DNA of 64,000 bases. Source: Acidovorax sp. SUPP3334. GTDB lineage: Bacteria; Pseudomonadota; Gammaproteobacteria; Burkholderiales; Burkholderiaceae_C. The stretch lies in the NCBI RefSeq assembly GCF_030159055.1, contig NZ_BQXQ01000008.1, forward strand, positions 1-64,000, read 5' to 3'. The translations under genes and the position numbers were made by a program. Below, piece after piece: positions 1 through 64,000 of the stretch; the stretch's first letter is position 1; each line of letters starts with the position of its first letter. The notes below the pieces were generated by a model. The model was not told the origin of the DNA. It worked only from the letters and a program-made list of their open reading frames with translations, and searched no databases.

Positions 1-139
1 GGCACGCCAGCCTGTGCTCGCCACAGGTGACCTTGAAATCAATGCGCCGTTTGGCCGTCTTGAGGTCCACCTCGCTGACCGACCACGGTGCCTGCAAACC
101 CAGCGCCGCCGTGAACAAGGTCTCTACGCCAACGCTCAT
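1..139 (-). CDS. ISL3-family transposase, N-terminal fragment cut by window edge
   Basis: Reading leftward from an ATG at 137-139, the frame is open to the window edge and gives 46 residues beginning MSVGVETLFTAALGLQ and then PWSVSEVDL, RIDFKV and C-GEHRLAC. From memory of the family, this is how ISL3-type transposases begin: a short N-terminal segment leading into a cysteine-rich zinc-binding motif, of which the first two cysteines (residues 39 and 46) are visible. The catalytic DDE domain lies outside the window, so activity cannot be judged. I could not identify the terminal inverted repeat or a target duplication to the right of the start codon. Confidence 0.7.
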   Translation of the reverse strand, partial: MSVGVETLFTAALGLQAPWSVSEVDLKTAKRRIDFKVTCGEHRLAC

Positions 140-488
140 CTTCTTGCCTCCGCTTCAGCCCAGCACTATCGCATTACCCCGCGCGTTCCCTGAGGTCAAG
201 TTCCACTCGAAACGGCATAGAACCTTCTTGGCGCCATAGTGGGATACCGCCAAGGCCGCGCCCACCGAAAGAGCGGCTAAACAGAACCCTTCCTGCATCG
301 TTGCCGCATTGCAGTACTGCCTGCGATACGGCGCCCGGCCAGAACCGCTGCGCTCGGTTCTTTAAGCCGTTCCGTTCTAAAGGCAGGAGCTTGGAATGGG
401 TGAACGAGCAGGCGCGCTCGGCGGCCACCCCCGCCCTGTCCAGGTCAGCGAAGAACCCGCTCTTTGATCGAGCGACCGCTGCATCCGC
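140..488. other. Intergenic region between transposase start and lipoprotein gene
   Basis: About 350 bases without a supportable gene. The left end should contain the transposase promoter and the end of the insertion element, but no clear terminal repeat stands out. An 84-codon frame on the minus strand (174-428) has no ribosome-binding site or recognisable protein character and is not accepted. Confidence 0.4.
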
Positions 489-1007
489 TCAGCACCCCGC
501 CGGCCGGTTTCCGCGCAGGGTGAGCAGGCCGGTGACCCGCAGTGTGTCACCCGTGCCGTCCGTGGCCGTCAGGCGCTTGTTGACGATCTCCAGGTAATCG
601 CGGCTGTGGTGCACGTCGGTGTCGTCGCCATCGCCATTGGCGGTGGCGAACTCGCGGCCGCGCACGTTCAGGATCAGCCGGTAGAGCGAATCGGCATTGG
701 TCGCGTAGCGCACCGTGCCGGAGGCCGTGCCGTCGCCGCCCACCCGGTCGGCCCCGTCGAAGCCGAAGCTGCACATCTCGGGGTCTGTGCCGGTGGCGGG
801 CAGCTTGGTGACTTCGATGGCGTTGATGTTTCCGTCGCCATAAGCGCCGTCCAGGCCGCTGACCGAGGCATTGGTCACGGTGAGCGAGGCTGCGCGTCCA
901 TCCAGGGAATCGCTGCCCCCGCCGCACGCGGACAAAAGCGCGGCGCAGGCCAGCAGGAAGGACAGGGCAGAGAGGGTTTTGAGAGTCGCTCCTACACTGC
1001 GCGCCAT
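489..1007 (-). CDS. Hypothetical lipoprotein with lipobox LLSAC
   Basis: A 172-residue protein starting at the ATG at 1005-1007. Residues 1-30 form a lipoprotein signal (positive start, hydrophobic run, then LLSAC-GGG), so the mature protein is predicted to be lipid-anchored at a cysteine. The rest is Asp/Gly/Thr-rich and looks like a beta-rich exported domain. I do not recognise the family. A longer upstream frame exists (start at 1226), but its extra residues are the antisense of the next gene and would bury the signal peptide, so the internal start is preferred. The gene is divergent from the phytase-like gene and the two start codons share one CATG. Confidence 0.6.
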   Translation of the reverse strand: MARSVGATLKTLSALSFLLACAALLSACGGGSDSLDGRAASLTVTNASVSGLDGAYGDGNINAIEVTKLPATGTDPEMCSFGFDGADRVGGDGTASGTVRYATNADSLYRLILNVRGREFATANGDGDDTDVHHSRDYLEIVNKRLTATDGTGDTLRVTGLLTLRGNRPAGC

Positions 1008-2213
1008 GCCAGCGACCCGCCCGCCGCCTGTGAGACAACGCCCCTGGGGATGCCGGGCAGCCTGCGCTGCAGCATCGGCCGCGCTGCTGACGGCCTGCAC
1101 TGGCGCGCGGCAGGCCCCTGAGCCAGCGCCCGCCACCGCGCCCCCCGCGCTGCGCCTGATCGGCACCGCCGCCATCGCCCCGGGCACCGAGGTGCTGGGC
1201 ACGACCTTCGGCGGTATCTCGGGCATCGACTACGACCCGGTGCGGGGCCGCTGGCTGCTGATCAGCGATGACCGCTCGGCCCTGCAGCCGGTGCGCATCT
1301 ACACCGCCACGCTGCGCTACACCGCCACGCAGATGGAGGCTCCCGCGATCACCGGCACCGCGCCGCTGCGCCAGGCCAGCGGCGCGCCCTTTCCCTCGCC
1401 CCGCCGGCCAGAGCCCGGTGTGGACGTGCCCGATGCGGAGGCCGTGCGCTGGCTGCCGGGCGGAGACGGTTTGCTGTGGACGAGCGAAGGCGACTTCGCG
1501 CGCGGATTCGGGCCGCAGTTGCGCGAAGCCCGGGCAGATGGCGCGTGGGTTCGGAATTTCCCGCTGCCCGCAGCCTTCACCCCTTCCGCCGACCGCCAGC
1601 GCGGCCCGCGCGCCAATGCCACGCTGGAGGGTCTTGCGCTCTCGCCCGACGGCCGCACCGCCTGGCTGGCCATGGAGGCGGCCTGGGTGCAGGACGGCCC
1701 CCGGCCCACGCCGCAGGCGCCGGGCGGGCCGCTGCGCATCACGGCCATCGACATCGCGAGCGGCGAGGCGCTGCGCCAGATCGCCTACGTGCCGGACGCC
1801 GTCGCCCACGCACGCCGCATCCCCTGGGGGCCGCAATGGAACGGCGTGAGCGAGATCCTGGCGGACGGGCCGCACCACCTGCTGGTGCTGGAGCGCAGCT
1901 ACAGCGCAGGCGCGGGCTTTTCCGCGCGGCTGTATCGCATCGACACCCGCGCGGGCAGCGACACGCTGGCGCTGCCCGCGCTGAAAACCGAGGGCACCGC
2001 CCTTGACACGGCCACGCCGAAGACGCTGGTGGCCGACCTGGGCCAGTTGGGCGCCGGCACGCTGGACAACCTGGAAGGCATGGCCTGGGGCCCGCCGCTG
2101 CCCACGGGCGGGCGCGTGATCGTGTTCGTGAGCGACGACAACTTCAACCCGGCGCAGGCCACGCAGTTCATCGCGGTGGAATACCGCCCGGCGGCCACGG
2201 GGACGGCCGCGCC

Positions 2214-2217
<4 letters not shown>
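1006..2217 (+). CDS. Esterase-like phytase-family lipoprotein
   Basis: A 403-residue protein starting at ATG 1006. Residues 1-30 are a lipoprotein signal ending LLTAC-TG. The remainder matches the esterase-like domain found in phytase-related exported proteins: a beta-propeller-like pattern with GGISGIDYDP, WLLISDD, EGLALSPDGRTAWLAME and, near the end, NLEGMAWGP and VIVFVSDDNFN. Family members are thought to be cell-envelope phosphoesterases or esterases; the substrate cannot be read from sequence. No convincing ribosome-binding site precedes the ATG, and the frame stays open upstream to 871, but the signal peptide fixes the likely start. The stop overlaps the next start as ATGA (2214-2217), so the two genes are probably translationally coupled. 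Confidence 0.75.
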
Positions 2218-2915
<698 letters not shown>

Positions 2916-3014
2916 ACGATCTCTGGGTGTGACTCAAGGCCCATGGCCCGCGCCGCCTCCGGGGCTCTGCCACGCACGCGGCGGGGGCCTTTGCACTTGG
3001 GGTACAACCGGCGC

Positions 3015-3668
3015 ATGAAAGTGAAGTCCTTGCAGGATCTCCAGCCGATGCGCCAGGCCCTGGCAGAGGCGGCCGAGCGCGAGGCCCGGCTGCTGCGCGA
3101 GCGGCAGGAGGCCGCGCGACGTGCGCGGGCCGAGCTGATGCTGTTCGAGAACGCCGTCGGGCCCGTGCAGGCCCTGCGCGGCCAGCACGACCGGCGCTGG
3201 CACCGGCCCCTGCCGCCCGAGCCGCTGCCCGTGCAGCGCGAGCTGGACGAAGAACGGGTGCTGATGGAATCCATCAGCGACGAGTTCGACGTGACGACCC
3301 TGCTGGATGTGGACGATCAGATGAGCTACCGCCGCAGCGGCATCGGCCCCGAGGTGACGCGCCGCCTGCGCGCGGGCCACTGGAGCATTCAGCGCCAGCT
3401 CGACCTGCACGGCCTGCGCACCGACGAAGCGCGCGAGGCGCTGGGCGACTTCATCCGCCTGGCGCACCGCATCGGCCTGCGTTGCGTGCGCGTGGTGCAC
3501 GGAAAAGGCCTGGGCTCGCCCGGCAAGACGCCGGTGCTCAAGGGCCGCGTGCAAAGCTGGCTGGTGCAAAAGAAAGAGGTGCTGGCCTTCGTGCAGGCGC
3601 GGCCCGCCGAGGGCGGCGCGGGTGCGCTGGTGGTGCTGCTGCAGCCGGTGCAGCGGCGGGAGCACTGA
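3015..3668 (+). CDS. Smr (MutS2 C-terminal-like) domain protein
   Basis: A 217-residue soluble protein. Residues 1-50 are charged and probably coiled (LAEAAEREARLLRERQEAARRA). Residues ~125-215 form the Smr domain with its hallmark LDLHGL (QRQLDLHGLRTDEAREAL) and VVHGKGLGS motifs, followed by VLKGRVQSWL. Stand-alone Smr proteins are nucleic-acid nucleases or nicking enzymes, related to the MutS2 tail. I chose ATG 3015 because conserved-looking sequence starts there; the open frame reaching 2943 adds only low-complexity residues. A TACAAC just upstream of the ATG could be a -10 element giving a very short leader. It converges on the histidine kinase gene with a 12-base gap. Confidence 0.82.
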   Translation: MKVKSLQDLQPMRQALAEAAEREARLLRERQEAARRARAELMLFENAVGPVQALRGQHDRRWHRPLPPEPLPVQRELDEERVLMESISDEFDVTTLLDVDDQMSYRRSGIGPEVTRRLRAGHWSIQRQLDLHGLRTDEAREALGDFIRLAHRIGLRCVRVVHGKGLGSPGKTPVLKGRVQSWLVQKKEVLAFVQARPAEGGAGALVVLLQPVQRREH

Positions 3669-3680
3669 GCCGCTGTCCGG

Positions 3681-5195
3681 TCAGGCGCCCCGACTGCGCG
3701 GCCCCGGCACCAGCCCCCGCATCTCGACCCGCACCGACAAGCCCTTGAGGCTGTCGCTCTTGCCCAGGTGCAGGCCGCCGCCGTAAGCCTGCACGATCTG
3801 GCTGGCGATGGCCAGGCCCAGGCCGCTGCCCTGCACCGTTTCGTCGAACCGCAGGCCGCGTTGACCGGCCGCCTGCAACTGCTCGGCCGTCATGCCGGGG
3901 CCGTCGTCTTCGATGTCGATGCGCAGGCCGGGGTGCTCGGCGCCCTCTTCCACGGCCGGGCCCGCCGCCAGCGTGAGCCGCACCTGCGAGGCGGCCCACT
4001 TGCCCGCGTTGTCCAGCAGGTTGCCCAGCACTTCTTCCAGATCGGCCCGCTCGCCGCGCCACCGCAGGGGGCCCGCGGCGTGGTCCTGCAGCGACCAGTC
4101 CAGCGCTTGCGCGGCGTGCAGGCGCCGCATCATCGACAGCACCTGCGATGCGCACTCCCGCACATCCACCGCCTGGCCCGCAGCGCCGGGGTGGGCGTGC
4201 AGCGCATCGCTCAGGGTGCGGCCCTGGTAGCGGTCCACCAGTTGGGCCATCGCATCGACCTGCTGCTGCACCTCGTGGCTGGCCACCTGGGGATGGGCGC
4301 TGGCCTGCGCGCTCAGCAGCGCCAGGGGTTTCTTGAGGGCGTGGTTCAGGTCCACGGCGTGGGCGCGGGCCCGCGCCACCACATGGGCGTTGTGGGCGAG
4401 CAGGCCGGCCAGTTCGTTTTGCAAGGGCTGCAGGTCACGCCCCGTGGGGGCGGCCAGGTGCTCGGACAGATGCGCCGCCACATCGGTGTGCTGCCCTTCG
4501 GGCGCCCGCAGGGCCGCCAGCAGCGCCTCCAGCCGCCGCAGCGGTGCCAGGCCGACGCGCACCTGCAGCCAGGCCAGGCCGCCGGCCAGCAGCATCAGCG
4601 TCAGCCCGGCCAGCACCAGGGTGCGGTCGATCTGCCGCAGGCTGCCCTGCAGTTGCCCGGCGGGCCCGTACACGGTGAGCGCCACCGGCGCGGGGGGCTG
4701 GCCCAGGGTGATGGGCACGGTCAGCGCGAGCAGGGGCTCCTGCAGCGGCCCGGTGGCCAGGTGCAACACCTGGGAGCCGCGCGCGGGTTTCGGCCCGATG
4801 GGCAGGCGGTCCATGTCCCACAGCGACCGCGAGCGCAGCACTTCGCCGCCTGCGAAAGCACGCCAGTACCAGCCGGCGTAAATGGCGCTGAATTCGTCCG
4901 CACCGCCGGAGGCCTCGCGCAGGCCGCCTGCCGGTTCCCGCTGCAGCCGCGCGCCCACGCGCTGGGCCTTTTCGCGAAGGATCTGCTCGAAGCCGCCCAG
5001 CAGGCTTTGCTCCATCTGCCCGCGCAGCCACAGGCCGCCCGCAGCCACCAGCAGCAGCATGGGAACCAGCGCCAGCACCGCGATGCGCGTGGCCATGGGC
5101 CATTGGGCCAGCGCGAGCGCCCAGGCCACAAAACCCCGGGCCGGCGTGGGCTGCGCCTTGGATTCGCCGCTCGGGCCGGGGCGGCTTTGCGTCAT
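3681..5195 (-). CDS. Sensor histidine kinase of PepSY-linked two-component system
   Basis: A 504-residue inner-membrane kinase. The first membrane helix is at ~38-58 (IAVLALVPMLLLVAAGGLWL), followed by a periplasmic region to ~185 and a second helix (LVLAGLTLMLLAGGLAWL). The H-box is unusual, VDLNHALKKPLALL, with His followed by Ala-Leu-Lys-Lys-Pro. The C-terminal ATPase domain shows the N box (LGNLLDNAGKWA), a G1 box (DDGPGM) and a G2 box (GSGLGLAI). The overall form is of the PhoQ/QseC type. It is the last gene of a PepSY-regulator-kinase operon, 19 bases after the response regulator stop. The signal sensed is unknown. Confidence 0.88.
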   Translation of the reverse strand: MTQSRPGPSGESKAQPTPARGFVAWALALAQWPMATRIAVLALVPMLLLVAAGGLWLRGQMEQSLLGGFEQILREKAQRVGARLQREPAGGLREASGGADEFSAIYAGWYWRAFAGGEVLRSRSLWDMDRLPIGPKPARGSQVLHLATGPLQEPLLALTVPITLGQPPAPVALTVYGPAGQLQGSLRQIDRTLVLAGLTLMLLAGGLAWLQVRVGLAPLRRLEALLAALRAPEGQHTDVAAHLSEHLAAPTGRDLQPLQNELAGLLAHNAHVVARARAHAVDLNHALKKPLALLSAQASAHPQVASHEVQQQVDAMAQLVDRYQGRTLSDALHAHPGAAGQAVDVRECASQVLSMMRRLHAAQALDWSLQDHAAGPLRWRGERADLEEVLGNLLDNAGKWAASQVRLTLAAGPAVEEGAEHPGLRIDIEDDGPGMTAEQLQAAGQRGLRFDETVQGSGLGLAIASQIVQAYGGGLHLGKSDSLKGLSVRVEMRGLVPGPRSRGA

Positions 5196-5214
5196 CGCTG
5201 GCCGGCGCGGCGCA

Positions 5215-5889
5215 TCAGCCGGGCACCTCGGGAAAGACCAGCCGAAAGCCCTGGCCGCGCTCGGTCACCAACTGGGGCGAGCCGCCGAGCTTTCGGCGGA
5301 TGCGGCCGATCAGCACATCCAGCGTGTTCGAGTCGGGGTCGAGATCGCGCGCGTACACGTGCTCGCCGATGTCGGTGCGGGTAAGCAGCTTGCCCGGGTG
5401 GTGCATGAAGTACGCAAGAATCTTGTGCTCCTGCGCGGTGAGCTGCAGGCTTTGCCCCTGCAGCGAAAAGCGGCCCTGCACCACGTCGTATTCCAGCGGG
5501 CCGGCCCGCAGCACGGCGGCGGTCGAGCCGGCGGCGCGGCGCAGCATGGCGCGCAGGCGCAGCACCACTTCGTCCATGAGGAACGGCTTGGTCAGGTAGT
5601 CGTCGGCGCCTGCGTTGAAGCCGGCGACCTTGTCGCTCCAGCGGTTGCGGGCGGTGAGCACCAGCACGGGCCAGCCGCAGCCCGCCTCGCGCCAGTCGCG
5701 CAGCACGCTCAGGCCGTCCTTGAGCGGAAGCCCCAGGTCCAGCACGGCGGCGCTGTAGGCTTCGGCGCTGCCGGCAAAAGAGGCGGCCTCGCCGTCGTGC
5801 TCCACATCCACCGCGAACCCCGCGGCCTCCAGCGCCGTGCGCAGTTGCGCGGCCAGCGCGGCATCGTCTTCCACGACCAATATGCGCAT
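5215..5889 (-). CDS. OmpR/PhoP-type response regulator
   Basis: A 224-residue regulator. The receiver domain (1-~115) begins MRILVVEDDAAL, has the phospho-acceptor aspartate in AVLDLGLP and the conserved lysine in DDYLTKPF. The C-terminal winged helix (~128-222) contains LTAQEHKILAYFMHHPGKLL and the recognition-helix region SNTLDVLIGRIRRKLG. It is presumably phosphorylated by the kinase encoded downstream. Its ATG overlaps the stop of the PepSY gene (TGATG at 5887-5891), so the two are translationally coupled. A likely target is the divergent PepSY gene at 6763, judged only from position. Confidence 0.92.
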   Translation of the reverse strand: MRILVVEDDAALAAQLRTALEAAGFAVDVEHDGEAASFAGSAEAYSAAVLDLGLPLKDGLSVLRDWREAGCGWPVLVLTARNRWSDKVAGFNAGADDYLTKPFLMDEVVLRLRAMLRRAAGSTAAVLRAGPLEYDVVQGRFSLQGQSLQLTAQEHKILAYFMHHPGKLLTRTDIGEHVYARDLDPDSNTLDVLIGRIRRKLGGSPQLVTERGQGFRLVFPEVPG

Positions 5890-6626
5890 CAGTCGTCCGC
5901 CTTTCGCCGTATGACTTCGAGGGTGACGGCATCGACCTCCAGCTCCAGCTTGAAGCCGTTGGGCTGCTGCAGCTCCACGCTGTAGTAGGCGCGGCGCCGG
6001 TGGTCGGTTTCCAGTTCGATCTCCAGCACCAGTCCGGAAAAGCGCGGCTGCAGCGATTCCAGCACCGCGTCCATGGACTTGGTCGCAGCCGGCGCGGAGG
6101 AGGCCTGGGGCGGGTGCAGCACCTCGCCGGTGTTGACGTCCAGCAGCAGCTTCAACTCGCCGGCGGGCCGGTCCGACAGCTTGACCTCGTACACGGCCTT
6201 GCCCTGGGCGTCGCGCTCGAACTCGGCATTGACCACGCGCGAGCCGTAGCGCTGCTCCACCTGCCGGATGTACCTGGCCATCTGCGCCAGCGTGACGGGT
6301 TGCGCGGGGCCATCGCGCTCCTGTGCCACCACGGAGCCGGTGGCGGCGTCCACCAGCACTTCGCGCTTGTTGCCCCGCGCATCGATCACGGTGATCTCGT
6401 AGCGCAGCTCGCCCTTGCGCCCGCGCTTGCTCTCGACTTCGATGACCCGGCCGGCGTACTGGCGGCTGATGTCCGCAATGATGCTGTTGAGGGGCTTGAG
6501 CTGGCCGTTCAGCACGCCGCGCCGCGCCGCGTCCTGCTCGGCCGCAGGCGCCTGCACGCACGCCAGCGCCGCCGCCAGGCAGGCGGCGGCCCGCAGTGCG
6601 CAGAGGCCCAGGGTCCGGTTTTTCAT
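5889..6626 (-). CDS. Exported protein with tandem PepSY domains
   Basis: A 245-residue protein with a signal peptide (residues 1-~29, ending CVQAPAAE). At least two PepSY-like repeats follow, seen as repeating helix-strand-strand units: IIADISRQYAGRVIEVE...LRYEITVIDARGNKREVLVDAATGSVV, then MARYIRQVEQRYGSRVVNAEFE...VYEVKLSD...LLDVNTGEVL, and a third LEIELETD...YYSVELQQPNGFKLELEVDAVTLEVI. PepSY domains are periplasmic and inhibitory or sensory in known cases. As first gene of an operon with a regulator and kinase, it may modulate the kinase in the periplasm. That role is inference. Confidence 0.82.
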   Translation of the reverse strand: MKNRTLGLCALRAAACLAAALACVQAPAAEQDAARRGVLNGQLKPLNSIIADISRQYAGRVIEVESKRGRKGELRYEITVIDARGNKREVLVDAATGSVVAQERDGPAQPVTLAQMARYIRQVEQRYGSRVVNAEFERDAQGKAVYEVKLSDRPAGELKLLLDVNTGEVLHPPQASSAPAATKSMDAVLESLQPRFSGLVLEIELETDHRRRAYYSVELQQPNGFKLELEVDAVTLEVIRRKADD

Positions 6627-6658
6627 CGCGGGATTATTGCCGGCGCGGTTAAACGGCC

Positions 6659-6677
6659 CATGAACGGGCGCTTCATG
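6659..6677. promoter_or_regulatory. Inverted repeat in divergent PepSY promoter region
   Basis: CATGAA, seven bases, TTCATG: a perfect 6-base dyad in the 136-base gap between the two divergent PepSY genes. It sits where an operator would act on both. The imperfectly repeated GGTTTAGGAACGGTT follows it (6681-6695). Binding by the adjacent OmpR-type regulator is a guess from position; such regulators more often use direct repeats. Confidence 0.35.
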
Positions 6678-6762
6678 GAAGGTTTAGGAACGGTTGCGCA
6701 CACTGCCCCCAGTTCTTGCAAACCCCTGCAACCACCACCGCAACCCGAAAGGAAAAAGCACC

Positions 6763-7413
6763 ATGAAAAAGACCGCCGTGACCCTGGCCATCGCCGCCGC
6801 TGCCGCCGCATCCGCCGCCATTCCTTCCATGGCATGGGCGCTGACGGCCCAGGAAGCCGCCAACGTGATCACCCAGCACCAGTACGTCGCGCCGCAGGAC
6901 CTGCAAAAGCGATACGGCTACTGGAGCGCCGATGCCGTCGCCCTCGATGGCCTGCGCGTGGACGTGCTGGTCAACGACGCGGACGGCACCCTCACCACCG
7001 TGCGCAAGAGCGACATCGGCGGCGCGCTGCCCAGCGTGGATCGGGTGGCGCAGGCGCTGCGCGCCAGGGGCTACGGCTTCGTGTACGACGTGGAGCTGGA
7101 CGACGGCTTCTGGGAAGCCAAGGCGCGCCAGTCCGCCAACCAGGCCGAGAAGGTGGAGTTCGTGCTGCACCCCGTCACGCTGGAGGTGCTGAGCCAGGTG
7201 GGCCGCAGCGGCGGCACGGTCAACAACCAGCCGGTGCTGGGCGCCGACCAGGTGCTGCAGGCCCTGCAGCAGGCCGGCTACACCCGGGTGCACGGCATCG
7301 AATACGAAGACGGCTACTGGGAGGCCGAGGCCACCAACCTGGCCAACCTGTCGGTGGAGCTGCGCGTGGAGCCCACCACCGGCAAGGTGATCAGCGAACG
7401 GCTGGACGATTGA
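6763..7413 (+). CDS. Exported PepSY-domain protein, divergent from two-component operon
   Basis: A 216-residue protein with a clear signal peptide (MKKTAVTLAIAAAAAASAAI...AWA-LTA, cleaved near residue 27). The mature part is two PepSY-like repeats of similar layout: VDRVAQALRARGYGFVYDVELDDGFWEAKA...VEFVLHPVTLEVL and ADQVLQALQQAGYTRVHGIEYEDGYWEAEA...VELRVEPTTGKVI. The start ATG has AAAGGA upstream. Proteins of this type are small periplasmic proteins of unknown molecular role. The divergent layout with a PepSY-regulator-kinase operon suggests it is that system's regulon member. Confidence 0.82.
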   Translation: MKKTAVTLAIAAAAAASAAIPSMAWALTAQEAANVITQHQYVAPQDLQKRYGYWSADAVALDGLRVDVLVNDADGTLTTVRKSDIGGALPSVDRVAQALRARGYGFVYDVELDDGFWEAKARQSANQAEKVEFVLHPVTLEVLSQVGRSGGTVNNQPVLGADQVLQALQQAGYTRVHGIEYEDGYWEAEATNLANLSVELRVEPTTGKVISERLDD

Positions 7414-7442
7414 TTTCACGCGGCTGCCGGCAGCCGCAGAGC

Positions 7443-7479
7443 ATCAGGCCCTGGCATGCGCGAGCACCCAGGGCCTGAT
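7443..7479. terminator. 12-base perfect inverted repeat after PepSY gene
   Basis: Arms 7443-7454 (ATCAGGCCCTGG) and 7468-7479 are perfectly complementary around a 13-base loop, 30 bases after the PepSY stop. There is no T-run, so it would be an imperfect intrinsic terminator or an mRNA-end stabiliser. The following ~200 bases hold no supportable gene; a minus-strand fragment ending at about 7587 reads GKGTSKYRLDLSR and may be the tail of a lost gene. Confidence 0.45.
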
Positions 7480-7680
7480 CGGCTGGTGCAGCGCAGCCGC
7501 CCGATGGAGTTGGACAGCCAGCCGCGCTCCATGAATGGCGGGTCATGGCCGGCGAGCCGATGAAGCCCGCCAGCCAAGCCGCGTTACCTGGACAGATCCA
7601 GCCGGTACTTGGACGTGCCCTTGCCCGAGCCGCCCACCCGCATGCACCCGATGGCCGATGCCCACCCGGCCGGCGCGCGT

Positions 7681-7942
7681 TCAGTCCGCGACGGCGATCA
7701 GGTCCACCTCGACCGAGGCGTTCTTGGGCAGTTGCAGCACGCCGACCGAGGTGCGCGTGTGCGCCCACGGCGCCGGTCACCACCACGGTATCGCCCACGC
7801 GCGGAATCTGCCCGCTCAGGTAGATCTGCCGGCCGTCGCGCACCAGCGGAACGTAGTTGCCGCCGATCTTGATCTCGCCATCGAACCGATGGCCCAGGGC
7901 CTGTGCTTCCTCTTCGAACCGTGCATCGCAAGACATCGCCAT
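7681..7942 (-). pseudogene. RidA/YjgF-family gene with internal deletion
   Basis: The N-terminal third is intact: MSCDARFEEEAQALG, IKIGGNYVPLVRDG, IYLSGQIPRVGD. After VVVTGAVGA the reading frame shifts, and the typical C-terminal end of the family follows in another frame: AHTRTSVGVLQLPKNASVEV and then DLIAVAD and a stop at 7681. The central ~65 residues that normally link these parts are missing. RidA-family trimers hydrolyse reactive enamine/imine intermediates; this copy cannot fold normally. Two ATGs lie 6 bases apart at the start (7942 and 7936), after a GGAA. Confidence 0.8.
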
Positions 7943-8005
7943 TTCCTTTTTTCGGGGGGGTGAATCTGTGGGCAGGGCGGCAGGTGCCGCGGGTGGAATG
8001 CGCGC

Positions 8006-8063
8006 CAAAAAGGCCTCCAGCGCAATAAAAACGCCGGCATGCAGCTACAAAAACAATAGCAAA
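8006..8063. repeat. Interspersed repeat copy A
   Basis: Plus-strand orientation. It has the conserved left core GGCCTCCAGCGCAATA and a right-hand hairpin GCTAC-N7-ATAGC (one mismatch in the stem). It lies between the truncated haemoglobin gene and the RidA pseudogene. It is one of seven copies in this window, described in the findings. Confidence 0.75.
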
Positions 8064-8090
8064 CGGATTTATTGATGCCGCGCTGGCCGG

Positions 8091-8507
8091 TCAACCGCCG
8101 CGGTTGCGCATCCAGTCGGCCGTGCCCATGAAGCTCTCGCGCAGGCGGGTGCGCAGGTCGGCGGGCACGCCGGTCTCGCCCATGGCCTGGTCCATGCAAT
8201 CGACCCACTGGTCGCGCTCCTTGATGCCGATGGAAAACGGCATGTGCCGCATGCGCAGGCGCGGGTGGCCGAAGCGGCTCTGGTAGTGGTCGGGCCCGCC
8301 GAGCCAGCCGCACAGGAACCAGAACAGCTTGTCGCGCGCGTCCGCCAGGGTGCTGCCGTGCGCTGCGCGCAGTTCGGCATAGCCGGGTTCCAGGTCCATC
8401 AGGTCGTAGAAGCGATCGACCAGCGCGCGCACGCGCTCTTCGCCGCCGATCCATTCGAAGGGCGTGGCAGGGGCGGCGGGCGCGGGCGGGGATTCGGACA
8501 GGGACAT
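8091..8507 (-). CDS. Group II truncated haemoglobin (2/2HbO type)
   Basis: A 138-residue globin. It starts MSLSESPPAPAAPATPFEWIGGEERVRALVDRFYDLMD; the FY pair matches the B9/B10 Phe-Tyr that contacts the distal haem ligand. YQSRFGHPRLRMRHMPF carries the proximal histidine region and WVDCMDQAM the G8 tryptophan typical of group II. Length and motifs are normal for the family. These proteins bind oxygen or NO with high affinity and are linked to NO/peroxide handling. It stands alone, flanked by repeat copy A downstream. Confidence 0.88.
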   Translation of the reverse strand: MSLSESPPAPAAPATPFEWIGGEERVRALVDRFYDLMDLEPGYAELRAAHGSTLADARDKLFWFLCGWLGGPDHYQSRFGHPRLRMRHMPFSIGIKERDQWVDCMDQAMGETGVPADLRTRLRESFMGTADWMRNRGG

Positions 8508-8707
8508 GGCGGCGGGCGAAGGGGAGCAATCCAGCCCTCGATTGTAGAAAGCGCCGCCCCGCGTTCGCCGCCCGACCGCACGCAGGCGAACACCGCCACT
8601 GCCGTGAACACGGTCACCCCGGCCAGCACGCGCAGCAAGGCGGCGAAGACATGGTCGTAGCGCCGCTGCAGCTCGTCCTGCGAGAGCCGGGGCAGCAGCG
8701 CCCGGGC

Positions 8708-9004
8708 ACGGGACAGGCCCCGCGCGGGCGCCTGCGGGTGAGCCTGCCCGAGTTCAAGGCGCTCTACCCCGACGTGGAACTGGAGCTGGACTTCAACGAC
8801 CGCCTGGTCTAAATGCCCGACTTCCTGGCGAAGGACGCCATCGAGCGGGGCGAACTGCAGCAGGTACTGGCCACGCACCTGGTGCACACCGGGCAGTTCT
8901 CGGCGCTGTGGCCGTAGAGCCGGCAGCCATCGCCCAAGGTGCGGGCGTTCGTGGACTTCATCAGCGAGCGGCTGTTTCAGGACCACCGAGCCACCAGCGT
9001 TTGA
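8708..9004 (+). pseudogene. LysR-family regulator remnant
   Basis: One plus-strand frame reads GQAPRGRLRVSLPEFKALYP and DVELELDFNDRLV, then a TAA at 8810-8812. It continues MPDFLAKDAIERGELQQVL and HTGQFSALWP, a TAG at 8915-8917, then SRQPSPKVRAFVDFISERLF and a stop at 9002-9004. These are the first strand and last part of a LysR effector-binding domain. The intervening ~100 or more residues and the whole N-terminal helix-turn-helix are gone. The remnant is therefore both deleted and interrupted. The ~200 bases to its left contain a minus-strand hydrophobic stretch (LLRVLAGVTVFTAVAVFACV) that may be a relic of another membrane protein; no start is visible. Confidence 0.85.
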
Positions 9005-9055
9005 ATCAAAAAGCCCTCCAGCGCATATTCCTCTAGGGGATATAGCTATCAAAAA
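9005..9055. repeat. Interspersed repeat copy B
   Basis: Plus-strand orientation. Bases 9016-9052 (37 bases, beginning CTCCAGCGCATATTCC) are identical to 55176-55212 in copy F, 46 kb away. The right-hand hairpin is decayed here. It lies between the LysR remnant and the permease gene. Confidence 0.8.
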
Positions 9056-9101
9056 AGGAGCGTTCTCGATCAATGCTTCCCGGCCGCCCTGTTCCGCCGC
9101 C

Positions 9102-11624
9102 CTACTCCGCCGCCCGGCGCAACGTCTCCACCACGGGGCGGCGCAGCACATCGCGCAGGCCCCACCAGCCGGCCGCCAGCGCCAGCACGGCCCCTGCCAG
9201 CGCACCGATCAGCGGCACCCACGGCGTGGCCGTCCAGGCGAAGTCGAACACGTAGCGCGCCAGCGCCCAGCCCACCGCCACGGCCACCACGCTGGCAAGA
9301 AAGCCCGCCAGCAGCCCCACGCCCGCCAGCTCGGCCCGCTGCACCTGGCGCAGCAGGCTGGCCCGCGCGCCGACGGCCCGCATGATGGCGAACTCGCGCG
9401 CCCGTTCCTCGCGCGTGGCCGTCACGGCGGCGAACAGCACCACCAGCCCCGCCGCCAGCGTGAAGCCGAAGAGAAACTCCACCGCGCGGATCACCTGCCC
9501 GAGCACGCCCTGCACCTGGGCCAGCGTGGCGCTCATGTCCACGTTGGTGATGTTGGGAAACGCCCGCACCAGCGTGTTGTCGAAGCCGGGCGTGGCCGGC
9601 GCGCGGTAGGCGGCCAGGTACGTCACCGGCAGCTCGGGCGGCAGTTGGTCCACGGTGTACATCACGAAGAAATTGGCGCGCAGCGAGCCCCAGTCCACCT
9701 TGCGCAGGCTGGTGATGCGGGCCTCGCTCATCGCGCCCCCGATGTCAAAGCGCAGCGTGTCGCCGAGCTTCAGGCCCAGCGTTTCGGCAATGCCTTCTTC
9801 CACGCTCACCGAGTCTTTCTCGCCCGGTGTCCAGCGGCCGGCCACGATGGGGTTGTGGCCGGGCGCCTGCTCGGCGTTCGAGAGATTGAATTCGCGGTCC
9901 ACCAGGCGCTTGGCCCGGTCGTCGGTGTAATCGCTGGTGCCCACGTCCCGGCCGTTGATGGCCACCAGGCGGCCACGGATCATGGGATACCAGTCGTACT
10001 GCGCCACACCGCCGTCGCGCAGCGCCTTCTGAAACGCCTGCGACTGGTCGGGCATGACGTTGATCACGAAGCGGTTGGGCGCATCGGCCGGCGTGGAGCG
10101 CTGCCAGCTGCTGATCAGATCAGTGCGCAGCAGCACCAGCAGCACCAGCGCGAGCAGCCCCACCGCGAGGCTGCTGACCTGCACCACGGCATACACCGGC
10201 CGGGCGGAGATCTGGCGCGTGGCCAGCACCAGCCAGCGCGGCGCCGTGGCCTCGTTCACGCTGCGGCGCAGCAGCTTCACCGCCGCCCACGCAAGGCCGG
10301 CGAACAGCAGCACCGCGCCCGCAAAACCGCCCACGGCGATCAGGCCCAGCTTCAGGTCGCTGCTCACCGCCAGCAGCAGCGCGGCAAAGCCGGCCACGCC
10401 CACGCCCAGCACGGCCAGCGACGCGGGCTTCAAGCCCCCCAGGTCGCGCCGGATCACGCGCAGCGGCGGCACCTGCGACAGCTGCAGCACCGGCGGCAGG
10501 CCGAAGGCGAACATCAGCGTGAGGCCCATGCCTAAGCCGAACGCCACCGGCCACAGGCTGGGCGCGGGCAGCGCCGTCTCCACCAGCCCGGCGAGCAGCA
10601 GAACGAACACGTGGTGGACCGCGTAGCCCAGCAGCACGCCCAGCGCGCTGGCGAAGAGCCCGATCAGCGCGAACTCCACCACGTAGCCGCCCGCGATGGT
10701 GCGCTGGCTCTGGCCCAGCACGCGCAGCAGCGCGGCCGCATCCAGGTGCTCGTTGGCAAAGCCGCGCGCCGCCAGCGCCACGGCCACGGCCGACAGCAGC
10801 GCCGCGAGCAGCGCCACCAGGTTGAGGAATTTCTGCGCCCGGTCCAGCGTCTGGCGCATCTCGGGGCGGCCACTGTCCAGCGACTCCACGCGCACGCCAT
10901 GCACCTCGGGCGCCTTCACCGCCTCGACGGCCCAATCGCCGAACTGCTTGACCGCCCGCGCCTCGCCCGCCACGGCGAAGCGGTAGGTGAGCCGGCTGGC
11001 CGGCTGCACCAGCCCCGTGGCCGGCAGATCGAGCGCATTGACCATGACGCGCGGCGCAAAGCTCATGAAGCCCGCTCCCCGGTCCGGCTCGATGGCGATG
11101 ATGCGGGCGATGCGCAACCGGGCATCGCCCAGCAGCAGCGAATCGCCCATCTGCAGGCCCAGCGAGCCCAGCACGGGCGCATCCACCCACACCTCACCCT
11201 GGGCTGGAATGTCGCGCGTGGACCGCGCGGGCGCGCCCGGCGCATCGGCCACCTGCAGGCTGCCGCGCAGCGGATAGCCCGGCTCCACGCTCTTCAAGGC
11301 CACCAGCCGGCTGGCGCCCCCCTGCGCATCGCTCGCTCGGCCCATGGTGGGAAAGCCCAGCGTGGTCACCGCGGACAAGCCCGCGGCCCTGGCCCGCTCG
11401 ACGAACGCCGCCGGCGTGGGGTTGTCGCTCGCCACCACCACATCGCCGCCCAGCAGCTGCAACGCATCGCGCTGCAACCCGCCCTGCAGCCGGTCGGCAA
11501 AAAATCCCACCGAAGTGAGGGCCGCCACGGCCAGCGTGACCGCAACGATCAAAAGACGCAGCTCGCCAGCCCGCAGATCACGCCACAGCGTGCGCCAGCC
11601 GATTCGGAAGAAGGACAGGTTCAT
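9102..11624 (-). CDS. FtsX/MacB-like ABC transporter permease (YbbP type)
   Basis: An 840-residue inner-membrane protein. TM1 is near the start (LRLLIVAVTLAVAALTSVGF), followed by a large periplasmic domain (~45-260), a cluster of helices at ~270-480 (including LVALLAALLSAVAVALAARGF and a LLGYAVHHVFVLLLAG region), a second periplasmic domain, and C-terminal helices (FLFGFTLAAGLVVLFAAVTATREERARE, LLAGFLASVVAVAVGWALA). Two FtsX domains with two extracytoplasmic domains match the YbbP family. That family usually pairs with a YbbA-like ATPase and a TesA-like esterase; neither is adjacent here, so the partner ATPase must be elsewhere. The substrate is unknown; lipid or lipoprotein-related export is a family-level suggestion. 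Confidence 0.8.
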   Translation of the reverse strand: MNLSFFRIGWRTLWRDLRAGELRLLIVAVTLAVAALTSVGFFADRLQGGLQRDALQLLGGDVVVASDNPTPAAFVERARAAGLSAVTTLGFPTMGRASDAQGGASRLVALKSVEPGYPLRGSLQVADAPGAPARSTRDIPAQGEVWVDAPVLGSLGLQMGDSLLLGDARLRIARIIAIEPDRGAGFMSFAPRVMVNALDLPATGLVQPASRLTYRFAVAGEARAVKQFGDWAVEAVKAPEVHGVRVESLDSGRPEMRQTLDRAQKFLNLVALLAALLSAVAVALAARGFANEHLDAAALLRVLGQSQRTIAGGYVVEFALIGLFASALGVLLGYAVHHVFVLLLAGLVETALPAPSLWPVAFGLGMGLTLMFAFGLPPVLQLSQVPPLRVIRRDLGGLKPASLAVLGVGVAGFAALLLAVSSDLKLGLIAVGGFAGAVLLFAGLAWAAVKLLRRSVNEATAPRWLVLATRQISARPVYAVVQVSSLAVGLLALVLLVLLRTDLISSWQRSTPADAPNRFVINVMPDQSQAFQKALRDGGVAQYDWYPMIRGRLVAINGRDVGTSDYTDDRAKRLVDREFNLSNAEQAPGHNPIVAGRWTPGEKDSVSVEEGIAETLGLKLGDTLRFDIGGAMSEARITSLRKVDWGSLRANFFVMYTVDQLPPELPVTYLAAYRAPATPGFDNTLVRAFPNITNVDMSATLAQVQGVLGQVIRAVEFLFGFTLAAGLVVLFAAVTATREERAREFAIMRAVGARASLLRQVQRAELAGVGLLAGFLASVVAVAVGWALARYVFDFAWTATPWVPLIGALAGAVLALAAGWWGLRDVLRRPVVETLRRAAE

Positions 11625-11784
11625 GGAGGGCGACGTTAGCGCAAATGGGTTGGGCTTCGGGTGGGAAGGGGCTCAGGGCGCGCGATCTGGAGTTTTGCGG
11701 CGGCCAGTGTGGATGGGTCGGGCATGCGGGCCATGACGCGGTTTATGATTCGCTCGCCATTAGTACGTGACTATTCAGCAATTC

Positions 11785-12102
11785 ATGAGCGACCCACCAC
11801 CCCACACCGTCTGCGGAGTGCTCGCGGCCATCGTGGCGGCAACGCTCTTCTTCGTCACCACAAACTTCGACCGTGCAAAGCTGGCTCACACCGACGCGTG
11901 CGGGGCTGGAAGCTATCGTCTCAATGTCTATAAATACAGCGGCGGCGCGGGCTATGTCGAATTGACGGACAGACAAGGCAAGGGGTTCGGACGAGCGGAC
12001 TTTTCAGAGGGCGCCTATCTCGATCCCGAGTGGTCGGGCGATTGCCTCATGGTCACGGTAGGAACCGACACGGACCGCGTGAAAATCGAGGTGGCGCGTT
12101 GA
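11785..12102 (+). CDS. Small exported or membrane-anchored hypothetical protein
   Basis: A 105-residue protein starting at ATG 11785; an in-frame GTG at 11767 is possible. Residues 6-27 are hydrophobic (VCGVLAAIVAATLFFVTTN), forming a signal anchor or signal peptide. The remainder is a small beta-rich domain with two cysteines (DACGAGSYRLNVYKYSGGAGY ... SGDCLMVTV). I do not recognise the family. TATGAT at about 11743 could serve as a -10 element. It precedes the HipA-like gene by 81 bases on the same strand, but it is not a HipB-type antitoxin: no helix-turn-helix is present. Confidence 0.55.
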   Translation: MSDPPPHTVCGVLAAIVAATLFFVTTNFDRAKLAHTDACGAGSYRLNVYKYSGGAGYVELTDRQGKGFGRADFSEGAYLDPEWSGDCLMVTVGTDTDRVKIEVAR

Positions 12103-12183
12103 GGAGATGAAGCGCGGCCGCATCGCCAAAATCCTTTCATTGATCTATTCATCAAAGCATTCGATCCAGATAGACTGAAAGGT

Positions 12184-13542
12184 ATGCAGTCCGCCGCCGA
12201 GCATCATTCCGCACTGATTCTGAAGATGCTTCTTCAAGGCCCGAGAACCGCGCAATTCCTCATGAATGCTCTGGGTGCCAGCCAGCCTACGGTGTCGCGC
12301 ACCCTCAAGGCATTGGGTGATGAAGTGGTGCGGATCGGCGCTGCAAGATCTATTCAATATGCACTCCAGGATGGTGCCCGTGCGAATTTGCAGGCCCCGG
12401 TCTACCGTGTGTCCGCCGAAGGAAAAGTCCACGAACTCGGCACGCTGATTCCGGTCACTCCCGAAGGCTTCGTGATGGCGCAGGCCGATGGCCAGCGCGT
12501 TCACAGCGATGGCTTGCCCTGGTGGATCTTCGATATGCGACCCCAAGGCTATTTGGGGCGGGCCTATAACCAACGACACGGCGCGCGCCTGGGCCTGCCG
12601 GAACGGTTGAGCGACTGGGGAGACACCCATGCGCTGCGCGCGCTGCTGCTCCAAGGAGACGACTTGCCAGGCAACCTTCTTTTGGGGTCGGCGGCGCGAG
12701 AGCAGTTCGTCAATGCGCCAGCCCCGACGCCCATCCCGGCGGCTCGCAGGCCGCGGGCCTACGCAGAACTTGCTGCTGCGGCAACGCGTGGCGAACTGCA
12801 GGGGTCGTCCGCAGCGGGTGAACAACCGAAGTTCACCGCCTATGTGCAACCGAAAGCCGGGCCGGCCGTGCACACCCTCGTCAAATTTTCCGCATCCCTA
12901 CCGACCTTGGTCAGCGAGCGCTGGCGTGACCTCCTGCTGGCGGAACATATCGCGCTGCAAGTGCTGGGAGACGCTGGAATCGCGGCATCGCTCACCCGTG
13001 TCATCGACCATGGCACGCAGCGGTTTCTCGAAGTGCAGCGTTTCGACCGGGTGGGGGCGCTGGGCCGCCGTGCCTTGTACTCTCTCGCGGCGCTGGACGC
13101 GGAATTCGTGGGTCATGGCGGCCGATGGCCCGACATCGCGCAGGCATTGGCACGCGAACGGATCATCGTGCCCGAAGCGGTGGAAGGGGCCTGCCTGCTC
13201 TGGGCTTTCGGCACCCTGATCGGCAATACCGACATGCACAGCGGAAATCTTTCGTTCATGTCGGAACAAGGCCGCCCTTACCGGCTGGCACCCGCTTACG
13301 ACATGACGCCCATGGCTTTCGCGCCGACGGCCGGCGGGGATCTTCCGCAGCGCAAGCTGGCGTTGAACGTGGGCCAGCAAGTGCCCGCCCGGGCTTGGCT
13401 CCAGGCGCTGCCCATGGCCCAGGAGTTCGTGAAGCGCCTGCCGGAGACCAAAGGCTTCAGCGGTGGATTCGAGCCCTGTCTTGCCGCCCTGCAGTCGCAT
13501 GTCACCCTGGCAGCCGAGCGGATCGCCCGGCTGGCTCCATGA
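12184..13542 (+). CDS. HipA-family kinase-fold protein with N-terminal HTH (YjjJ/HipH-like)
   Basis: A 452-residue protein. Residues ~8-60 form a winged helix (LILKMLLQGPRTAQFLMNALG, SQPTVSRTLKALGDEVVRIG). The remaining ~390 residues are a HipA-type kinase fold: the phosphate-binding-like loop GEQPKF, a catalytic segment GNTDMHSGNLSF (~345-356) and the metal-binding YDMTPM (~370). N-terminal HTH fused to HipA is the layout of E. coli YjjJ/HipH, a HipA-like toxin. HipA proteins phosphorylate aminoacyl-tRNA synthetases, but whether this branch does so is unclear. No separate HipB antitoxin gene is adjacent, so the fused HTH may supply autoregulation. GAAAGG precedes the ATG. Composition is a little lower in GC than neighbouring genes. 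Confidence 0.8.
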   Translation: MQSAAEHHSALILKMLLQGPRTAQFLMNALGASQPTVSRTLKALGDEVVRIGAARSIQYALQDGARANLQAPVYRVSAEGKVHELGTLIPVTPEGFVMAQADGQRVHSDGLPWWIFDMRPQGYLGRAYNQRHGARLGLPERLSDWGDTHALRALLLQGDDLPGNLLLGSAAREQFVNAPAPTPIPAARRPRAYAELAAAATRGELQGSSAAGEQPKFTAYVQPKAGPAVHTLVKFSASLPTLVSERWRDLLLAEHIALQVLGDAGIAASLTRVIDHGTQRFLEVQRFDRVGALGRRALYSLAALDAEFVGHGGRWPDIAQALARERIIVPEAVEGACLLWAFGTLIGNTDMHSGNLSFMSEQGRPYRLAPAYDMTPMAFAPTAGGDLPQRKLALNVGQQVPARAWLQALPMAQEFVKRLPETKGFSGGFEPCLAALQSHVTLAAERIARLAP

Positions 13543-13548
13543 CCCCTT

Positions 13549-14738
13549 TCACCGCTCCCCGTCCATCCCCACGTACCTCACCGCCCGAGGCGGGCGGCAC
13601 AGCCCCCAGAGCGTGATGCCGGCCTGCTGCGCCAGATCGATGGCGAGCGAGGTCGGGGCCGATACGGCGGCCAGCAGGGGAATGTCGAGCCGGGCGCACT
13701 TGCGCACCAGCTCGTAGCTGGCGCGGCTGGACATGGCGACGAAGCCGTCCTCCCCCAGCCGGCCCTGCGCCGCGAGTTGGCCGATGAGCTTGTCCAGTGC
13801 GTTGTGGCGACCGACGTCTTCGAGCAGGTCGGTGAGGTCGCCCTCGGGCGTGGCCCAGCCGGCGGCATGCACGGCTCCGGCGGCGGCATTCAGCGATTGC
13901 AGCGCAGGCATCGCGGCCACTGCACGCAGAACGGCTTCGGCCGGCAGCGCGCTGGCCCAGGCGCGCGGCGTGACGCGTTCGGGCACCAGATCGAGCGCCT
14001 GCAGGCTGTCGATGCCGCACACGCCGCAGCCGGTGCGGCCCGCGAGCGAGCGGCGCTTGTCTTTCAGGCGTGCGAAGCAGCGGGCGGCGATGTCCATCTG
14101 CACTTCGCAGGCCGCCGCGGTGCCGGCGGGGCTGCCGGCAGGCGTGTTCAGCGTGCGCACTTCGATGCCGTGGCAGTCGGCGGGCTGGTCGATGAGCCCT
14201 TCGCTCAGGGCGAAACCCAGCGCGAAGGCATGCAGGTCGGCGGGCGTGGCCATCATCACGGCGTGGGAGAGCCCGTTGAAGACCAGCGCCACCGGCACTT
14301 CGGCGGCCACCGCATCGTCTTCCCACGCGCCGGCGGCCGTTTCGGGCATGGGCGGATGGCGCTGCACGCGGCGGGTGGCCAGGGGTGCGGGCAGCGGGCT
14401 GCCATCGTCGTGCAGGCTGTCGGTGGCCGCCACTTGCGGCGCGTTCGGGGTGTTCAGGGCGTTGGCGCATTGCCGGCGCCCGGCGTCGGTCAGCCAGGCC
14501 AGCCAGCGGGTGCCGTCCTTTTCGTCCTGCGCCACGCGCACCCATCCGGGGCCGGGCTGTCCGCCCAGCGCAGCACCGCTCAACAGGTGCAGGCCCCGCA
14601 GAACGGTGCTGCCGGGCAGGCCGAGGTGTTTGGCCAGGCGCGGCAGGGAGACGCCGCCCGGATCGTGCAGTTCGGCCAGCGCAAAAAGCAGCGCCGGTGT
14701 CAGCCCGCCGTTGGTGTCCGTCAACGCCGCGCTCTGCG

Positions 14739-14742
<4 letters not shown>
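13549..14742 (-). CDS. fdhD: FdhD sulfur-carrier fused to an N-terminal winged-helix-like domain
   Basis: The C-terminal ~280 residues are FdhD, which delivers sulfur from a cysteine desulfurase to the molybdenum cofactor of formate dehydrogenase-type enzymes. The signature RTGCGVCGIDSL carries the two functional cysteines; EDVGRHNALDKLIG and SSRASYELVRKCA are also typical. The first ~100 residues (LTPALLFALAELHDPGG, LPRLAKHLGLPGSTVLRGL, WLTDAGRRQ) look like a MarR/winged-helix domain and are not part of normal FdhD. I chose the TTG at 14740-14742: it overlaps the stop of the upstream oxidoreductase as TTGA, the same layout as an ATGA coupling, and the longer frame to 14991 only reads the antisense of that gene. 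The product is 397 residues versus ~270-280 for plain FdhD. Confidence 0.85.
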
Positions 14743-17090
<2,348 letters not shown>

Positions 17091-17198
17091 CGTGGTCTCC
17101 TGCTCCAAGGCGAAACGAACGGCGATCAGAGTGGGCGCCCGAGAGCGCGGCCGGGTTGGACATCGCCGCGCGCGCGGCATTCCGCAGCGGCCACCATG

Positions 17199-18725
17199 CT
17201 AGGGCGTTTTGAAGGTGGCTGCCGCGTCGGCCAGGGCCGCCGCCTGCTCGCGCATGCGCAGGGCGGCAGCCGCTGCCTCCTCCACCAGCGCCGCATTCTG
17301 CTGGGTCATCTGCTCGATGCGGGCGACGCTCTGGTGGATGCCGTCGATGCCGCTGCTTTGCTGGCCGCTCGCTGCGGCAATGCCTTCGATCAGGCGCGTG
17401 ACTTCGGCGATCGAGTGGGCGATGCCCTGCATGGACTGGCGCGCATCGTCCACCAGGCCGCCGCCCGCGTCCACCCGCTCGACCGATGCGGCGATGAGGC
17501 CGCGGATCTCCCGCGCCGCATCGCCCGAGCGCTGGGCCAGCGCCCGCACCTCGCCCGCCACCACCGCGAAGCCCCGGCCCTGCTCGCCCGCACGGGCGGC
17601 CTCGACCGCGGCATTCAGCGCCAGGATGTTGGTCTGGAAGGCGATGCTGTCGATGATGCCGATGATGTCGCGGATGCGGTGCGCGCCCTCGCGGATGCCG
17701 CCCATGGTGGCGACGACCCGATCCACCGCCGCACCGCTTTGCTCGGCGGCCTGCGAAACCGAGCCCATGAGCCCGTTGACGCGCCGGGCGTGCTCGGCGT
17801 TCTGCCCCACCGTGGCCGTGAGTTGCTCCAGCGCCGAGGCGGCGCTGTTGACCTCGCCGGCCTGCTGCTCGGTGCGTGTGGCCAGATCGCTGTTGCCCGC
17901 CGCGATCTCGCTGGTGGACAGGCGCAACCCGTCCGCGCCACGCCGCACATTGCCCACCAGCCCGGCCAAGCCCACGCCGATGCCGTTGATGGCCTGCAGC
18001 ATTTGCCCCACCTCGTCGCGCCGGGCAACGTGCATCTGGGTGGTGAGGTCGCCCGCCGCAATGCGCTGCGCCGCCGCACGCCCCTGGGCCACCGGCCGCG
18101 CAATGCCGCGATGCACCGTGCGGTAAACCACGGCCGCCGCGATCAGCGGTAGCCCCGCAACCACCGCCACCCAGGCAGCGGGCAGCGGCGGAAACACCAG
18201 CCAGGCCAGCGCCCACAGGACGTATTGCACCGCCAGCACCGACAGGGCCAGCCGGCCCGCCAGGTTCAAGGCCGGAATCTCGCTGACATCCAGGCCCACG
18301 TAAAGCACGCCCACGACCTGGCCGGACGCATCGCGCACCGGGTCGTAGCGTGTCATGTTCTGGCGGCCGAACACCGTGGCGTAGCCCGCATAGGCCCGCC
18401 CCGCCAGCAGGTTGGCATAAGCGGGGTGGGAGCGATCGAGCAGCGTGCCCACTGCGCGCTCGCCGTCCTGCTTGCGGACCGAGGTGGCGATGCGCACGAA
18501 GTCGTTGCCCTGCCGGGCGAACACCGTGGCACGCACGCCGCCGTGCGCGGTGAATCGGTCAGCCACCGAGAAGTCGCCATTCAGCAGACGCCCGGCGCAG
18601 CGCAGCAGCGGCGCCTGGGCCGCGCCGCCCTGCGGTGGCTCCAGCGTGAAACTGCCTGCGTGCTCGGCGGCGAACCGGACCGCGGCGGCATTGATCCGCC
18701 GGTGAAGAGCGCCTGGCAGCACCAT
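17199..18725 (-). CDS. Methyl-accepting chemotaxis protein lacking the usual first membrane helix
   Basis: A 508-residue chemoreceptor. Residues ~1-150 are a Cache-type sensor ([52 protein letters not shown]). Two hydrophobic segments follow ([20 protein letters not shown] and [19 protein letters not shown]), then HAMP ([22 protein letters not shown]) and the signalling domain with the hairpin tip [19 protein letters not shown]. Normal Cache receptors have a membrane helix before the sensor. Here the frame starts inside that position, 12 bases after the transporter stop. Either the N-terminus was lost, or the sensor is cytoplasmic with a two-helix anchor. No pentapeptide CheR/CheB tether is seen at the end. 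Confidence 0.85.
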
Positions 18726-18737
18726 GACGCCCCGCCC

Positions 18738-20378
18738 TTACTGGAAGAACTTGGCCGCGCTCACCAGGGTCTTGTAGATGCCCCAGGCCAGGGGAAGGCC
18801 CACGGCGGCCCAGGCGAATGCCACGAGCGCCGGGCTGGTGGCGCTGCCGGCCCCGGTGCCCGAGCCCACCTCGGTCGCCAGCGATTTCTCGTGCGCGAGC
18901 TTTTTCTCGTGGGCCAGTTCTTCATCGCTCATGAACCATTTGTCGGCCAGCGGGCGCACCAACAGGTTGGCGATCAGGCCGATGACCAGCATGCCCACCA
19001 GGATGTACATGGTCTGGTTATAGACCTGCTCGCGCGGCAGGCCAAGGCCGAGCTGGTACTCGCGCATGTAGTTGACGACCACCGGGCCCAGGATGCCGGC
19101 CGTGGCCCAGGCGGTGAGCAGACGGCCATGGATGGCGCCCACGAACTGCGTGCCGAACAGGTCGGCGAGGTACGCCGGCACCGTGGCGAAGCCGCCGCCG
19201 TACATCGAGAGGATGAGGCAGAACGCCCCCACGAACAGCAGCTTGCTGCCGGCCCCGGCCGAGCTGGGAATGCTGGCATACAGCAGGCCGCCCAGTACGA
19301 AGAACACCACGTAGGTCATCTTGCGGCCCAGCTTGTCCGACAGGCTGGCCCAGAAGAACCGGCCGCCGATGTTGAACAGCGACAGCAGCGCGGTGAAGCC
19401 GCCAGCCACGGCCGCGATGGCCGCCAGCTGCGCCTTGTCGAGTTCGCCGAATTTCTGAGGCACACCGATGAGCGCGCCGCCGAACACCTCCTGCAGCATG
19501 GGCGAGGCCATGCCGATCACGCCGATGCCCGCGCTCACGTTCATGCACAGCACGACCCACACCAGCCAGAACTGCGGAATGCCCCACACGCGCTTCACAT
19601 GCACATGGCGCTGCGTGATCATGGTGTTGGCGCTGGGTGGAGGAGGCGTCCAGCCGGCCGGCTTCCAGCCCGTGGCGGGCACGCGGTAGCCGAGAGCGCC
19701 AGCCATCATGAAGACGAAATAGACGAGGGCCATCACCACGAAGGTCTGCATCACGCCCACGTCGGTGGGGGTGGAAAACCGCTTCATCAGGTCCACCGCC
19801 AGGGGCGAGCCGATCATCGCGCCGCCGCCGAAGCCCATGATGGCCATGCCGGTCGCCATGCCCCGCCGGTCGGGAAACCATTTGATGAGCGTGGACACCG
19901 GCGAGATGTAGCCCAGCCCCAGCCCGATGCCGCCGATGACGCCCGAGCCCAGGATCATCAGCCAGAACTGGTGCAAGTGGATGCCCAGCGCCGACAGCAG
20001 CATGCCGCCGCACCAGCACACCGCCGACACGACACCCGCCTTGCGCGGACCGGCACGCTCCAGCCAGCCGCCCCAGATGGCGGCCGAGCAGCCAAGGAAC
20101 ACGAAAAACAGGGTGTACATCCAGCCCAGCGTGGCCACGCGCCAGTCGCAGCCGGAGGCGAACAGCTCGGCGAAGAAGCTCATGTCCTTGGGACAGGCAG
20201 CGCCGGTGCCGGACGTGGAAAGGGCCTTGGACAGCGGCAGCCAGAACACCGAGAACCCGTAGGCCATGCCGATGCACAGATGGATCGCCAAGGCCGCCGG
20301 AGGAACGAGCCACCGATTGAAACCGGGGCCGGCGATGATGCGATCCTTGTCCAGAAAACCAGGTTGCGTGGATGACAT
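18738..20378 (-). CDS. OFA-family (oxalate/formate antiporter-type) MFS transporter
   Basis: A 546-residue inner-membrane protein with ~12 helices. Family features include AIHLCIGMAYGFSVFWLPLS in TM1, the TM4-TM5 segment GGIGLGLGYISPVSTLIKWFPDRRGMATG, and GRFFWASLSDKLGRK in the second half. Extra loops are present: a Cys-containing insert between TM1 and TM2 (GAACPKDMSFF...SGCDW) and a repeated LAHEKKLAHEKSLATE before the last helix. The OFA family includes oxalate:formate antiporters, but many members carry other carboxylates. GAGAGGAACGC upstream supports the ATG at 20378. It is followed by the chemoreceptor and then the molybdoenzyme genes on the same strand, which would fit a formate/oxalate theme. 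Confidence 0.88.
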   Translation of the reverse strand: MSSTQPGFLDKDRIIAGPGFNRWLVPPAALAIHLCIGMAYGFSVFWLPLSKALSTSGTGAACPKDMSFFAELFASGCDWRVATLGWMYTLFFVFLGCSAAIWGGWLERAGPRKAGVVSAVCWCGGMLLSALGIHLHQFWLMILGSGVIGGIGLGLGYISPVSTLIKWFPDRRGMATGMAIMGFGGGAMIGSPLAVDLMKRFSTPTDVGVMQTFVVMALVYFVFMMAGALGYRVPATGWKPAGWTPPPPSANTMITQRHVHVKRVWGIPQFWLVWVVLCMNVSAGIGVIGMASPMLQEVFGGALIGVPQKFGELDKAQLAAIAAVAGGFTALLSLFNIGGRFFWASLSDKLGRKMTYVVFFVLGGLLYASIPSSAGAGSKLLFVGAFCLILSMYGGGFATVPAYLADLFGTQFVGAIHGRLLTAWATAGILGPVVVNYMREYQLGLGLPREQVYNQTMYILVGMLVIGLIANLLVRPLADKWFMSDEELAHEKKLAHEKSLATEVGSGTGAGSATSPALVAFAWAAVGLPLAWGIYKTLVSAAKFFQ

Positions 20379-20557
20379 GCGTTCCTCTCTGGTGTGCTCT
20401 TCTCGACGTTCTCGCGCCCCCCTTGGCGCGGGTTCGATGAACAGTTTCAGCGCAATGCTTGAGCTACGTCAAGACACATGGCACACAACATGTCATGTTT
20501 TTTTCGCGCTATCAGGCAACAGCAAGGACAGCGGTGCATGCACCGGCGGCGGCGCGT

Positions 20558-21649
20558 TCAGGTGGTCTTGCTGACGGAAATGGTGGGGAATTTGGACGAG
20601 AAATCCTTGGCCTGTTGGGCCACCTTCACCGCGATGTCGCGCGCCATCTTCTTGTAGATGCGGGCCACGTCGCCCTCGGGGTCGGCCACCACGGTAGGGG
20701 CGCCGTTGTCGGCCTGCAGCCGGATCTGCATGTCCAGCGGCAGCCCGCCCAGGTAATCCATGCCGTATTCGGCGGCCATGCGCTGGCCGCCGCCTTCGCC
20801 GAAGATGTGCTCGGCGTGGCCGCACTGGCTGCAAACGTGCACCGCCATGTTCTCGACGATGCCCAGGATGGGCACGCCCACCTTCTCGAACATCTTGATG
20901 CCCTTCCTGGCGTCCAGCAGGGCGATGTCCTGCGGGGTGGTGACGATCACCGCACCGGTCATGGGCACGCGCTGGCTCAGGGTCAGCTGGATGTCGCCGG
21001 TGCCGGGCGGCATGTCCACGATGAGGTAATCAAGGTCCTGCCAGTTGGTCTGGCGCAGCAGCTGCTCCAGCGCCTGCGTGGCCATGGGGCCGCGCCAGAT
21101 CATGGCCTGGTCGGCATCGACCAGGAAGCCGATCGACATCACCTGCACGCCATGGTTGCGCAGGGGTTCCATGGTCTTGCCGTCGGCGCTCTCGGGCTTG
21201 CCGGCAATGCCCAGCATCATGGGCTGGCTGGGGCCGTAGATGTCGGCATCCAGCACGCCCACGCTGGCGCCTTCGGCAGCCAGGGCCAGGGCCAGGTTGG
21301 CGGCCGTGGTGCTCTTGCCCACGCCGCCCTTGCCCGACGCCACGGCGATGATGTTCTTGACCTGCGGCAGCAGCGGCACCCCGCGCTGCACCGCATGGGC
21401 GACGACCTGGCTGGTGATGCGAACGGTGACCTGCTCCACCCCGGGCACGGTCCGGGCCGCTGCGATGCACTGGCGCTCCAGCTCGGGCACCAGGCTCTTG
21501 GCGGGGTAGCCCAGTTCCACGTCGAAGGCGACATCGCCGCCCGTGACGCGCACGTTGCGCACCGCGCGCGCGCTGACGAAATCCTTGCCCGTGTGCGGAT
21601 CGCTTACGCTTGCGAGCGCCGCCAAAAGCGCCTGTTCTGTGACTGCCAT
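20558..21649 (-). CDS. apbC: ApbC/Mrp-type iron-sulfur cluster carrier ATPase
   Basis: A 363-residue protein. Residues 1-~90 are a MIP18/DUF59-like domain (LLAALASVSDPHTGKDFV, VEQVTVRI). The P-loop ATPase domain follows, with the deviant Walker A ASGKGGVGKSTTAANLALAL, DADIYGPSQPMMLG, LDYLIVDMPPGTGD and the CxxC (CSQCGH) that holds a bridging Fe-S cluster. Members accept and deliver Fe-S clusters as homodimers. It is divergent from the nuclease-like gene and downstream of nothing obviously co-regulated. Confidence 0.93.
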   Translation of the reverse strand: MAVTEQALLAALASVSDPHTGKDFVSARAVRNVRVTGGDVAFDVELGYPAKSLVPELERQCIAAARTVPGVEQVTVRITSQVVAHAVQRGVPLLPQVKNIIAVASGKGGVGKSTTAANLALALAAEGASVGVLDADIYGPSQPMMLGIAGKPESADGKTMEPLRNHGVQVMSIGFLVDADQAMIWRGPMATQALEQLLRQTNWQDLDYLIVDMPPGTGDIQLTLSQRVPMTGAVIVTTPQDIALLDARKGIKMFEKVGVPILGIVENMAVHVCSQCGHAEHIFGEGGGQRMAAEYGMDYLGGLPLDMQIRLQADNGAPTVVADPEGDVARIYKKMARDIAVKVAQQAKDFSSKFPTISVSKTT

Positions 21650-21784
21650 GCCAATAACTCCTTAGGGGGCCGGTAGTCTATTCCCTGATCCGCCAACCCC
21701 GCAGGGGCGGGGACAATGCGCAGGTCTCGCGCGGCTCGGCCGTACGCACGCACGCAATCAACCCGCTTCAGCACAAGGATCCCC

Positions 21785-22372
21785 GTGAAATTCAAGATGG
21801 CCCCCAACTCCCTGTTCGCGATCCTGCTGCGCTCGCCGTGGTGGGTCAGCTGGTCGGTGGCCGGGTTGATCGCGCTGGCGTGCGGAGCCCTGTTGCCCTC
21901 GCACATCGCCCCCTACGCCGCAGTGGGCGCAATGCCGATCTTCGGCGTGGGCTGCCTGGCTGCATGGCGCCAGTGGCGCGCGCCCAGCAGCGCGCGGGTG
22001 CAGGCCGTGCTCGCCCAGGCGGCCGACATGCCCTGGCGCACCTTCGCCGACGCGCTGGAGCGCGCCTGGCAGGCCGAGGGCTACGCCGTGCGCCGGCTGA
22101 CCGGCCTGCAGGCCGATCTCTGCCTGGAAAAGGCCGGGCAGGTGACGCTGGTCAGCGCCCGCCGCTGGAAGGCCGCCACGCATGGCGTGGAGCCGCTGCG
22201 CGACCTGCACACCGCCGCCCAGGCCCAGGACGCCCACGGCAGCGCATACATCGCGCTGCAAGGGACCGTGAGCGACAACGCCCGCAGCTACGCCCGCGAG
22301 CATGGCATCGCGCTGATCGAGGCCGACGCCCTGGCCGCCCTGCTGCTGAAGGCGCCGCCGCCCGGCGCCTGA
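21785..22372 (+). CDS. Membrane-anchored restriction-endonuclease-like protein
   Basis: A 195-residue protein beginning at GTG 21785, which has AAGGA six bases upstream; an ATG lies at 21797. Two hydrophobic helices occupy ~15-60 (VSWSVAGLIALACGALLP, APYAAVGAMPIFGVGCLAAW). The soluble part (~85-190) matches the Mrr-like PD-(D/E)xK nuclease fold in small membrane proteins: WRTFADALERAWQAEGYAVRRL, ADLCLEKAGQVTLVSARRWKA, AYIALQGTVSDNARSYAREHGIALIEADAL. The canonical QxK of Mrr is not obvious; RRWKA occupies that place. Function is unknown. Confidence 0.7.
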   Translation: MKFKMAPNSLFAILLRSPWWVSWSVAGLIALACGALLPSHIAPYAAVGAMPIFGVGCLAAWRQWRAPSSARVQAVLAQAADMPWRTFADALERAWQAEGYAVRRLTGLQADLCLEKAGQVTLVSARRWKAATHGVEPLRDLHTAAQAQDAHGSAYIALQGTVSDNARSYAREHGIALIEADALAALLLKAPPPGA

Positions 22373-22400
22373 GCCCGCACCTACGACAAGGAGGCCCGCC

Positions 22401-23663
22401 ATGCCGCCGTTTTCCGCCGCGCCGCCGCCGCCCGTTGCCCCCGCATCGCCCCGCCCCATCGGCCTGGTGCTGACCGGCGGCGGGGCCCGCGCGGCCTATC
22501 AGGTGGGCGTGCTGGAGGCGATCTCCGACCTGCGCATGGCCTGTGGCGCGGGCCGCGAGCCCAACCCGTTTCCGATCATCACCGGCACCTCGGCCGGGGC
22601 GATCAACGCGGCCGCCCTGGCTTGCGGTGCGGACCATTTCGACCGGGCCGTGCGCCGCATCGCCCGCGTGTGGCGCAACTTCCACGCGCACCAGGTCTAT
22701 CGCGCCGATTCGCTGAGCGTGATGCGCAGCGGCGCGGGCTGGCTCACGCTGATGTCGCTGGGCTGGCTGCTCGCGCGCTGGCGGCGCATGCGGCCGCGCT
22801 CGCTGCTGGACAACTCGCCCCTGACCGGCCTGCTCACGCAACTGGTGCCGCTGGTGCGGCTGCCCAAGCTGATCCGCCAGGGGCATCTGCAGGCCCTGGC
22901 CATCACCGCATCGAGCTACAGCTCGGGCGAGCACGTCACCTTCTTCGAGGCCGCGCAGGCGCAGCAGCCGTGGGTGCGGTCGCAGCGCAAGGCCACGCGC
23001 GACCGCATCACGCACGAGCACCTGCTGGCATCGTCGGCAATCCCCTTCGTCTTTCCCGCCACGGCCCTTGGCATCGACGGCCACACCGAATACTTCGGCG
23101 ATGGTTCGATGCGGCAGTCCGCCCCCATCGCACCGGCCATCCACCTGGGGGCCGAACGCATTCTGGTGGTGGGCGCGGGCCGCATGCACGAGCCGGCGGG
23201 CGAGGCGCAGCACAGCGATTCGCCCGCCTACCCGTCGCTCGCGCAGATCGCCGGGCACACGCTGTCCAACATCTTCCTGGATGCGCTGTCGGTCGATGTG
23301 GAGCGCGCCCAGCGGATCAACCAGACGCTCGCGCTGATCCCGCCCGAGGTGCGCGCCCACAGCGCGCTGCGCCCGCTGGAGCTGCTGGTGATCGCCCCCT
23401 CGCAGCGGCTGGACGCGGTGGCCGCCCGCTACGTGGGCGAGCTGCCCCGGCCCATCCGCACGCTGCTGGGCGGTCTGGGCGTGACCTCCAACATGAAGGA
23501 CGTGCGCGGCGCCGCGCTGGCCAGCTACCTGCTGTTCGAAGCCGGGTACACGCGCGAACTGATGGCCCTCGGCCGCGCGGACGCCCTGGCGCGCCGCAGC
23601 GAGATCTGCCGCTTCTTCGGCTGGTCCGATGCGGGCAACGCAGTGCGGGCGCCTGCCGATTGA
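22401..23663 (+). CDS. Patatin-like phospholipase
   Basis: A 420-residue protein with the three patatin landmarks: the oxyanion glycine loop LTGGGARAAYQVGVL (~25-40), the nucleophile motif GTSAGA (~61) and the catalytic aspartate in FGDGSMRQ (~235). No signal peptide is present, so it is probably cytoplasmic or membrane-peripheral. The Pro/Ala-rich start is ordinary. The C-terminal ~150 residues (ALSVDVERAQRINQTLALIP ... LELLVIAPSQRLD) match the bacterial patatin group with a DUF3336-like flavour. Likely activity is hydrolysis of acyl esters of phospholipids. It follows the nuclease-like gene by 28 bases on the same strand and may be co-transcribed. Confidence 0.88.
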   Translation: MPPFSAAPPPPVAPASPRPIGLVLTGGGARAAYQVGVLEAISDLRMACGAGREPNPFPIITGTSAGAINAAALACGADHFDRAVRRIARVWRNFHAHQVYRADSLSVMRSGAGWLTLMSLGWLLARWRRMRPRSLLDNSPLTGLLTQLVPLVRLPKLIRQGHLQALAITASSYSSGEHVTFFEAAQAQQPWVRSQRKATRDRITHEHLLASSAIPFVFPATALGIDGHTEYFGDGSMRQSAPIAPAIHLGAERILVVGAGRMHEPAGEAQHSDSPAYPSLAQIAGHTLSNIFLDALSVDVERAQRINQTLALIPPEVRAHSALRPLELLVIAPSQRLDAVAARYVGELPRPIRTLLGGLGVTSNMKDVRGAALASYLLFEAGYTRELMALGRADALARRSEICRFFGWSDAGNAVRAPAD

Positions 23664-23824
23664 TCCGCAAGGCGCGGTGTGCGGGACGGCGCACGGCCCT
23701 CTGACGCGCCAGACCCGCACGCAACGCACCACACCGCATGGCAGGGCGGCACGGGCCGGGGCGAGCGCCTAAAATCCGCAGCTTGTCCGCGTTTTTCGCG
23801 GCCCACCCCGAACGCCCGCACCCG

Positions 23825-25894
23825 ATGACCGCACGCAAGATCTTCGTCACCACCGCCCTGCCATATGCCAACGGCAACTTCCACATCGGCCACATCATGG
23901 AATACATCCAGGCCGACATCTGGGTGCGGTATCAAAGAATGCAGGGCGCCCAGGTGAACTTCGTGGGCGCGGACGACGCCCACGGCGCGCCGATCATGAT
24001 CGCGGCCGAGAAGGCCGGCAAGACGCCCCAGCAGTTCGTGGCCGACATCGCCGCGGGCCGCAAGCCCTACCTGGACGGCTTTCACATCGCGTTCGACAAC
24101 TGGCACAACACCGATGCGCCGGAAAACCACGCGCTCGCCCAGCAGATCTACCGCGACCTCAAGGCCAACGGCCTCATCGAAACGCGCACCATCGAGCAGT
24201 TCTTCGACCCTGAGAAGAACATGTTCCTGCCCGACCGCTTCATCAAGGGCGAATGCCCCCGGTGCCATGCCAAGGACCAGTACGGCGACAACTGCGAGAA
24301 CTGCGGCGCCGTCTATGCGCCCACCGACCTCATCAACCCCTTCTCGGCGCTGTCGGGCGCCAAGCCGGTGCTGAAAAGCTCGGAGCACTTCTTCTTCAAG
24401 CTCTCCGACCCGCGCTGCGTGGAGTTCCTGCAGGACTGGACGCAGAACGGCGTGCACGTGCAGCCCGAGGTGGCCAACAAGGTCAAGGAATGGTTCACCG
24501 TGCGAACCAACCCGGACGGCAGCACCAGCGAAGGCCTGGGCGACTGGGACATCAGCCGCGACGCGCCCTACTTCGGCATCGAGATCCCCGATGCGCCCGG
24601 CAAGTATTTCTACGTGTGGCTCGATGCGCCCGTGGGCTACCTCGCCTCGCTCAAGAACCTGCTGGAAAAGCGCGGCGAAGACTACGAGGCCTACATGGCC
24701 GATCCGCTGCTTGAGCAGTACCACTTCATCGGCAAGGACATCGTCACCTTCCACACCCTGTTCTGGCCCGCCATGCTGAAGTTCAGCGGCCGCAAGACGC
24801 CGGACAAGATCTGCGTGCACGGCTTTCTCACCGTGAACAACGGCGAGAAGATGAGCAAGAGCCGCGGCACGGGCCTGGACCCCCTCAAGTACCTGGGCCT
24901 GTCCATGAACCCCGAGTGGCTGCGCTACTACATCGCCGCCAAGCTCAATGGCCGCAATGAAGACATCGACTTCAATCCCGAAGATTTCATGGCCCGGGTC
25001 AACAGCGACTTGATCGGCAAGTTCATCAACATCGCCTCGCGCGCGGCCGGCTTCATCGCCAAGCGCTTCGGCGGCCAGTTGGGCGCCATGAGCGGCGACG
25101 GCCAAACCCTGCTGTCCACGCTGTCGGGCCAGGCCGGCACCATCTCCGAAGCGCTGGAAAAACGCGACACCGCACGCGCCCTGCGCGAAGTCATGCTGCT
25201 GGCCGACCGCGTGAACGAATACGTGGACGCCAACAAGCCCTGGGAACTGGCCAAGCAGGAAGGCATGGACGCACGCCTGCAAGACGTGTGCACGACCTGC
25301 ATCGAATCCTTCCGCCTGCTGACCATCTACCTCAAGCCCGTCTTGCCGGCGCTGGCGGCCCAGGTCGAAGCCTTCTTGAACGTGCCGCCGCTCACCTCGG
25401 CCGACGCACGGACCCTGCTGGGCGCAGGCCACGCCATCGGTGCGTACCAGCACCTGATGCAGCGCGTGGATGTGAAGCAGCTCGACGCCCTGTTCGAGCC
25501 GCCTGCCACCCCAGCGCCCGAAAAGACCGTGCCCGGCGGCGAAGAGATCGCGCCCACCATCACCATCGACGACTTCGCCAAGATCGACCTGCGCATCGCG
25601 CAGATCGTGAACTGCGAGCCGGTCGAAGGCTCGACCAAGCTGCTGCGCCTGACGCTCGACGTGGGCGAAGGCAGCCACCGCAACGTGTTCAGCGGCATCG
25701 CCAGCGCCTACCAGCCCGCGGATCTGATCGGCAAGCTCACCGTCATGGTGGCCAACCTCGCCCCGCGCAAGATGAAGTTCGGCATCAGCGAAGGCATGGT
25801 GCTGGCCGCCAGCCACGGCGATGAAAAGGCCCATCCGGGCATCCATGTGCTGGAGCCTTGGCCGGGCGCGACGCCTGGCATGCGCGTGCGCTGA
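23825..25894 (+). CDS. metG: Methionyl-tRNA synthetase
   Basis: A 689-residue class I synthetase that charges tRNA-Met. [17 protein letters not shown] carries the HIGH signature and [10 protein letters not shown] the KMSKS loop. The connective domain has a zinc knuckle ([19 protein letters not shown]). The anticodon-binding helical domain follows, and the C-terminal ~110 residues ([17 protein letters not shown]...[11 protein letters not shown]...[14 protein letters not shown]) are the tRNA-binding OB fold that also dimerises the enzyme. ATG 23825 begins [17 protein letters not shown], the expected N-terminus. Confidence 0.97.
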
Positions 25895-26071
25895 CTAGCT
25901 GCTTGTTGAGAAGCGTACGTAACGCGACAGACCTTCTTTTCAAAAGGCTACCGCACCAAGCCACTGGCCCCTACAGTTATTGCTAGGTCATATCCATTAA
26001 ATGGGCTGAAGCAAGAACTGCTATGCATTAGCGAATTCACTATGAATACAACCAACAAAGGAAGGTGATAT

Positions 26072-26809
26072 ATGACAACGCGAAATACAGCTAAAACCGG
26101 TTTCGAGAAATGGCAGGACGGAATCAACAAAGCAGTAGGCGACTCCAAATGGAATTCGCTGGATTGCGAAATTCAAATCGCCACCAACGAATACAATCGC
26201 CATTTGTCCAGCACAACTGGGTACATAGCACTGGATTGGCAGTTAATCAAGGCCATGGTCTGGGTGGAAACTGGCGCAGAAAGTCCGAAATGGACATCAA
26301 ATCCAATGCAAATCGGAAATCCTGGCGATCCAGGACTTCAATCTCTTCTTTCAAGTAAAGAAGGAGGTGACTTAATCATCCCACCGGCCTGGAGGAATTT
26401 ATTGACGGCTGGCACAGCAACTACCCTGCCATCACATAATATTCGCGCAGGAATTGGCTATTTATTAATGCGCTTAGCAAACTATTCAATCAAAAGCGTT
26501 TTAGATGCAGACCAAGCCATCTATGAAGTGACAGTAAAACCTGGGGATAGCATCGCCAAAATTGCCAACGAGAGGAGTAGCACAGTTGAAATAATAAAAA
26601 AACTCAATCCTGCGGCACACATACTGAAGACCGGACAATTACTTAAATATCAAAAAGCAAAATTGAAAAAAGTTATAACAGGCTGGGCAATGATTACATC
26701 ATCAAGCGTAGCGTCAAAATATAACGTAGGAGATTCGATGTACGCAAGAAAACTTGACTATTGCTTAATTCTTATTCGAAGTGGCAAGACAACAACATGC
26801 ACGCAGTAA
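26072..26809 (+). CDS. SLT-fold lysozyme/transglycosylase with LysM domain; candidate antibacterial effector
   Basis: A 245-residue protein without a signal peptide, in visibly AT-rich DNA unlike its neighbours. Residues ~50-140 contain the three soluble-lytic-transglycosylase motifs in order: catalytic Glu66 in AMVWVETGAE, NPMQIGNPGD (77-86) and NIRAGIGYLLMRLANYS (123-139). A LysM peptidoglycan-binding domain spans ~151-195 (YEVTVKPGDSIAKIANERSS, IIKKLNPAAHILKTGQLL). The tail has YNVGDSMYARKLDYCLILI. A strong site, AAGGAAGGTGA, precedes the ATG. Lack of export signal plus a downstream overlapping gene for an exported protein resembles type VI secretion effector/immunity pairs. No secretion genes or phage genes are in the window. 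A phage-derived lysozyme is the alternative. Confidence 0.75.
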   Translation: MTTRNTAKTGFEKWQDGINKAVGDSKWNSLDCEIQIATNEYNRHLSSTTGYIALDWQLIKAMVWVETGAESPKWTSNPMQIGNPGDPGLQSLLSSKEGGDLIIPPAWRNLLTAGTATTLPSHNIRAGIGYLLMRLANYSIKSVLDADQAIYEVTVKPGDSIAKIANERSSTVEIIKKLNPAAHILKTGQLLKYQKAKLKKVITGWAMITSSSVASKYNVGDSMYARKLDYCLILIRSGKTTTCTQ

Positions 26810-27222
26810 TAAATTCAGTGTTGGCCGCCGCTATCGGCATTAGCTCAAGCACTGCGGCAGCATCGGAAAAGCTCTTTACCGGCGTCTTCGACGGTACTGG
26901 CAGGGCCTGTTCCGGCGCATTGCAGGTACGTGCGAAAACGATCGAATGGCGTTCAGCGTTCAGTACCTGCAAGCCGACGCCATACGAGATACTGGAAAAG
27001 AACGCTGAGGATGGCCCGAAGCGAATCGTCTTTCGTCTGAAAAAACGCAGCAGCCAATGCCTCTACCCAGTGATCGAAGTGACACAGGCCAGCGACTACC
27101 GCTGGAACGTGACGGGTTACCAATCTCTGGAGGGGTTCCAGAAGAAAGAGGCACCTGACTGGAGCAACTCTCCGCTACCGGAGAGGCAAACCCTGTCTTG
27201 TCCGATGACCGGGCCCAACTGA
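26797..27222 (+). CDS. Exported four-cysteine protein; candidate immunity protein
   Basis: A 141-residue protein whose ATG lies 13 bases inside the end of the LysM gene, in a different frame. Residues 1-~22 are a signal peptide (INSVLAAAIGISSSTAAA). The mature part is small, with cysteines at 38, 58, 88 and 135 that could form two disulfides in the periplasm (GRACSGAL, FSTCKP, SSQCLYPVIEV, LSCPMTG). I recognise no family. Position, overlap and periplasmic location match an inhibitor protecting the cell from the upstream peptidoglycan hydrolase. That role is inference. Base composition is intermediate between the AT-rich LysM gene and the GC-rich flank. Confidence 0.65.
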   Translation: MHAVINSVLAAAIGISSSTAAASEKLFTGVFDGTGRACSGALQVRAKTIEWRSAFSTCKPTPYEILEKNAEDGPKRIVFRLKKRSSQCLYPVIEVTQASDYRWNVTGYQSLEGFQKKEAPDWSNSPLPERQTLSCPMTGPN

Positions 27223-27265
27223 CGAGCGCAAACGGGCTCACGAACTCTAGCTTTATCAGTGGCGC

Positions 27266-27946
27266 TCAATGCCCCACATACCGCCCCGGCCGATGGCTGA
27301 TCCATAAAAAACCACTCATGACCAGCACCGCCAGGACCGAATAGGCCACCCGGTCCGGCGGCACCACGAACAGCGCCAGCAGCACCACCACGCAGTCGAT
27401 GGCCATCTGCACCTTGCCGGCGCGCACCCCGCGGCTTTGCTGCAGATACAGCGACAGGATGGTCGCCCCGCCCAGGCTGGATTTGTGGCGGGCGAGGAAC
27501 AGGCAGCCGGTGCCCAGCAGCAGCCCGCCCAGCACGGCGGCGAAGAGCGGGTTGAGGTAGTCCACGTGCATGACGTGCGGAAACAGCTCGGTCAGCACCG
27601 ACAGCAGCGCCACCGAAAGGAACGTCTTGATGGTGAACTCGCGCCCCATGCGCGTCCAGGCGAACCAGTAGAACGGCAGGTTGATGGCAAAGAACAGCTT
27701 GCCGAAGGAGATGTCGGTCACGTAGTGCAGCAAGAAGGCGATGCCCGCCGTGCTGCCGATGAGCAGCCCCGCCTGCCCGAACAGCATGAGCGCCATGGCC
27801 ACGAACAATGTGCCGGCAAAGAGTGCCTGCACGTCTTCGTAGTGGCCGTGGCGCAGCGACTCCATGGGGTAGAGCGGCGCTGACGCCGGCGGCGGCGGCA
27901 CGGGCGGCGGCGCGGGTGCGGGAGATGGCGATGGTTGTTCAGGCAT
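27266..27946 (-). CDS. YitT-family membrane protein
   Basis: A 226-residue membrane protein; a GTG seven codons upstream (27967) is an alternative start. After a Pro-rich cytoplasmic start come about five or six helices: LFAGTLFVAMALMLFGQAGLLIGSTAGIAFLLHY, LFFAINLPFYWFAW, FLSVALLSVLTELF, FAAVLGGLLLGTGCLFLARHKSSLGGATIL and a C-terminal AYSVLAVLVMSGFLW. GxxIGSTAGIAFLL and SSLGGATIL are typical of the YitT/DUF161 transporters-of-unknown-substrate. The C-terminal DUF2179 domain of longer YitT proteins is absent. Confidence 0.8.
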   Translation of the reverse strand: MPEQPSPSPAPAPPPVPPPPASAPLYPMESLRHGHYEDVQALFAGTLFVAMALMLFGQAGLLIGSTAGIAFLLHYVTDISFGKLFFAINLPFYWFAWTRMGREFTIKTFLSVALLSVLTELFPHVMHVDYLNPLFAAVLGGLLLGTGCLFLARHKSSLGGATILSLYLQQSRGVRAGKVQMAIDCVVVLLALFVVPPDRVAYSVLAVLVMSGFLWISHRPGRYVGH

Positions 27947-28058
27947 GGCGGGGCGGATGGGTGTCACAGGCTACTCCAACACCGCAAGGCCATGCAAACA
28001 ACGCGCCAGCGGCATTCCGGCGCCCCGCCCGGCGCCTGCGGGGCGGCGCGGGGTATGG

Positions 28059-28586
28059 CTAGCGGCCGTCGCGGATCTCGACCGCGCTGCCGCTGCGCAG
28101 CACCCGGCCTTGGCCGTCGAAGTACACGGTGAAGACCATGGGCTGGTTGCCGCCGTCGTTCCAGCGCCAGTCCCAGGCGGTTTCGCCCTTGCGTTCGTAC
28201 GTGACGGCCTTCATGGGTTTGCCCAGGCGGCGGCGCACGTCTTCCATGGCCATGCCGGGCACGATCTGCTCGAAGTTGTGCGGCGCCAGCACCTGGCGCA
28301 GCGAACTCATGCGGCCGTCCGGGCCGATGGTGATCATGTAGTTCTGGTGGCCGGCTGGCTGGCGGTTGTATTCGAAGGTGCGGGCGCCGCCGGGCTCGTC
28401 CCACACGCGCTCGGGCTCGCCGAAGCGCGAGCGCACGTCGGCCTCGGTCGAGCTGCCCTCCTCCAGTTCGCTGATGCGTTGGGGGTCGCACCCGGCCAGC
28501 AGGGCCGCCATGGTGCCGAGCGCGCAGGCGAGGCCAGTGGCGCGCAGCGCCCGGACCACGGGGGCGCTCCATCGGGGGGTGTTCAT
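28059..28586 (-). CDS. BamE/SmpA-like outer-membrane lipoprotein
   Basis: A 175-residue lipoprotein. The signal ends MAALLAGC-DPQ, so Cys28 is the lipid anchor. The mature part has two BamE-like units: ISELEEGSSTEADVRSRFGEPERVWDEPGG and IVPGMAMEDVRRRLGKPMKAVTYE, each with the pattern G-(x)n-V/D-VR-R-GKP followed by strands (FTVYFDGQGRVLR). It is not the main BamE, which is shorter. A role in envelope assembly is likely only by family. The start at 28586 was chosen because the longer frame to 28706 would hide the lipoprotein signal. It is divergent from the DUF3460 gene. Confidence 0.8.
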   Translation of the reverse strand: MNTPRWSAPVVRALRATGLACALGTMAALLAGCDPQRISELEEGSSTEADVRSRFGEPERVWDEPGGARTFEYNRQPAGHQNYMITIGPDGRMSSLRQVLAPHNFEQIVPGMAMEDVRRRLGKPMKAVTYERKGETAWDWRWNDGGNQPMVFTVYFDGQGRVLRSGSAVEIRDGR

Positions 28587-28704
28587 CGAGGGCCTTTCCG
28601 AGGGGGATTCAGGGTTGGCACTGTAGCGTGCCGGGGGCGCGGCGCCGGGCACGGGCGCCGCCCGGTAAAATCGCCGCCTCCCTACAGCGACTGCACCCAC
28701 CGCC

Positions 28705-28908
28705 ATGTCTTTCTTTCGCCGCCCCGACTACCAGTCCGACACCACCCAGTTCATCAACCAGCTCAAGACCGAGAAGCCCGAGCTGGACGCGCAGCAGCAG
28801 GCCGGCCGCGCGCTGCTGTGGGACAAGCGGGTGGACCGCAGCATCTGGGGCGAATACGACGAGGCCAGCGTGCCGCAAAAGCCCTACGTTTACCAGACCC
28901 AAGGCTGA
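28705..28908 (+). CDS. DUF3460 family protein
   Basis: A 67-residue protein (MSFFRRPDYQSDTTQFINQL ... WDKRVDRSIWGEYDEASVP), cytoplasmic, no membrane segment. DUF3460 proteins are short, conserved in Burkholderiales and of unknown role. Here it sits just upstream of scpA, with repeat copy C between the two. Confidence 0.88.
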   Translation: MSFFRRPDYQSDTTQFINQLKTEKPELDAQQQAGRALLWDKRVDRSIWGEYDEASVPQKPYVYQTQG

Positions 28909-28917
28909 TTTTTCAGG

Positions 28918-28976
28918 CATCAAAATGCCCTCCAGCGCAATAGCAAATAGCGCTGGCAGCTATATTTTCAATAGCA
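28918..28976. repeat. Interspersed repeat copy C
   Basis: Plus-strand orientation, starting ten bases after the DUF3460 stop and ending four bases before the scpA ATG. It has left core GCCCTCCAGCGCAATA, an internal AGCGC...GCGCT pairing, and a right-hand hairpin GCTAT-N7-ATAGC with a 7-base loop. Its closeness to the scpA start suggests it could affect scpA translation. Confidence 0.8.
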
Positions 28977-28980
28977 ACCG

Positions 28981-29832
28981 ATGAACACCGCTGCGGACAC
29001 GGCACCCGCGCCCTCGCTGGCCGCCGAGGGGGCCTCCCCCCAGGTCGTGGATGCCGTGGCGCTGGCGCGCCTGTATGGCGAGCCGCTGTTCGCGCTGCCC
29101 ACCGACCTGTACATCCCGCCCGATGCGCTGGAGGTGTTCCTCGAAGCGTTCGAGGGGCCGCTCGATCTGCTGCTGTACCTGATCCGCAAGCAGAACTTCA
29201 ACATCCTGGACATCCCCATGGTGGGCGTCACGCGCCAATACCTGGTGTACGTGGACGAAATCCGCAGCCGCAACCTGGAGCTGGCGGCCGAGTATCTGCT
29301 GATGGCGGCCATGCTCATCGAGATCAAGTCGCGCATGCTGCTGCCGCCCAAGAAGCAGGAAGGCAGCGCCGAGCCCGAAGACCCGCGCGCCGAACTCGTG
29401 CGCCGCCTGCTCGAATACGAACAGATCAAGCTGGCTGCCGCCGGCCTGTCGCGCCTGCCGCAATACGGACGCGACTTCCTGCGGGCGCAGGTGCACATCG
29501 AGCAGAGCCTGCAGCCGCGCTTTCCCGACGTGCATGTGGCCGACCTGCAGGAGGCGTGGCGCGACATTCTGCGGCGCGCCAAGCTGGTGCAGCACCACCG
29601 AATCACCCGCGAGGAACTGAGCGTGCGCGAATACATGAGCGCGGTGCTCAAAACGCTGCAGGGCCGGCGCTTCGTACCGTTCGAAGAGTTGTTCGAGCCC
29701 GAAAAAGGCAGCACCGTGCTGGTGGTGACCTTCATCGCATTGCTGGAGCTTGCCAAGGAAACCCTGATCGAGATCACCCAGGCCGAGGCGTTCGCGCCCA
29801 TTTACGTGCGGCTGGCCTACACGCCGGTCTAG
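28981..29832 (+). CDS. scpA: Segregation and condensation protein A
   Basis: A 283-residue kleisin that bridges the two SMC heads with ScpB in chromosome condensation. Residues ~55-75 (FLEAFEGPLDLLLYLIRKQNFNILDIP) are the conserved N-terminal ScpA block. AAEYLLMAAMLIEIKSRMLLPP is the adjacent helix that binds the SMC coiled coil. The C-terminal winged-helix region ends FEPEKGSTVLVVTFIALLELAKE. No smc or scpB gene is in the window. An upstream N-terminal extension of ~45 residues is typical of this order. Confidence 0.93.
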   Translation: MNTAADTAPAPSLAAEGASPQVVDAVALARLYGEPLFALPTDLYIPPDALEVFLEAFEGPLDLLLYLIRKQNFNILDIPMVGVTRQYLVYVDEIRSRNLELAAEYLLMAAMLIEIKSRMLLPPKKQEGSAEPEDPRAELVRRLLEYEQIKLAAAGLSRLPQYGRDFLRAQVHIEQSLQPRFPDVHVADLQEAWRDILRRAKLVQHHRITREELSVREYMSAVLKTLQGRRFVPFEELFEPEKGSTVLVVTFIALLELAKETLIEITQAEAFAPIYVRLAYTPV

Positions 29833-29918
29833 CCGGCCTTTCTTCACCGCAGCGGCCGTGTGCCGCGGCCTTTCTGCCCACACGCGTCCATACGCCCGAA
29901 CCGTTCACGAGCCACACC

Positions 29919-31508
29919 ATGCCAACGCACGATTTCGACGTTCTCATCATCGGCAGCGGGCTGGCCGGGCTGTCGGCCGCGCTGCACCTGGCGCCCACGC
30001 ACCGCGTGGCGGTCATCACCAAGCGCGCGCTGCAGGACGGGGCCAGTGCCTGGGCGCAGGGCGGCATCGCCGCCGTGCTGGCCGAGGGCGACACCTACGA
30101 CGCCCACGTGCAGGACACGCTGGTGGCCGGCGCAGGGCTGTGCGACCTGGCCGCCACGCGCTTCGTGGTGGAGAACGCGCCCGAGGCCATTCGCTGGCTG
30201 CAGGGCCTGGGCGTGCCGTTCTCGCAGGAGGACGGCGCCCTGCACCTCACGCGCGAGGGCGGCCACGGCGCGCGCCGCATCGTGCATGCCACCGACGCGA
30301 CCGGCGCCGCCGTGCAGCGCACCCTGATCGACACGGTGCGCGCCACGCCGGGCATCACGCTCTTCGAGCAGCACACGCTGGTGGACCTGATCACCCCGCA
30401 CAAGCTGCGCCGTGGCGGGCCGCAGCGCTGCCTGGGGCTGTATGCGCTGGACGAGGGCACCGACGAGGTCGTCACCTTCCGGGCGCCGCAGACCATCCTG
30501 GCCACGGGCGGCGCGGGCAAGGTGTACCTGTACACCACCAACCCCGACACGGCCACGGGCGACGGCATCGCCGCGGCCTGGCGCGCGGGCTGCCGCGTGT
30601 CCAACCTGGAGTTCATCCAGTTCCACCCGACCTGCCTGTACCACCCTCATGCCAAGTCGTTCCTCATCACCGAGGCGGTGCGCGGCGAGGGCGGACAGCT
30701 CAGGCTGCCCGAATCGGCTGGCGGCACGCGCTTCATGCCGCAGCACGACCCACGCGCCGAACTCGCCCCGCGCGACGTGGTGGCCCGCGCCATCGACTAC
30801 GAGATGAAGCGCCACGGCCTGGATTGCGTGCACCTCGATATTTCGCACCAGAGCCCCGCGTTCATCCAGGAGCACTTTCCCAACATCCTCGCGCGCTGCG
30901 CCGAGCTGGGCCTGGACATCACGAAGGAGCCCATTCCCGTGGTGCCGGCGGCGCACTACACCTGCGGCGGCGTGCTCACCGATCTGGCCGGCCGCACCGA
31001 CCTGCCCGGCCTCTTGGCCATCGGCGAGACGGCCTGCACCGGCCTGCACGGCGCCAACCGGCTGGCGAGCAACTCGCTGGTGGAATGCATGGTCTTCGCG
31101 CGCGCGGCAGCGCAGGCCATCGCCACCGCCCAGGCCGAGCCCGTGCCCGACGTGCCGCCATGGGACGACAGCCAGGTCACCGATGCCGACGAATGCGTGG
31201 TCATCTCGCACAACTGGGACGAACTGCGCCGCTTCATGTGGGACTACGTGGGCATCGTGCGCACCAACAAGCGCCTGGAGCGCGCGGCGCACCGCATCAC
31301 GCTGCTGCAGGCCGAGATCGAAGAGTTCTACGCCCACTTCCACGTCACGCGCGACCTGCTGGAGCTGCGCAACCTGGTGCAGGTGGCCGAGCTGATCGTG
31401 CGCTCGGCCCAGATGCGCCGCGAAAGCCGGGGCCTGCACTACAGCCGCGACTACCCCGAGCGGGCCGCCCCGGCCGCGCCGACCATCCTGGTCCCCCCGA
31501 TCCGCTGA
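29919..31508 (+). CDS. nadB: L-aspartate oxidase
   Basis: A 529-residue flavoprotein that oxidises aspartate to iminoaspartate, the first step of NAD synthesis. [20 protein letters not shown] is the FAD dinucleotide-binding start, [12 protein letters not shown] the second flavin motif, and [24 protein letters not shown] the succinate dehydrogenase-like active-site stretch. [19 protein letters not shown] closes the FAD domain, and the helical C-terminus ([18 protein letters not shown]) is normal. The start is ATG 29919; a much longer frame upstream is only the antisense/other-frame of scpA. It is first of a row of cofactor genes. Confidence 0.96.
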
Positions 31509-31551
31509 CCGCCTCACCGCACGCCTTCTCTCTTTTTTCGACCATTCCGCC

Positions 31552-31932
31552 ATGCAACGCACCCTGCTGAAATCCAAGATCCACCGCGCCACCGCCACGC
31601 ACTGCGAACTGCACTACGAAGGCTCCTGCGCGATCGACGAAGACCTGCTCGACGCCGCGAACCTCGTGGAAAACGAACAGGTGCACATCTGGAACATCGA
31701 CAACGGCGAGCGCTTCGTCACCTACGCCATCAAGGGCCAGCGCGGCAGCGGCATGGTGTCGGTCAACGGCTCGGCCGCGCGCCGCGCCGCCGTGGGCGAC
31801 CTGCTCATCATTGCCGCCTTCGCCCAGGTCGATGAGGCCGAGGTGGCCACGCACCGGCCGCAACTGGTGTTCGTGGACGCCGCCAATCGCCAGGTGGAGC
31901 TGCGCCAACACGTGCCCACGCAGGCGCTCTGA
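31552..31932 (+). CDS. panD: Aspartate 1-decarboxylase
   Basis: A 126-residue pyruvoyl enzyme that makes beta-alanine for pantothenate. The self-cleavage site is Gly24-Ser25 in [10 protein letters not shown], giving the pyruvoyl group on Ser25. [25 protein letters not shown] and [27 protein letters not shown] are family landmarks. Length is normal. It lies 43 bases after nadB, which uses the same substrate, and 13 bases before bioA. Confidence 0.96.
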
Positions 31933-31945
31933 CCATTCGCACAAG

Positions 31946-33271
31946 ATGAACCAAGACAACCTCGTCACCCGCAGCCTGGCCAGCGTCTGGCACCCCTGCA
32001 CGCAAATGAAGCGCCATGAGGCCGATCCGCCCGTGGCCATCGCCAGCGCCCGCGGCCCGTGGCTGCACGGCGCCGACGGGCGGCGCTACCTGGACGGCAT
32101 CAGCTCGTGGTGGGTGAACCTGTTCGGCCACAGCCACCCGCACATCCAGGCCGCGCTGGCCGACCAGCTCGCGCGGCTGGACCACGTGATGCTGGCGGGC
32201 TTCACGCACGCGCCGGTGGTGGAACTGTCCGAGCGGCTGGGCACGCTCACCGGGCTGGGCCACGCTTTCTACGGCAGCGACGGCGCGGCCGCGACGGAGA
32301 TCGCCCTCAAGATGAGCGCGCACTCCTGGCGCAATGCCGGGCGGCCGGAAAAAAGCCGCTTCGTGGGCCTGGCCGGCGGCTACCACGGCGAAACCGTGGG
32401 CGCGCTGGCCGTGACCGACATCGCCCTGTTCCGCGAGGCCTATGCCCCGCTGGTGCGCCTGGCGGCCACCGTGCCCAGCCCCGATGCGCGCGGCGCGCAG
32501 CCCGGCGAGAGCGCGCTGGAGGTGGCCCGGCGCGCCGCCCGTGCGCTGGAAGACTGGCTGGCCGACCACCACGAGAGCACCGCCGCGCTGATCGTCGAGC
32601 CCCTGGTGCAGTGCGCTGCCGGCATGGCCATGCACGATGCCGAATACCTGCGCCAGGCCCGCGCGCTGTGCGACCGCTACGGCGTGCATCTGGTGGTGGA
32701 CGAGATCGCCACCGGCTTCGGCCGCACCGGCACGATGTTCGCGCACCAGCAGGCCGGCATCCGGCCCGATTTCATCTGCCTGTCCAAGGGCCTCACGGGC
32801 GGCACGCTGCCGCTGTCGGCCGTGCTCACCACCGACGCCGTGTACGCCGCGTTCTACGACGACGACGTGGCGCGCGGCTTTCTGCATTCGCACTCCTACA
32901 CCGGCAACCCGCTCGCCTGCCGCGCGGCGCTGGCCACGCTGGAGCTGTTCGACCAGCTCAATCCGCTCGCGGCCAATGCCGCGCTGGCCGCGCGCATCGA
33001 CACCGCCTGCACGCCCATCACGCAGCACCCGCGCGTGCGCCATGCGCGCCGGCTCGGCATGGTGTGGGCGTGGGACGTGGAGACGTCGCTGCCCGATTTT
33101 TCCCGCCGCTACCACCGCCACGCCATGGCGCGCGGACTGGTGCTGCGCCCCATCGGCAAAACGCTGTACGCCATGCCGCCCTACGTGCTGGACGACGAGG
33201 CCGTGCAGCACCTGGGCGAGGCCGCCTTCGCCACACTGCAGGCCACGCTGGCCGAGGAAACCGCCCCATGA
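31946..33271 (+). CDS. bioA: Adenosylmethionine-8-amino-7-oxononanoate transaminase
   Basis: A 441-residue class III aminotransferase converting 7-keto-8-aminopelargonate to diaminopelargonate with SAM as donor in biotin synthesis. Motifs: VWHPCTQMK near the start, [46 protein letters not shown], the PLP-contacting [11 protein letters not shown] and the PLP-lysine in [14 protein letters not shown]. The start ATG 31946 gives the usual N-terminus. It is translationally coupled to bioD by an ATGA overlap. Confidence 0.96.
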
Positions 33272-33960
33272 GCCCGACCCCGACATTCGCCTGCTTCGTC
33301 ACCGGCACCGACACCGGCGTGGGCAAGACGCTGGCCTCGGCCGGCCTGCTGCACGCCCTGGCGCGCCACCACGCGCGCGTCGTGGGCATGAAGCCCATCG
33401 CCGCAGGCGCCGAATGGCACCACGGCGTGCTCGCCAACGAAGACGCCCTGGCCCTGCGTGCCGCCTCCACCCTCGCGGTGCCGCCCGGGCTGGACAACCC
33501 CGTGCTGCTGCCCGACCCGCTGTCGCCCCACATCGCCGCCGTGCGCGCCGGCACGCGCATCGACATCGCCCACATCGTGCGCAGCTACGAGGCGCTGGCG
33601 GCGCTGGCCGATGCGGTCGTCGTCGAGGGCGCGGGCGGCTTTCACGTGCCGCTGTCGGACACCGAGACCGGCGCCGACCTGGCGCAGGCGCTGGGCCTGC
33701 CCGTGGTGCTGGTGGTGGGCCTGCGTCTGGGCTGCCTGAACCACGCGGCGCTCACCGCCGACGCCGTGCGCGCCCGCGGGCTGACGCTGGCCGGCTGGAT
33801 CGCCAACCGGATCGACCCGCACATGCTGGCGCCGCAGGAAAACCTCGATTGGCTCGCACAGCGGCTGGGCGCACCGCTGCTGGCAGATATTCCCCACCAG
33901 GCCGTGCCGGATGCCCGCGCACTGCCCTTCGACCTTCCCGCCGAATGGACGACCCGATGA
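33268..33960 (+). CDS. bioD: Dethiobiotin synthetase
   Basis: A 230-residue P-loop ligase that closes the ureido ring of dethiobiotin using CO2 and [22 protein letters not shown] holds the Walker A, MKPIAAG the substrate-lysine region and [15 protein letters not shown] the conserved downstream motif. Overlaps: ATGA with bioA upstream and ATGA with bioF downstream. Confidence 0.96.
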
Positions 33961-35198
33961 CTCCCCGCTCCGAAGCCTCCTGGATCGACGAATTCCCGGC
34001 GCGCATCGCCGCGCTCGACGCCGCCCACCTGCGCCGCCAGCGCCGCGCGGTGGTGCCCGCCGGCGGCGCGCACCTGCTGGTCGATGGCGCGCCCATGCTG
34101 GCCTTTTGCAGCAACGACTACCTGGGCCTGGCCAGCCACCCGGCACTCGCCGACGCCGCCTGCGCAGGCGCGCGCGAGTTCGGCGTGGGATCGGGCGGCT
34201 CGCCGCTGGTGAGCGGCCACAGCGCGGCCAACGCGGCGCTGGAGGCCGATCTCGCCCGCTTCGTGGGCCTGCCGCGCGCGCTGTACTTCTACGCGGGCTA
34301 CGCCACCAACGCCGGCATCGTGCCCGCGCTGGTGGGCGAAGGCGATGCGGTTTTTTCCGATGCGCTCAACCATGCCTGCCTGATCGACGGCGCCCGCCTG
34401 TCGCGCGCCCGCATTCACCGCTACCCCCACGCCGATCTGGCCGCGCTGGAGGCCGCCCTGGCCGGCAGCCCCGCGCGCCGCAAGCTGGTCATCACCGATG
34501 CCGTGTTCAGCATGGACGGCGACGTGGCCGACATTCCCGCGCTGCTGGCGCTGTGCGAGCGCCACGATGCGCTGCTGCTGCTGGACGACGCGCACGGCTT
34601 CGGCGTGCTCGGCCCGCAGGGGCGCGGCGCGCTGGCCGAAGCGGGCCTGGTCGGCGCGCAGGCCTCGCGGCGCGTGCTCTACATGGCCACGCTGGGCAAG
34701 GCCGCGGGCGTGGCCGGCGCCTTCGTGGCGGGCGACGGCGCGCTGATCGAATGGCTGCTGCAAAAGACGCGCAGCTACATCTTCGCCACCGCTGCGCCGG
34801 CGTTGCTGGCGCGGGCGCTGCAGGCCAGCCTGGCACTCATCGAGGCGGAAGATTCGCGCCGCGAGCACCTGGCGCGCCTCGTGCTGCGCCTGCGCGAAGG
34901 CCTCGCGCCGCTGCTGCAGGGCACGCACTGGCAGCTGGGCGAGTCGCGCACCGCCGTGCAGGCCGTGGTGATCGGCGCCAACGACGAGGCCCTCGCCGCC
35001 ATGGAGGGCCTGCGCCAGCGCGGCCTGTGGGTGCCCGCCATCCGCCCGCCCACCGTGCCCGAAGGCACGGCGCGCCTGCGCATCGCCCTGTCGGCCGCGC
35101 ACACCGAGGCCGACGTGGACCGGCTCCTGCAGGCGCTGGCCGAACTGGCGCCCCCGGCCGCCCCGGCCGCACCGTCTCCAGTGAAGGCCCTGGCATGA
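33957..35198 (+). CDS. bioF: 8-Amino-7-oxononanoate synthase
   Basis: A 413-residue alpha-oxoamine synthase condensing pimeloyl-ACP/CoA with alanine. Motifs: [60 protein letters not shown]. In the lysine region [13 protein letters not shown] the PLP lysine follows Gly. A short Ala/Pro-rich tail ([16 protein letters not shown]) extends beyond the usual end. ATGA overlaps link it to bioD and to queE, so the unit bioA-bioD-bioF-queE is read as one coupled message. bioB is not in the window. Confidence 0.95.
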
Positions 35199-35833
35199 CC
35201 TACAGCGTCAAGGAAATCTTCTACACCCTGCAGGGCGAAGGCGGCCAGGCCGGCACGCCCGCCGTGTTCTGCCGCTTCGCCGGATGCAACCTCTGGAGCG
35301 GGCGCGAGGAAGACCGCGCCACCGCCGTCTGCCGCTTCTGCGACACCGACTTCGTGGGCACCGACGGCACGCTGGGCGGCAAGTTCGCCACCGCAGACGC
35401 GCTGGCCGACGTGATCGCCGCGCAGTGGCCGGCGCACGATGCCGCGCACCGCCTGGTCGTGCTCACAGGCGGCGAACCGCTGCTGCAGGTGGACCCGGCC
35501 TTCATCGAGGCCCTGCATGCGCGGCGCTTTCGCATCGCCGTGGAGAGCAACGGCACCGTCGCCGCGCCGCCCGGCATCGACTGGCTGTGCATCAGCCCCA
35601 AGGCCGGCGCGCCGTGGGTGCAGCGAAGCGGCCAGGAACTCAAGCTGGTGTGGCCGCAGCCCGGCTTCGACCTGGTGGCGCTGGAGGCCCAGACCCAGTT
35701 CACGCACCGCTTTCTGCAACCCATGGACGGGCCCGACCAGGCCGCCAACACCGGCCGCTGCATCGACGCTTGCCTGGAGCGCCCCGCCTGGCGCCTGAGC
35801 CTGCAGACGCACAAGCTCACCGGCATCCGCTGA
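35195..35833 (+). CDS. queE: 7-Carboxy-7-deazaguanine synthase
   Basis: A 212-residue radical-SAM enzyme making 7-carboxy-7-deazaguanine for queuosine. The start [32 protein letters not shown] is characteristic. The Fe-S cysteines have the Burkholderiales-type spacing CX14CX2C ([21 protein letters not shown]), unlike the CX3CX2C of most radical-SAM proteins. [11 protein letters not shown] is the GGE motif that binds SAM. It is coupled to bioF by an ATGA overlap even though the pathway differs. Confidence 0.95.
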
Positions 35834-35893
35834 GCCCCTGCCCATCTCGTTTTTTCGCCGTTTCCTTTCGCCCCGCTTCGCCACTTGCCGACC

Positions 35894-36277
35894 ATGCAGT
35901 TCACCGTCCACCAGCGCTTTTTCTTCGATGCCGCGCACACCCTGCAGCGCGAGATCGAGGCGCAAGGCAGCCGCCGCATCCACGGCCACACCTACCACGC
36001 CGAGGTGGCCGTCACCGGCCCGCGCGATCCCGACACCGGCATGGTCATCGACCTGGGGCATCTGCGCGAGCGCCTGGCCACCGTGCGCGAGCAGCTCGAC
36101 CACCACTGGCTCGATGAAGTGCCCGGCCTCGGCACCCCCACGCTGGAAAACCTCTGCCAATTCATCGCCCAGGCGCTGGCGGGCATGCAGCCGCCCGCGA
36201 GCCGCGTGCGCGTGTGGCGCGAGGCGCTGGGCGATGGCTGCGTGCTGGACCTGGCCGCGCCCGGCCCGGCGCGCTGA
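35894..36277 (+). CDS. queD: 6-Carboxytetrahydropterin synthase
   Basis: A 127-residue zinc enzyme of the PTPS family, converting dihydroneopterin triphosphate to 6-carboxytetrahydropterin, the substrate of QueE. Zinc histidines are in FFDAAHTL and RIHGHTYHAEV; DHHWLDEV and LENLCQFIA are conserved. I chose ATG 35894; an in-frame TTG three codons upstream is possible. It lies 60 bases after queE on the same strand. Confidence 0.93.
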   Translation: MQFTVHQRFFFDAAHTLQREIEAQGSRRIHGHTYHAEVAVTGPRDPDTGMVIDLGHLRERLATVREQLDHHWLDEVPGLGTPTLENLCQFIAQALAGMQPPASRVRVWREALGDGCVLDLAAPGPAR

Positions 36278-36345
36278 GCCGGCGCCGACCCTCTCGCAAA
36301 CCTTTTCTTCCTTTCGTTCCATCCCACCCCTGCAGGAGATCCGCC

Positions 36346-36705
36346 ATGCCCCACCTCGTCATCGAATACAGCCAGAACCTGAACGGTCTGCCCGAAGCGC
36401 AAATGCTGGCGGAACTGAACCGGTCCCTCACCGCAAGCCCCGAGATCCAGAACGAGGCGGACCTGAAATCCCGCTTCCTGCGCGCCGACCGCTTCGAGAT
36501 CGGCACGGCCCCCGCCGACCGCGCGTTCGTGCACGCCCAGCTGCGGCTGCTCTCCGGCCGCTCGCACGAGGCCAAGCAAGACCTCGGCGCCCGCGTCGTG
36601 GACGTGCTGCGCCGGCTCACGCCCCGGCCGGACGGCGTGATGGTGCAGCTCAGCGTGGAGATCGTGGACATGGACCGCGGCTCGTACGTGAAAGAGCGGC
36701 TTTGA
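36346..36705 (+). CDS. 5-Carboxymethyl-2-hydroxymuconate delta-isomerase family protein
   Basis: A 119-residue protein of the tautomerase-like CHMI family (HpaF in homoprotocatechuate degradation). It begins MPHLVIEYSQNL, so Pro2 is available as catalytic base after loss of the initiator methionine. FEIGTAPADRAFVHAQLRLLSGRS and LSVEIVDMDRGSYVKERL match the family. No other homoprotocatechuate genes are nearby, so the substrate is not settled. GCAGGAGATCCGCC upstream gives a good ribosome-binding site. Confidence 0.85.
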   Translation: MPHLVIEYSQNLNGLPEAQMLAELNRSLTASPEIQNEADLKSRFLRADRFEIGTAPADRAFVHAQLRLLSGRSHEAKQDLGARVVDVLRRLTPRPDGVMVQLSVEIVDMDRGSYVKERL

Positions 36706-36710
36706 GCCCT

Positions 36711-36766
36711 ACAGGGCTCCAGCGCAATAAACACTAGGGCATATTGCTACGAAATAAGTAGCAAAA
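36711..36766. repeat. Interspersed repeat copy D
   Basis: Plus-strand orientation, between the ends of two convergent genes. It has left core GGGCTCCAGCGCAATA and a perfect right-hand hairpin TTGCTAC-N7-GTAGCAA. Together with copy G (opposite orientation) it forms a subtype with CACTA(G/A)GGCATATTGCTA in the middle. In this position it could act as a shared terminator. Confidence 0.8.
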
Positions 36767-36796
36767 GCCAGAACCGGGGTTCCCGCCCCCACCGGC

Positions 36797-38584
36797 TCAG
36801 GCCTGCAGCGCGGCGTCCAGCCAGCCCCGCAGGCTGTTCACGAAGGCCCAGGCCCGCACCTTCGGCACGTCTTGCACGCGCAGCACGGCCTCGGTCATTC
36901 GGCCTTCGCGCAGCGCCACCGCCCGGCCCACGCCGGGCAGCAGGCCGCACGACAGCGGCGGCGTCACCCACTGGCCGTCGGCCCGCAGCGCCGCGATGCA
37001 GCCGCGCGTGCATTCGGTGATCTCGCCGGACTCGTTCCACAGCAAGGTGTCGAACACGCCCTCGTCCTCTGGCGTGAAGGCGTCGTAGTGCGCCCGGCGC
37101 GTGGTCTTGTGGCGCACGAATTCGCCGTGTGCGCCTTCCATCGGCCGCGTGGCCAGTTGCAGGCGCACCGGGGTGGCGGTGGGTGCCATGGCCCACGCCT
37201 GGGCACGCGGTGTGCCCGCAGCGTCCAGCAGCAGGCGGGCGCGCCACAGGCCGCCGGGGTGGGCCTGGGCCAGCGCGTTCAGGCAGTCCTGCACGCGCGC
37301 TGTGTCGAACGCATGGCCGAAGTGCGCGGCCGAGGTGGCCAGCCGCGCCACATGGTCCGCGCGGTGGCGCAGCACGCCATCCTCCAGCGCCAGGGTTTCC
37401 AGCAGGTCGAACGGGGCGCTGGCGCGCTGCAGGAAGGCGCTCTTGTGCTGCCACTCCCGCCATTCCGCCGCCGCTTGCGCGCCACTGGTGATGCCGCTGC
37501 CGATGCCGCAGCGCGCATCGCGGCCGTGCAGCACCACGGTGCGGATCGGCACGTTGAAGGTGGCGGCCACGGCGCCCTGGCCGTCCGGCCGCACGATGCC
37601 CACGGCGCCGCAGTAAACGCCGCGCGCTTCGGGCTCCAGCGCGTGGATGGCCTGCATGGCGCGCACCTTGGGCGCGCCGGTGATGGAGCCGCAGGGGAAC
37701 AGCGCGGCGAACACGTCGGCCAGCGTGGTGCCCGCGCGCGTGCGGGCCTCGACGTCGGAGGTCATCTGCCACACGGCCGGCAGCGCTTCGGTGTGAAAGA
37801 GCGCGGGAACGCGCACGCTGTGCGGCTCGGCGATGCGCGAGAGGTCGTTGCGCAGCAGGTCCACGATCATCACGTTCTCGGCGCGCTCCTTGGGCGAGGC
37901 ACGCAGCGCGGCGGCTTGCGCGGCGTCGGCATCGGTCGTGGCGCCGCGCGGGGCGGTGCCTTTCATGGGCCGCGCCAGCAGGCTGCCTCCCCGCCAGTCG
38001 AAGAACAGCTCGGGGGACACCGACAGCACCTGTTCGGCGCCGCTGTCGATGCACGCGGCATAGCCACCGGGCTGGGCGCGCTGCAAGGCAGCGAACAGCG
38101 GCAGCGCCGCCGAAGGCCCGTCGCCCTGCGCCAGGCTGCCCCGGATGGGCGCGGTGTAGTTCACCTGGTAATACTCGCCCGCGGCAATCGACTGGTGGAT
38201 GGCGGCCACGGCGGCATCGAAAGCCACGCGCTGCGGGCGGGTGTGCCAGTCGATGGTGGGCGCGGCCGGCATGCCAGCGGTCGCGCCCGCTTCGTCGGCG
38301 GGCGCATCGGGCCAGGGAAGCGGCTGATCGAACACGGCGAACCACGCCAGCGGACCGTCGGCCGGATGCGTGCGCAGCGCCGCATCGAACGCGCCGGCCG
38401 CTTCGTAGCGCAGATAGCCGAGGCACCAGCCCCCCTCGCGCGCTGCGGCTTCGACCGCGTCCAGCACCGCGCGCACTTCGTGCGGGGCCCTGGCGGCCAG
38501 CACGCGGCGCGGCGTGCCGAACGCATGGCGCAGGCGCGGGCCGCTGCGATCGCGCGGGTCGGAGAAGTCGATCCTGAAATTCAC
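36797..38584 (-). CDS. pabBC: Fused aminodeoxychorismate synthase component I / aminodeoxychorismate lyase
   Basis: A 595-residue bifunctional folate enzyme. Residues ~1-370 are PabB: YYQVNYTAPIRGSL, SPELFFDW, MKGTAPRGAT with the lysine of the PIKGT motif (here PMKGT), ERAENVMIVDLLRNDLSRI, PCGSITGAPKVRAMQ and GSGITSGAQAAAEW. Residues ~385-595 are PabC, a PLP lyase: the PLP lysine is in VRHKTTRRAHYDAF and the substrate end in WNESGEITECTRGCIAAL. Together they turn chorismate plus ammonia into 4-aminobenzoate; the glutamine amidotransferase (PabA) is not here. The fused layout is common in Comamonadaceae. Confidence 0.92.
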   Translation of the reverse strand: MNFRIDFSDPRDRSGPRLRHAFGTPRRVLAARAPHEVRAVLDAVEAAAREGGWCLGYLRYEAAGAFDAALRTHPADGPLAWFAVFDQPLPWPDAPADEAGATAGMPAAPTIDWHTRPQRVAFDAAVAAIHQSIAAGEYYQVNYTAPIRGSLAQGDGPSAALPLFAALQRAQPGGYAACIDSGAEQVLSVSPELFFDWRGGSLLARPMKGTAPRGATTDADAAQAAALRASPKERAENVMIVDLLRNDLSRIAEPHSVRVPALFHTEALPAVWQMTSDVEARTRAGTTLADVFAALFPCGSITGAPKVRAMQAIHALEPEARGVYCGAVGIVRPDGQGAVAATFNVPIRTVVLHGRDARCGIGSGITSGAQAAAEWREWQHKSAFLQRASAPFDLLETLALEDGVLRHRADHVARLATSAAHFGHAFDTARVQDCLNALAQAHPGGLWRARLLLDAAGTPRAQAWAMAPTATPVRLQLATRPMEGAHGEFVRHKTTRRAHYDAFTPEDEGVFDTLLWNESGEITECTRGCIAALRADGQWVTPPLSCGLLPGVGRAVALREGRMTEAVLRVQDVPKVRAWAFVNSLRGWLDAALQA

Positions 38585-38585
38585 G

Positions 38586-38642
38586 TCAAAACAGGCCAGC
38601 GCCCTAGAGAATCATGCGGCAACAGCTATCAAAACAATAGCA
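38586..38642. repeat. Interspersed repeat copy E
   Basis: Plus-strand orientation, between nadA and pabBC. The left core is degenerate (CAGGCCAGCGCCCTA), but the right-hand hairpin GCTAT-N7-ATAGC is perfect. It begins one base upstream of the pabBC start codon, so it covers that gene's leader region. Confidence 0.65.
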
Positions 38643-38667
38643 TCACGATAAAAGCCATCCAGGCGCC

Positions 38668-39783
38668 TCATGCCGCACCGATGTTCGGCACGAGCGCGCC
38701 GACCGGCTGCCCACCCTTCAGCGCCGCCGTGAAGGCCAGCATCCGGTCGATGGGCTGGCGCGCGCGCGGGATGAGCGCCGGGTCCACGTGAATGGCGTTG
38801 GCGCCGGTCTCCAGCACGCGGGCCACGTCGGCCAGTCCGTTCATGGCCATCCAGGGGCAGTGCGCGCAGCTCTTGCAGGTGGCGCTGTTGCCGGCGGTGG
38901 GCGCTTCATGGAAGGTCTTGGCCGGATTGAGCGTGCGCAGCTTGTGCATCATGCCGTTGTCGGTCGCCACGATGAATTCGCGCGCATCCATCTCGCGCGC
39001 GGCCTTCAGGATGGCGGAGGTCGAGCCCACCGCATCGGCCAGGGCCACCACGTCGGCGGGGCTCTCGGGGTGCACGAGCACCTTCGCCTGCGGGTGGGCC
39101 GCCTTCAGCGCCTGCAGTTCCTCGGCCTTGAATTCGTCGTGCACGATGCAGGCGCCGTTCCAGAACAGCATGTCGGCGCCGGTCTGCTGCTGGATGTAGG
39201 CGCCCAGATGGCGGTCGGGCGCCCACAGGATCTTGTGGCCCGCCGCCTTGAGGGCGCCCACGATCTCCAGCGCGCAGCTGGAGGTGACGAGCCAGTCGGC
39301 CCGTGCCTTCACGGCCGCGCTGGTGTTGGCGTACACGACCACCGTGCGGTCCGGATGCGCGTCGCAGAAGGCGCTGAACGCATCGATGGGGCAGCCCAGG
39401 TCGAGCGAGCAGGTGGCGTCCAGATCGGGCATGAGCACGGTCTTTTCGGGCGAGAGGATCTTGGCCGTCTCGCCCATGAAGCGCACGCCCGAGACCACCA
39501 GCGTCTGCGCGGCATGGTCGCGGCCGAAGCGCGCCATCTCCAGCGAATCGCTGACCAGCCCGCCGGTTTCCTCGGCCAGGTCCTGCAGGTCCGGGTGCAC
39601 GTAGTAGTGCGACACCATGACGGCGTTCTTGTCGCGCAGCAGGCGCCGGATGCGGTCCTTGAGCGCGGCGCGCTCGGTGGGCGAGGGCTCGGCGGGCACG
39701 CGGGCCCAGGCGAACTTGGTGGAGCAGGCGGCGCCTTCTTCGGGCTGCTCGTATTCCACTTCCTTGAGGGCGATGGGGGTCAT
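38668..39783 (-). CDS. nadA: Quinolinate synthase
   Basis: A 371-residue [4Fe-4S] enzyme condensing iminoaspartate (from NadB) with dihydroxyacetone phosphate. Cluster cysteines: [26 protein letters not shown] and the C-terminal [29 protein letters not shown] is the N-terminal signature, [16 protein letters not shown] and [13 protein letters not shown] are also diagnostic. It lies upstream of nadC's end on the same strand (86-base gap), giving nadC-nadA-pabBC order. Confidence 0.96.
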
Positions 39784-39868
39784 GGGGCAGTGGCTTCTTT
39801 CGGCTGCAGCGGCAGAGCGCGCGGCAGCCCGGTTCGATGGGCTTCAGGGGTGCAGGGAGCTGGCCGGG

Positions 39869-40735
39869 TCAGGCGATGTCCTGCATGCGCATCGAGAAAT
39901 CGATGGCTTTCACGTCCTTGGTCAGCGTGCCGATGGAGATGCGGTCCACGCCGGTTTCGGCCAGCGCGCGCAGGCCTTCGAGCGTCACACCGCCGGAGAT
40001 CTCCAGGATGGCGCGGCCGGCATTCAGGCGCACGGCCTCGTGCAGCATCGCAAGCGGCATGTTGTCCAGCAGCAGCATCTTCGCGCCGGCCTGCAGGGCC
40101 TCCTGCAACTGCTCCAGCGTCTCGACCTCGATCTCCACGAAAGCCGCCTGCGCGGCCACGGCCTGCGCGGCACGCAGCACGGCCGTCACGCCACCGGCGG
40201 CGGCGATGTGGTTTTCCTTGATGAGCACCGCGTCGTGCAGACCGATGCGGTGGTTGGTGCCGCCGCCCGTGCGCACGGCGTATTTCTGCGCCAGGCGCAG
40301 GCCGGGCAGGGTCTTGCGCGTATCGACGATCTGCGCCCGCGTGCCGCGCACGGCATCCACATAGGTCGCGGTCTTGGTGGCCACGGCCGACAGCAGTTGC
40401 AGAAAATTCAGCGCGGTGCGCTCGGCGCTCAGCAGCGCGCGGGCGCTGCCCTCCACCTCCACCACGACCTGATCGGGTGCGCAGCGCTCGCCCTCCTGCA
40501 CGTGCCACACGGTGCGCGCGGCAGGGTCCAGCGCGAGAACGGCGGCCTCCACCCACGGGCCGCCGCAGATCACCGCGCTTTCGCGGGCCAGCACGCGGGC
40601 GCGCACGCGGCGCACAGGGTCGATCAGGCCGGCGGTGAGGTCGCCGGCACCCACGTCTTCGCGCAGCGCGCGGGCAACGTCGTCCTGGGCCAGCGCGGCG
40701 ATGCCGCCGTCCAGGGAAAGGGGGGATTTCGTCAT
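39869..40735 (-). CDS. nadC: Nicotinate-nucleotide pyrophosphorylase (quinolinate phosphoribosyltransferase)
   Basis: A 288-residue enzyme converting quinolinate and PRPP to nicotinate mononucleotide. Motifs: [57 protein letters not shown] (split here over the active-site Arg/Lys residues), LIKENHI and [14 protein letters not shown] used [11 protein letters not shown] at 40735; the frame to 40774 adds 13 residues without a clear site. It is divergent from panB (65-base gap). Confidence 0.95.
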
Positions 40736-40800
40736 GGGCGGCAAGCATAGCGGCATCGCATAGACTCGCCGCACTTTCGGCCCGGCTCTGCCACATCCAC

Positions 40801-41703
40801 ATGACCACTGCCACCCCTGCCACCGCCTCCGCTGCGGCGTCCACCGCGACGCCCTACGGCACGCTGCCGCCCGCCTCTCCCCTGCCCGAGCGCCGCCCCG
40901 TGAGCCTGCCGCGCCTGCAGCAGATGCGCGAGGCCGGCGAGAAGATCACCATGCTCACGGCCTACGACGCCACCTTCGCCGCCATGGCGGACGCCGCGGG
41001 CGTGGAGTGCATCCTGGTCGGCGATTCGCTGGGCATGGTCTGCCAGGGCCTGCCCAGCACCGTGGGCGTGTCGCTGGACACCATGGCCTACCACACGGCC
41101 AGCGTGGCGCGCGGCCTGCACCGCGTGCAGGGCACGGCGTGGCTCATCGCCGACCTGCCCTTCGGCACCTACGCAGAAAGCCGCGAACAGGCGCTGCGCA
41201 GCGCCTGCACGCTCATGCAGGCCGGCGCGCACATGGTCAAGCTGGAAGGCGGTGGCTGGACGGCGCCCACGGTGGAGTTCCTGGTGCAGCGCGGCGTGCC
41301 CGTGTGCGCCCACCTGGGCCTCACGCCGCAGACGGTGCATGCCCTGGGCGGCTACCGCGTGCAGGGCAAGGGCGACCTGGCCGCGCGCGCGCTGCGCCAG
41401 CAGGCGTCCGAGCTGCAGAACGCAGGTGCCGCCATGCTGGTGCTGGAGATGGTGCCGGCAGCCCTGGCGCGCGAACTCACGGCCGAGCTGGCCCACTGCC
41501 ACACCATCGGCATCGGGGCGGGCAGCGGCACTGCCGGCCAGGTGCTGGTGCTGCACGACATGCTGGGCATCCACCTGGCCAAAATGCCGCGCTTCGTGCA
41601 CGACTTCATGCAGGAAGCCGGCAGCGTGCGAGGCGCGATGCAGGCCTATGTGCAGGCCGTCAAGGCCGGGCGCTTTCCCGACGACGCGCTGCACGCCTGG
41701 TAG
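40801..41703 (+). CDS. panB: 3-Methyl-2-oxobutanoate hydroxymethyltransferase (ketopantoate hydroxymethyltransferase)
   Basis: A 300-residue decameric enzyme forming ketopantoate from 2-oxoisovalerate. Motifs: [62 protein letters not shown] and [21 protein letters not shown]. The N-terminal ~30 residues (Ala/Thr/Pro-rich) are longer than usual, but the frame and ATG at 40801 are clean. No strong ribosome-binding site is seen. Confidence 0.95.
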
Positions 41704-41714
41704 GGCGCGCTCTC

Positions 41715-41769
41715 CCCGCGCTCATCCCGCGCTAATCCCGCGCTCATCCCGCTCTCATCCCGCTTCCTT
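41715..41769. repeat. 11-base tandem repeat between panB and panC
   Basis: Four units of CCCGCGCTCAT (41715-41758; the second has A for C, the fourth T for G), and a fifth degenerate unit to 41769. It sits 12 bases after the panB stop, within the panB-panC gap. Slippage could change the spacing to panC. It is not long enough or spaced like a CRISPR array. Confidence 0.85.
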
Positions 41770-41833
41770 CCTCAACGGCCGGCCCTGCGGCTTCATGGCG
41801 GCCCGGCGGCTGCCCTCTTCTGATCGGAACACC

Positions 41834-42691
41834 ATGCTCATCGCACACACGCTGGCCGACCTGCGGCAGGCTCTGGCAGGCCGGGGCCGCCCCGCCTTCG
41901 TGCCCACCATGGGCAACCTGCACGCCGGCCATATTTCGCTGGTGGAACAGGCCCGGCCACTGGGCGACGTGACGGTGGCCAGCATCTTCGTGAACCGCCT
42001 GCAGTTCCTGCCCCACGAAGACTTCGACAGCTATCCCCGCACGTGGGAGGCCGACTGCGCCCAACTGCGCGAGGCCGGCTGCGACGTGCTGTTCGCCCCG
42101 CGCGAGGCCGATCTGTACCCCGAGCCGCAGACCTTCAAGGTGCACCCCGATCCGGCGCTGGCCGACATCCTGGAAGGGCACTTTCGCCCCGGGTTCTTCG
42201 TCGGCGTCTGCACGGTGGTGATGAAGCTCTTCGCCTGCGTGCTCGGCGCGAGCGGCGGCACGGCCGTGTTCGGCAAGAAGGACTACCAGCAGCTCATGGT
42301 GATCCGGCAGATGGTGCGGCAGTTCGCCCTGCCGATCGACGTGGTGGCTGGCGAAACCCGCCGCGCCGAGGACGGCCTGGCGCTCAGTTCGCGCAACGGC
42401 TATCTCGGTACGCAAGAGCGCTCGCGCGCCCGGCAGCTGGCGCAGGCGCTCCAAGCGCTGGCGGACGCCGCCTTGGCGGTCCAACCCGGCCAAGGCGGCC
42501 TGGGCGCACTGGAGCAGCAGGCCATTGAGGCGCTGCGCAGCCAAGGCTGGCAGCCGGACTACCTCACCGTGCGCCGCCGCAGCGATCTGCAGCCGCCATC
42601 GGGCGACGGCTCACTGCGTGGCGGCACATGGGTGGCGCTCGGCGCCGCACGGCTGGGCAGCACCCGGCTGATCGACAACCTGGAGTTTTGA
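41834..42691 (+). CDS. panC: Pantothenate synthetase
   Basis: A 285-residue ligase joining pantoate and beta-alanine (from PanD). PTMGNLHAGHISLVEQARPLG has the HxGH-type nucleotide site, SIFVNRLQFLPHEDFDSYPRT the pantoate site, FGKKDYQQLMVIRQMV the KMSKS-like region and SSRNGYL the conserved end of the active site. The expected FVNPxQF has R-L in place of P-x (FVNRLQF), a minor variant. Same strand as panB, 130 bases apart across the tandem repeat. Confidence 0.95.
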   Translation: MLIAHTLADLRQALAGRGRPAFVPTMGNLHAGHISLVEQARPLGDVTVASIFVNRLQFLPHEDFDSYPRTWEADCAQLREAGCDVLFAPREADLYPEPQTFKVHPDPALADILEGHFRPGFFVGVCTVVMKLFACVLGASGGTAVFGKKDYQQLMVIRQMVRQFALPIDVVAGETRRAEDGLALSSRNGYLGTQERSRARQLAQALQALADAALAVQPGQGGLGALEQQAIEALRSQGWQPDYLTVRRRSDLQPPSGDGSLRGGTWVALGAARLGSTRLIDNLEF

Positions 42692-42878
42692 AACCCGGGC
42701 TGCTGGACCGAGTTTTCCGAGCCATCGCCCAGTGCAAGGGAGCCGTCTGGCGCCTTGCGCTCTCCTGCATGGCCGGTAGGCTCGGGACTACGCTGGCAGG
42801 TGCCCACGCCGCACCGCAAGGGCCAGGGTGGGCCCTTAAGGTTGATTCATCGATCAACCACTTTTCAGGAGAAATTCC

Positions 42879-42953
42879 ATGCCCGTCATCCTCTGGCTCC
42901 TCGGCGTCCCACTGTCCCTCGTTCTGCTGCTGATGCTGTTCGGCGTGCTCTGA
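42879..42953 (+). CDS. 24-residue hydrophobic small protein
   Basis: An ATG with AGGAG eight bases upstream opens a frame reading MPVILWLLGVPLSLVLLLML then FGVL and TGA. It is one membrane-spanning helix, with no other features. Tiny single-helix proteins of this look are widespread in Proteobacteria, but I cannot name a family. The good ribosome-binding site and the clear hydrophobic design are the only support. A stem-loop follows its stop. Confidence 0.5.
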   Translation: MPVILWLLGVPLSLVLLLMLFGVL

Positions 42954-42977
42954 GCACCCCGGTATGTTGTGGGCTCA

Positions 42978-43043
42978 AGAGGCCCGGTGACTGAGCTTTA
43001 GGGGCCTGACTCAAGGCCGCGAGAGCTCAGCCACCGGGCCTCT
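42978..43043. terminator. 20-base inverted repeat spanning the gpsA 3' end
   Basis: Arms 42978-42997 and 43024-43043 are complementary over 20 bases with one mismatch, around a 26-base loop containing GGCC-N8-GGCC. The right arm is the coding end of gpsA (GRGPVAELS), so the left arm looks like an inverted copy of the gene's last codons. It lies between convergent units (the small protein and gpsA) and could terminate both. No T-run is present. Confidence 0.6.
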
Positions 43044-44027
43044 GCCCATGAGCATCGTCAACGCATCGTGCGGCGTTCTTCGGCCGTCGAGCAACGCGAC
43101 CACCGCTTCGGTGATCGGCATGTCCACCTGCAGGTGGCGTGCCCGCGCCAGCACCGTTCTGGCGCTGTACACGCCCTCCGCCACATGGCCCAGTGAATCC
43201 ACGGCCTGCGCGAGCGTCAGCCCTTGCGCCAGCGCCTGGCCCACGCGCCGGTTGCGTGACAAGTCTCCGGTGGCGGTCAAGACCAGATCGCCCAGGCCGG
43301 ACAACCCCATGAACGTATCGGCTCTTGCGCCCAGTGCGAGCCCCAGCCGGGTCATCTCGGCCAGGCCGCGCGTGATGAGGGCGGCTCGGGCATTCAGGCC
43401 CAGATCGAGCCCGTCGCACAGCCCCGTGGCGATGGCCAGCACGTTCTTCACGGCACCTCCCACCTCCACACCGACGATGTCGTCATTGGCATACACGCGC
43501 AGCGTGGGGCCATGGAATGCGTCCACCAGCAAGTCGCGCACCGCCGCATGGGGACTCGCCGCCACCAGGGCCGTGGGCTGGCCGCGCGCGGCCTCCTGGG
43601 CGAAGCTGGGGCCGCTCAAAACGCCGCTGCGCAGGCGCGGCGCGGCCTGCGCGCAGACTTCATGCCCCATCAAACCGACGGCGCTGCCGCCGGGTGGCGC
43701 GGCCTCGAAGCCCTTGCACAGCCAGGCGACCGGCACATCGAGGGCGCTCAGCGTGTGGAGCATGCCCCGCAAGGCGGACATGGGCGTTGCGACGATGGCC
43801 AGGTCCGCGCCCAATGCGAGCGCCAACGGGTCACCCGCGCTCAGCGCCAGGGAAGAAGGGAATTCGATGTCCGGGAGGTACCGAGCGTTCTGCCGGGCCG
43901 CCTGCATGCCGGCGATCTGATGGGCATCGCGCGCCCACAGCGTCACGGCATGCGCTGCCGGGTGTGCCGCGGCGCTGATGGCCATGGCGGTTCCCCAGGC
44001 ACCAGCCCCCAAAACAACAATGTTCAT
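43011..44027 (-). CDS. gpsA: Glycerol-3-phosphate dehydrogenase (NAD(P)+)
   Basis: A 338-residue enzyme supplying glycerol-3-phosphate for phospholipids. [20 protein letters not shown] is the Rossmann start with GxGxx[51 protein letters not shown] and [18 protein letters not shown] are family landmarks, including the catalytic lysine in AVKN. Last gene of the rhodanese-grxC-secB-gpsA set, which is the common Burkholderiales order. Confidence 0.96.
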
Positions 44028-44094
44028 TCGTGCGTGCGTGCCTGGGCTTGCGCACGAAAGGCCGAGCGGGCCTCCCTGCGCAATGCGCAGCTGA

Positions 44095-44556
44095 TTACTG
44101 CGTGATGATGGGCGACGGTGCGGCCGAGGCCACCTGGGCTTGCTGCTGCTCGTACATGGCCTGGAAGTTGATTTCGGCCAGGTGCACCGGGGGGAAACCG
44201 GCGCGCGTGATCATGTCGGCCACGTTGCCGCGCAGGTAGGGATACACGATCTGCGGGCAGGCGATGCCCATGATCGGGCCCATCTGGTCTTCAGGAATGT
44301 TGCGGATTTCGAAGATGCCGGCTTGCTTGGCTTCGACCAGGAACACGGTCTTGTCCTTGATCTTGGTCTGCACCGTGGCGGTCACGGCCACTTCGAAGAT
44401 ACCGTCGGCCACGGGCGTGGCTTCCACACCCAGTTGGATGTCCACGCTGGGCTGCTCTTGCTCGAGCAGGATGGCGGGCGAATTGGGCTGCTCCAGGGAC
44501 AAGTCCTTCAGATACACGCGCTGGATCTGGAACACGGGATTTTCTTCGGTAGCCAT
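44095..44556 (-). CDS. secB: Protein-export chaperone SecB
   Basis: A 153-residue tetrameric chaperone that keeps preproteins unfolded and hands them to Sec[20 protein letters not shown] is the N-terminal signature and [32 protein letters not shown] (the conserved C-terminal half) is unmistakable. Length is normal. Confidence 0.96.
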
Positions 44557-44674
44557 GGTGTCGGTCTTTCAGTCAGAACACTATTCGACAAAACAAAGCC
44601 CGCTGGGGAAACGCTCCCGCAGCGGGCACTTGGGGCTGCATTATGCAGCGGCGCAGCGGCTGGAAAGCCGCCTC

Positions 44675-44947
44675 TCAGGCATCGGCCGCCGTACCGCCCA
44701 GCAGCGGCATCAAGCCGCCACGGCCGTCGAGCGCGACCAGGTCATCGTGCCCGCCGACGTGCGTTTCGCCGATGAAGATCTGGGGCACCGTGCGGCGCCC
44801 GGTGGTTTCCATCATGTGCGTGCGGGCCACGGGATCGAGATCCACGCGGATTTCCTCGATCTGCTCGACGCCTTTCGACTTGAGAATCTGCTTGGCCCGA
44901 ATGCAATAGGGACAGACGGCGGTGGTGTACATCTTCACGGCTTGCAT
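44675..44947 (-). CDS. grxC: Glutaredoxin 3
   Basis: A 90-residue glutaredoxin with active site TTAVCPYCIRAKQIL (CPYC) and the glutathione-binding RRTVPQIFIGETHVGGHDDL. Reduces protein disulfides with glutathione. The tail is a few residues longer than usual. Between rhodanese and secB in a conserved operon. Confidence 0.95.
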   Translation of the reverse strand: MQAVKMYTTAVCPYCIRAKQILKSKGVEQIEEIRVDLDPVARTHMMETTGRRTVPQIFIGETHVGGHDDLVALDGRGGLMPLLGGTAADA

Positions 44948-44999
44948 GGGACGGCCTTTCTGCTCAAAAAATTAGCGATACATCGCACATTGCGGCCAA

Positions 45000-45407
45000 T
45001 CAGGCCTTTTCAACCGGCATGCTGGCGTCTTTCCATGCCTTCAGGCCACCCGCCAGGGCTTGCGCATTGTCGTAGCCGAGCTTTTTGGCGATGCCGACGG
45101 CGCGCTGGGCCCGCGGGCCCTTGGCGCACACCAGCACGAGCGGCAGGGCCTTGTTCTTGACCACCTGCGGCAGGCGCTCTTTCAGCTGGCCCAGGGGAAT
45201 GTTCTTCGCGCCGCCGACATGGCCGGCCGCAAATTCCTCGGGCTCGCACACGTCGATGACGACGCCTTTTTCACGGTTGATGAGTTGCACGGCGCGCGCC
45301 GCCGTCAACGATCCGCCCGTCGCATCCTTCAGGAGCGGCACCAAGAGCATGCCGCCGGAGGCCAGCGCGATGAAGACCAGATACCAATTGTCGATGATGA
45401 ATTTCAC
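45000..45407 (-). CDS. Membrane-anchored rhodanese-domain protein
   Basis: A 135-residue protein starting at GTG 45407 after an AGGAC. One N-terminal membrane helix (WYLVFIALASGGMLLVPLL) is followed by a single rhodanese domain (~35-130) with GVVIDVCEPEEFAAGHVGGAKNIPL. The catalytic cysteine is in LVCAKGPRAQRA. Probably a sulfurtransferase or persulfide carrier facing the cytoplasm. First gene of the secB operon and divergent from gpmA. Confidence 0.88.
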   Translation of the reverse strand: MKFIIDNWYLVFIALASGGMLLVPLLKDATGGSLTAARAVQLINREKGVVIDVCEPEEFAAGHVGGAKNIPLGQLKERLPQVVKNKALPLVLVCAKGPRAQRAVGIAKKLGYDNAQALAGGLKAWKDASMPVEKA

Positions 45408-45478
45408 GTCAGTCCTAGGGTTGGCAAACCGCACGATTTTAGAATGCTGGATTTTGACCCGCCTGCTCTAGGGAAACC

Positions 45479-46222
45479 ATGCACCAACTCGTCCTCATCC
45501 GCCACGGCGAATCCACCTGGAATCTTGAGAACCGCTTCACCGGCTGGACCGACGTCGACCTCACGCCGACCGGCGTGGAGCAGGCCAAGAACGCAGGCCG
45601 CCTTTTGAAGGCGGAAGGCTATGAATTCGACCTGGCCTACACCAGCGTGCTCAAACGCGCCACGCGCACGCTGTGGCATGCGCTCGACGAAATGGACCGC
45701 ACCTGGCTGCCGGTACAGCACAGCTGGCGCCTCAACGAGCGCCACTACGGCGCGCTGCAGGGGCTGAACAAGGCGGACATGGCCAAGCAATATGGCGATG
45801 CACAGGTGCTGGTGTGGCGACGCAGCTACGACACCCCACCGCCGGCCCTGGAAGCCACCGACCCCCGCAGCGAACGCGGCGATATCCGCTACGCCAGCCT
45901 TGCGCCCGAACAGATTCCACTCACGGAGTGCCTCAAGGACACAGTGGAGCGCGTGCTGCCGTTCTGGAACGAATCCATGGCGCCAGCGATCCGGTCGGGC
46001 AAGCGCATCGTCGTGGCCGCGCACGGCAACTCCATCCGCGCACTGGTCAAATACCTCGACGGAATTTCGAACGACGACATCGTCGGCCTGAACATTCCGA
46101 ATGGCATTCCGCTGGTCTATGAGCTCGATGCCGACCTGAAGCCCCTGCGGCATTACTACCTGGGCGATGCCGAAGCGGCCGCCAAGGCAGCGGCTGCGGT
46201 GGCGTCCCAAGGCAAGGCGTAA
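45479..46222 (+). CDS. gpmA: 2,3-Bisphosphoglycerate-dependent phosphoglycerate mutase
   Basis: A 247-residue glycolytic enzyme. [19 protein letters not shown] carries the phospho-histidine and [19 protein letters not shown] the substrate arginines; [19 protein letters not shown] has the second histidine. Residues and length are as expected. A short Ala/Lys-rich tail ([17 protein letters not shown]) is the only oddity. Confidence 0.96.
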
Positions 46223-46328
46223 AGCGCATGTAAAGGCGGTCCGTGCCACGCAAAAGTCGCTTCCATCGCGGAACTGCAATGGGGGCAATCTTTCCAAGGT
46301 GTATATTGAAGCGGCAAAGGTGTTTTTA

Positions 46329-47765
46329 ATGGGCCACAAACTGAAAATCGCAGGTTGGGTGTCGATCGGCGTCGTTGCCGGGGCACTGACCACCGTCTCT
46401 CTGCAGACGGTGGCGCGCGGAGCGATGACGCCGCTGCCGCTTGAGGAAATCCAGCAGTTGTCTGCCGTCTTCGGACTGGTCAAGACCGACTACGTTGAGC
46501 CGGTCGATGACAAAAAGCTCATCACCGACGCGATCTCGGGCATGGTGTCCAGCCTGGACCCGCATTCCCAGTATTTCGACAAGAAGTCGTTCAAGGAATT
46601 CCGCGAAGGAACCTCCGGCCGCTTCGTCGGAGTCGGGATCGAGATCACGCAGGAAGACGGACTGATCAAGGTCGTCTCGCCCATCGAGGGCTCTCCTGCC
46701 TTCCGTGCGGGCCTGAAGACGAACGACCTCATCACCAAGATCGACGACACCGCCGTCAAGGGCCTCGCGCTGAACGACGCCGTCAAGCGCATGCGCGGCG
46801 AGCCGAGCACCCAGGTGACGTTGACCATCTTCCGCAAGGACGAAAGCCGGACCTTTCCGGTGACGATCACGCGCGAAGAAATCAAGACGCAGTCCGTCAA
46901 GGGCAAGGTCATCGAGCCTGGCTACGGCTGGATTCGCCTGTCGCAGTTCCAGGAACGCACGGTGGACGACTTCGTGCGCAAGATCGAAGAGGTCTATCGC
47001 CAGGAACCCAATCTGAAGGGGCTGGTGCTCGACCTGCGCAACGATCCGGGTGGACTGCTCGATGCCGCGGTGGCTGTGTCGGCAGCGTTCCTCCCAGAGA
47101 ACGTGACCGTGGTGACGACCGACGGACAACTCGCGGAAAGCAAGGCCACGTTCAAGGCGGCGCCGGAGTTCTACCAACGCCGCGGCAACGGAGATCCCCT
47201 CAAGCGGCTGCCCGCATCGCTCAAGAGCGTTCCGCTGGTGGTGCTGGTCAACGAAGGCTCCGCCTCTGCCAGCGAAATCGTGGCCGGCGCCCTGCAAGAC
47301 CACAAGCGCGCCACCATCATGGGAAGCCAGACGTTCGGAAAGGGCTCCGTGCAGACGGTGCGTCCTTTGGGCCCAGACACCGGCATCAAGCTGACCACGG
47401 CACGCTACTACACCCCGAGCGGCAAATCCATTCAGGCCAAGGGCATCGTGCCCGACGTCATGGTGGACGAAAGCGCCGAGGGCGATGTCTATGCATCCTT
47501 GCGCATGCGAGAAGCCGATCTGGAAAAGCATCTGACCAGCGGCCAGGGCGAAGAGAAGAAGGACGAAGCCCGCGAAAAAGCCCGCGAAGAAGCACGCAAG
47601 CGCCTTGAGGAAGAAGCCAAGAAGCCGGTCGCCGACCGCAAGATGCCCGAGTTCGGCTCGGACAAAGACTTCCAGTTGGCACAGGCGCTCAACCAGTTGA
47701 AGGGCCAGGCCGTACTGGTCAGCAAGACGCAGACGGAACGCAAGGAAGAGAAGAAGGAAAACTGA
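46329..47765 (+). CDS. ctpA: S41-family carboxy-terminal processing protease (CtpA type)
   Basis: A 478-residue periplasmic serine protease. Residues ~5-32 are a signal anchor (IAGWVSIGVVAGALTTVSLQTVARG). A PDZ domain spans ~95-170 (GVGIEITQEDGLIKVVSPIEGSPAFRAGLKTNDLI). The catalytic serine is in NEGSASASEIVAGAL and the catalytic lysine in SQTFGKGSVQTV. Residues ~400-445 are a Glu/Lys/Arg-rich coil (EKKDEAREKAREEARKRLEE). The ATG at 46329 has AAAGG eight bases upstream, and a TATATT further upstream may be a -10. It is separated from gpmA by 106 bases and closed by a strong terminator. Confidence 0.92.
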   Translation: MGHKLKIAGWVSIGVVAGALTTVSLQTVARGAMTPLPLEEIQQLSAVFGLVKTDYVEPVDDKKLITDAISGMVSSLDPHSQYFDKKSFKEFREGTSGRFVGVGIEITQEDGLIKVVSPIEGSPAFRAGLKTNDLITKIDDTAVKGLALNDAVKRMRGEPSTQVTLTIFRKDESRTFPVTITREEIKTQSVKGKVIEPGYGWIRLSQFQERTVDDFVRKIEEVYRQEPNLKGLVLDLRNDPGGLLDAAVAVSAAFLPENVTVVTTDGQLAESKATFKAAPEFYQRRGNGDPLKRLPASLKSVPLVVLVNEGSASASEIVAGALQDHKRATIMGSQTFGKGSVQTVRPLGPDTGIKLTTARYYTPSGKSIQAKGIVPDVMVDESAEGDVYASLRMREADLEKHLTSGQGEEKKDEAREKAREEARKRLEEEAKKPVADRKMPEFGSDKDFQLAQALNQLKGQAVLVSKTQTERKEEKKEN

Positions 47766-47795
47766 GGTTTTCCAAGGCTTCCACCGCTCACCGAT

Positions 47796-47827
47796 GGCCG
47801 GGCTCCTTACGGGCGCCCGGCCTTTTT
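47796..47827 (+). terminator. Intrinsic terminator after ctpA
   Basis: GGCCGGGC (47796-47803) pairs with GCCCGGCC (47815-47822), followed directly by TTTTT. The T-run ends one base before an ATG (47829) that would be an upstream start of the next gene, which argues for the later ATG at 47859. Confidence 0.88.
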
Positions 47828-47858
47828 CATGGCCCAGGGCTCATCTCTTTCGCTGCCG

Positions 47859-48614
47859 ATGACCGACGATCAGCTACTCCGCTATTCCCGCCACATCATG
47901 CTCGACGACATCGGGATCGAGGGGCAGGAACGCATCCTCAACGCCCATGTGCTCGTGATCGGTGCCGGCGGGTTGGGCTCACCAGCCGCCTTGTTCCTGG
48001 CCTCAGCGGGCGTGGGCCGCATCACCCTGGTGGACGACGATGCGGTGGACCTGACCAATCTTCAGCGCCAGATCGCCCACACCAGCGCGCGCGTGGGCGA
48101 GTCGAAAGTGCGCTCCGCCGCACAGGCGTTGAAAGCGCTCAATCCGGAAGTCCGAATCGAGGCGGTACAGGCCCGCGCCGATTCGCAATGGCTGAACGAA
48201 CGGGTGCCCCAAGCCACCGTCGTGCTGGACTGCAGCGACAACTATGCAACTCGCCAAGCCGTGAATGCGGCGTGTGTGAACCACCGCATTCCGTTGGTCA
48301 TCGGAGCAGCCATTCGGTTCGATGGGCAGATCACCGTGGTGGACCCTCGCAACGCACAGGCACCCTGCTATGCCTGCATCTTCCCACCCGATGCGGCGTT
48401 CGAAGAAACCCAATGCTCGACACTGGGCGTCTTTGCCCCGATGGTGGGAATCATGGGTTCCATGCAGGCAGCGGAAGCATTGAAGCTCATCGTCGGATGC
48501 GGTGAATCGCTCGCAGGACGGTTGCTGATGCTCGATGGGCGTTCCATGGAGTGGACTGCTTTGAAAATCCCACGCCAGGAGCATTGCTCCGTGTGCCGCC
48601 ATGCCAGACCGTAG
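47859..48614 (+). CDS. moeB: MoeB/ThiF-family E1-like adenylyltransferase
   Basis: A 251-residue enzyme that adenylates the C-terminal glycine of a ubiquitin-like sulfur carrier (MoaD or ThiS). DQLLRYSRHIMLDDIGIEGQERI is the start signature. HVLVIGAGGLGSPAALFLASAGVG is the nucleotide-binding loop; DLTNLQRQIAH and LDCSDNYATRQAVNAACV follow. Zinc cysteines are CYACIFP and CSVCRH. TQCSTLGVFAPMVGIMGSMQA contains the catalytic cysteine region. I used MTDDQL at 47859; the ATG at 47829 abuts the preceding terminator. MoeB versus ThiF cannot be told apart with certainty. Confidence 0.85.
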   Translation: MTDDQLLRYSRHIMLDDIGIEGQERILNAHVLVIGAGGLGSPAALFLASAGVGRITLVDDDAVDLTNLQRQIAHTSARVGESKVRSAAQALKALNPEVRIEAVQARADSQWLNERVPQATVVLDCSDNYATRQAVNAACVNHRIPLVIGAAIRFDGQITVVDPRNAQAPCYACIFPPDAAFEETQCSTLGVFAPMVGIMGSMQAAEALKLIVGCGESLAGRLLMLDGRSMEWTALKIPRQEHCSVCRHARP

Positions 48615-48730
48615 GAAGAATCCTACCGGCTCAGCATGTTGCTACTGGCAGAATGACACACTGGTTCCCCATAAAGTGAAGCTGTGATCACCTCCCCCTT
48701 CTGCCGCCGTGATCCGGACTGGACCCCACA

Positions 48731-49138
48731 GTGAAACTGCGTACCTATATTGTTGAAGACAACGCCACCATCCGCGAAAACCTGATCGGCACGCTAGAGG
48801 AACTGGCAGAGGTGGAGGCCGTAGGCATTGCGGAAACCGAAGATGAAGGCAAAGAGTGGCTTGCCAACAATTCAGGCCAGTGGGACTTGGCCATCGTCGA
48901 TCTGTTCCTGCGCCAGGGAAGTGGCCTGGGTGTTTTAGCTGCCTGCCGCAACCGGACTGCCGGCCAGAAAATGGTGGTGCTCAGCAACTATGCGACGCCT
49001 GACGTCCGCATGCGGTGCGCGCAGCTTGGTGTTGACGCCGTATTCGACAAGTCCAATGAAATCGACGCACTGGTGGAGTACTGCGTGGAGCACAGCACCA
49101 CCCGCCGCCAGACCACTACAAAGTCCGCCACAGGTTAG
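48731..49138 (+). CDS. Stand-alone receiver-domain response regulator
   Basis: A 135-residue single receiver domain starting at GTG 48731. IVEDNATIRENL has the acidic pair, AIVDLFLRQGSGLGVL the phospho-accepting aspartate, VVLSNYATPDVRMRC the conserved Ser and FDKSNEIDALVEYC the lysine. No output domain follows; the end is a basic/Thr-rich tail. It converges on the NarL-type regulator with a shared terminator in between. It could be a phosphate sink or accessory regulator for the kinase at 50006. That partnership is only positional. Confidence 0.83.
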   Translation: MKLRTYIVEDNATIRENLIGTLEELAEVEAVGIAETEDEGKEWLANNSGQWDLAIVDLFLRQGSGLGVLAACRNRTAGQKMVVLSNYATPDVRMRCAQLGVDAVFDKSNEIDALVEYCVEHSTTRRQTTTKSATG

Positions 49139-49187
49139 GAAGCCACTGGCGTGGCAAATGGCGGGGGACGGCGCCGAACACGCTCGC

Positions 49188-49219
49188 AAAAAAGGCCACC
49201 GGATTCGGTGGCCTTTTGC
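49188..49219. terminator. Bidirectional terminator between convergent regulators
   Basis: AAAAGGCCACCG (49190-49201) pairs with CGGTGGCCTTTT (49206-49217) around the four-base loop GATT. A-rich on the left and T-rich on the right, so it works on both strands for the genes ending at 49138 and 49233. Confidence 0.9.
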
Positions 49220-49232
49220 ATTGAGCGCCGCT

Positions 49233-49865
49233 TTAATCGATCAGCTTGTTTTTCAGCGCGTAATAGGTGAGGTCGCTGTTGGACGACAGCGCCATTTTTT
49301 CCATCAACCGCGTGCGGTAGGTGCTCACCGTTTTCACGCTGAGCGACAGCGACTTGGCGATGTCGCCAGCCGTTTCACCCTTGGCCAGCTTGAGGAACAC
49401 CTGGAACTCGCGTTCCGACAACTGTTCGTGCGGCGGGGCATCGTCCTTGCGGTTGAGCTGCTGCGCGAGCAGATCGGCGACGGCAGGGGTCAGGTAACGG
49501 CGGCCCAACGAAATGGTGCGAATGGCTTCGACGATTTCCTTGGGGTCGCATTCCTTGTTGAGATAACCACTGGCGCCCTGGCGAATCAGGTTGATGGCGT
49601 AGTGCTCTTCCGGGTACCCGCTGAGGATCAGGATGCCCATGTCAGGCGCCTTGGCGCGCAACATGGCCAATGCGTCGAGCCCGCTTTGCCCTGGCATCGA
49701 CAAATCCATGAGCAGCACGTCGATCTCCTGTGCGCGCACCAAATCGATGGCCTCGCGCCCATTGGACGCCTCGCCTACCACCCGAAGGTCTACATGTTCT
49801 GACAAAAATTGTCGCAATCCCGAGCGGACAATCGCATGGTCATCCACAATGCCGATCTTGATCAT
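49233..49865 (-). CDS. NarL/FixJ-family response regulator
   Basis: A 210-residue regulator. The receiver domain starts MIKIGIVDDHAIVRSGL and has the phospho-acceptor in VLLMDLSMPGQSGLDAL and lysine in GYLNKECDPKEIV. The C-terminal LuxR-type helix-turn-helix (~147-207) reads LSEREFQVFLKLAKGETAGDIAKSLSLSVKTVSTYRTRLMEKM. An in-frame TTG at 49880 could extend it by five residues. The histidine kinase gene is divergent from it, 140 bases away, so the two likely form one system. Confidence 0.93.
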   Translation of the reverse strand: MIKIGIVDDHAIVRSGLRQFLSEHVDLRVVGEASNGREAIDLVRAQEIDVLLMDLSMPGQSGLDALAMLRAKAPDMGILILSGYPEEHYAINLIRQGASGYLNKECDPKEIVEAIRTISLGRRYLTPAVADLLAQQLNRKDDAPPHEQLSEREFQVFLKLAKGETAGDIAKSLSLSVKTVSTYRTRLMEKMALSSNSDLTYYALKNKLID

Positions 49866-50005
49866 TGAGCATTCTTTCAAGGGGCAGCCTAGCTGCCCGT
49901 TATCGTTCTGGTAGCCAATTCACCCGTTGCGGGCGTGCGTGCAGCGGAACACCGCTGGCTGGTGACATTATCCAGAAATCACCCGCTTGTCTTTCGGAGA
50001 AACCT

Positions 50006-51349
50006 ATGCGCTGGTCCAATTTTCGCAAGATGGCTGTCAGCTTGCCCCTGGCACTGCTGGCTGCATCGGCGTTGGTTGGCATCAACGAGGCCGGTTACGA
50101 CCGCTCGCACGACGCAGTCAGCGCCCTGTCTCGCACCTACGCGACGCGTGCCGCACTCGACCGCATGATGCAGAACATGCTCGACGCGGAAACCGGCCTT
50201 CGAGGTTATTTGCTGACGGGTGATGAGCGCTATCTGGAGCCTTATGAAAAGGCGGCCTCCACGATCAACAGCAACCTGGATGAGCTGCGTGCCATCTTTC
50301 TAGGATCTTCCGCCGAAGATCAGGAAGACTTCACGCAGCTGTCGCGGCAGATTTCCCGCAAGATGTCCGAGCTCGACCTGAGCCTGCGGCTGCGGCGCCA
50401 GGACAACGACGACGCCTGGAAGTTCGTGCTGTCCACCGATGTCGGCAAAGAGAACATGGATGCCATTCGGTCCCTGTCGGGCAAACTGACCGAGCGCAGC
50501 ACCGACAGAACGAACCACAGCACGCAAGAGATCCTGCACTCTCTCATGTTGTCGCGCATCGGCATCGCCACCATGGCAGCGATCGGGCTGCTGGCGTTCT
50601 ACATGTACCTGCGGCAGGCCAGCGCGCTGCAGTCGTTCAATCAGCGCGAACAAGAGACGCTCGAGCGGGAACGGGACCGCCTGGAGCAACTGGTGCGCGA
50701 GCGCACGGCTTCGCTCACCGAACTGGCGAACCACCTGCAACAGGTGCGAGAAGACGAGCGAGGACACTTGGCGCGTGAGTTGCACGACGAACTGGGTGCG
50801 TTGCTCACCGCTGCCAAGCTCGATGTCGCGCGGCTGAAGTCCAAGGTCGATTCCCAGGCCCCTGAAATTGCGGAGCGCCTCAAGCACCTGACCGAAACGC
50901 TGAACAGCGGCATTGCCCTGAAGCGCCGCATCATCGAAGACCTGCGTCCTTCGTCGCTGTTCAATCTGGGACTGACGGCATCGCTGGAAATCCTGGGCCG
51001 GGAGTTCGCGGAGCGCAGCAATATTCAGGTCGACCTGAATCTCGAAGCCGTCGATCTGCCGGAATCCGTTCAGTTGACCATCTACCGCATGGTGCAGGAA
51101 TCGCTCACCAACATCGGCAAATACGCCAACGCCGCCAAGGTGCTGGTCGCCGTCCACAACTACCCAACGCACGTGGCGGTGCAGATTCGCGACAACGGCA
51201 GCGGCTTCGACACCGAGAAGGTCAACTCTTCCGCCCATGGACTGATGGGCATGCGGCACCGGGTGGAAGCAGCGGGCGGCCGGCTGACGGTCACGTCAGA
51301 TCCCAGTGAAGGCACGCTCGTTTCCGCCGTGCTGCCGCACGTTCACTGA
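50006..51349 (+). CDS. CHASE3-domain sensor histidine kinase (HisKA_3 type)
   Basis: A 447-residue membrane kinase. TM1 is ~10-25 (KMAVSLPLALLAASALVGI), followed by a periplasmic CHASE3 domain (MLDAETGLRGYLLTGDERYLEPY), TM2 near 190-210 (IGIATMAAIGLLAFYMYL), a coiled coil (NQREQETLERERDRLEQLVRERTASLTELANHLQQ), and HisKA_3 with the phospho-histidine in LARELHDELGALLTAAKLD. The HATPase has QESLTNIGKYANA and DNGSGFD; GLMGMRHRVEAAGG is the usual end. It pairs with NarL-type regulators. GGAG precedes the ATG at 50006. Confidence 0.92.
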   Translation: MRWSNFRKMAVSLPLALLAASALVGINEAGYDRSHDAVSALSRTYATRAALDRMMQNMLDAETGLRGYLLTGDERYLEPYEKAASTINSNLDELRAIFLGSSAEDQEDFTQLSRQISRKMSELDLSLRLRRQDNDDAWKFVLSTDVGKENMDAIRSLSGKLTERSTDRTNHSTQEILHSLMLSRIGIATMAAIGLLAFYMYLRQASALQSFNQREQETLERERDRLEQLVRERTASLTELANHLQQVREDERGHLARELHDELGALLTAAKLDVARLKSKVDSQAPEIAERLKHLTETLNSGIALKRRIIEDLRPSSLFNLGLTASLEILGREFAERSNIQVDLNLEAVDLPESVQLTIYRMVQESLTNIGKYANAAKVLVAVHNYPTHVAVQIRDNGSGFDTEKVNSSAHGLMGMRHRVEAAGGRLTVTSDPSEGTLVSAVLPHVH

Positions 51350-51571
51350 CCTGGCCGCACTGCGGCTCTTCGGCAGAGCCGCCCTCCCCTTCACACGCGG
51401 TAGCGCCCGGCATCTTGGGCCATTGCATTTCAGATCGGCCGCGTCCTACATGGCTGCGCGCCGGGCACCGGCAGCGTGCGCACGCCGCGAAAACTACATT
51501 CAATCCAGGCGCTGACAAAGCGGCGCCACCCCACCAACCCGCCGGAACATCTGGTGCAAGAGGAGATGGAT

Positions 51572-51736
51572 ATGTTGCATTACGCAGTGGTTTTCCTGGT
51601 GATCGCCCTGATCGCCGCACTTTTTGGCTTCGGCGGTATTGCTGCCGGTGCCGTGGGTATCGCGAAGATTCTGTTCTTCGTATTCGTGATCATGGCCGTG
51701 GTCACTTTCGTTCTGAGCCTGCTCAAGCGCGGTTGA
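51572..51736 (+). CDS. DUF1328 small membrane protein (YtjA type)
   Basis: A 54-residue protein of two membrane helices ([18 protein letters not shown] and [19 protein letters not shown]). [15 protein letters not shown] is the family signature. AGGAG lies six bases before ATG 51572, so I prefer this start over the ATG two codons upstream. DUF1328 proteins are stress-induced in several bacteria. It begins a run of four small stress/envelope genes after the kinase gene. Confidence 0.88.
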
Positions 51737-51808
51737 TGCCCGCTTGACCAGAACGCTCACGAATCAAGCTGGCTCGCCTACCTTCGCAATCCCGAAAGGA
51801 CTTCAATC

Positions 51809-52207
51809 ATGATGAACACTCAGAACGCCGCACAAAAAGCCGTGGACTCCGCCCACAGTGCAGCCGACAGCATGCTGGACTCTGCCAAGGACGCCGTGCA
51901 ATCCACCCGCACCGCAGCCAATGCCACCCTGGACAAGGCAGAGCGCAAGGTCGATGAACTGCACAGCGAGGTGAACCCGCTCATCGACGATTTGGCAGCC
52001 CGGGCACAGGATCTGGCCTCGCGCGGTATTTCGTACTGTGCTGACACCACCGAACGCGCGCGCCGCCAACTGAATCAGGCAGCAGACGTCACCACGCGCT
52101 ATGTGGTCGAGCAGCCTGGCAAGTCGTTGCTGATGGCTGCGGTTGCCGGCGCCGCAGTGGCAGCGCTTTGCATGATGAGCCGCCGTCCCCGCCGCTACGA
52201 CTATTGA
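51809..52207 (+). CDS. DUF883 (ElaB/YqjD-like) membrane-anchored protein
   Basis: A 132-residue protein. A long helical part (QKAVDSAHSAADSMLDSAKDAVQSTRTAANATLDKAERKVDELHSEV spread over residues 9-55) leads to a C-terminal membrane helix (GKSLLMAAVAGAAVAALCMM) and a basic RRPRRYDY end. ElaB/YqjD proteins are inner-membrane tail-anchored and bind ribosomes in stationary phase in E. coli. AAAGGA precedes the start. Confidence 0.85.
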   Translation: MMNTQNAAQKAVDSAHSAADSMLDSAKDAVQSTRTAANATLDKAERKVDELHSEVNPLIDDLAARAQDLASRGISYCADTTERARRQLNQAADVTTRYVVEQPGKSLLMAAVAGAAVAALCMMSRRPRRYDY

Positions 52208-52261
52208 ACGACTTCGTCGTCCACGGCTTAGAAAACACCCATAACAACAAGCGAGCGCTCC

Positions 52262-52834
52262 ATGCCTCCTGAAACCGCTCTCAACCCGGCCACCCATTCG
52301 CCGGCCGATTCCCAGACCCTCGTGCTGGATGAAAAGGCGCTCCATTTCGCAGCGACCCAAGACCTCGAAGAAGGGGCAGTGACCCCTGCATACGGCCCCC
52401 ACCGCGATGCCATCGTCAAGCTGCTGAATGATGCCCTGGCGACCGAACTGGTCTGCGTGCTGCGCTACAAGCGCCACCATTTCACGGCCGATGGCATGGA
52501 GTCTCCTGCGATCGCCGCCGAGTTTCTGGTGCATGCGAATGAAGAGTCCGCCCACGCGGACAAGATCGCGCAGCGCATCGTGCAACTGGGCGGTGAGCCT
52601 GATTTTTCGCCCAGCACCTTGGAAGAACGCAGCCACGCCGACTACGACGAATCGTCCGACCTCAAGGCCATGGTTCGCGCCAACCTGGTGGCGGAGCGCA
52701 TCGCCGTGGAAGCCTACCGCCAGATGATCACGCTGATCGGCGACAAGGACCCGACGACGCGCCGGATGCTGGAAGGCATCCTGGCCGACGAAGAAGAGCA
52801 TGCCGACGAACTCAAGGATTGGCTGCAGCGCTGA
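52262..52834 (+). CDS. Ferritin-like domain protein (bacterioferritin/Dps-related)
   Basis: A 190-residue four-helix protein. Two pairs of di-iron ligand motifs are visible: ELVCVLRYKRH with AEFLVHANEESAHADKI (E..E..H) and RANLVAERIAVEAYRQM with LEGILADEEEHADELKDWL (E..E..H). The first ~50 residues are a leader unlike ferritin. The ligands are complete, so ferroxidase or peroxide-related activity is likely. It is in the same strand cluster as DUF1328, DUF883 and BON genes. Confidence 0.85.
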   Translation: MPPETALNPATHSPADSQTLVLDEKALHFAATQDLEEGAVTPAYGPHRDAIVKLLNDALATELVCVLRYKRHHFTADGMESPAIAAEFLVHANEESAHADKIAQRIVQLGGEPDFSPSTLEERSHADYDESSDLKAMVRANLVAERIAVEAYRQMITLIGDKDPTTRRMLEGILADEEEHADELKDWLQR

Positions 52835-52944
52835 AAGGCGCAACGCCACCCAAGAAACAGTTCATCGACCACGGAGGGTGCAACAGGTCGATGGGCTGCA
52901 GAACCCCAAAGCACCCGTGTTCAACCAAACCAAGGAAATAAATC

Positions 52945-53259
52945 ATGAAATACGCACGTGCCCTCGCTTTTGCAGCCCTCGCTGGCGCAACCATCATCTC
53001 CGCAGGCTGCTCGGTGGCGCGCGATCAGCAAACCGTCGGCTCCTACGTGGACGACGCCGGCATCACGACCGCAGTGAAGGCCAAGATGGCTGAAGACAAA
53101 TCGGTTTCCGCAACGTCGATCAGCGTGGAAACGCTGAACGGCACCGTTCAACTGTCCGGTTTCGCCAAGTCGCAAACCGAAAAGAACACGGCTGAATCCA
53201 TCGCCCGCAACACCAAGCATGTGCGCGACGTGCGCAACAGCATCGTTGTGCGTCCTTGA
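52945..53259 (+). CDS. BON-domain lipoprotein
   Basis: A 104-residue protein. The signal ends ATIISAGC-SVA (lipobox). One BON domain occupies ~35-104: VGSYVDDAGITTAVKAKMAEDKS, VETLNGTVQLSGFAKSQ, AESIARNTKHVRDVRNSIVV. BON domains bind membranes and are typical of osmotically induced periplasmic proteins such as OsmY. AAGGAAATAAATC upstream supplies the ribosome-binding site. A strong terminator follows. Confidence 0.9.
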   Translation: MKYARALAFAALAGATIISAGCSVARDQQTVGSYVDDAGITTAVKAKMAEDKSVSATSISVETLNGTVQLSGFAKSQTEKNTAESIARNTKHVRDVRNSIVVRP

Positions 53260-53292
53260 GGTTCCGCAGGCCTGACGGCTTGCCACCCTCCA

Positions 53293-53325
53293 GAAAAACA
53301 GGCTCTTCGGAGCCTGTTTTTCTTT
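53293..53325 (+). terminator. Intrinsic terminator after the BON gene
   Basis: GAAAAACAGGCTC (53293-53305), tetraloop TTCG, GAGCCTGTTTTTC (53310-53322). Perfect 13-base stem ending in T-rich DNA, closing the DUF1328-DUF883-ferritin-BON group. Confidence 0.95.
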
Positions 53326-53398
53326 CAAAGCCCACAGGGTTGCCACACTCTTGCCGCATGTGCGCTGCAAGATATCTCACAGGCCCTAAGCTCGCACC

Positions 53399-54502
53399 AT
53401 GCAGGTATTCAATTGCGACCAATGCGGTCATCTGGTTTTCTTCGACAGCGTCCAATGTCTGCATTGCGGCGCCAAGCTGGCGTTTCTTCCTGACCAAATG
53501 ACGATGGCCGCGCTGGTGCCGGCCGTGTCCGGCCTGCGTGACGATTCGGACCTCTGGGAAAGGGTGGCTGACTCGGCACGCGGTAGCGCACAACCGCTGT
53601 ACCGCCTGTGCCACCACCGCTCGGCCCACCGCGCCTGCAATTTCGCGCTGACCGCCGATGACCCGCACAGCCTGTGCGTTTCGTGCCGGCAAACGCGCAC
53701 CCTTCCCGACCTGTCCGAGCCGGCCAACCTGCGCCGGTGGAAACAGATCGAGCACGCCAAGCGCCAGCTTTACTACACGCTGGCCAAACTGGGGCTGGAG
53801 CCGGCGCCCGCTGGGGATAGCCCCAACTTCGAGTTCCTGGCCGACCAGCCTGGGTATCCGGTCATCACCGGGCACTCCGGCGGCACGATCACGCTCAACA
53901 TCGCCGAAGCCGACGATGACGAGCGGGCCCGGCGCAGGCTGGCCCTGCACGAACCCTATCGCACCTTGATCGGCCACCTGCGGCACGAGTCCGGACATTT
54001 CTACTGGGACCGGCTGCTGCGCGACCAGGGCAAGCTCGACAATTTCCGCGCCGTTTTCGGCGACGAGCGGCAAGACTACGGCGCCGCGCTGCAGGCCTAC
54101 TACGCCAGCAGCCCGCACCTTCGGGACTGGGGCGACGACCATGTGAGCGCCTACGCCACCGCCCACCCCTGGGAAGACTGGGCCGAGACCTGGGCGCACT
54201 ACCTGCACATGGTGGACCTGCTGGAGACGGCCTCCAGCTACCACACAGGCCTGCAAATTCCGAAGCCGAAGGCCGGCGCGGCCCGGCGCTACACCATGAA
54301 CGACCCGTTCGCGATGCGCTTACCGGATTTCGACGCCATGGTGAGCGAATGGGTGCCCCTCACGCTGCTGCTCAACAGCCTGAACCGCAGCCTGGGCCAG
54401 CAGGACGCCTATCCGTTCGCCCTGTCGTCCGGGGCGCTGGCCAAGCTGCGATTCGTGCACGAGGTGGTGCAGTCGGCGCGGGGCGTGCTGCCGGCCCACT
54501 GA
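53399..54502 (+). CDS. Putative zinc-binding metallopeptidase with N-terminal zinc ribbon
   Basis: A 367-residue cytoplasmic protein. The N-terminal zinc ribbon has CDQCGHLVFFDSVQCLHCGAKL; more paired cysteines follow (LCHHRSAHRACNF, SLCVSCRQ). The peptidase part contains IGHLRHESGHFYWDRL with an HExxH-type site (HESGH) and a downstream EDWAETWAHYLHMVD that can supply the third ligand. This is the layout of a family annotated as putative zinc-binding metallopeptidases. Substrates are unknown. Confidence 0.85.
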   Translation: MQVFNCDQCGHLVFFDSVQCLHCGAKLAFLPDQMTMAALVPAVSGLRDDSDLWERVADSARGSAQPLYRLCHHRSAHRACNFALTADDPHSLCVSCRQTRTLPDLSEPANLRRWKQIEHAKRQLYYTLAKLGLEPAPAGDSPNFEFLADQPGYPVITGHSGGTITLNIAEADDDERARRRLALHEPYRTLIGHLRHESGHFYWDRLLRDQGKLDNFRAVFGDERQDYGAALQAYYASSPHLRDWGDDHVSAYATAHPWEDWAETWAHYLHMVDLLETASSYHTGLQIPKPKAGAARRYTMNDPFAMRLPDFDAMVSEWVPLTLLLNSLNRSLGQQDAYPFALSSGALAKLRFVHEVVQSARGVLPAH

Positions 54503-54543
54503 GGCACGTCAGCCCCGTGGCAGGCTACGCGGCCAAAAGCGGG

Positions 54544-55041
54544 TCAGGACGATAAAGCGCGGACCTTGACGGCCAGCCGTTCGGACACCTCCGCCGAGAC
54601 GAACTTGTCCACCTCGCCGCCCAGCAGGGCGATTTCGCGCACGAAGGTGCTGCTGATGAACTGGAACTTGTCGCTCGGCGTGAGAAAGACGGTTTCCACC
54701 TCGGGCATGAGGCTGCGGTTCATGCCCGCCAGCTGGAACTCGTAGTCGAAATCGGTCACGGCGCGCAGGCCGCGCACCATGGCTTTTCCGCCCCGCTCGA
54801 CCACGAAGTCGCGGAGCAGGCCGGAGAAGGTTTCCACCTGAACCTGCGGGTATGCGCGGACCGCTTCGCGAACCATCTCGATGCGCTCTTCGAGATTGAA
54901 CAGGGTCTTCTTGTGGTGCCCGGCAGCCACCGCCACGATCACCCGGCCAAAGAGCTGCGTGGCGCGGCGCACAACGTCTTCATGGCCCAGCGTGATGGGA
55001 TCGAAGGTACCCGGATAAATGGCGAGGACGTTCTGGGCCAT
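54544..55041 (-). CDS. coaD: Phosphopantetheine adenylyltransferase
   Basis: A 165-residue enzyme for the penultimate step of CoA synthesis. AIYPGTFDPITLGHEDVVRRA has the (T/S)xGH nucleotide motif. VRGLRAVTDFDYEFQLAGMNRSL and ISSTFVREIALLGGEVDKFV are diagnostic. ATG 55041 (MAQNVLAIYPG) is preferred over a longer frame. Works downstream of PanB/C/D, which are 12-23 kb away. Confidence 0.96.
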   Translation of the reverse strand: MAQNVLAIYPGTFDPITLGHEDVVRRATQLFGRVIVAVAAGHHKKTLFNLEERIEMVREAVRAYPQVQVETFSGLLRDFVVERGGKAMVRGLRAVTDFDYEFQLAGMNRSLMPEVETVFLTPSDKFQFISSTFVREIALLGGEVDKFVSAEVSERLAVKVRALSS

Positions 55042-55164
55042 GGCGTGGTCGCTCCTTTGCGGTTTGGCGGCAGGGGGGCACACGCGGTTCAGCGGGCGCA
55101 GGGGCGGATTATGCAGTGGACCGAAAACCCGCTCCAAAGGAACCGGCAGCTATGAGAGCTTCAA

Positions 55165-55221
55165 GCCAAAAAGGCCTCCAGCGCATATTCCTCTAGGGGA
55201 TATAGCTATCAATTCAATAGC
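55165..55221. repeat. Interspersed repeat copy F
   Basis: Plus-strand orientation, between the rsmD stop and the coaD start. Bases 55176-55212 are identical to copy B at 9016-9052. The right-hand hairpin GCTAT-N7-ATAGC is intact here. It ends two bases before the rsmD stop codon. Confidence 0.85.
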
Positions 55222-55222
55222 G

Positions 55223-55846
55223 TCACTGTTTTTTCAGCAGGTGGGCGTGGACCGCGCCCGCCTTGAGATGGCGGTGAACCACCAGCCCCAGGGTGGCCAG
55301 CGCTGCCTCGTCCCAGGCCTGTGGCGCCTCCAGGTAGATGAAGCCGTCCGCTGCGGCGACGGCCTGAGCGGCGGCAGCCAACGCCGGCTCGAACAGGGGG
55401 CTGTCGAAAGGCGGGTCCAGGAACACGAGATGCAGGCTGCCGGGCGCGCAGTGGCGCAGCGCCGCGATGCCATCGCCCTTTTGCACACGCACGGCCATCG
55501 CGTGCAGGCGCTGTTGCAGCGTGTGCAGTTGGTCCACCAGGGCGGGATCGTTTTCGACCAGCTGCACCGCCGCCGCGCCGCGCGAGGCAGCCTCGAATCC
55601 GAGAGCGCCGGTGCCGGCGAAAGCGTCGAGACAGCGCCAGCCGCTCAAGTCCTGCCCCAGCCAGTTGAAGAGCGTTTCGCGAACGCGGTCCGGCGTCGGG
55701 CGCAGGCCGGGTCGCTGGGCCACCGGAAGGCGGGTGCGCTTCCATTGGCCACCGATGATGCGGACCTCCCCCGCGCCCTTTGCGGCGGGCTTTCGAGCGG
55801 CGGGGGCCGGCACTGCGGGTGCCGCGCGGCGTGCGGGCCGGCTCAC
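55223..55846 (-). CDS. rsmD: 16S rRNA (guanine966-N2)-methyltransferase
   Basis: A 207-residue SAM methyltransferase. VRIIGGQWKRTRLPV and LRPTPDRVRETLFNWL are the N-terminal signature, CLDAFAGTGALGFEAASRGA binds SAM, and LVFLDPPFDSPL is the catalytic DPPF. I chose GTG 55846: GGAGG is six bases upstream, and it overlaps the stop of the M16 peptidase gene as GTGA. The first ~20 residues are Ala/Pro-rich and not conserved. Confidence 0.93.
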   Translation of the reverse strand: MSRPARRAAPAVPAPAARKPAAKGAGEVRIIGGQWKRTRLPVAQRPGLRPTPDRVRETLFNWLGQDLSGWRCLDAFAGTGALGFEAASRGAAAVQLVENDPALVDQLHTLQQRLHAMAVRVQKGDGIAALRHCAPGSLHLVFLDPPFDSPLFEPALAAAAQAVAAADGFIYLEAPQAWDEAALATLGLVVHRHLKAGAVHAHLLKKQ

Positions 55847-57195
55847 TGCTTGCCTCCGACCACGACGGTGACCATGCGATCGGGTTGCAGCTTGCGGGCC
55901 ATGGCGGCGCGAACGTCGGCTGCGGTGAGGGCCTGCACCCGGTCGGTCCAGTGCTCCAGGTAATCCAGAGGCAGGTCGTTCCAGGCGATGTTGACGACAT
56001 TCGCCAACAGCTTGCGATTGCTGTCGATGCGCAGGGCGAAGCCGCCGATGAGGTTGTCCTTGGCGGCACGCAACTGGGCCTCGGTCGGGCCCTGGGCGAC
56101 GAAGCGGGCGATGACGTCGCGCGACACCTTCACCGCTTGCGCGGCCTGGTCGGGGCGCGTCTGCAAACCGATCAGGAAAGCGCCGGTGTTCAAGCCCGGC
56201 GAGAACTGGCTGTACACGCTGTAGCTCAGGCCGCGCTTTTCGCGCACCTCGCTGGTCAGCAGCGAAGTGAAGCCGCCGCCACCCAGGATGTGGTTGCCCA
56301 CCAGCAGCGCCAGAAAATCCGGATCGCGCCGCGCAAAGCCCGGTTGCCCGATCAGCACGTGCGCCTGCGCCGAAGCGAAGGGAATGTCCTGCTGCACCGG
56401 TGCGGTCAGCGCCTGTACCTCCGCCACCGGCGGCAGCGGTTGGCAGGTGGCGGGATCGCGAGAGGGCATCTGCGACAGCAGCGTCTTCACCAGCGCCTGG
56501 GCCTGCGCCCGGGTGACGGCACCCACGATGCTCACGCGCGCCCTGCAGGTTTCGACGTAATGGTCGTGATAGGCCTGCATGTCGGCGACCGCGATGCGGC
56601 CCAGCGTCTCGGGCGTGGCGCGCTGGCCGTACGGATGGGTGCCGTACATCGCGCTGCCGAAGGCCTTGGCCGCCGCTGTGCCGGGGCGGGTCTCCGCCTC
56701 TTTCAGGGCGGCTTCCCAACGCGATCGTTCACGCTGCCAGATGTCTTGCGGAAAGCTCGGCTGGGCCAGTTGCCGGGCCGCCAGGCGTGCGGCGTGGTCC
56801 AGCAGGTCGGGCTCTGTGAGCGAGCGCAGCGAAAAGCTCAGGCCATCGCGGTCGGCCGCTGCTTCGAAGCTCGCGCCGAGGTCCGCCCAGGCTTCGCCCA
56901 GCGCGTTTTCATCCATGGCCGGTTCGCTGCCCTGGGCGCGCACGCCCTTGGACGACATGGACGCCACGGCGCTCGCGAGGCCGGCCTGCTCGGCCGGATC
57001 GCGGCGTGCGCCCGCGTCAAAGTCCACCTGCACATCGACCATGGGGATGGCGGGGCTCTCCACCAGCCAGACACGGGCGCCACTGGGCTCCGTCCAGTGC
57101 TGGATGGGCAAGAGCGCCCAGGCGGGGTGCGCCAGGCACAAGGCGCCGGCAAAGGCGAGGCAGGCACGCGCAGAAAGTCGTCGAATGGTTTTCAT
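55843..57195 (-). CDS. M16-family peptidase-like protein lacking the zinc motif (non-catalytic partner)
   Basis: A 450-residue exported protein with signal peptide (LSARACLAFAGALCLAHPAWA). The fold is M16, but where HxxEH should be the sequence is VDFDAGARRDPAEQAGLASAV, so zinc binding is lost. The C-terminal region keeps the RxxY element (REKRGLSYSVYSQF). In two-gene M16 pairs one partner is catalytic and the other, like this, is structural. The catalytic partner lies just upstream (57216-58670). It overlaps rsmD by four bases. Confidence 0.87.
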   Translation of the reverse strand: MKTIRRLSARACLAFAGALCLAHPAWALLPIQHWTEPSGARVWLVESPAIPMVDVQVDFDAGARRDPAEQAGLASAVASMSSKGVRAQGSEPAMDENALGEAWADLGASFEAAADRDGLSFSLRSLTEPDLLDHAARLAARQLAQPSFPQDIWQRERSRWEAALKEAETRPGTAAAKAFGSAMYGTHPYGQRATPETLGRIAVADMQAYHDHYVETCRARVSIVGAVTRAQAQALVKTLLSQMPSRDPATCQPLPPVAEVQALTAPVQQDIPFASAQAHVLIGQPGFARRDPDFLALLVGNHILGGGGFTSLLTSEVREKRGLSYSVYSQFSPGLNTGAFLIGLQTRPDQAAQAVKVSRDVIARFVAQGPTEAQLRAAKDNLIGGFALRIDSNRKLLANVVNIAWNDLPLDYLEHWTDRVQALTAADVRAAMARKLQPDRMVTVVVGGKQ

Positions 57196-57215
57196 GGGTG
57201 GGTTCCTGCGCGTTC

Positions 57216-58670
57216 TCAATGCATCCGCCCGTCGGCACCGGCCGCGGGTGCGGCGCGCTTCGCGCCGGGGGCCAGGGGTTGCGGCAGCAGCGTGCCCACG
57301 GTGAGCTGGTCGTCGCCGAAGTAGCGGGCCGCCACCGATTGCACCTGCGCGGGGGTGACCGCGCGCAGCAGGGCGATGAGGCGCGCATCGGCGTCGGGCG
57401 GAAAACCCTGCACCCAGTTGCTGCCCAGGTCGCTGGCCTGGCTTTGCAGCGAATCGCGCTGGTAGATGGTGGAGGCCGCCCACTGCGTCTTCACGCGGGC
57501 CAGTTCGGCCTCGCTCACGCCTTCGCGGGCGATGCGGGCGACCTCGGCGCGCAGGGCGTCCTCGACCTGCTGCGGGGTCTTGCCGGGGGCCGGCACGCCG
57601 GTCAGCAGGAAAACGCTGGGGCCGCGGCCCACGACGGATGCGGAGCTGTCCGAGCTGTCGGCCACGCGGTCGGGGCCCTGGCTCAAGGCGCGCTCCAGCC
57701 GTGCGCCGTCGTAGCCGCTGAGCACGGCCGACAGCGCCAGCAGCGAGAGCGCATCGCGGTCGCTGTCGGCCATGCCTTCGAGCCGCTCGATGCTGGGCAC
57801 GCGAAACGCCAGGGCCACGTAGGCCTGCTCGGCTGGGGCCTTGTAGGCGATGCGGCGGATGCCCTGCTGTACGGGCTCTAGGCGGGGTTTGCGCGCCGGT
57901 ACCGCGCGCACGGGAATGCGACCGTAGTATTTTTCGGCGAGCACGAGGACCTTGTCGGGCTCCACGTCGCCGGCCACCACGATCACGGCGTTGGCCGGCA
58001 CGTACCACTGCCGGTGGAAGGCCCGCACGTCGTCAGCGGTCATCGCATCCAGATCGCTCATCCAGCCGACGACGGGACGGCGGTAGGTCGAGGCGATGAA
58101 GGTCGCGGCATAAAGCTGCTCGATGAGCGCGGCCCGCGGCTGGTCTTCAGTGCGCATGCGGCGCTCTTCCTTGACCACCTCGATCTCGCGCTTGAACTCG
58201 GCATCGGGCCACTGGTTGTTGGCGAAGCGGTCGGCCTCCAGCTTCATCACGTCTTCCAGCCGGTTCGCGGGAATCTGCTGGTAGTAGCCGGTGTAGTCGC
58301 GGCTGGTGAAGGCGTTTTCCTGCCCGCCCAAAGCGGCCACGCGGCGCGAGAACTCACCCGGGGGCACGGTCTTGGAGCCCTTGAACATCATGTGCTCCAG
58401 TGCGTGGGCGACGCCGGAGGTGCCATCCACCTCGTCCATCGCACCGACCCGCAGCCAGACCATGTGCACCGCCGTGGGCGCCCTGCGGTCGGGCTGCACG
58501 ATGAGCTGCATTCCGTTCTTCAAGGTGAACTGCCGAACCCCTGTGGACGCAGGGCGTTGCGCCTGCGTGTCCTGGGCCGAAGGGGGGAGCGAGGGGGGTG
58601 CGGACGGCGGGGTTTGGGCCCCGGCGTGCACGCAGGCCAGCAGGCCCAGAAGGGTGATAGCGCGTTTCAT
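57216..58670 (-). CDS. M16-family zinc peptidase (catalytic subunit)
   Basis: A 484-residue exported protein: signal peptide (MKRAITLLGLLACVHAGA), a Ser/Pro-rich linker, then an M16 domain with the inverted zinc motif HALEHMMFKG and the downstream glutamate in EFKREIEVVKEERRMRTED. Probably periplasmic, degrading peptides, as a heterodimer with the next gene (20-base gap). The order catalytic-then-inactive is usual in Proteobacteria. Confidence 0.9.
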   Translation of the reverse strand: MKRAITLLGLLACVHAGAQTPPSAPPSLPPSAQDTQAQRPASTGVRQFTLKNGMQLIVQPDRRAPTAVHMVWLRVGAMDEVDGTSGVAHALEHMMFKGSKTVPPGEFSRRVAALGGQENAFTSRDYTGYYQQIPANRLEDVMKLEADRFANNQWPDAEFKREIEVVKEERRMRTEDQPRAALIEQLYAATFIASTYRRPVVGWMSDLDAMTADDVRAFHRQWYVPANAVIVVAGDVEPDKVLVLAEKYYGRIPVRAVPARKPRLEPVQQGIRRIAYKAPAEQAYVALAFRVPSIERLEGMADSDRDALSLLALSAVLSGYDGARLERALSQGPDRVADSSDSSASVVGRGPSVFLLTGVPAPGKTPQQVEDALRAEVARIAREGVSEAELARVKTQWAASTIYQRDSLQSQASDLGSNWVQGFPPDADARLIALLRAVTPAQVQSVAARYFGDDQLTVGTLLPQPLAPGAKRAAPAAGADGRMH

Positions 58671-58699
58671 AGAATGGATGCGATTCTAAGAACCTTCCA

Positions 58700-60145
58700 A
58701 TGTTCAGTTTTTTCAAGAAAAAGCCCGCTTCCCCCACCGAGCCGCAAGCCCCCCTTTCCACGGAGGCTGCGCCAGCCGTCCCCGTGCCCGCAACCCCGCC
58801 CTCCAGCGCGCCGCCGGCGCCTGCTGCGGCACCCGCCGGCACGCCTGCGCCTTCCGGGGGCTTCGGCTGGCTGCGAAATCCTTTCGCAGCGAAGGCGCCG
58901 GTGGAGGTATCGGTGCCAGCCCCGGTCCCGGTGCCGCCGCCAGCCCCAGCAGCCCTGTCGTCCGCGCCGGTCGCGATGCCTGTACCGGTAGCACCACCGG
59001 CTCCGGCGGCGCCTGCGGCCCCTGCCATGCCGGTCGCGCAACCCGTGCAGGTCGCCCCTCCTGCCTTGGCACCAGCACCAGCACCAGCACCACCAACGCC
59101 GGTCGCCCCTGTTCAGGCCCCTGCGCCGGTCGCCTTCAAGGTGTCGGCACCTGCGCCATTCCCGCCGCCCCCTGCGGTTCCTGCGCCCGCGCCGATCCCC
59201 GCACCCGTGCCAGCCCCAGCGGCGGACTCGGCACCCGTGGAAGCGGAACGCAAGGGATGGCTCAACCGCCTGAAGAACGGCCTGCGCAAGACCGGCAGCA
59301 GCATCGCCACCGTCTTCACCGGCACGCAGATCAACGACGCGCTCTATGAAGAACTGGAAGAGGCGCTGCTCATGGCCGACACCGGCGTCAAGGCCACGCA
59401 GCACCTGCTGGAGGACCTCAAGCGCCGCGTGAAGGACACCAAGACGACGGACCCCGCCGCCGTCAAAGCCCTGCTGGCCGATGCTTTGGCCGATCTGCTG
59501 CGCCCGCTGGAGAAATCCCTGGTCATCGGCCGCCATACGCCGACCGTGATCATGGTCGCGGGGGTCAACGGCGCGGGCAAGACCACGTCCATCGGCAAGC
59601 TGACCAAGCACCTGGCCAACGAAGGCGCCGCCGTGCTGCTGGCCGCGGCGGACACGTTCCGCGCGGCGGCGCGCGAACAGCTCGGCGTCTGGGCTGACCG
59701 CAACACGGTCGAGATCGTGAGCCAGGAAGGGGGCGACCCCGCAGCGGTGAGCTTCGACGCCGTGACCGCCGGCAAGGCGCGCGGCAAGGATGTGGTGCTG
59801 GTGGACACGGCCGGGCGCCTTCCGACCCAGTTGCACCTCATGCAGGAGCTGCAGAAAATCAAACGCGTGGTGACCAAGGCGGACGCCACGGCTCCGCACG
59901 AGGTGCTGCTGGTGATCGACGGCAACACCGGGCAGAACGCCCTGGCCCAGGTACGCTCTTTCGACGACGCCCTGCAGCTCACCGGGCTCATCGTGACCAA
60001 GCTGGACGGAACGGCCAAGGGCGGCGTGCTGGCCGCCATCGCCCAGGAACGGCCGATTCCCGTGTATTTCATCGGCGTGGGCGAAAAACTCGAAGACCTG
60101 GAAACGTTCAATGCCAAGGAATTCGCACAGGCGCTGCTGACCTGA
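58700..60145 (+). CDS. ftsY: Signal recognition particle receptor FtsY
   Basis: A 481-residue GTPase docking SRP-ribosome complexes at the membrane. The C-terminal NG domain (~170-481) shows ALLMADTGVKATQHLL, VAGVNGAGKTTSIGKLTKHL (P-loop), ADTFRAAAREQL, LVDTAGRLPTQ, TKLDGTAKGG and PVYFIGVGEKLEDL. The N-terminal region (~10-165) is Ala/Pro/Val-rich low complexity, not the acidic A domain of E. coli FtsY; only MFSFFKKKPAS at the very start and WLNRLKNGLRKTGSS before the N domain look membrane-targeting. Divergent from the M16 genes by 29 bases. Confidence 0.95.
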   Translation: MFSFFKKKPASPTEPQAPLSTEAAPAVPVPATPPSSAPPAPAAAPAGTPAPSGGFGWLRNPFAAKAPVEVSVPAPVPVPPPAPAALSSAPVAMPVPVAPPAPAAPAAPAMPVAQPVQVAPPALAPAPAPAPPTPVAPVQAPAPVAFKVSAPAPFPPPPAVPAPAPIPAPVPAPAADSAPVEAERKGWLNRLKNGLRKTGSSIATVFTGTQINDALYEELEEALLMADTGVKATQHLLEDLKRRVKDTKTTDPAAVKALLADALADLLRPLEKSLVIGRHTPTVIMVAGVNGAGKTTSIGKLTKHLANEGAAVLLAAADTFRAAAREQLGVWADRNTVEIVSQEGGDPAAVSFDAVTAGKARGKDVVLVDTAGRLPTQLHLMQELQKIKRVVTKADATAPHEVLLVIDGNTGQNALAQVRSFDDALQLTGLIVTKLDGTAKGGVLAAIAQERPIPVYFIGVGEKLEDLETFNAKEFAQALLT

Positions 60146-60153
60146 CGCCCCTG

Positions 60154-60190
60154 GCCTGCCTCTCCCGACCCCAGGCAAGGAGAGGCAGGC
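60154..60190 (+). terminator. Terminator-like stem-loop after ftsY
   Basis: GCCTGCCTCTCC (60154-60165) pairs perfectly with GGAGAGGCAGGC (60179-60190) around 13 bases, starting nine bases after the ftsY stop. No T-run follows. A second dyad (TTCGCTGC, 60260-60267, with GCAGCGAA, 60278-60285) lies further on, in the rpoH leader region. Confidence 0.7.
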
Positions 60191-60367
60191 GCTTCGAGGC
60201 AGCCCGAATTGGTGCCATCCGGTGAATTGATTGTTCACGAAACGAAGTTTTTTGATTTTTTCGCTGCTTTTTTCATAGCAGCGAATCGTTATGGAACCTG
60301 CACGGCCCCATAATTTTTCTTCAAGGACTCATCCACCCTGTCCTACGAAATGGCGGGAACCAGTCCC

Positions 60368-60394
60368 TTAGCACTCCCTCTTACTGAGTGCTAA
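60368..60394. promoter_or_regulatory. CIRCE operator (HrcA binding site) upstream of rpoH
   Basis: TTAGCACTC, nine bases, GAGTGCTAA: an exact match to the CIRCE consensus bound by the heat-shock repressor HrcA. It lies 31 bases before the preferred rpoH start (60426) and one base before an alternative ATG (60396). A CATAAT at 60309-60314 may be the -10 element, which would put CIRCE in the transcribed leader, its usual place. This predicts HrcA repression of rpoH. hrcA is not in the window. Confidence 0.93.
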
Positions 60395-60425
60395 CATGAA
60401 TGACATGGAAGAAAGGATCTCTGGA

Positions 60426-61367
60426 ATGACGCTTCAATCTGGCATCGCAGCGACTGCTCTGGCTCCCGCCAATCCTTGGGCGCTCATCCCCCCCTTGGGC
60501 AACCTGGACGCCTACATTTCGGCGGTCAACCGCCTTCCGCTGCTGACGGCGGAAGAAGAACGCACGTACGCGCGCCAACTCAAGGAAAACAACGACGTGG
60601 ATGCGGCGGGCCGCATGGTGATGTCGCACTTGCGTCTGGTCGTGTCCATCGCCCGCCAATATCTCGGCTACGGCCTGCCCCACGGCGACCTGATCCAAGA
60701 AGGCAATGTCGGCCTGATGAAGGCCGTCAAGCGCTTCGACCCCGATCAGAACGTGCGCCTGGTGAGTTACGCCATGCACTGGATCAAGGCGGAAATTCAT
60801 GAGTACATCCTCAAGAATTGGCGCATGGTCAAGGTGGCGACGACCAAGTCGCAGCGCAAGCTGTTCTTCAATCTGCGCTCGATGAAGCAGGGCTTCAAGG
60901 CCGACGCTGCCGCAGCCGATGCCGCCACCCACCGAGACACGCTGTCCGAGCGCGAGATCGACGCCGTGGCGCGGCATCTCAACGTCAAGCGCGAAGAGGT
61001 GATCGAGATGGAAACCCGCCTGTCGGGCGGCGACGTGATGCTGGACCCTTCGCCGTCCGATGACGGTGAACAGGCTTACGGCCCCATCGCCTACCTGGCC
61101 GACGGCGCACACGAGCCGACCGCCATGATCGAGTCGCGCCAGCGCGATGTCCTCGCCACCGATGGCATCGCCACCGCGCTGTCGGGCCTGGACGAACGCA
61201 GCCGCCGCATCGTGGAAGAGCGCTGGCTGAAGGTGAACGACGATGGTTCGGGCGGCATGACGCTGCATGAACTGGCAGCCGTGTACGGCGTGAGTGCCGA
61301 GCGCATCCGCCAGATCGAAGTGGCCGCCATGAAGAAGATGAAGAAGGCCCTGGTCGAATACGCCTGA
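60426..61367 (+). CDS. rpoH: RNA polymerase heat-shock sigma factor (sigma-32)
   Basis: A 313-residue sigma factor. Region 2 reads SHLRLVVSIARQYLGYGLPHGDLIQEGNVGLMKAVKRFDPDQNVRLVSYAMHWIKAEI (spread over ~65-125). The RpoH box QRKLFFNLRSMKQGF is intact. Region 4 is LDERSRRIVEERWL ... TLHELAAVYGVSAERIRQIEVAAMKKM. I chose ATG 60426 because AAGGA sits eight bases upstream; the ATG at 60396 abuts the CIRCE element and lacks a site. Controlled by CIRCE (above), so HrcA and sigma-32 are linked here. Confidence 0.95.
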   Translation: MTLQSGIAATALAPANPWALIPPLGNLDAYISAVNRLPLLTAEEERTYARQLKENNDVDAAGRMVMSHLRLVVSIARQYLGYGLPHGDLIQEGNVGLMKAVKRFDPDQNVRLVSYAMHWIKAEIHEYILKNWRMVKVATTKSQRKLFFNLRSMKQGFKADAAAADAATHRDTLSEREIDAVARHLNVKREEVIEMETRLSGGDVMLDPSPSDDGEQAYGPIAYLADGAHEPTAMIESRQRDVLATDGIATALSGLDERSRRIVEERWLKVNDDGSGGMTLHELAAVYGVSAERIRQIEVAAMKKMKKALVEYA

Positions 61368-61410
61368 CGGACCGGCGGTGCCGCCGAAGGGTGGCATGGC
61401 GATAATCACG

Positions 61411-61443
61411 AGCGCGCAAATCCTGGTGGATTGCGCGCTTTTT
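61411..61443 (+). terminator. Intrinsic terminator after rpoH
   Basis: AGCGCGCAA (61411-61419) pairs with TTGCGCGCT (61431-61439), followed by TTTT. It lies 43 bases after the rpoH stop and before the Bug-type gene. Confidence 0.88.
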
Positions 61444-61494
61444 CTTTGTGCGCGGGCGCCCGGCCCGCCGCTTCCACCCCAAGGACACGATCCC

Positions 61495-62511
61495 ATGATT
61501 TTTGCTGCTCTCCACCGCCGTACGTTCATGGTGGCTTTGTCGCTCGCTGGTGCGCTGGGCACGGCATCGGCGCAGCCGGCAGCCAAAGCACCGGCCACGC
61601 CAGGATGGCCGAGCAAGCCGCTGCGCATCATCGTGGGCTTTCCGCCGGGCTCCTCGCCCGATCTGACGGCGCGCACGTTCTCCGAGCCGCTGGCGCAGGC
61701 GCTGGGCCATCCGGTGATCGTGGAAAACAAGGTGGGCGCGGGCGGCAACATCGGTGCCGATGCCGTGGCGAAAGCCACGGACGGCCACACCATCGGCTTG
61801 TTCATCAACGGCAACCTGACGATCGCCAGGCTGCTCAATCCGGCGGTGCCGTATGACCCGCAAAAAGATCTGGCGCCGCTGAGCCTCATCGGCACCTCGC
61901 CCCTGGTGTTGACCGCCCCCTCCGCGCAGCCGGACGTGCCCGCCGATGCCGATGCCCGCGCGTTCCTCGACGCGGCACGCAAGGCCGGCAACCGCTGGAG
62001 CTACGGCACGCCCGGCGTGGGCACCGTGGGGCACCTGGGCACGGAACTGCTCAAGGCCCGCGCCGGCATTGCGCCGGTGCATGTGCCCTACCCCGGTTAC
62101 CCGCAGGTGGCCACGGGCATGCTGGGCGGCCAGTTGCAGATGGCCCTGCTGCCACCGGCGCTGGCGCTGTCGCAGGAGCGCACCGGCAAGCTGCGCCTCA
62201 TCGGCGTCACCTCCGCCGGACGCAGCACGCTGGTGCCGGGCGTTCCCAGCCTGGCCGAAGCCGGCGTGACCGATCTGAACCTGGAAATCTGGAACGCCTT
62301 CGCCGCTCCGGCCACGATGCCTGCTGAGGTACAGGCCCGGCTGTCCGCGTTGATCGCCGAGATCGCCCGCAGTCCCGAAATCCGCGCCAAGCTCTTTCAG
62401 CAGGGCTGGCAGGTGGCCGGCACCTCGGCGCAGGGGCTGGCCAACCGCATCCAGGCCGACACCGCGCTCATGGCCCGCGTGATCCGGACGCAGGGGATTC
62501 GCGCGGACTGA
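61495..62511 (+). CDS. Tripartite tricarboxylate transporter substrate-binding (Bug) protein
   Basis: A 338-residue periplasmic binding protein. Signal peptide ~1-27 (RRTFMVALSLAGALGTASAQ). WPSKPLRIIVGFPPGSSPDLTAR is the family start, PVIVENKVGAGGNIGADAV the ligand-loop signature, and WSYGTPGVGTVGHLGTELLK and LRLIGVTSAGRSTLVPGVPSLAEAG are typical. The Bug family is expanded in Burkholderiales. No transporter membrane subunits (TctA/TctB) are adjacent, so its partner and ligand are unknown. AAGGA precedes the ATG. Confidence 0.92.
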   Translation: MIFAALHRRTFMVALSLAGALGTASAQPAAKAPATPGWPSKPLRIIVGFPPGSSPDLTARTFSEPLAQALGHPVIVENKVGAGGNIGADAVAKATDGHTIGLFINGNLTIARLLNPAVPYDPQKDLAPLSLIGTSPLVLTAPSAQPDVPADADARAFLDAARKAGNRWSYGTPGVGTVGHLGTELLKARAGIAPVHVPYPGYPQVATGMLGGQLQMALLPPALALSQERTGKLRLIGVTSAGRSTLVPGVPSLAEAGVTDLNLEIWNAFAAPATMPAEVQARLSALIAEIARSPEIRAKLFQQGWQVAGTSAQGLANRIQADTALMARVIRTQGIRAD

Positions 62512-62551
62512 TCGATCCCACCGGGCTGCGTACCCGGCGCGGCCACCGATG

Positions 62552-62565
62552 TTGATGCAGATCAT
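62552..62565. promoter_or_regulatory. FNR-type box upstream of small Rossmann-fold gene
   Basis: TTGAT-GCAG-ATCAT: matches the FNR/Anr consensus TTGAT-N4-ATCAA at nine of ten positions. It lies 56 bases before the start of the gene at 62622, which suits activation. The FNR-like regulator encoded at 63105 is the obvious candidate binder, but its recognition helix differs at one contact residue. Confidence 0.65.
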
Positions 62566-62621
62566 GCCTGGCCAGGCGCGGGGCCGGCAGACTGGCGCCT
62601 TTCACACCACCAAGGCGTGCC

Positions 62622-63002
62622 ATGCAGCCCTTTCGCATCGTCGTCATCGGCGCCGGCCATACCGGCACCCCCTTGCTCCAGCAGTTGCTGGCGGCGCCGT
62701 TCGTCACGCTGCTCGGCGTGGCGGACCTGGACCTTTCGCTGCCCGGCATTGCGCTGGCGCGCAGCCGAGGCATTCCGGTGACGACCCGCTTCACGGACCT
62801 GCTGACCGAGCACGGCAGCACCGTGGACATCGTCATCGACGTGACTGGCGAGCCCGCCGTGCGCGAAGCACTGCGCCGGCACATGGTGGACGCGGGCAAT
62901 CAGCAGACGGTCATCCTGCACGAGAAGATCGCCCTGCTGCTGATGTCGCTGTCGGCAGGCGAGCGCATCGAGGGCCGGCACGGTGAGGTGGCCTACGCCT
63001 GA
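62622..63002 (+). CDS. Small Rossmann-fold NAD(P)-binding protein
   Basis: A 126-residue protein that is essentially one nucleotide-binding domain: FRIVVIGAGHTGTPLLQQLL with GxGxxG (residues 10-15), VTLLGVADLDLSLPGIALA and VDIVIDVTGEPAVREAL. This resembles the N-terminal domain of homoserine or dihydrodipicolinate reductase-type enzymes, but the catalytic domain is absent, so it may be a redox or NAD sensor rather than an enzyme. An FNR-type box lies upstream, and an FNR-like regulator follows. Confidence 0.65.
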   Translation: MQPFRIVVIGAGHTGTPLLQQLLAAPFVTLLGVADLDLSLPGIALARSRGIPVTTRFTDLLTEHGSTVDIVIDVTGEPAVREALRRHMVDAGNQQTVILHEKIALLLMSLSAGERIEGRHGEVAYA

Positions 63003-63046
63003 AGTGCGGCGGTTGCCATGCCATGGCATCCATCCACGGCTGTCAC

Positions 63047-63103
63047 TTTGCTATATTTTTCATAGCAATATGCCTTAGTGGATATTGCGGTGGAGCCTTT
63101 TTT
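63047..63103. repeat. Interspersed repeat copy G (minus orientation)
   Basis: Read on the minus strand: AAAAAAGGCTCCACCGCAATA ... CACTAAGGCATATTGCTAT, seven bases, ATAGCAAA. Hairpin TTGCTAT-N7-ATAGCAA is perfect. It is the same subtype as copy D. It ends one base before the ATG of the FNR-like gene, so it forms that gene's leader. Confidence 0.8.
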
Positions 63104-63104
63104 C

Positions 63105-63968
63105 ATGCATACCCTTCGATCGGCTCCAGACATCGCTCTCAGCACCGGCAGCGCCATTCCCCTTTGCCAGTCCTGCGCTTGCCGATCGCATTGCCTGCTC
63201 GGCCGCGCGCCTTGGGAGGTGCAGCGGGCCTGCGGCCTGGTGGAGCGGCGTTTCCGCAAGGGCGAGCGGCTGACGCTCGAAGGCCGGGCGGTGCCAGTGC
63301 TGCAGATCGTCAAGATCGGAACGGTGCTACTGCACCGCCGGGGCACCGATGGTCAGGACTTGCCTGTGGGCATGGCGGGTTGCGGTCAGGCGCTGGGTAC
63401 GACGCCCCTTTTCGCGGCGCCCATGGCGCTGTCCGCCACCGCCGTGGCCGACGGTCGGCTGTGCGAGATGCCTGCGGCCGCGCTGACTGCAGGGCACGGC
63501 GGCCCGGCCCTGACGGGCTTGCTGCACGCGCTGTCACAAGAACACGCCAGGGCCCAGGCGCAACTGGCCGACTGGTCCCGGCTGCTGCGGGTGCGCCGCG
63601 CCACGGCACGCCTGGCCGGCGCCCTGCTGCTGCTGGCCGACTTGCAGCGCAGTTCTCTGGTTCGGCTGCCGACGCAGGCGCTGCTGGCATCGCTGCTGGC
63701 CACGACGCACGAGACGGTGGCGCGGGGGCTTGCGCACATCGAACGTGCAGGTGGATTGGCCCGGCAGGACCGCTGGCACTGCGCCATCGCGCGGCCGCGC
63801 CTTGCTGGGTTGGCACGAGGGGCCGAAACACCTGTTTCAGCGGCACAGGCAATGGCCATGCACCCGGCGCCGGCCGCACGCACGACCGGCCTGGCTGCCG
63901 CACTGGCTCAGCCCTCGTTCAGCAACGCCTGCACGTCGGCGGCCAGCGCCTGCGCACCGCTGCCGTAG
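63105..63968 (+). CDS. FNR-like Crp-family transcription regulator with four cluster cysteines
   Basis: A 287-residue protein; ATG 63105 is preferred, as the longer frame from 63078 reads through the repeat. N-terminal cysteines are at 21, 24, 26 and 30 (CQSCACRSHC), matching the CX2CX5C of FNR, and Cys120 (GRLCEMP) aligns with FNR Cys122. An oxygen-labile [4Fe-4S] cluster is therefore likely. The sensor domain (~40-130) and dimer helix (~145-180) follow. The HTH (~188-215) has E203 and R207 in HETVARGLAHI, but Ala206 replaces the serine of FNR's E-xx-S-R. About 50 extra residues trail the HTH. The last 61 bases overlap, convergently, the gene ending at 63908. Confidence 0.82.
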   Translation: MHTLRSAPDIALSTGSAIPLCQSCACRSHCLLGRAPWEVQRACGLVERRFRKGERLTLEGRAVPVLQIVKIGTVLLHRRGTDGQDLPVGMAGCGQALGTTPLFAAPMALSATAVADGRLCEMPAAALTAGHGGPALTGLLHALSQEHARAQAQLADWSRLLRVRRATARLAGALLLLADLQRSSLVRLPTQALLASLLATTHETVARGLAHIERAGGLARQDRWHCAIARPRLAGLARGAETPVSAAQAMAMHPAPAARTTGLAAALAQPSFSNACTSAASACAPLP

Positions 63969-64000
63969 CGGTTGTACACGCGCAGCCGGCCAGCGGGGTC
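63908..64000 (-). CDS. C-terminal fragment, possibly SCO-family copper chaperone
   Basis: Reading in from the right edge, 30 residues then TGA at 63908-63910: DPAGRLRVYNRYGSGAQALA then ADVQALLNEG. This resembles the C-terminal end of SCO/SenC thioredoxin-like proteins (DPxGRLR...RYG...A.DV..LL), which assemble copper into cytochrome oxidase. The fragment is too short to be certain. It overlaps the end of the FNR-like gene on the opposite strand. Confidence 0.5.
   Translation of the reverse strand, partial: DPAGRLRVYNRYGSGAQALAADVQALLNEG

Follow-up and report, generated by a model that had tools for sequence, protein, structure and literature searches.

In most accounts of heat shock, the positive regulation exerted by sigma-32 and the repression exerted by HrcA figure as two separate strategies. 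The window analyzed here, the whole stretch of 64,000 nucleotides from Acidovorax sp. SUPP3334, carries a CIRCE element, TTAGCACTC-N9-GAGTGCTAA, upstream of rpoH (Table 1). The first-pass annotation had read this element as an exact CIRCE directly 5' of rpoH, through which the HrcA repressor would feed into the supply of the sigma factor.

The CIRCE element and the rpoH gene

The placement was confirmed. The element, which lies between ftsY (58700-60145) and rpoH, has 0 mismatches and is the single CIRCE match in the 64-kb window at up to 3 mismatches. A chance origin was ruled out, since dinucleotide shuffles of the window gave a match at this threshold in 0/100 cases. The element ends 31 bp before the ATG at 60426, a near-start placement upstream of a heat shock gene.

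Table 1. Positions of predicted control elements and coding features around the start of rpoH in the window
Feature	Position	Strand	Basis
Sigma-E-type -35, GGAACCA (consensus GGAACTT)	60356..60362	+	Block at -13..-6 conserved in 81 sequences; GAAC-N18-TCNNA in 72/81
CIRCE operator (predicted HrcA site), perfect 9-9-9 inverted repeat	60368..60394	.	Sequence match and relatives
TTAGCA, candidate -35 for TAACAT at 18 bp	60368..60373	+	Sequence; role presumed
Sigma-E-type -10, TCTTA, in CIRCE spacer, 16 nt after the -35	60379..60383	+	T11 94%, C12 95%, A15 99% in 81 sequences
Possible sigma-70 -10 hexamer, TAACAT (CIRCE end plus conserved AT)	60392..60397	+	A28 99%, T29 100%; promoter role presumed
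Shine-Dalgarno-like AAAGGA	60412..60417	+	Sequence; SD-like tetramer in 72/74 relatives
rpoH (sigma-32), 313 aa from ATG 60426	60426..61367	+	TIGR02392 and PRK06596 over cutoff; start comparison

The product of rpoH scored 387 bits against TIGR02392 (cutoff, 323) in a search, like that with PRK06596, that used the ORF starting at 60396. That codon was rejected as the start of the gene. Among the 74 of 80 relatives whose tblastn match ran from query residue 1, an ATG was found at the place of 60426 in 72/74 and an SD-like tetramer before it in 72/74, the first of these figures being slightly favored by the omission of six relatives with a later-starting match. At the position corresponding to 60396, by comparison, an ATG was present in 40/74 and was in frame and open in 28/74, the frame from there to residue 1 was kept in 42/74, and the third base of the codon was G in only 53% of 81 aligned sequences. 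The better-supported start is 60426, as the first-pass annotation had also preferred.

Several other features of the window were recorded. Just past ftsY, a perfect 12-bp inverted repeat (60154-60190) may form a hairpin at the end of the gene; it has no T run. Upstream of rpoH, a T-rich stretch is followed by a second perfect inverted repeat, of 9 bp (TTCGCTGCT / AGCAGCGAA, 8-nt loop; 60260-60285), which has no T run 3' on the + strand and is therefore not a simple ftsY terminator. Autoregulation by sigma-32 through a CCCCAT noticed by eye at 60306-60311 was considered and rejected, as the corresponding columns (-62 to -57) held 0.14 bit or less in the 81 sequences. Elsewhere, a gene for a CRP/FNR-type regulator (63078-63968; cNMP_binding and Crp HTH domains, several cysteines near the N terminus) is adjoined by a short ORF whose NAD-binding match is weak and falls short of the Pfam cutoff.

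Spread of the rpoH operator and its co-occurrence with hrcA

The best rpoH matches suggest an Acidovorax-like member of the Comamonadaceae as the source of the genome. At up to 3 mismatches, it holds 2 CIRCE sites, namely that at rpoH and one with 1 mismatch upstream of a groES ORF (C6:27712; Cpn10, E 7.6e-35). HrcA control of rpoH presupposes the repressor, and here too the expectation of the first-pass annotation was borne out: hrcA is present (PF01628, E 1.3e-65) and its reading frame is open over 334 aa, which include both HrcA domains. No CIRCE control of hrcA was seen in this genome, where the only 2 sites are those at rpoH and groES, and its HrcA seems to do without CIRCE self-control; in the class draw described below, CIRCE adjoins hrcA in at least 13 genomes, 8 of which were retrieved. 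At the hrcA locus (L001), the gene is divergent from an NAD-kinase-like ORF (named by eye) across a 28-bp gap (1182-1209) without a CIRCE, and an integrase-like ORF, also recognized by eye, lies directly 3' of hrcA (2402-3472).

An rpoH CIRCE is not peculiar to this genome and is common in the class. It was present at up to 2 mismatches in 80/80 Comamonadaceae rpoH loci (the best 80 of 576), with 62 exact copies, 17 with one mismatch, and 1 with two. Broader draws were made from the family (200 genomes, 190 with rpoH) and the order (140 genomes, 137 with rpoH), and the 30 highest-scoring rpoH rows of each were kept. At the same threshold, the element was found in 30/30 family loci, 29 within a fixed search interval and one on a cut contig (L040) by a scan of the whole locus, and in 28/30 order loci, the other two having 3 and 4 mismatches. 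Genome-wide, 197/200 members of the family draw carried one or more CIRCEs at this 2-mismatch threshold.

The class draw comprised 132 genomes, mostly one per family, of which 122 had rpoH, and a CIRCE was counted if it had up to 3 mismatches and lay no more than 500 bp upstream of the match to rpoH. By this measure, CIRCE stood at rpoH in 84/91 genomes with hrcA versus 5/31 without (Fisher p 2e-15), a statistic that ignores the tree, shared ancestry being lessened and not abolished by drawing one genome per family. For an approximate null, 510-base stretches from the same loci, not in every case the upstream part, were mononucleotide-shuffled, and 3 mismatches were reached in 1/2420 cases. 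The exceptions were 7/91 genomes that have hrcA and lack the rpoH CIRCE and 5/31 that have the element without a detected hrcA; these are draft genomes, in which an absent hrcA or rpoE may be an assembly gap. Outside the class, in a phylum draw that considered only the best-scoring rpoH copy, CIRCE was found at rpoH in 9/39 genomes with hrcA and 0/14 without. All nine belong to a single family (f189), within which the split was 9/10 with hrcA versus 0/7 without. The splits in the class draw and in f189 indicate that presence of the rpoH operator mostly goes with presence of hrcA, and to this extent the link between HrcA and rpoH drawn by the first-pass annotation stands.

In family f189 (L355, L357, L359, L362, and L363), the rpoH CIRCE lies just 3' of a similar TTGCTTAAC/TTGATTAAC...TTAA stretch. 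Tandem CIRCEs occur at rpoH in one genome of the collection (G344, locus L250), where the exact copy is preceded, at a distance of about 5 bp, by one with a single mismatch (TTAGCAGTC-N9-GAGTGCTAA); this genome has no RpoE match and 4 CIRCE sites among the matches listed.

A candidate sigma-E promoter overlapping the operator

The envelope stress promoters of sigma-E have a GGAACTT -35 consensus and a TCnnA/TCnAA-type -10 about 16 bp apart, a pattern matched by the stretch upstream of E. coli rpoH. The window reads GGAACCA-N16-TCTTA at and before the CIRCE, which fits the sigma-E promoter pattern with a -35 that is off consensus at 2/7 letters and ends in CA rather than TT. The genome encodes RpoE (TIGR02939 over cutoff), and an ORF for RseA (RseA_N domain) is found downstream of rpoE.

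Conservation among relatives was assessed in 81 sequences anchored on CIRCE (80 Comamonadaceae and the window), which are close relatives and not independent. From -100 to -14 before the element conservation was weak (0.45 bit or less), and a strong block, GGGAAC(T/C)(T), stood at -13..-6. The nominally free CIRCE spacer was also conserved, as C10 T11 C12 N A14 A15, a pattern that differs from that of 31 groES CIRCE spacers among the matches listed. Taken together as GAAC-N18-TCNNA, the motif was present in 72/81 sequences, always at offset -11 (shuffle mean, 0.38). In a class set of 87 CIRCE-bearing rpoH promoters, GAAC-N17-19-TCNNA was found in 64/87 (shuffle mean, 0.70); in 56 of these matches GAAC lay at -16..-14 (45 at -15), and the others lay further upstream, clear of CIRCE or only touching it. 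Relative to Comamonadaceae, the -35 and -10 of the class set are both 4 bp further upstream with N16 kept, and the -10 takes its first two bases from the end of the left arm and the rest from the spacer (TC-TnA).

CIRCEs at other genes served as controls, and among the matches listed the sigma-E motif was found at groES in 0/31 and at hrcA in 1/8. A weight matrix was built from the class set, with the 95% shuffle level as the cutoff. It scored above threshold in 75/81 Comamonadaceae, 22/30 order, and 14/29 family promoters, compared with 1/31 groES and 1/8 hrcA controls among the matches listed. The motif also followed the sigma factor: at CIRCE-bearing rpoH genes (n = 87; RpoE at E up to 1e-50, motif sought in the CIRCE and the 30 bp before it), it was present in 60/77 genomes with RpoE versus 0/10 without (p 2e-6), leaving 17/77 class genomes with RpoE in which it was missing. 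Only 9/29 family-draw promoters had GAAC-N17-19-TCNNA, and from this and the 14/29 by matrix, many genera of the family to which the window belongs would appear to have a degenerate promoter or a different one in its place. At CIRCE-less rpoH genes of class genomes, the strict motif was present in 3/26 without hrcA (0.35 expected) and 2/7 with hrcA; the phylum draw contributed ten more hrcA-less class genomes, several per family, and 8 of the ten had it at rpoH.

On these grounds the promoter at rpoH looks to be of the sigma-E type with its -10 inside the operator, which the first-pass annotation had overlooked. A -10 within the operator would make this an activator-versus-repressor gate, and the annotation's simpler picture, in which a repressor only feeds a sigma factor, would not be the whole of it.

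Alternatively, HrcA may act via an ordinary sigma-70 promoter, either TTAGCA-N18-TAACAT or one further upstream, the GGAAC and TCnnA sequences being incidental. The two bases after the rpoH CIRCE are conserved in the 81 sequences (A28 99%, T29 100%) in a way that those at the same places of the 31 groES CIRCEs among the matches listed are not (77% A, 10% T), and the next base, G30, reaches only 53%. The nine f189 genomes with an rpoH CIRCE lack GAAC in the 30 bp that precede it, and HrcA control of rpoH may therefore use another promoter there. The strict sigma-E motif occurred at rpoH in just 2/53 genomes outside the class and was missing in 20/29 family-draw promoters. However, incidental sequences would not be expected to hold a fixed offset and a constant N16 despite a joint shift of 4 bp, nor to be absent from 31/31 groES CIRCEs among the matches listed and from 10/10 genomes without RpoE, and a consensus scan reports no sigma-70 promoter upstream of rpoH in the window. 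We regard control through a sigma-70 promoter as unlikely and favor HrcA acting on the sigma-E-type promoter.

It is highly improbable that the CIRCE serves mainly as a 5' stem-loop of the rpoH mRNA, governing stability or acting as an RNA thermosensor, rather than as an operator. In favor of such a role, the complete inverted repeat can form a 9-bp hairpin, the 93-nt stretch 60368-60460 gave a z of -1.26 versus shuffles, and a function of CIRCE at the mRNA level has been put forward for Bacillus. Transcription from the sigma-E start would, however, leave only the right arm in the message, the presence of CIRCE tracks hrcA, and recurrent single-arm changes (for example GACTGC or GCAGTC) are found with the opposite arm unchanged. 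The predicted fold of 60389-60520 is no stronger than that of shuffles (z 0.49), and 60100-60900 has no Rfam match; with these results and the z of -1.26, an RNA thermometer at rpoH was rejected as unsupported. Finally, a CIRCE inherited yet inert in this genome is scarcely credible: sites may outlive their repressor, as the 5/31 genomes that keep an rpoH CIRCE without a detected hrcA suggest, but here hrcA is open with both domains and both CIRCE arms are exact, and 26/31 genomes without hrcA are also without the rpoH CIRCE.

Predicted control of rpoH and its relation to known systems

It is probable that a working HrcA operator overlaps the main rpoH promoter, with RpoE driving rpoH and HrcA blocking it. 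From the computed sites, conservation, and co-occurrence, we infer a scheme of binding, exclusion, repression, and GroEL feedback. Polymerase carrying RpoE would recognize GGAAC(C/T) and TCTTA and is predicted to start transcription at ~60388-60392, in the right arm of the CIRCE. HrcA on the CIRCE would cover both the sigma-E -10 and this estimated start, and with the -10 mid-CIRCE and the start in the right arm, bound HrcA and sigma-E polymerase would be mutually exclusive. The possible housekeeping promoter (TAACAT), which also overlaps the operator, may add to rpoH transcription.

In Bacillus it is established that GroEL keeps HrcA active. Were this also the case here, plentiful GroEL would keep HrcA active and rpoH and groESL repressed together, and occupation of GroEL by unfolded protein would release HrcA, letting rpoH be transcribed in proportion to RpoE activity. 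Derepression of rpoH would thus coincide with that of groESL, at times when GroEL is engaged. The groESL CIRCE shares operator and repressor with that of rpoH and differs from it in the sigma-E motif, with 0/31 at groES among the matches listed. By eye, a TTGAC...TATTA-like promoter immediately precedes most of these 31 groES CIRCEs, and a single repressor would therefore act on two genes that are driven in different ways.

Parts of this arrangement have precedents. A CIRCE upstream of rpoH was predicted in Geobacter sulfurreducens in 2004, and the available text of that report describes a similar situation in that an exact CIRCE is close 5' of rpoH (-51), HrcA is present, and groESL is also a target (PMC545781). 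This organism differs in lying outside the class and in having its hrcA-grpE-dnaKJ operon as a further target; in the same text, sigma-32-like promoters are discussed and no sigma-E promoter overlapping the operator is (PMC545781). In Bordetella bronchiseptica, SigE was found in 2012 to transcribe the rpoH (fam) promoter in vitro, a beta-proteobacterial rpoH transcribed by a sigma-E homologue, according to the available text, in a paper whose main text has 0 mentions of HrcA or CIRCE; that text also gives P3 as the name of the sigma-E-dependent promoter of E. coli rpoH (PMC3490749). In our comparison, E. coli rpoH has GAACTT-N16-TCTGA upstream with the same N16 spacing, but the HrcA search of control genomes gave no E. 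coli match, and no CIRCE was seen by eye in 301 bases upstream of E. coli rpoH. In the open-access full-text literature we noticed no account of a CIRCE/sigma-E overlap at rpoH or of dependence on both genes. What we did not find in print is the overlap of operator and promoter; CIRCE at rpoH is known as a prediction, and sigma-E-driven rpoH of a beta-proteobacterium is known in vitro.

In much of this large class, a single promoter appears to bring the positive and negative strategies together and to take sigma-E as a further, third input; genomes lacking hrcA mostly lack the operator too. We lean slightly toward the hypothesis that the ancestral beta/gamma-proteobacterial rpoH promoter was a two-input gate, which sigma-E drove and HrcA blocked at the same bases, and that lineages losing hrcA, such as that of E. 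coli, dropped the operator and kept P3. If this is true, the textbook arrangement of E. coli would be what is left of an older circuit in which GroEL occupancy was read directly at the sigma-32 gene. In the bacteria that retain both elements, unlike E. coli, the supply of sigma-32 is predicted to be set transcriptionally by GroEL occupancy.
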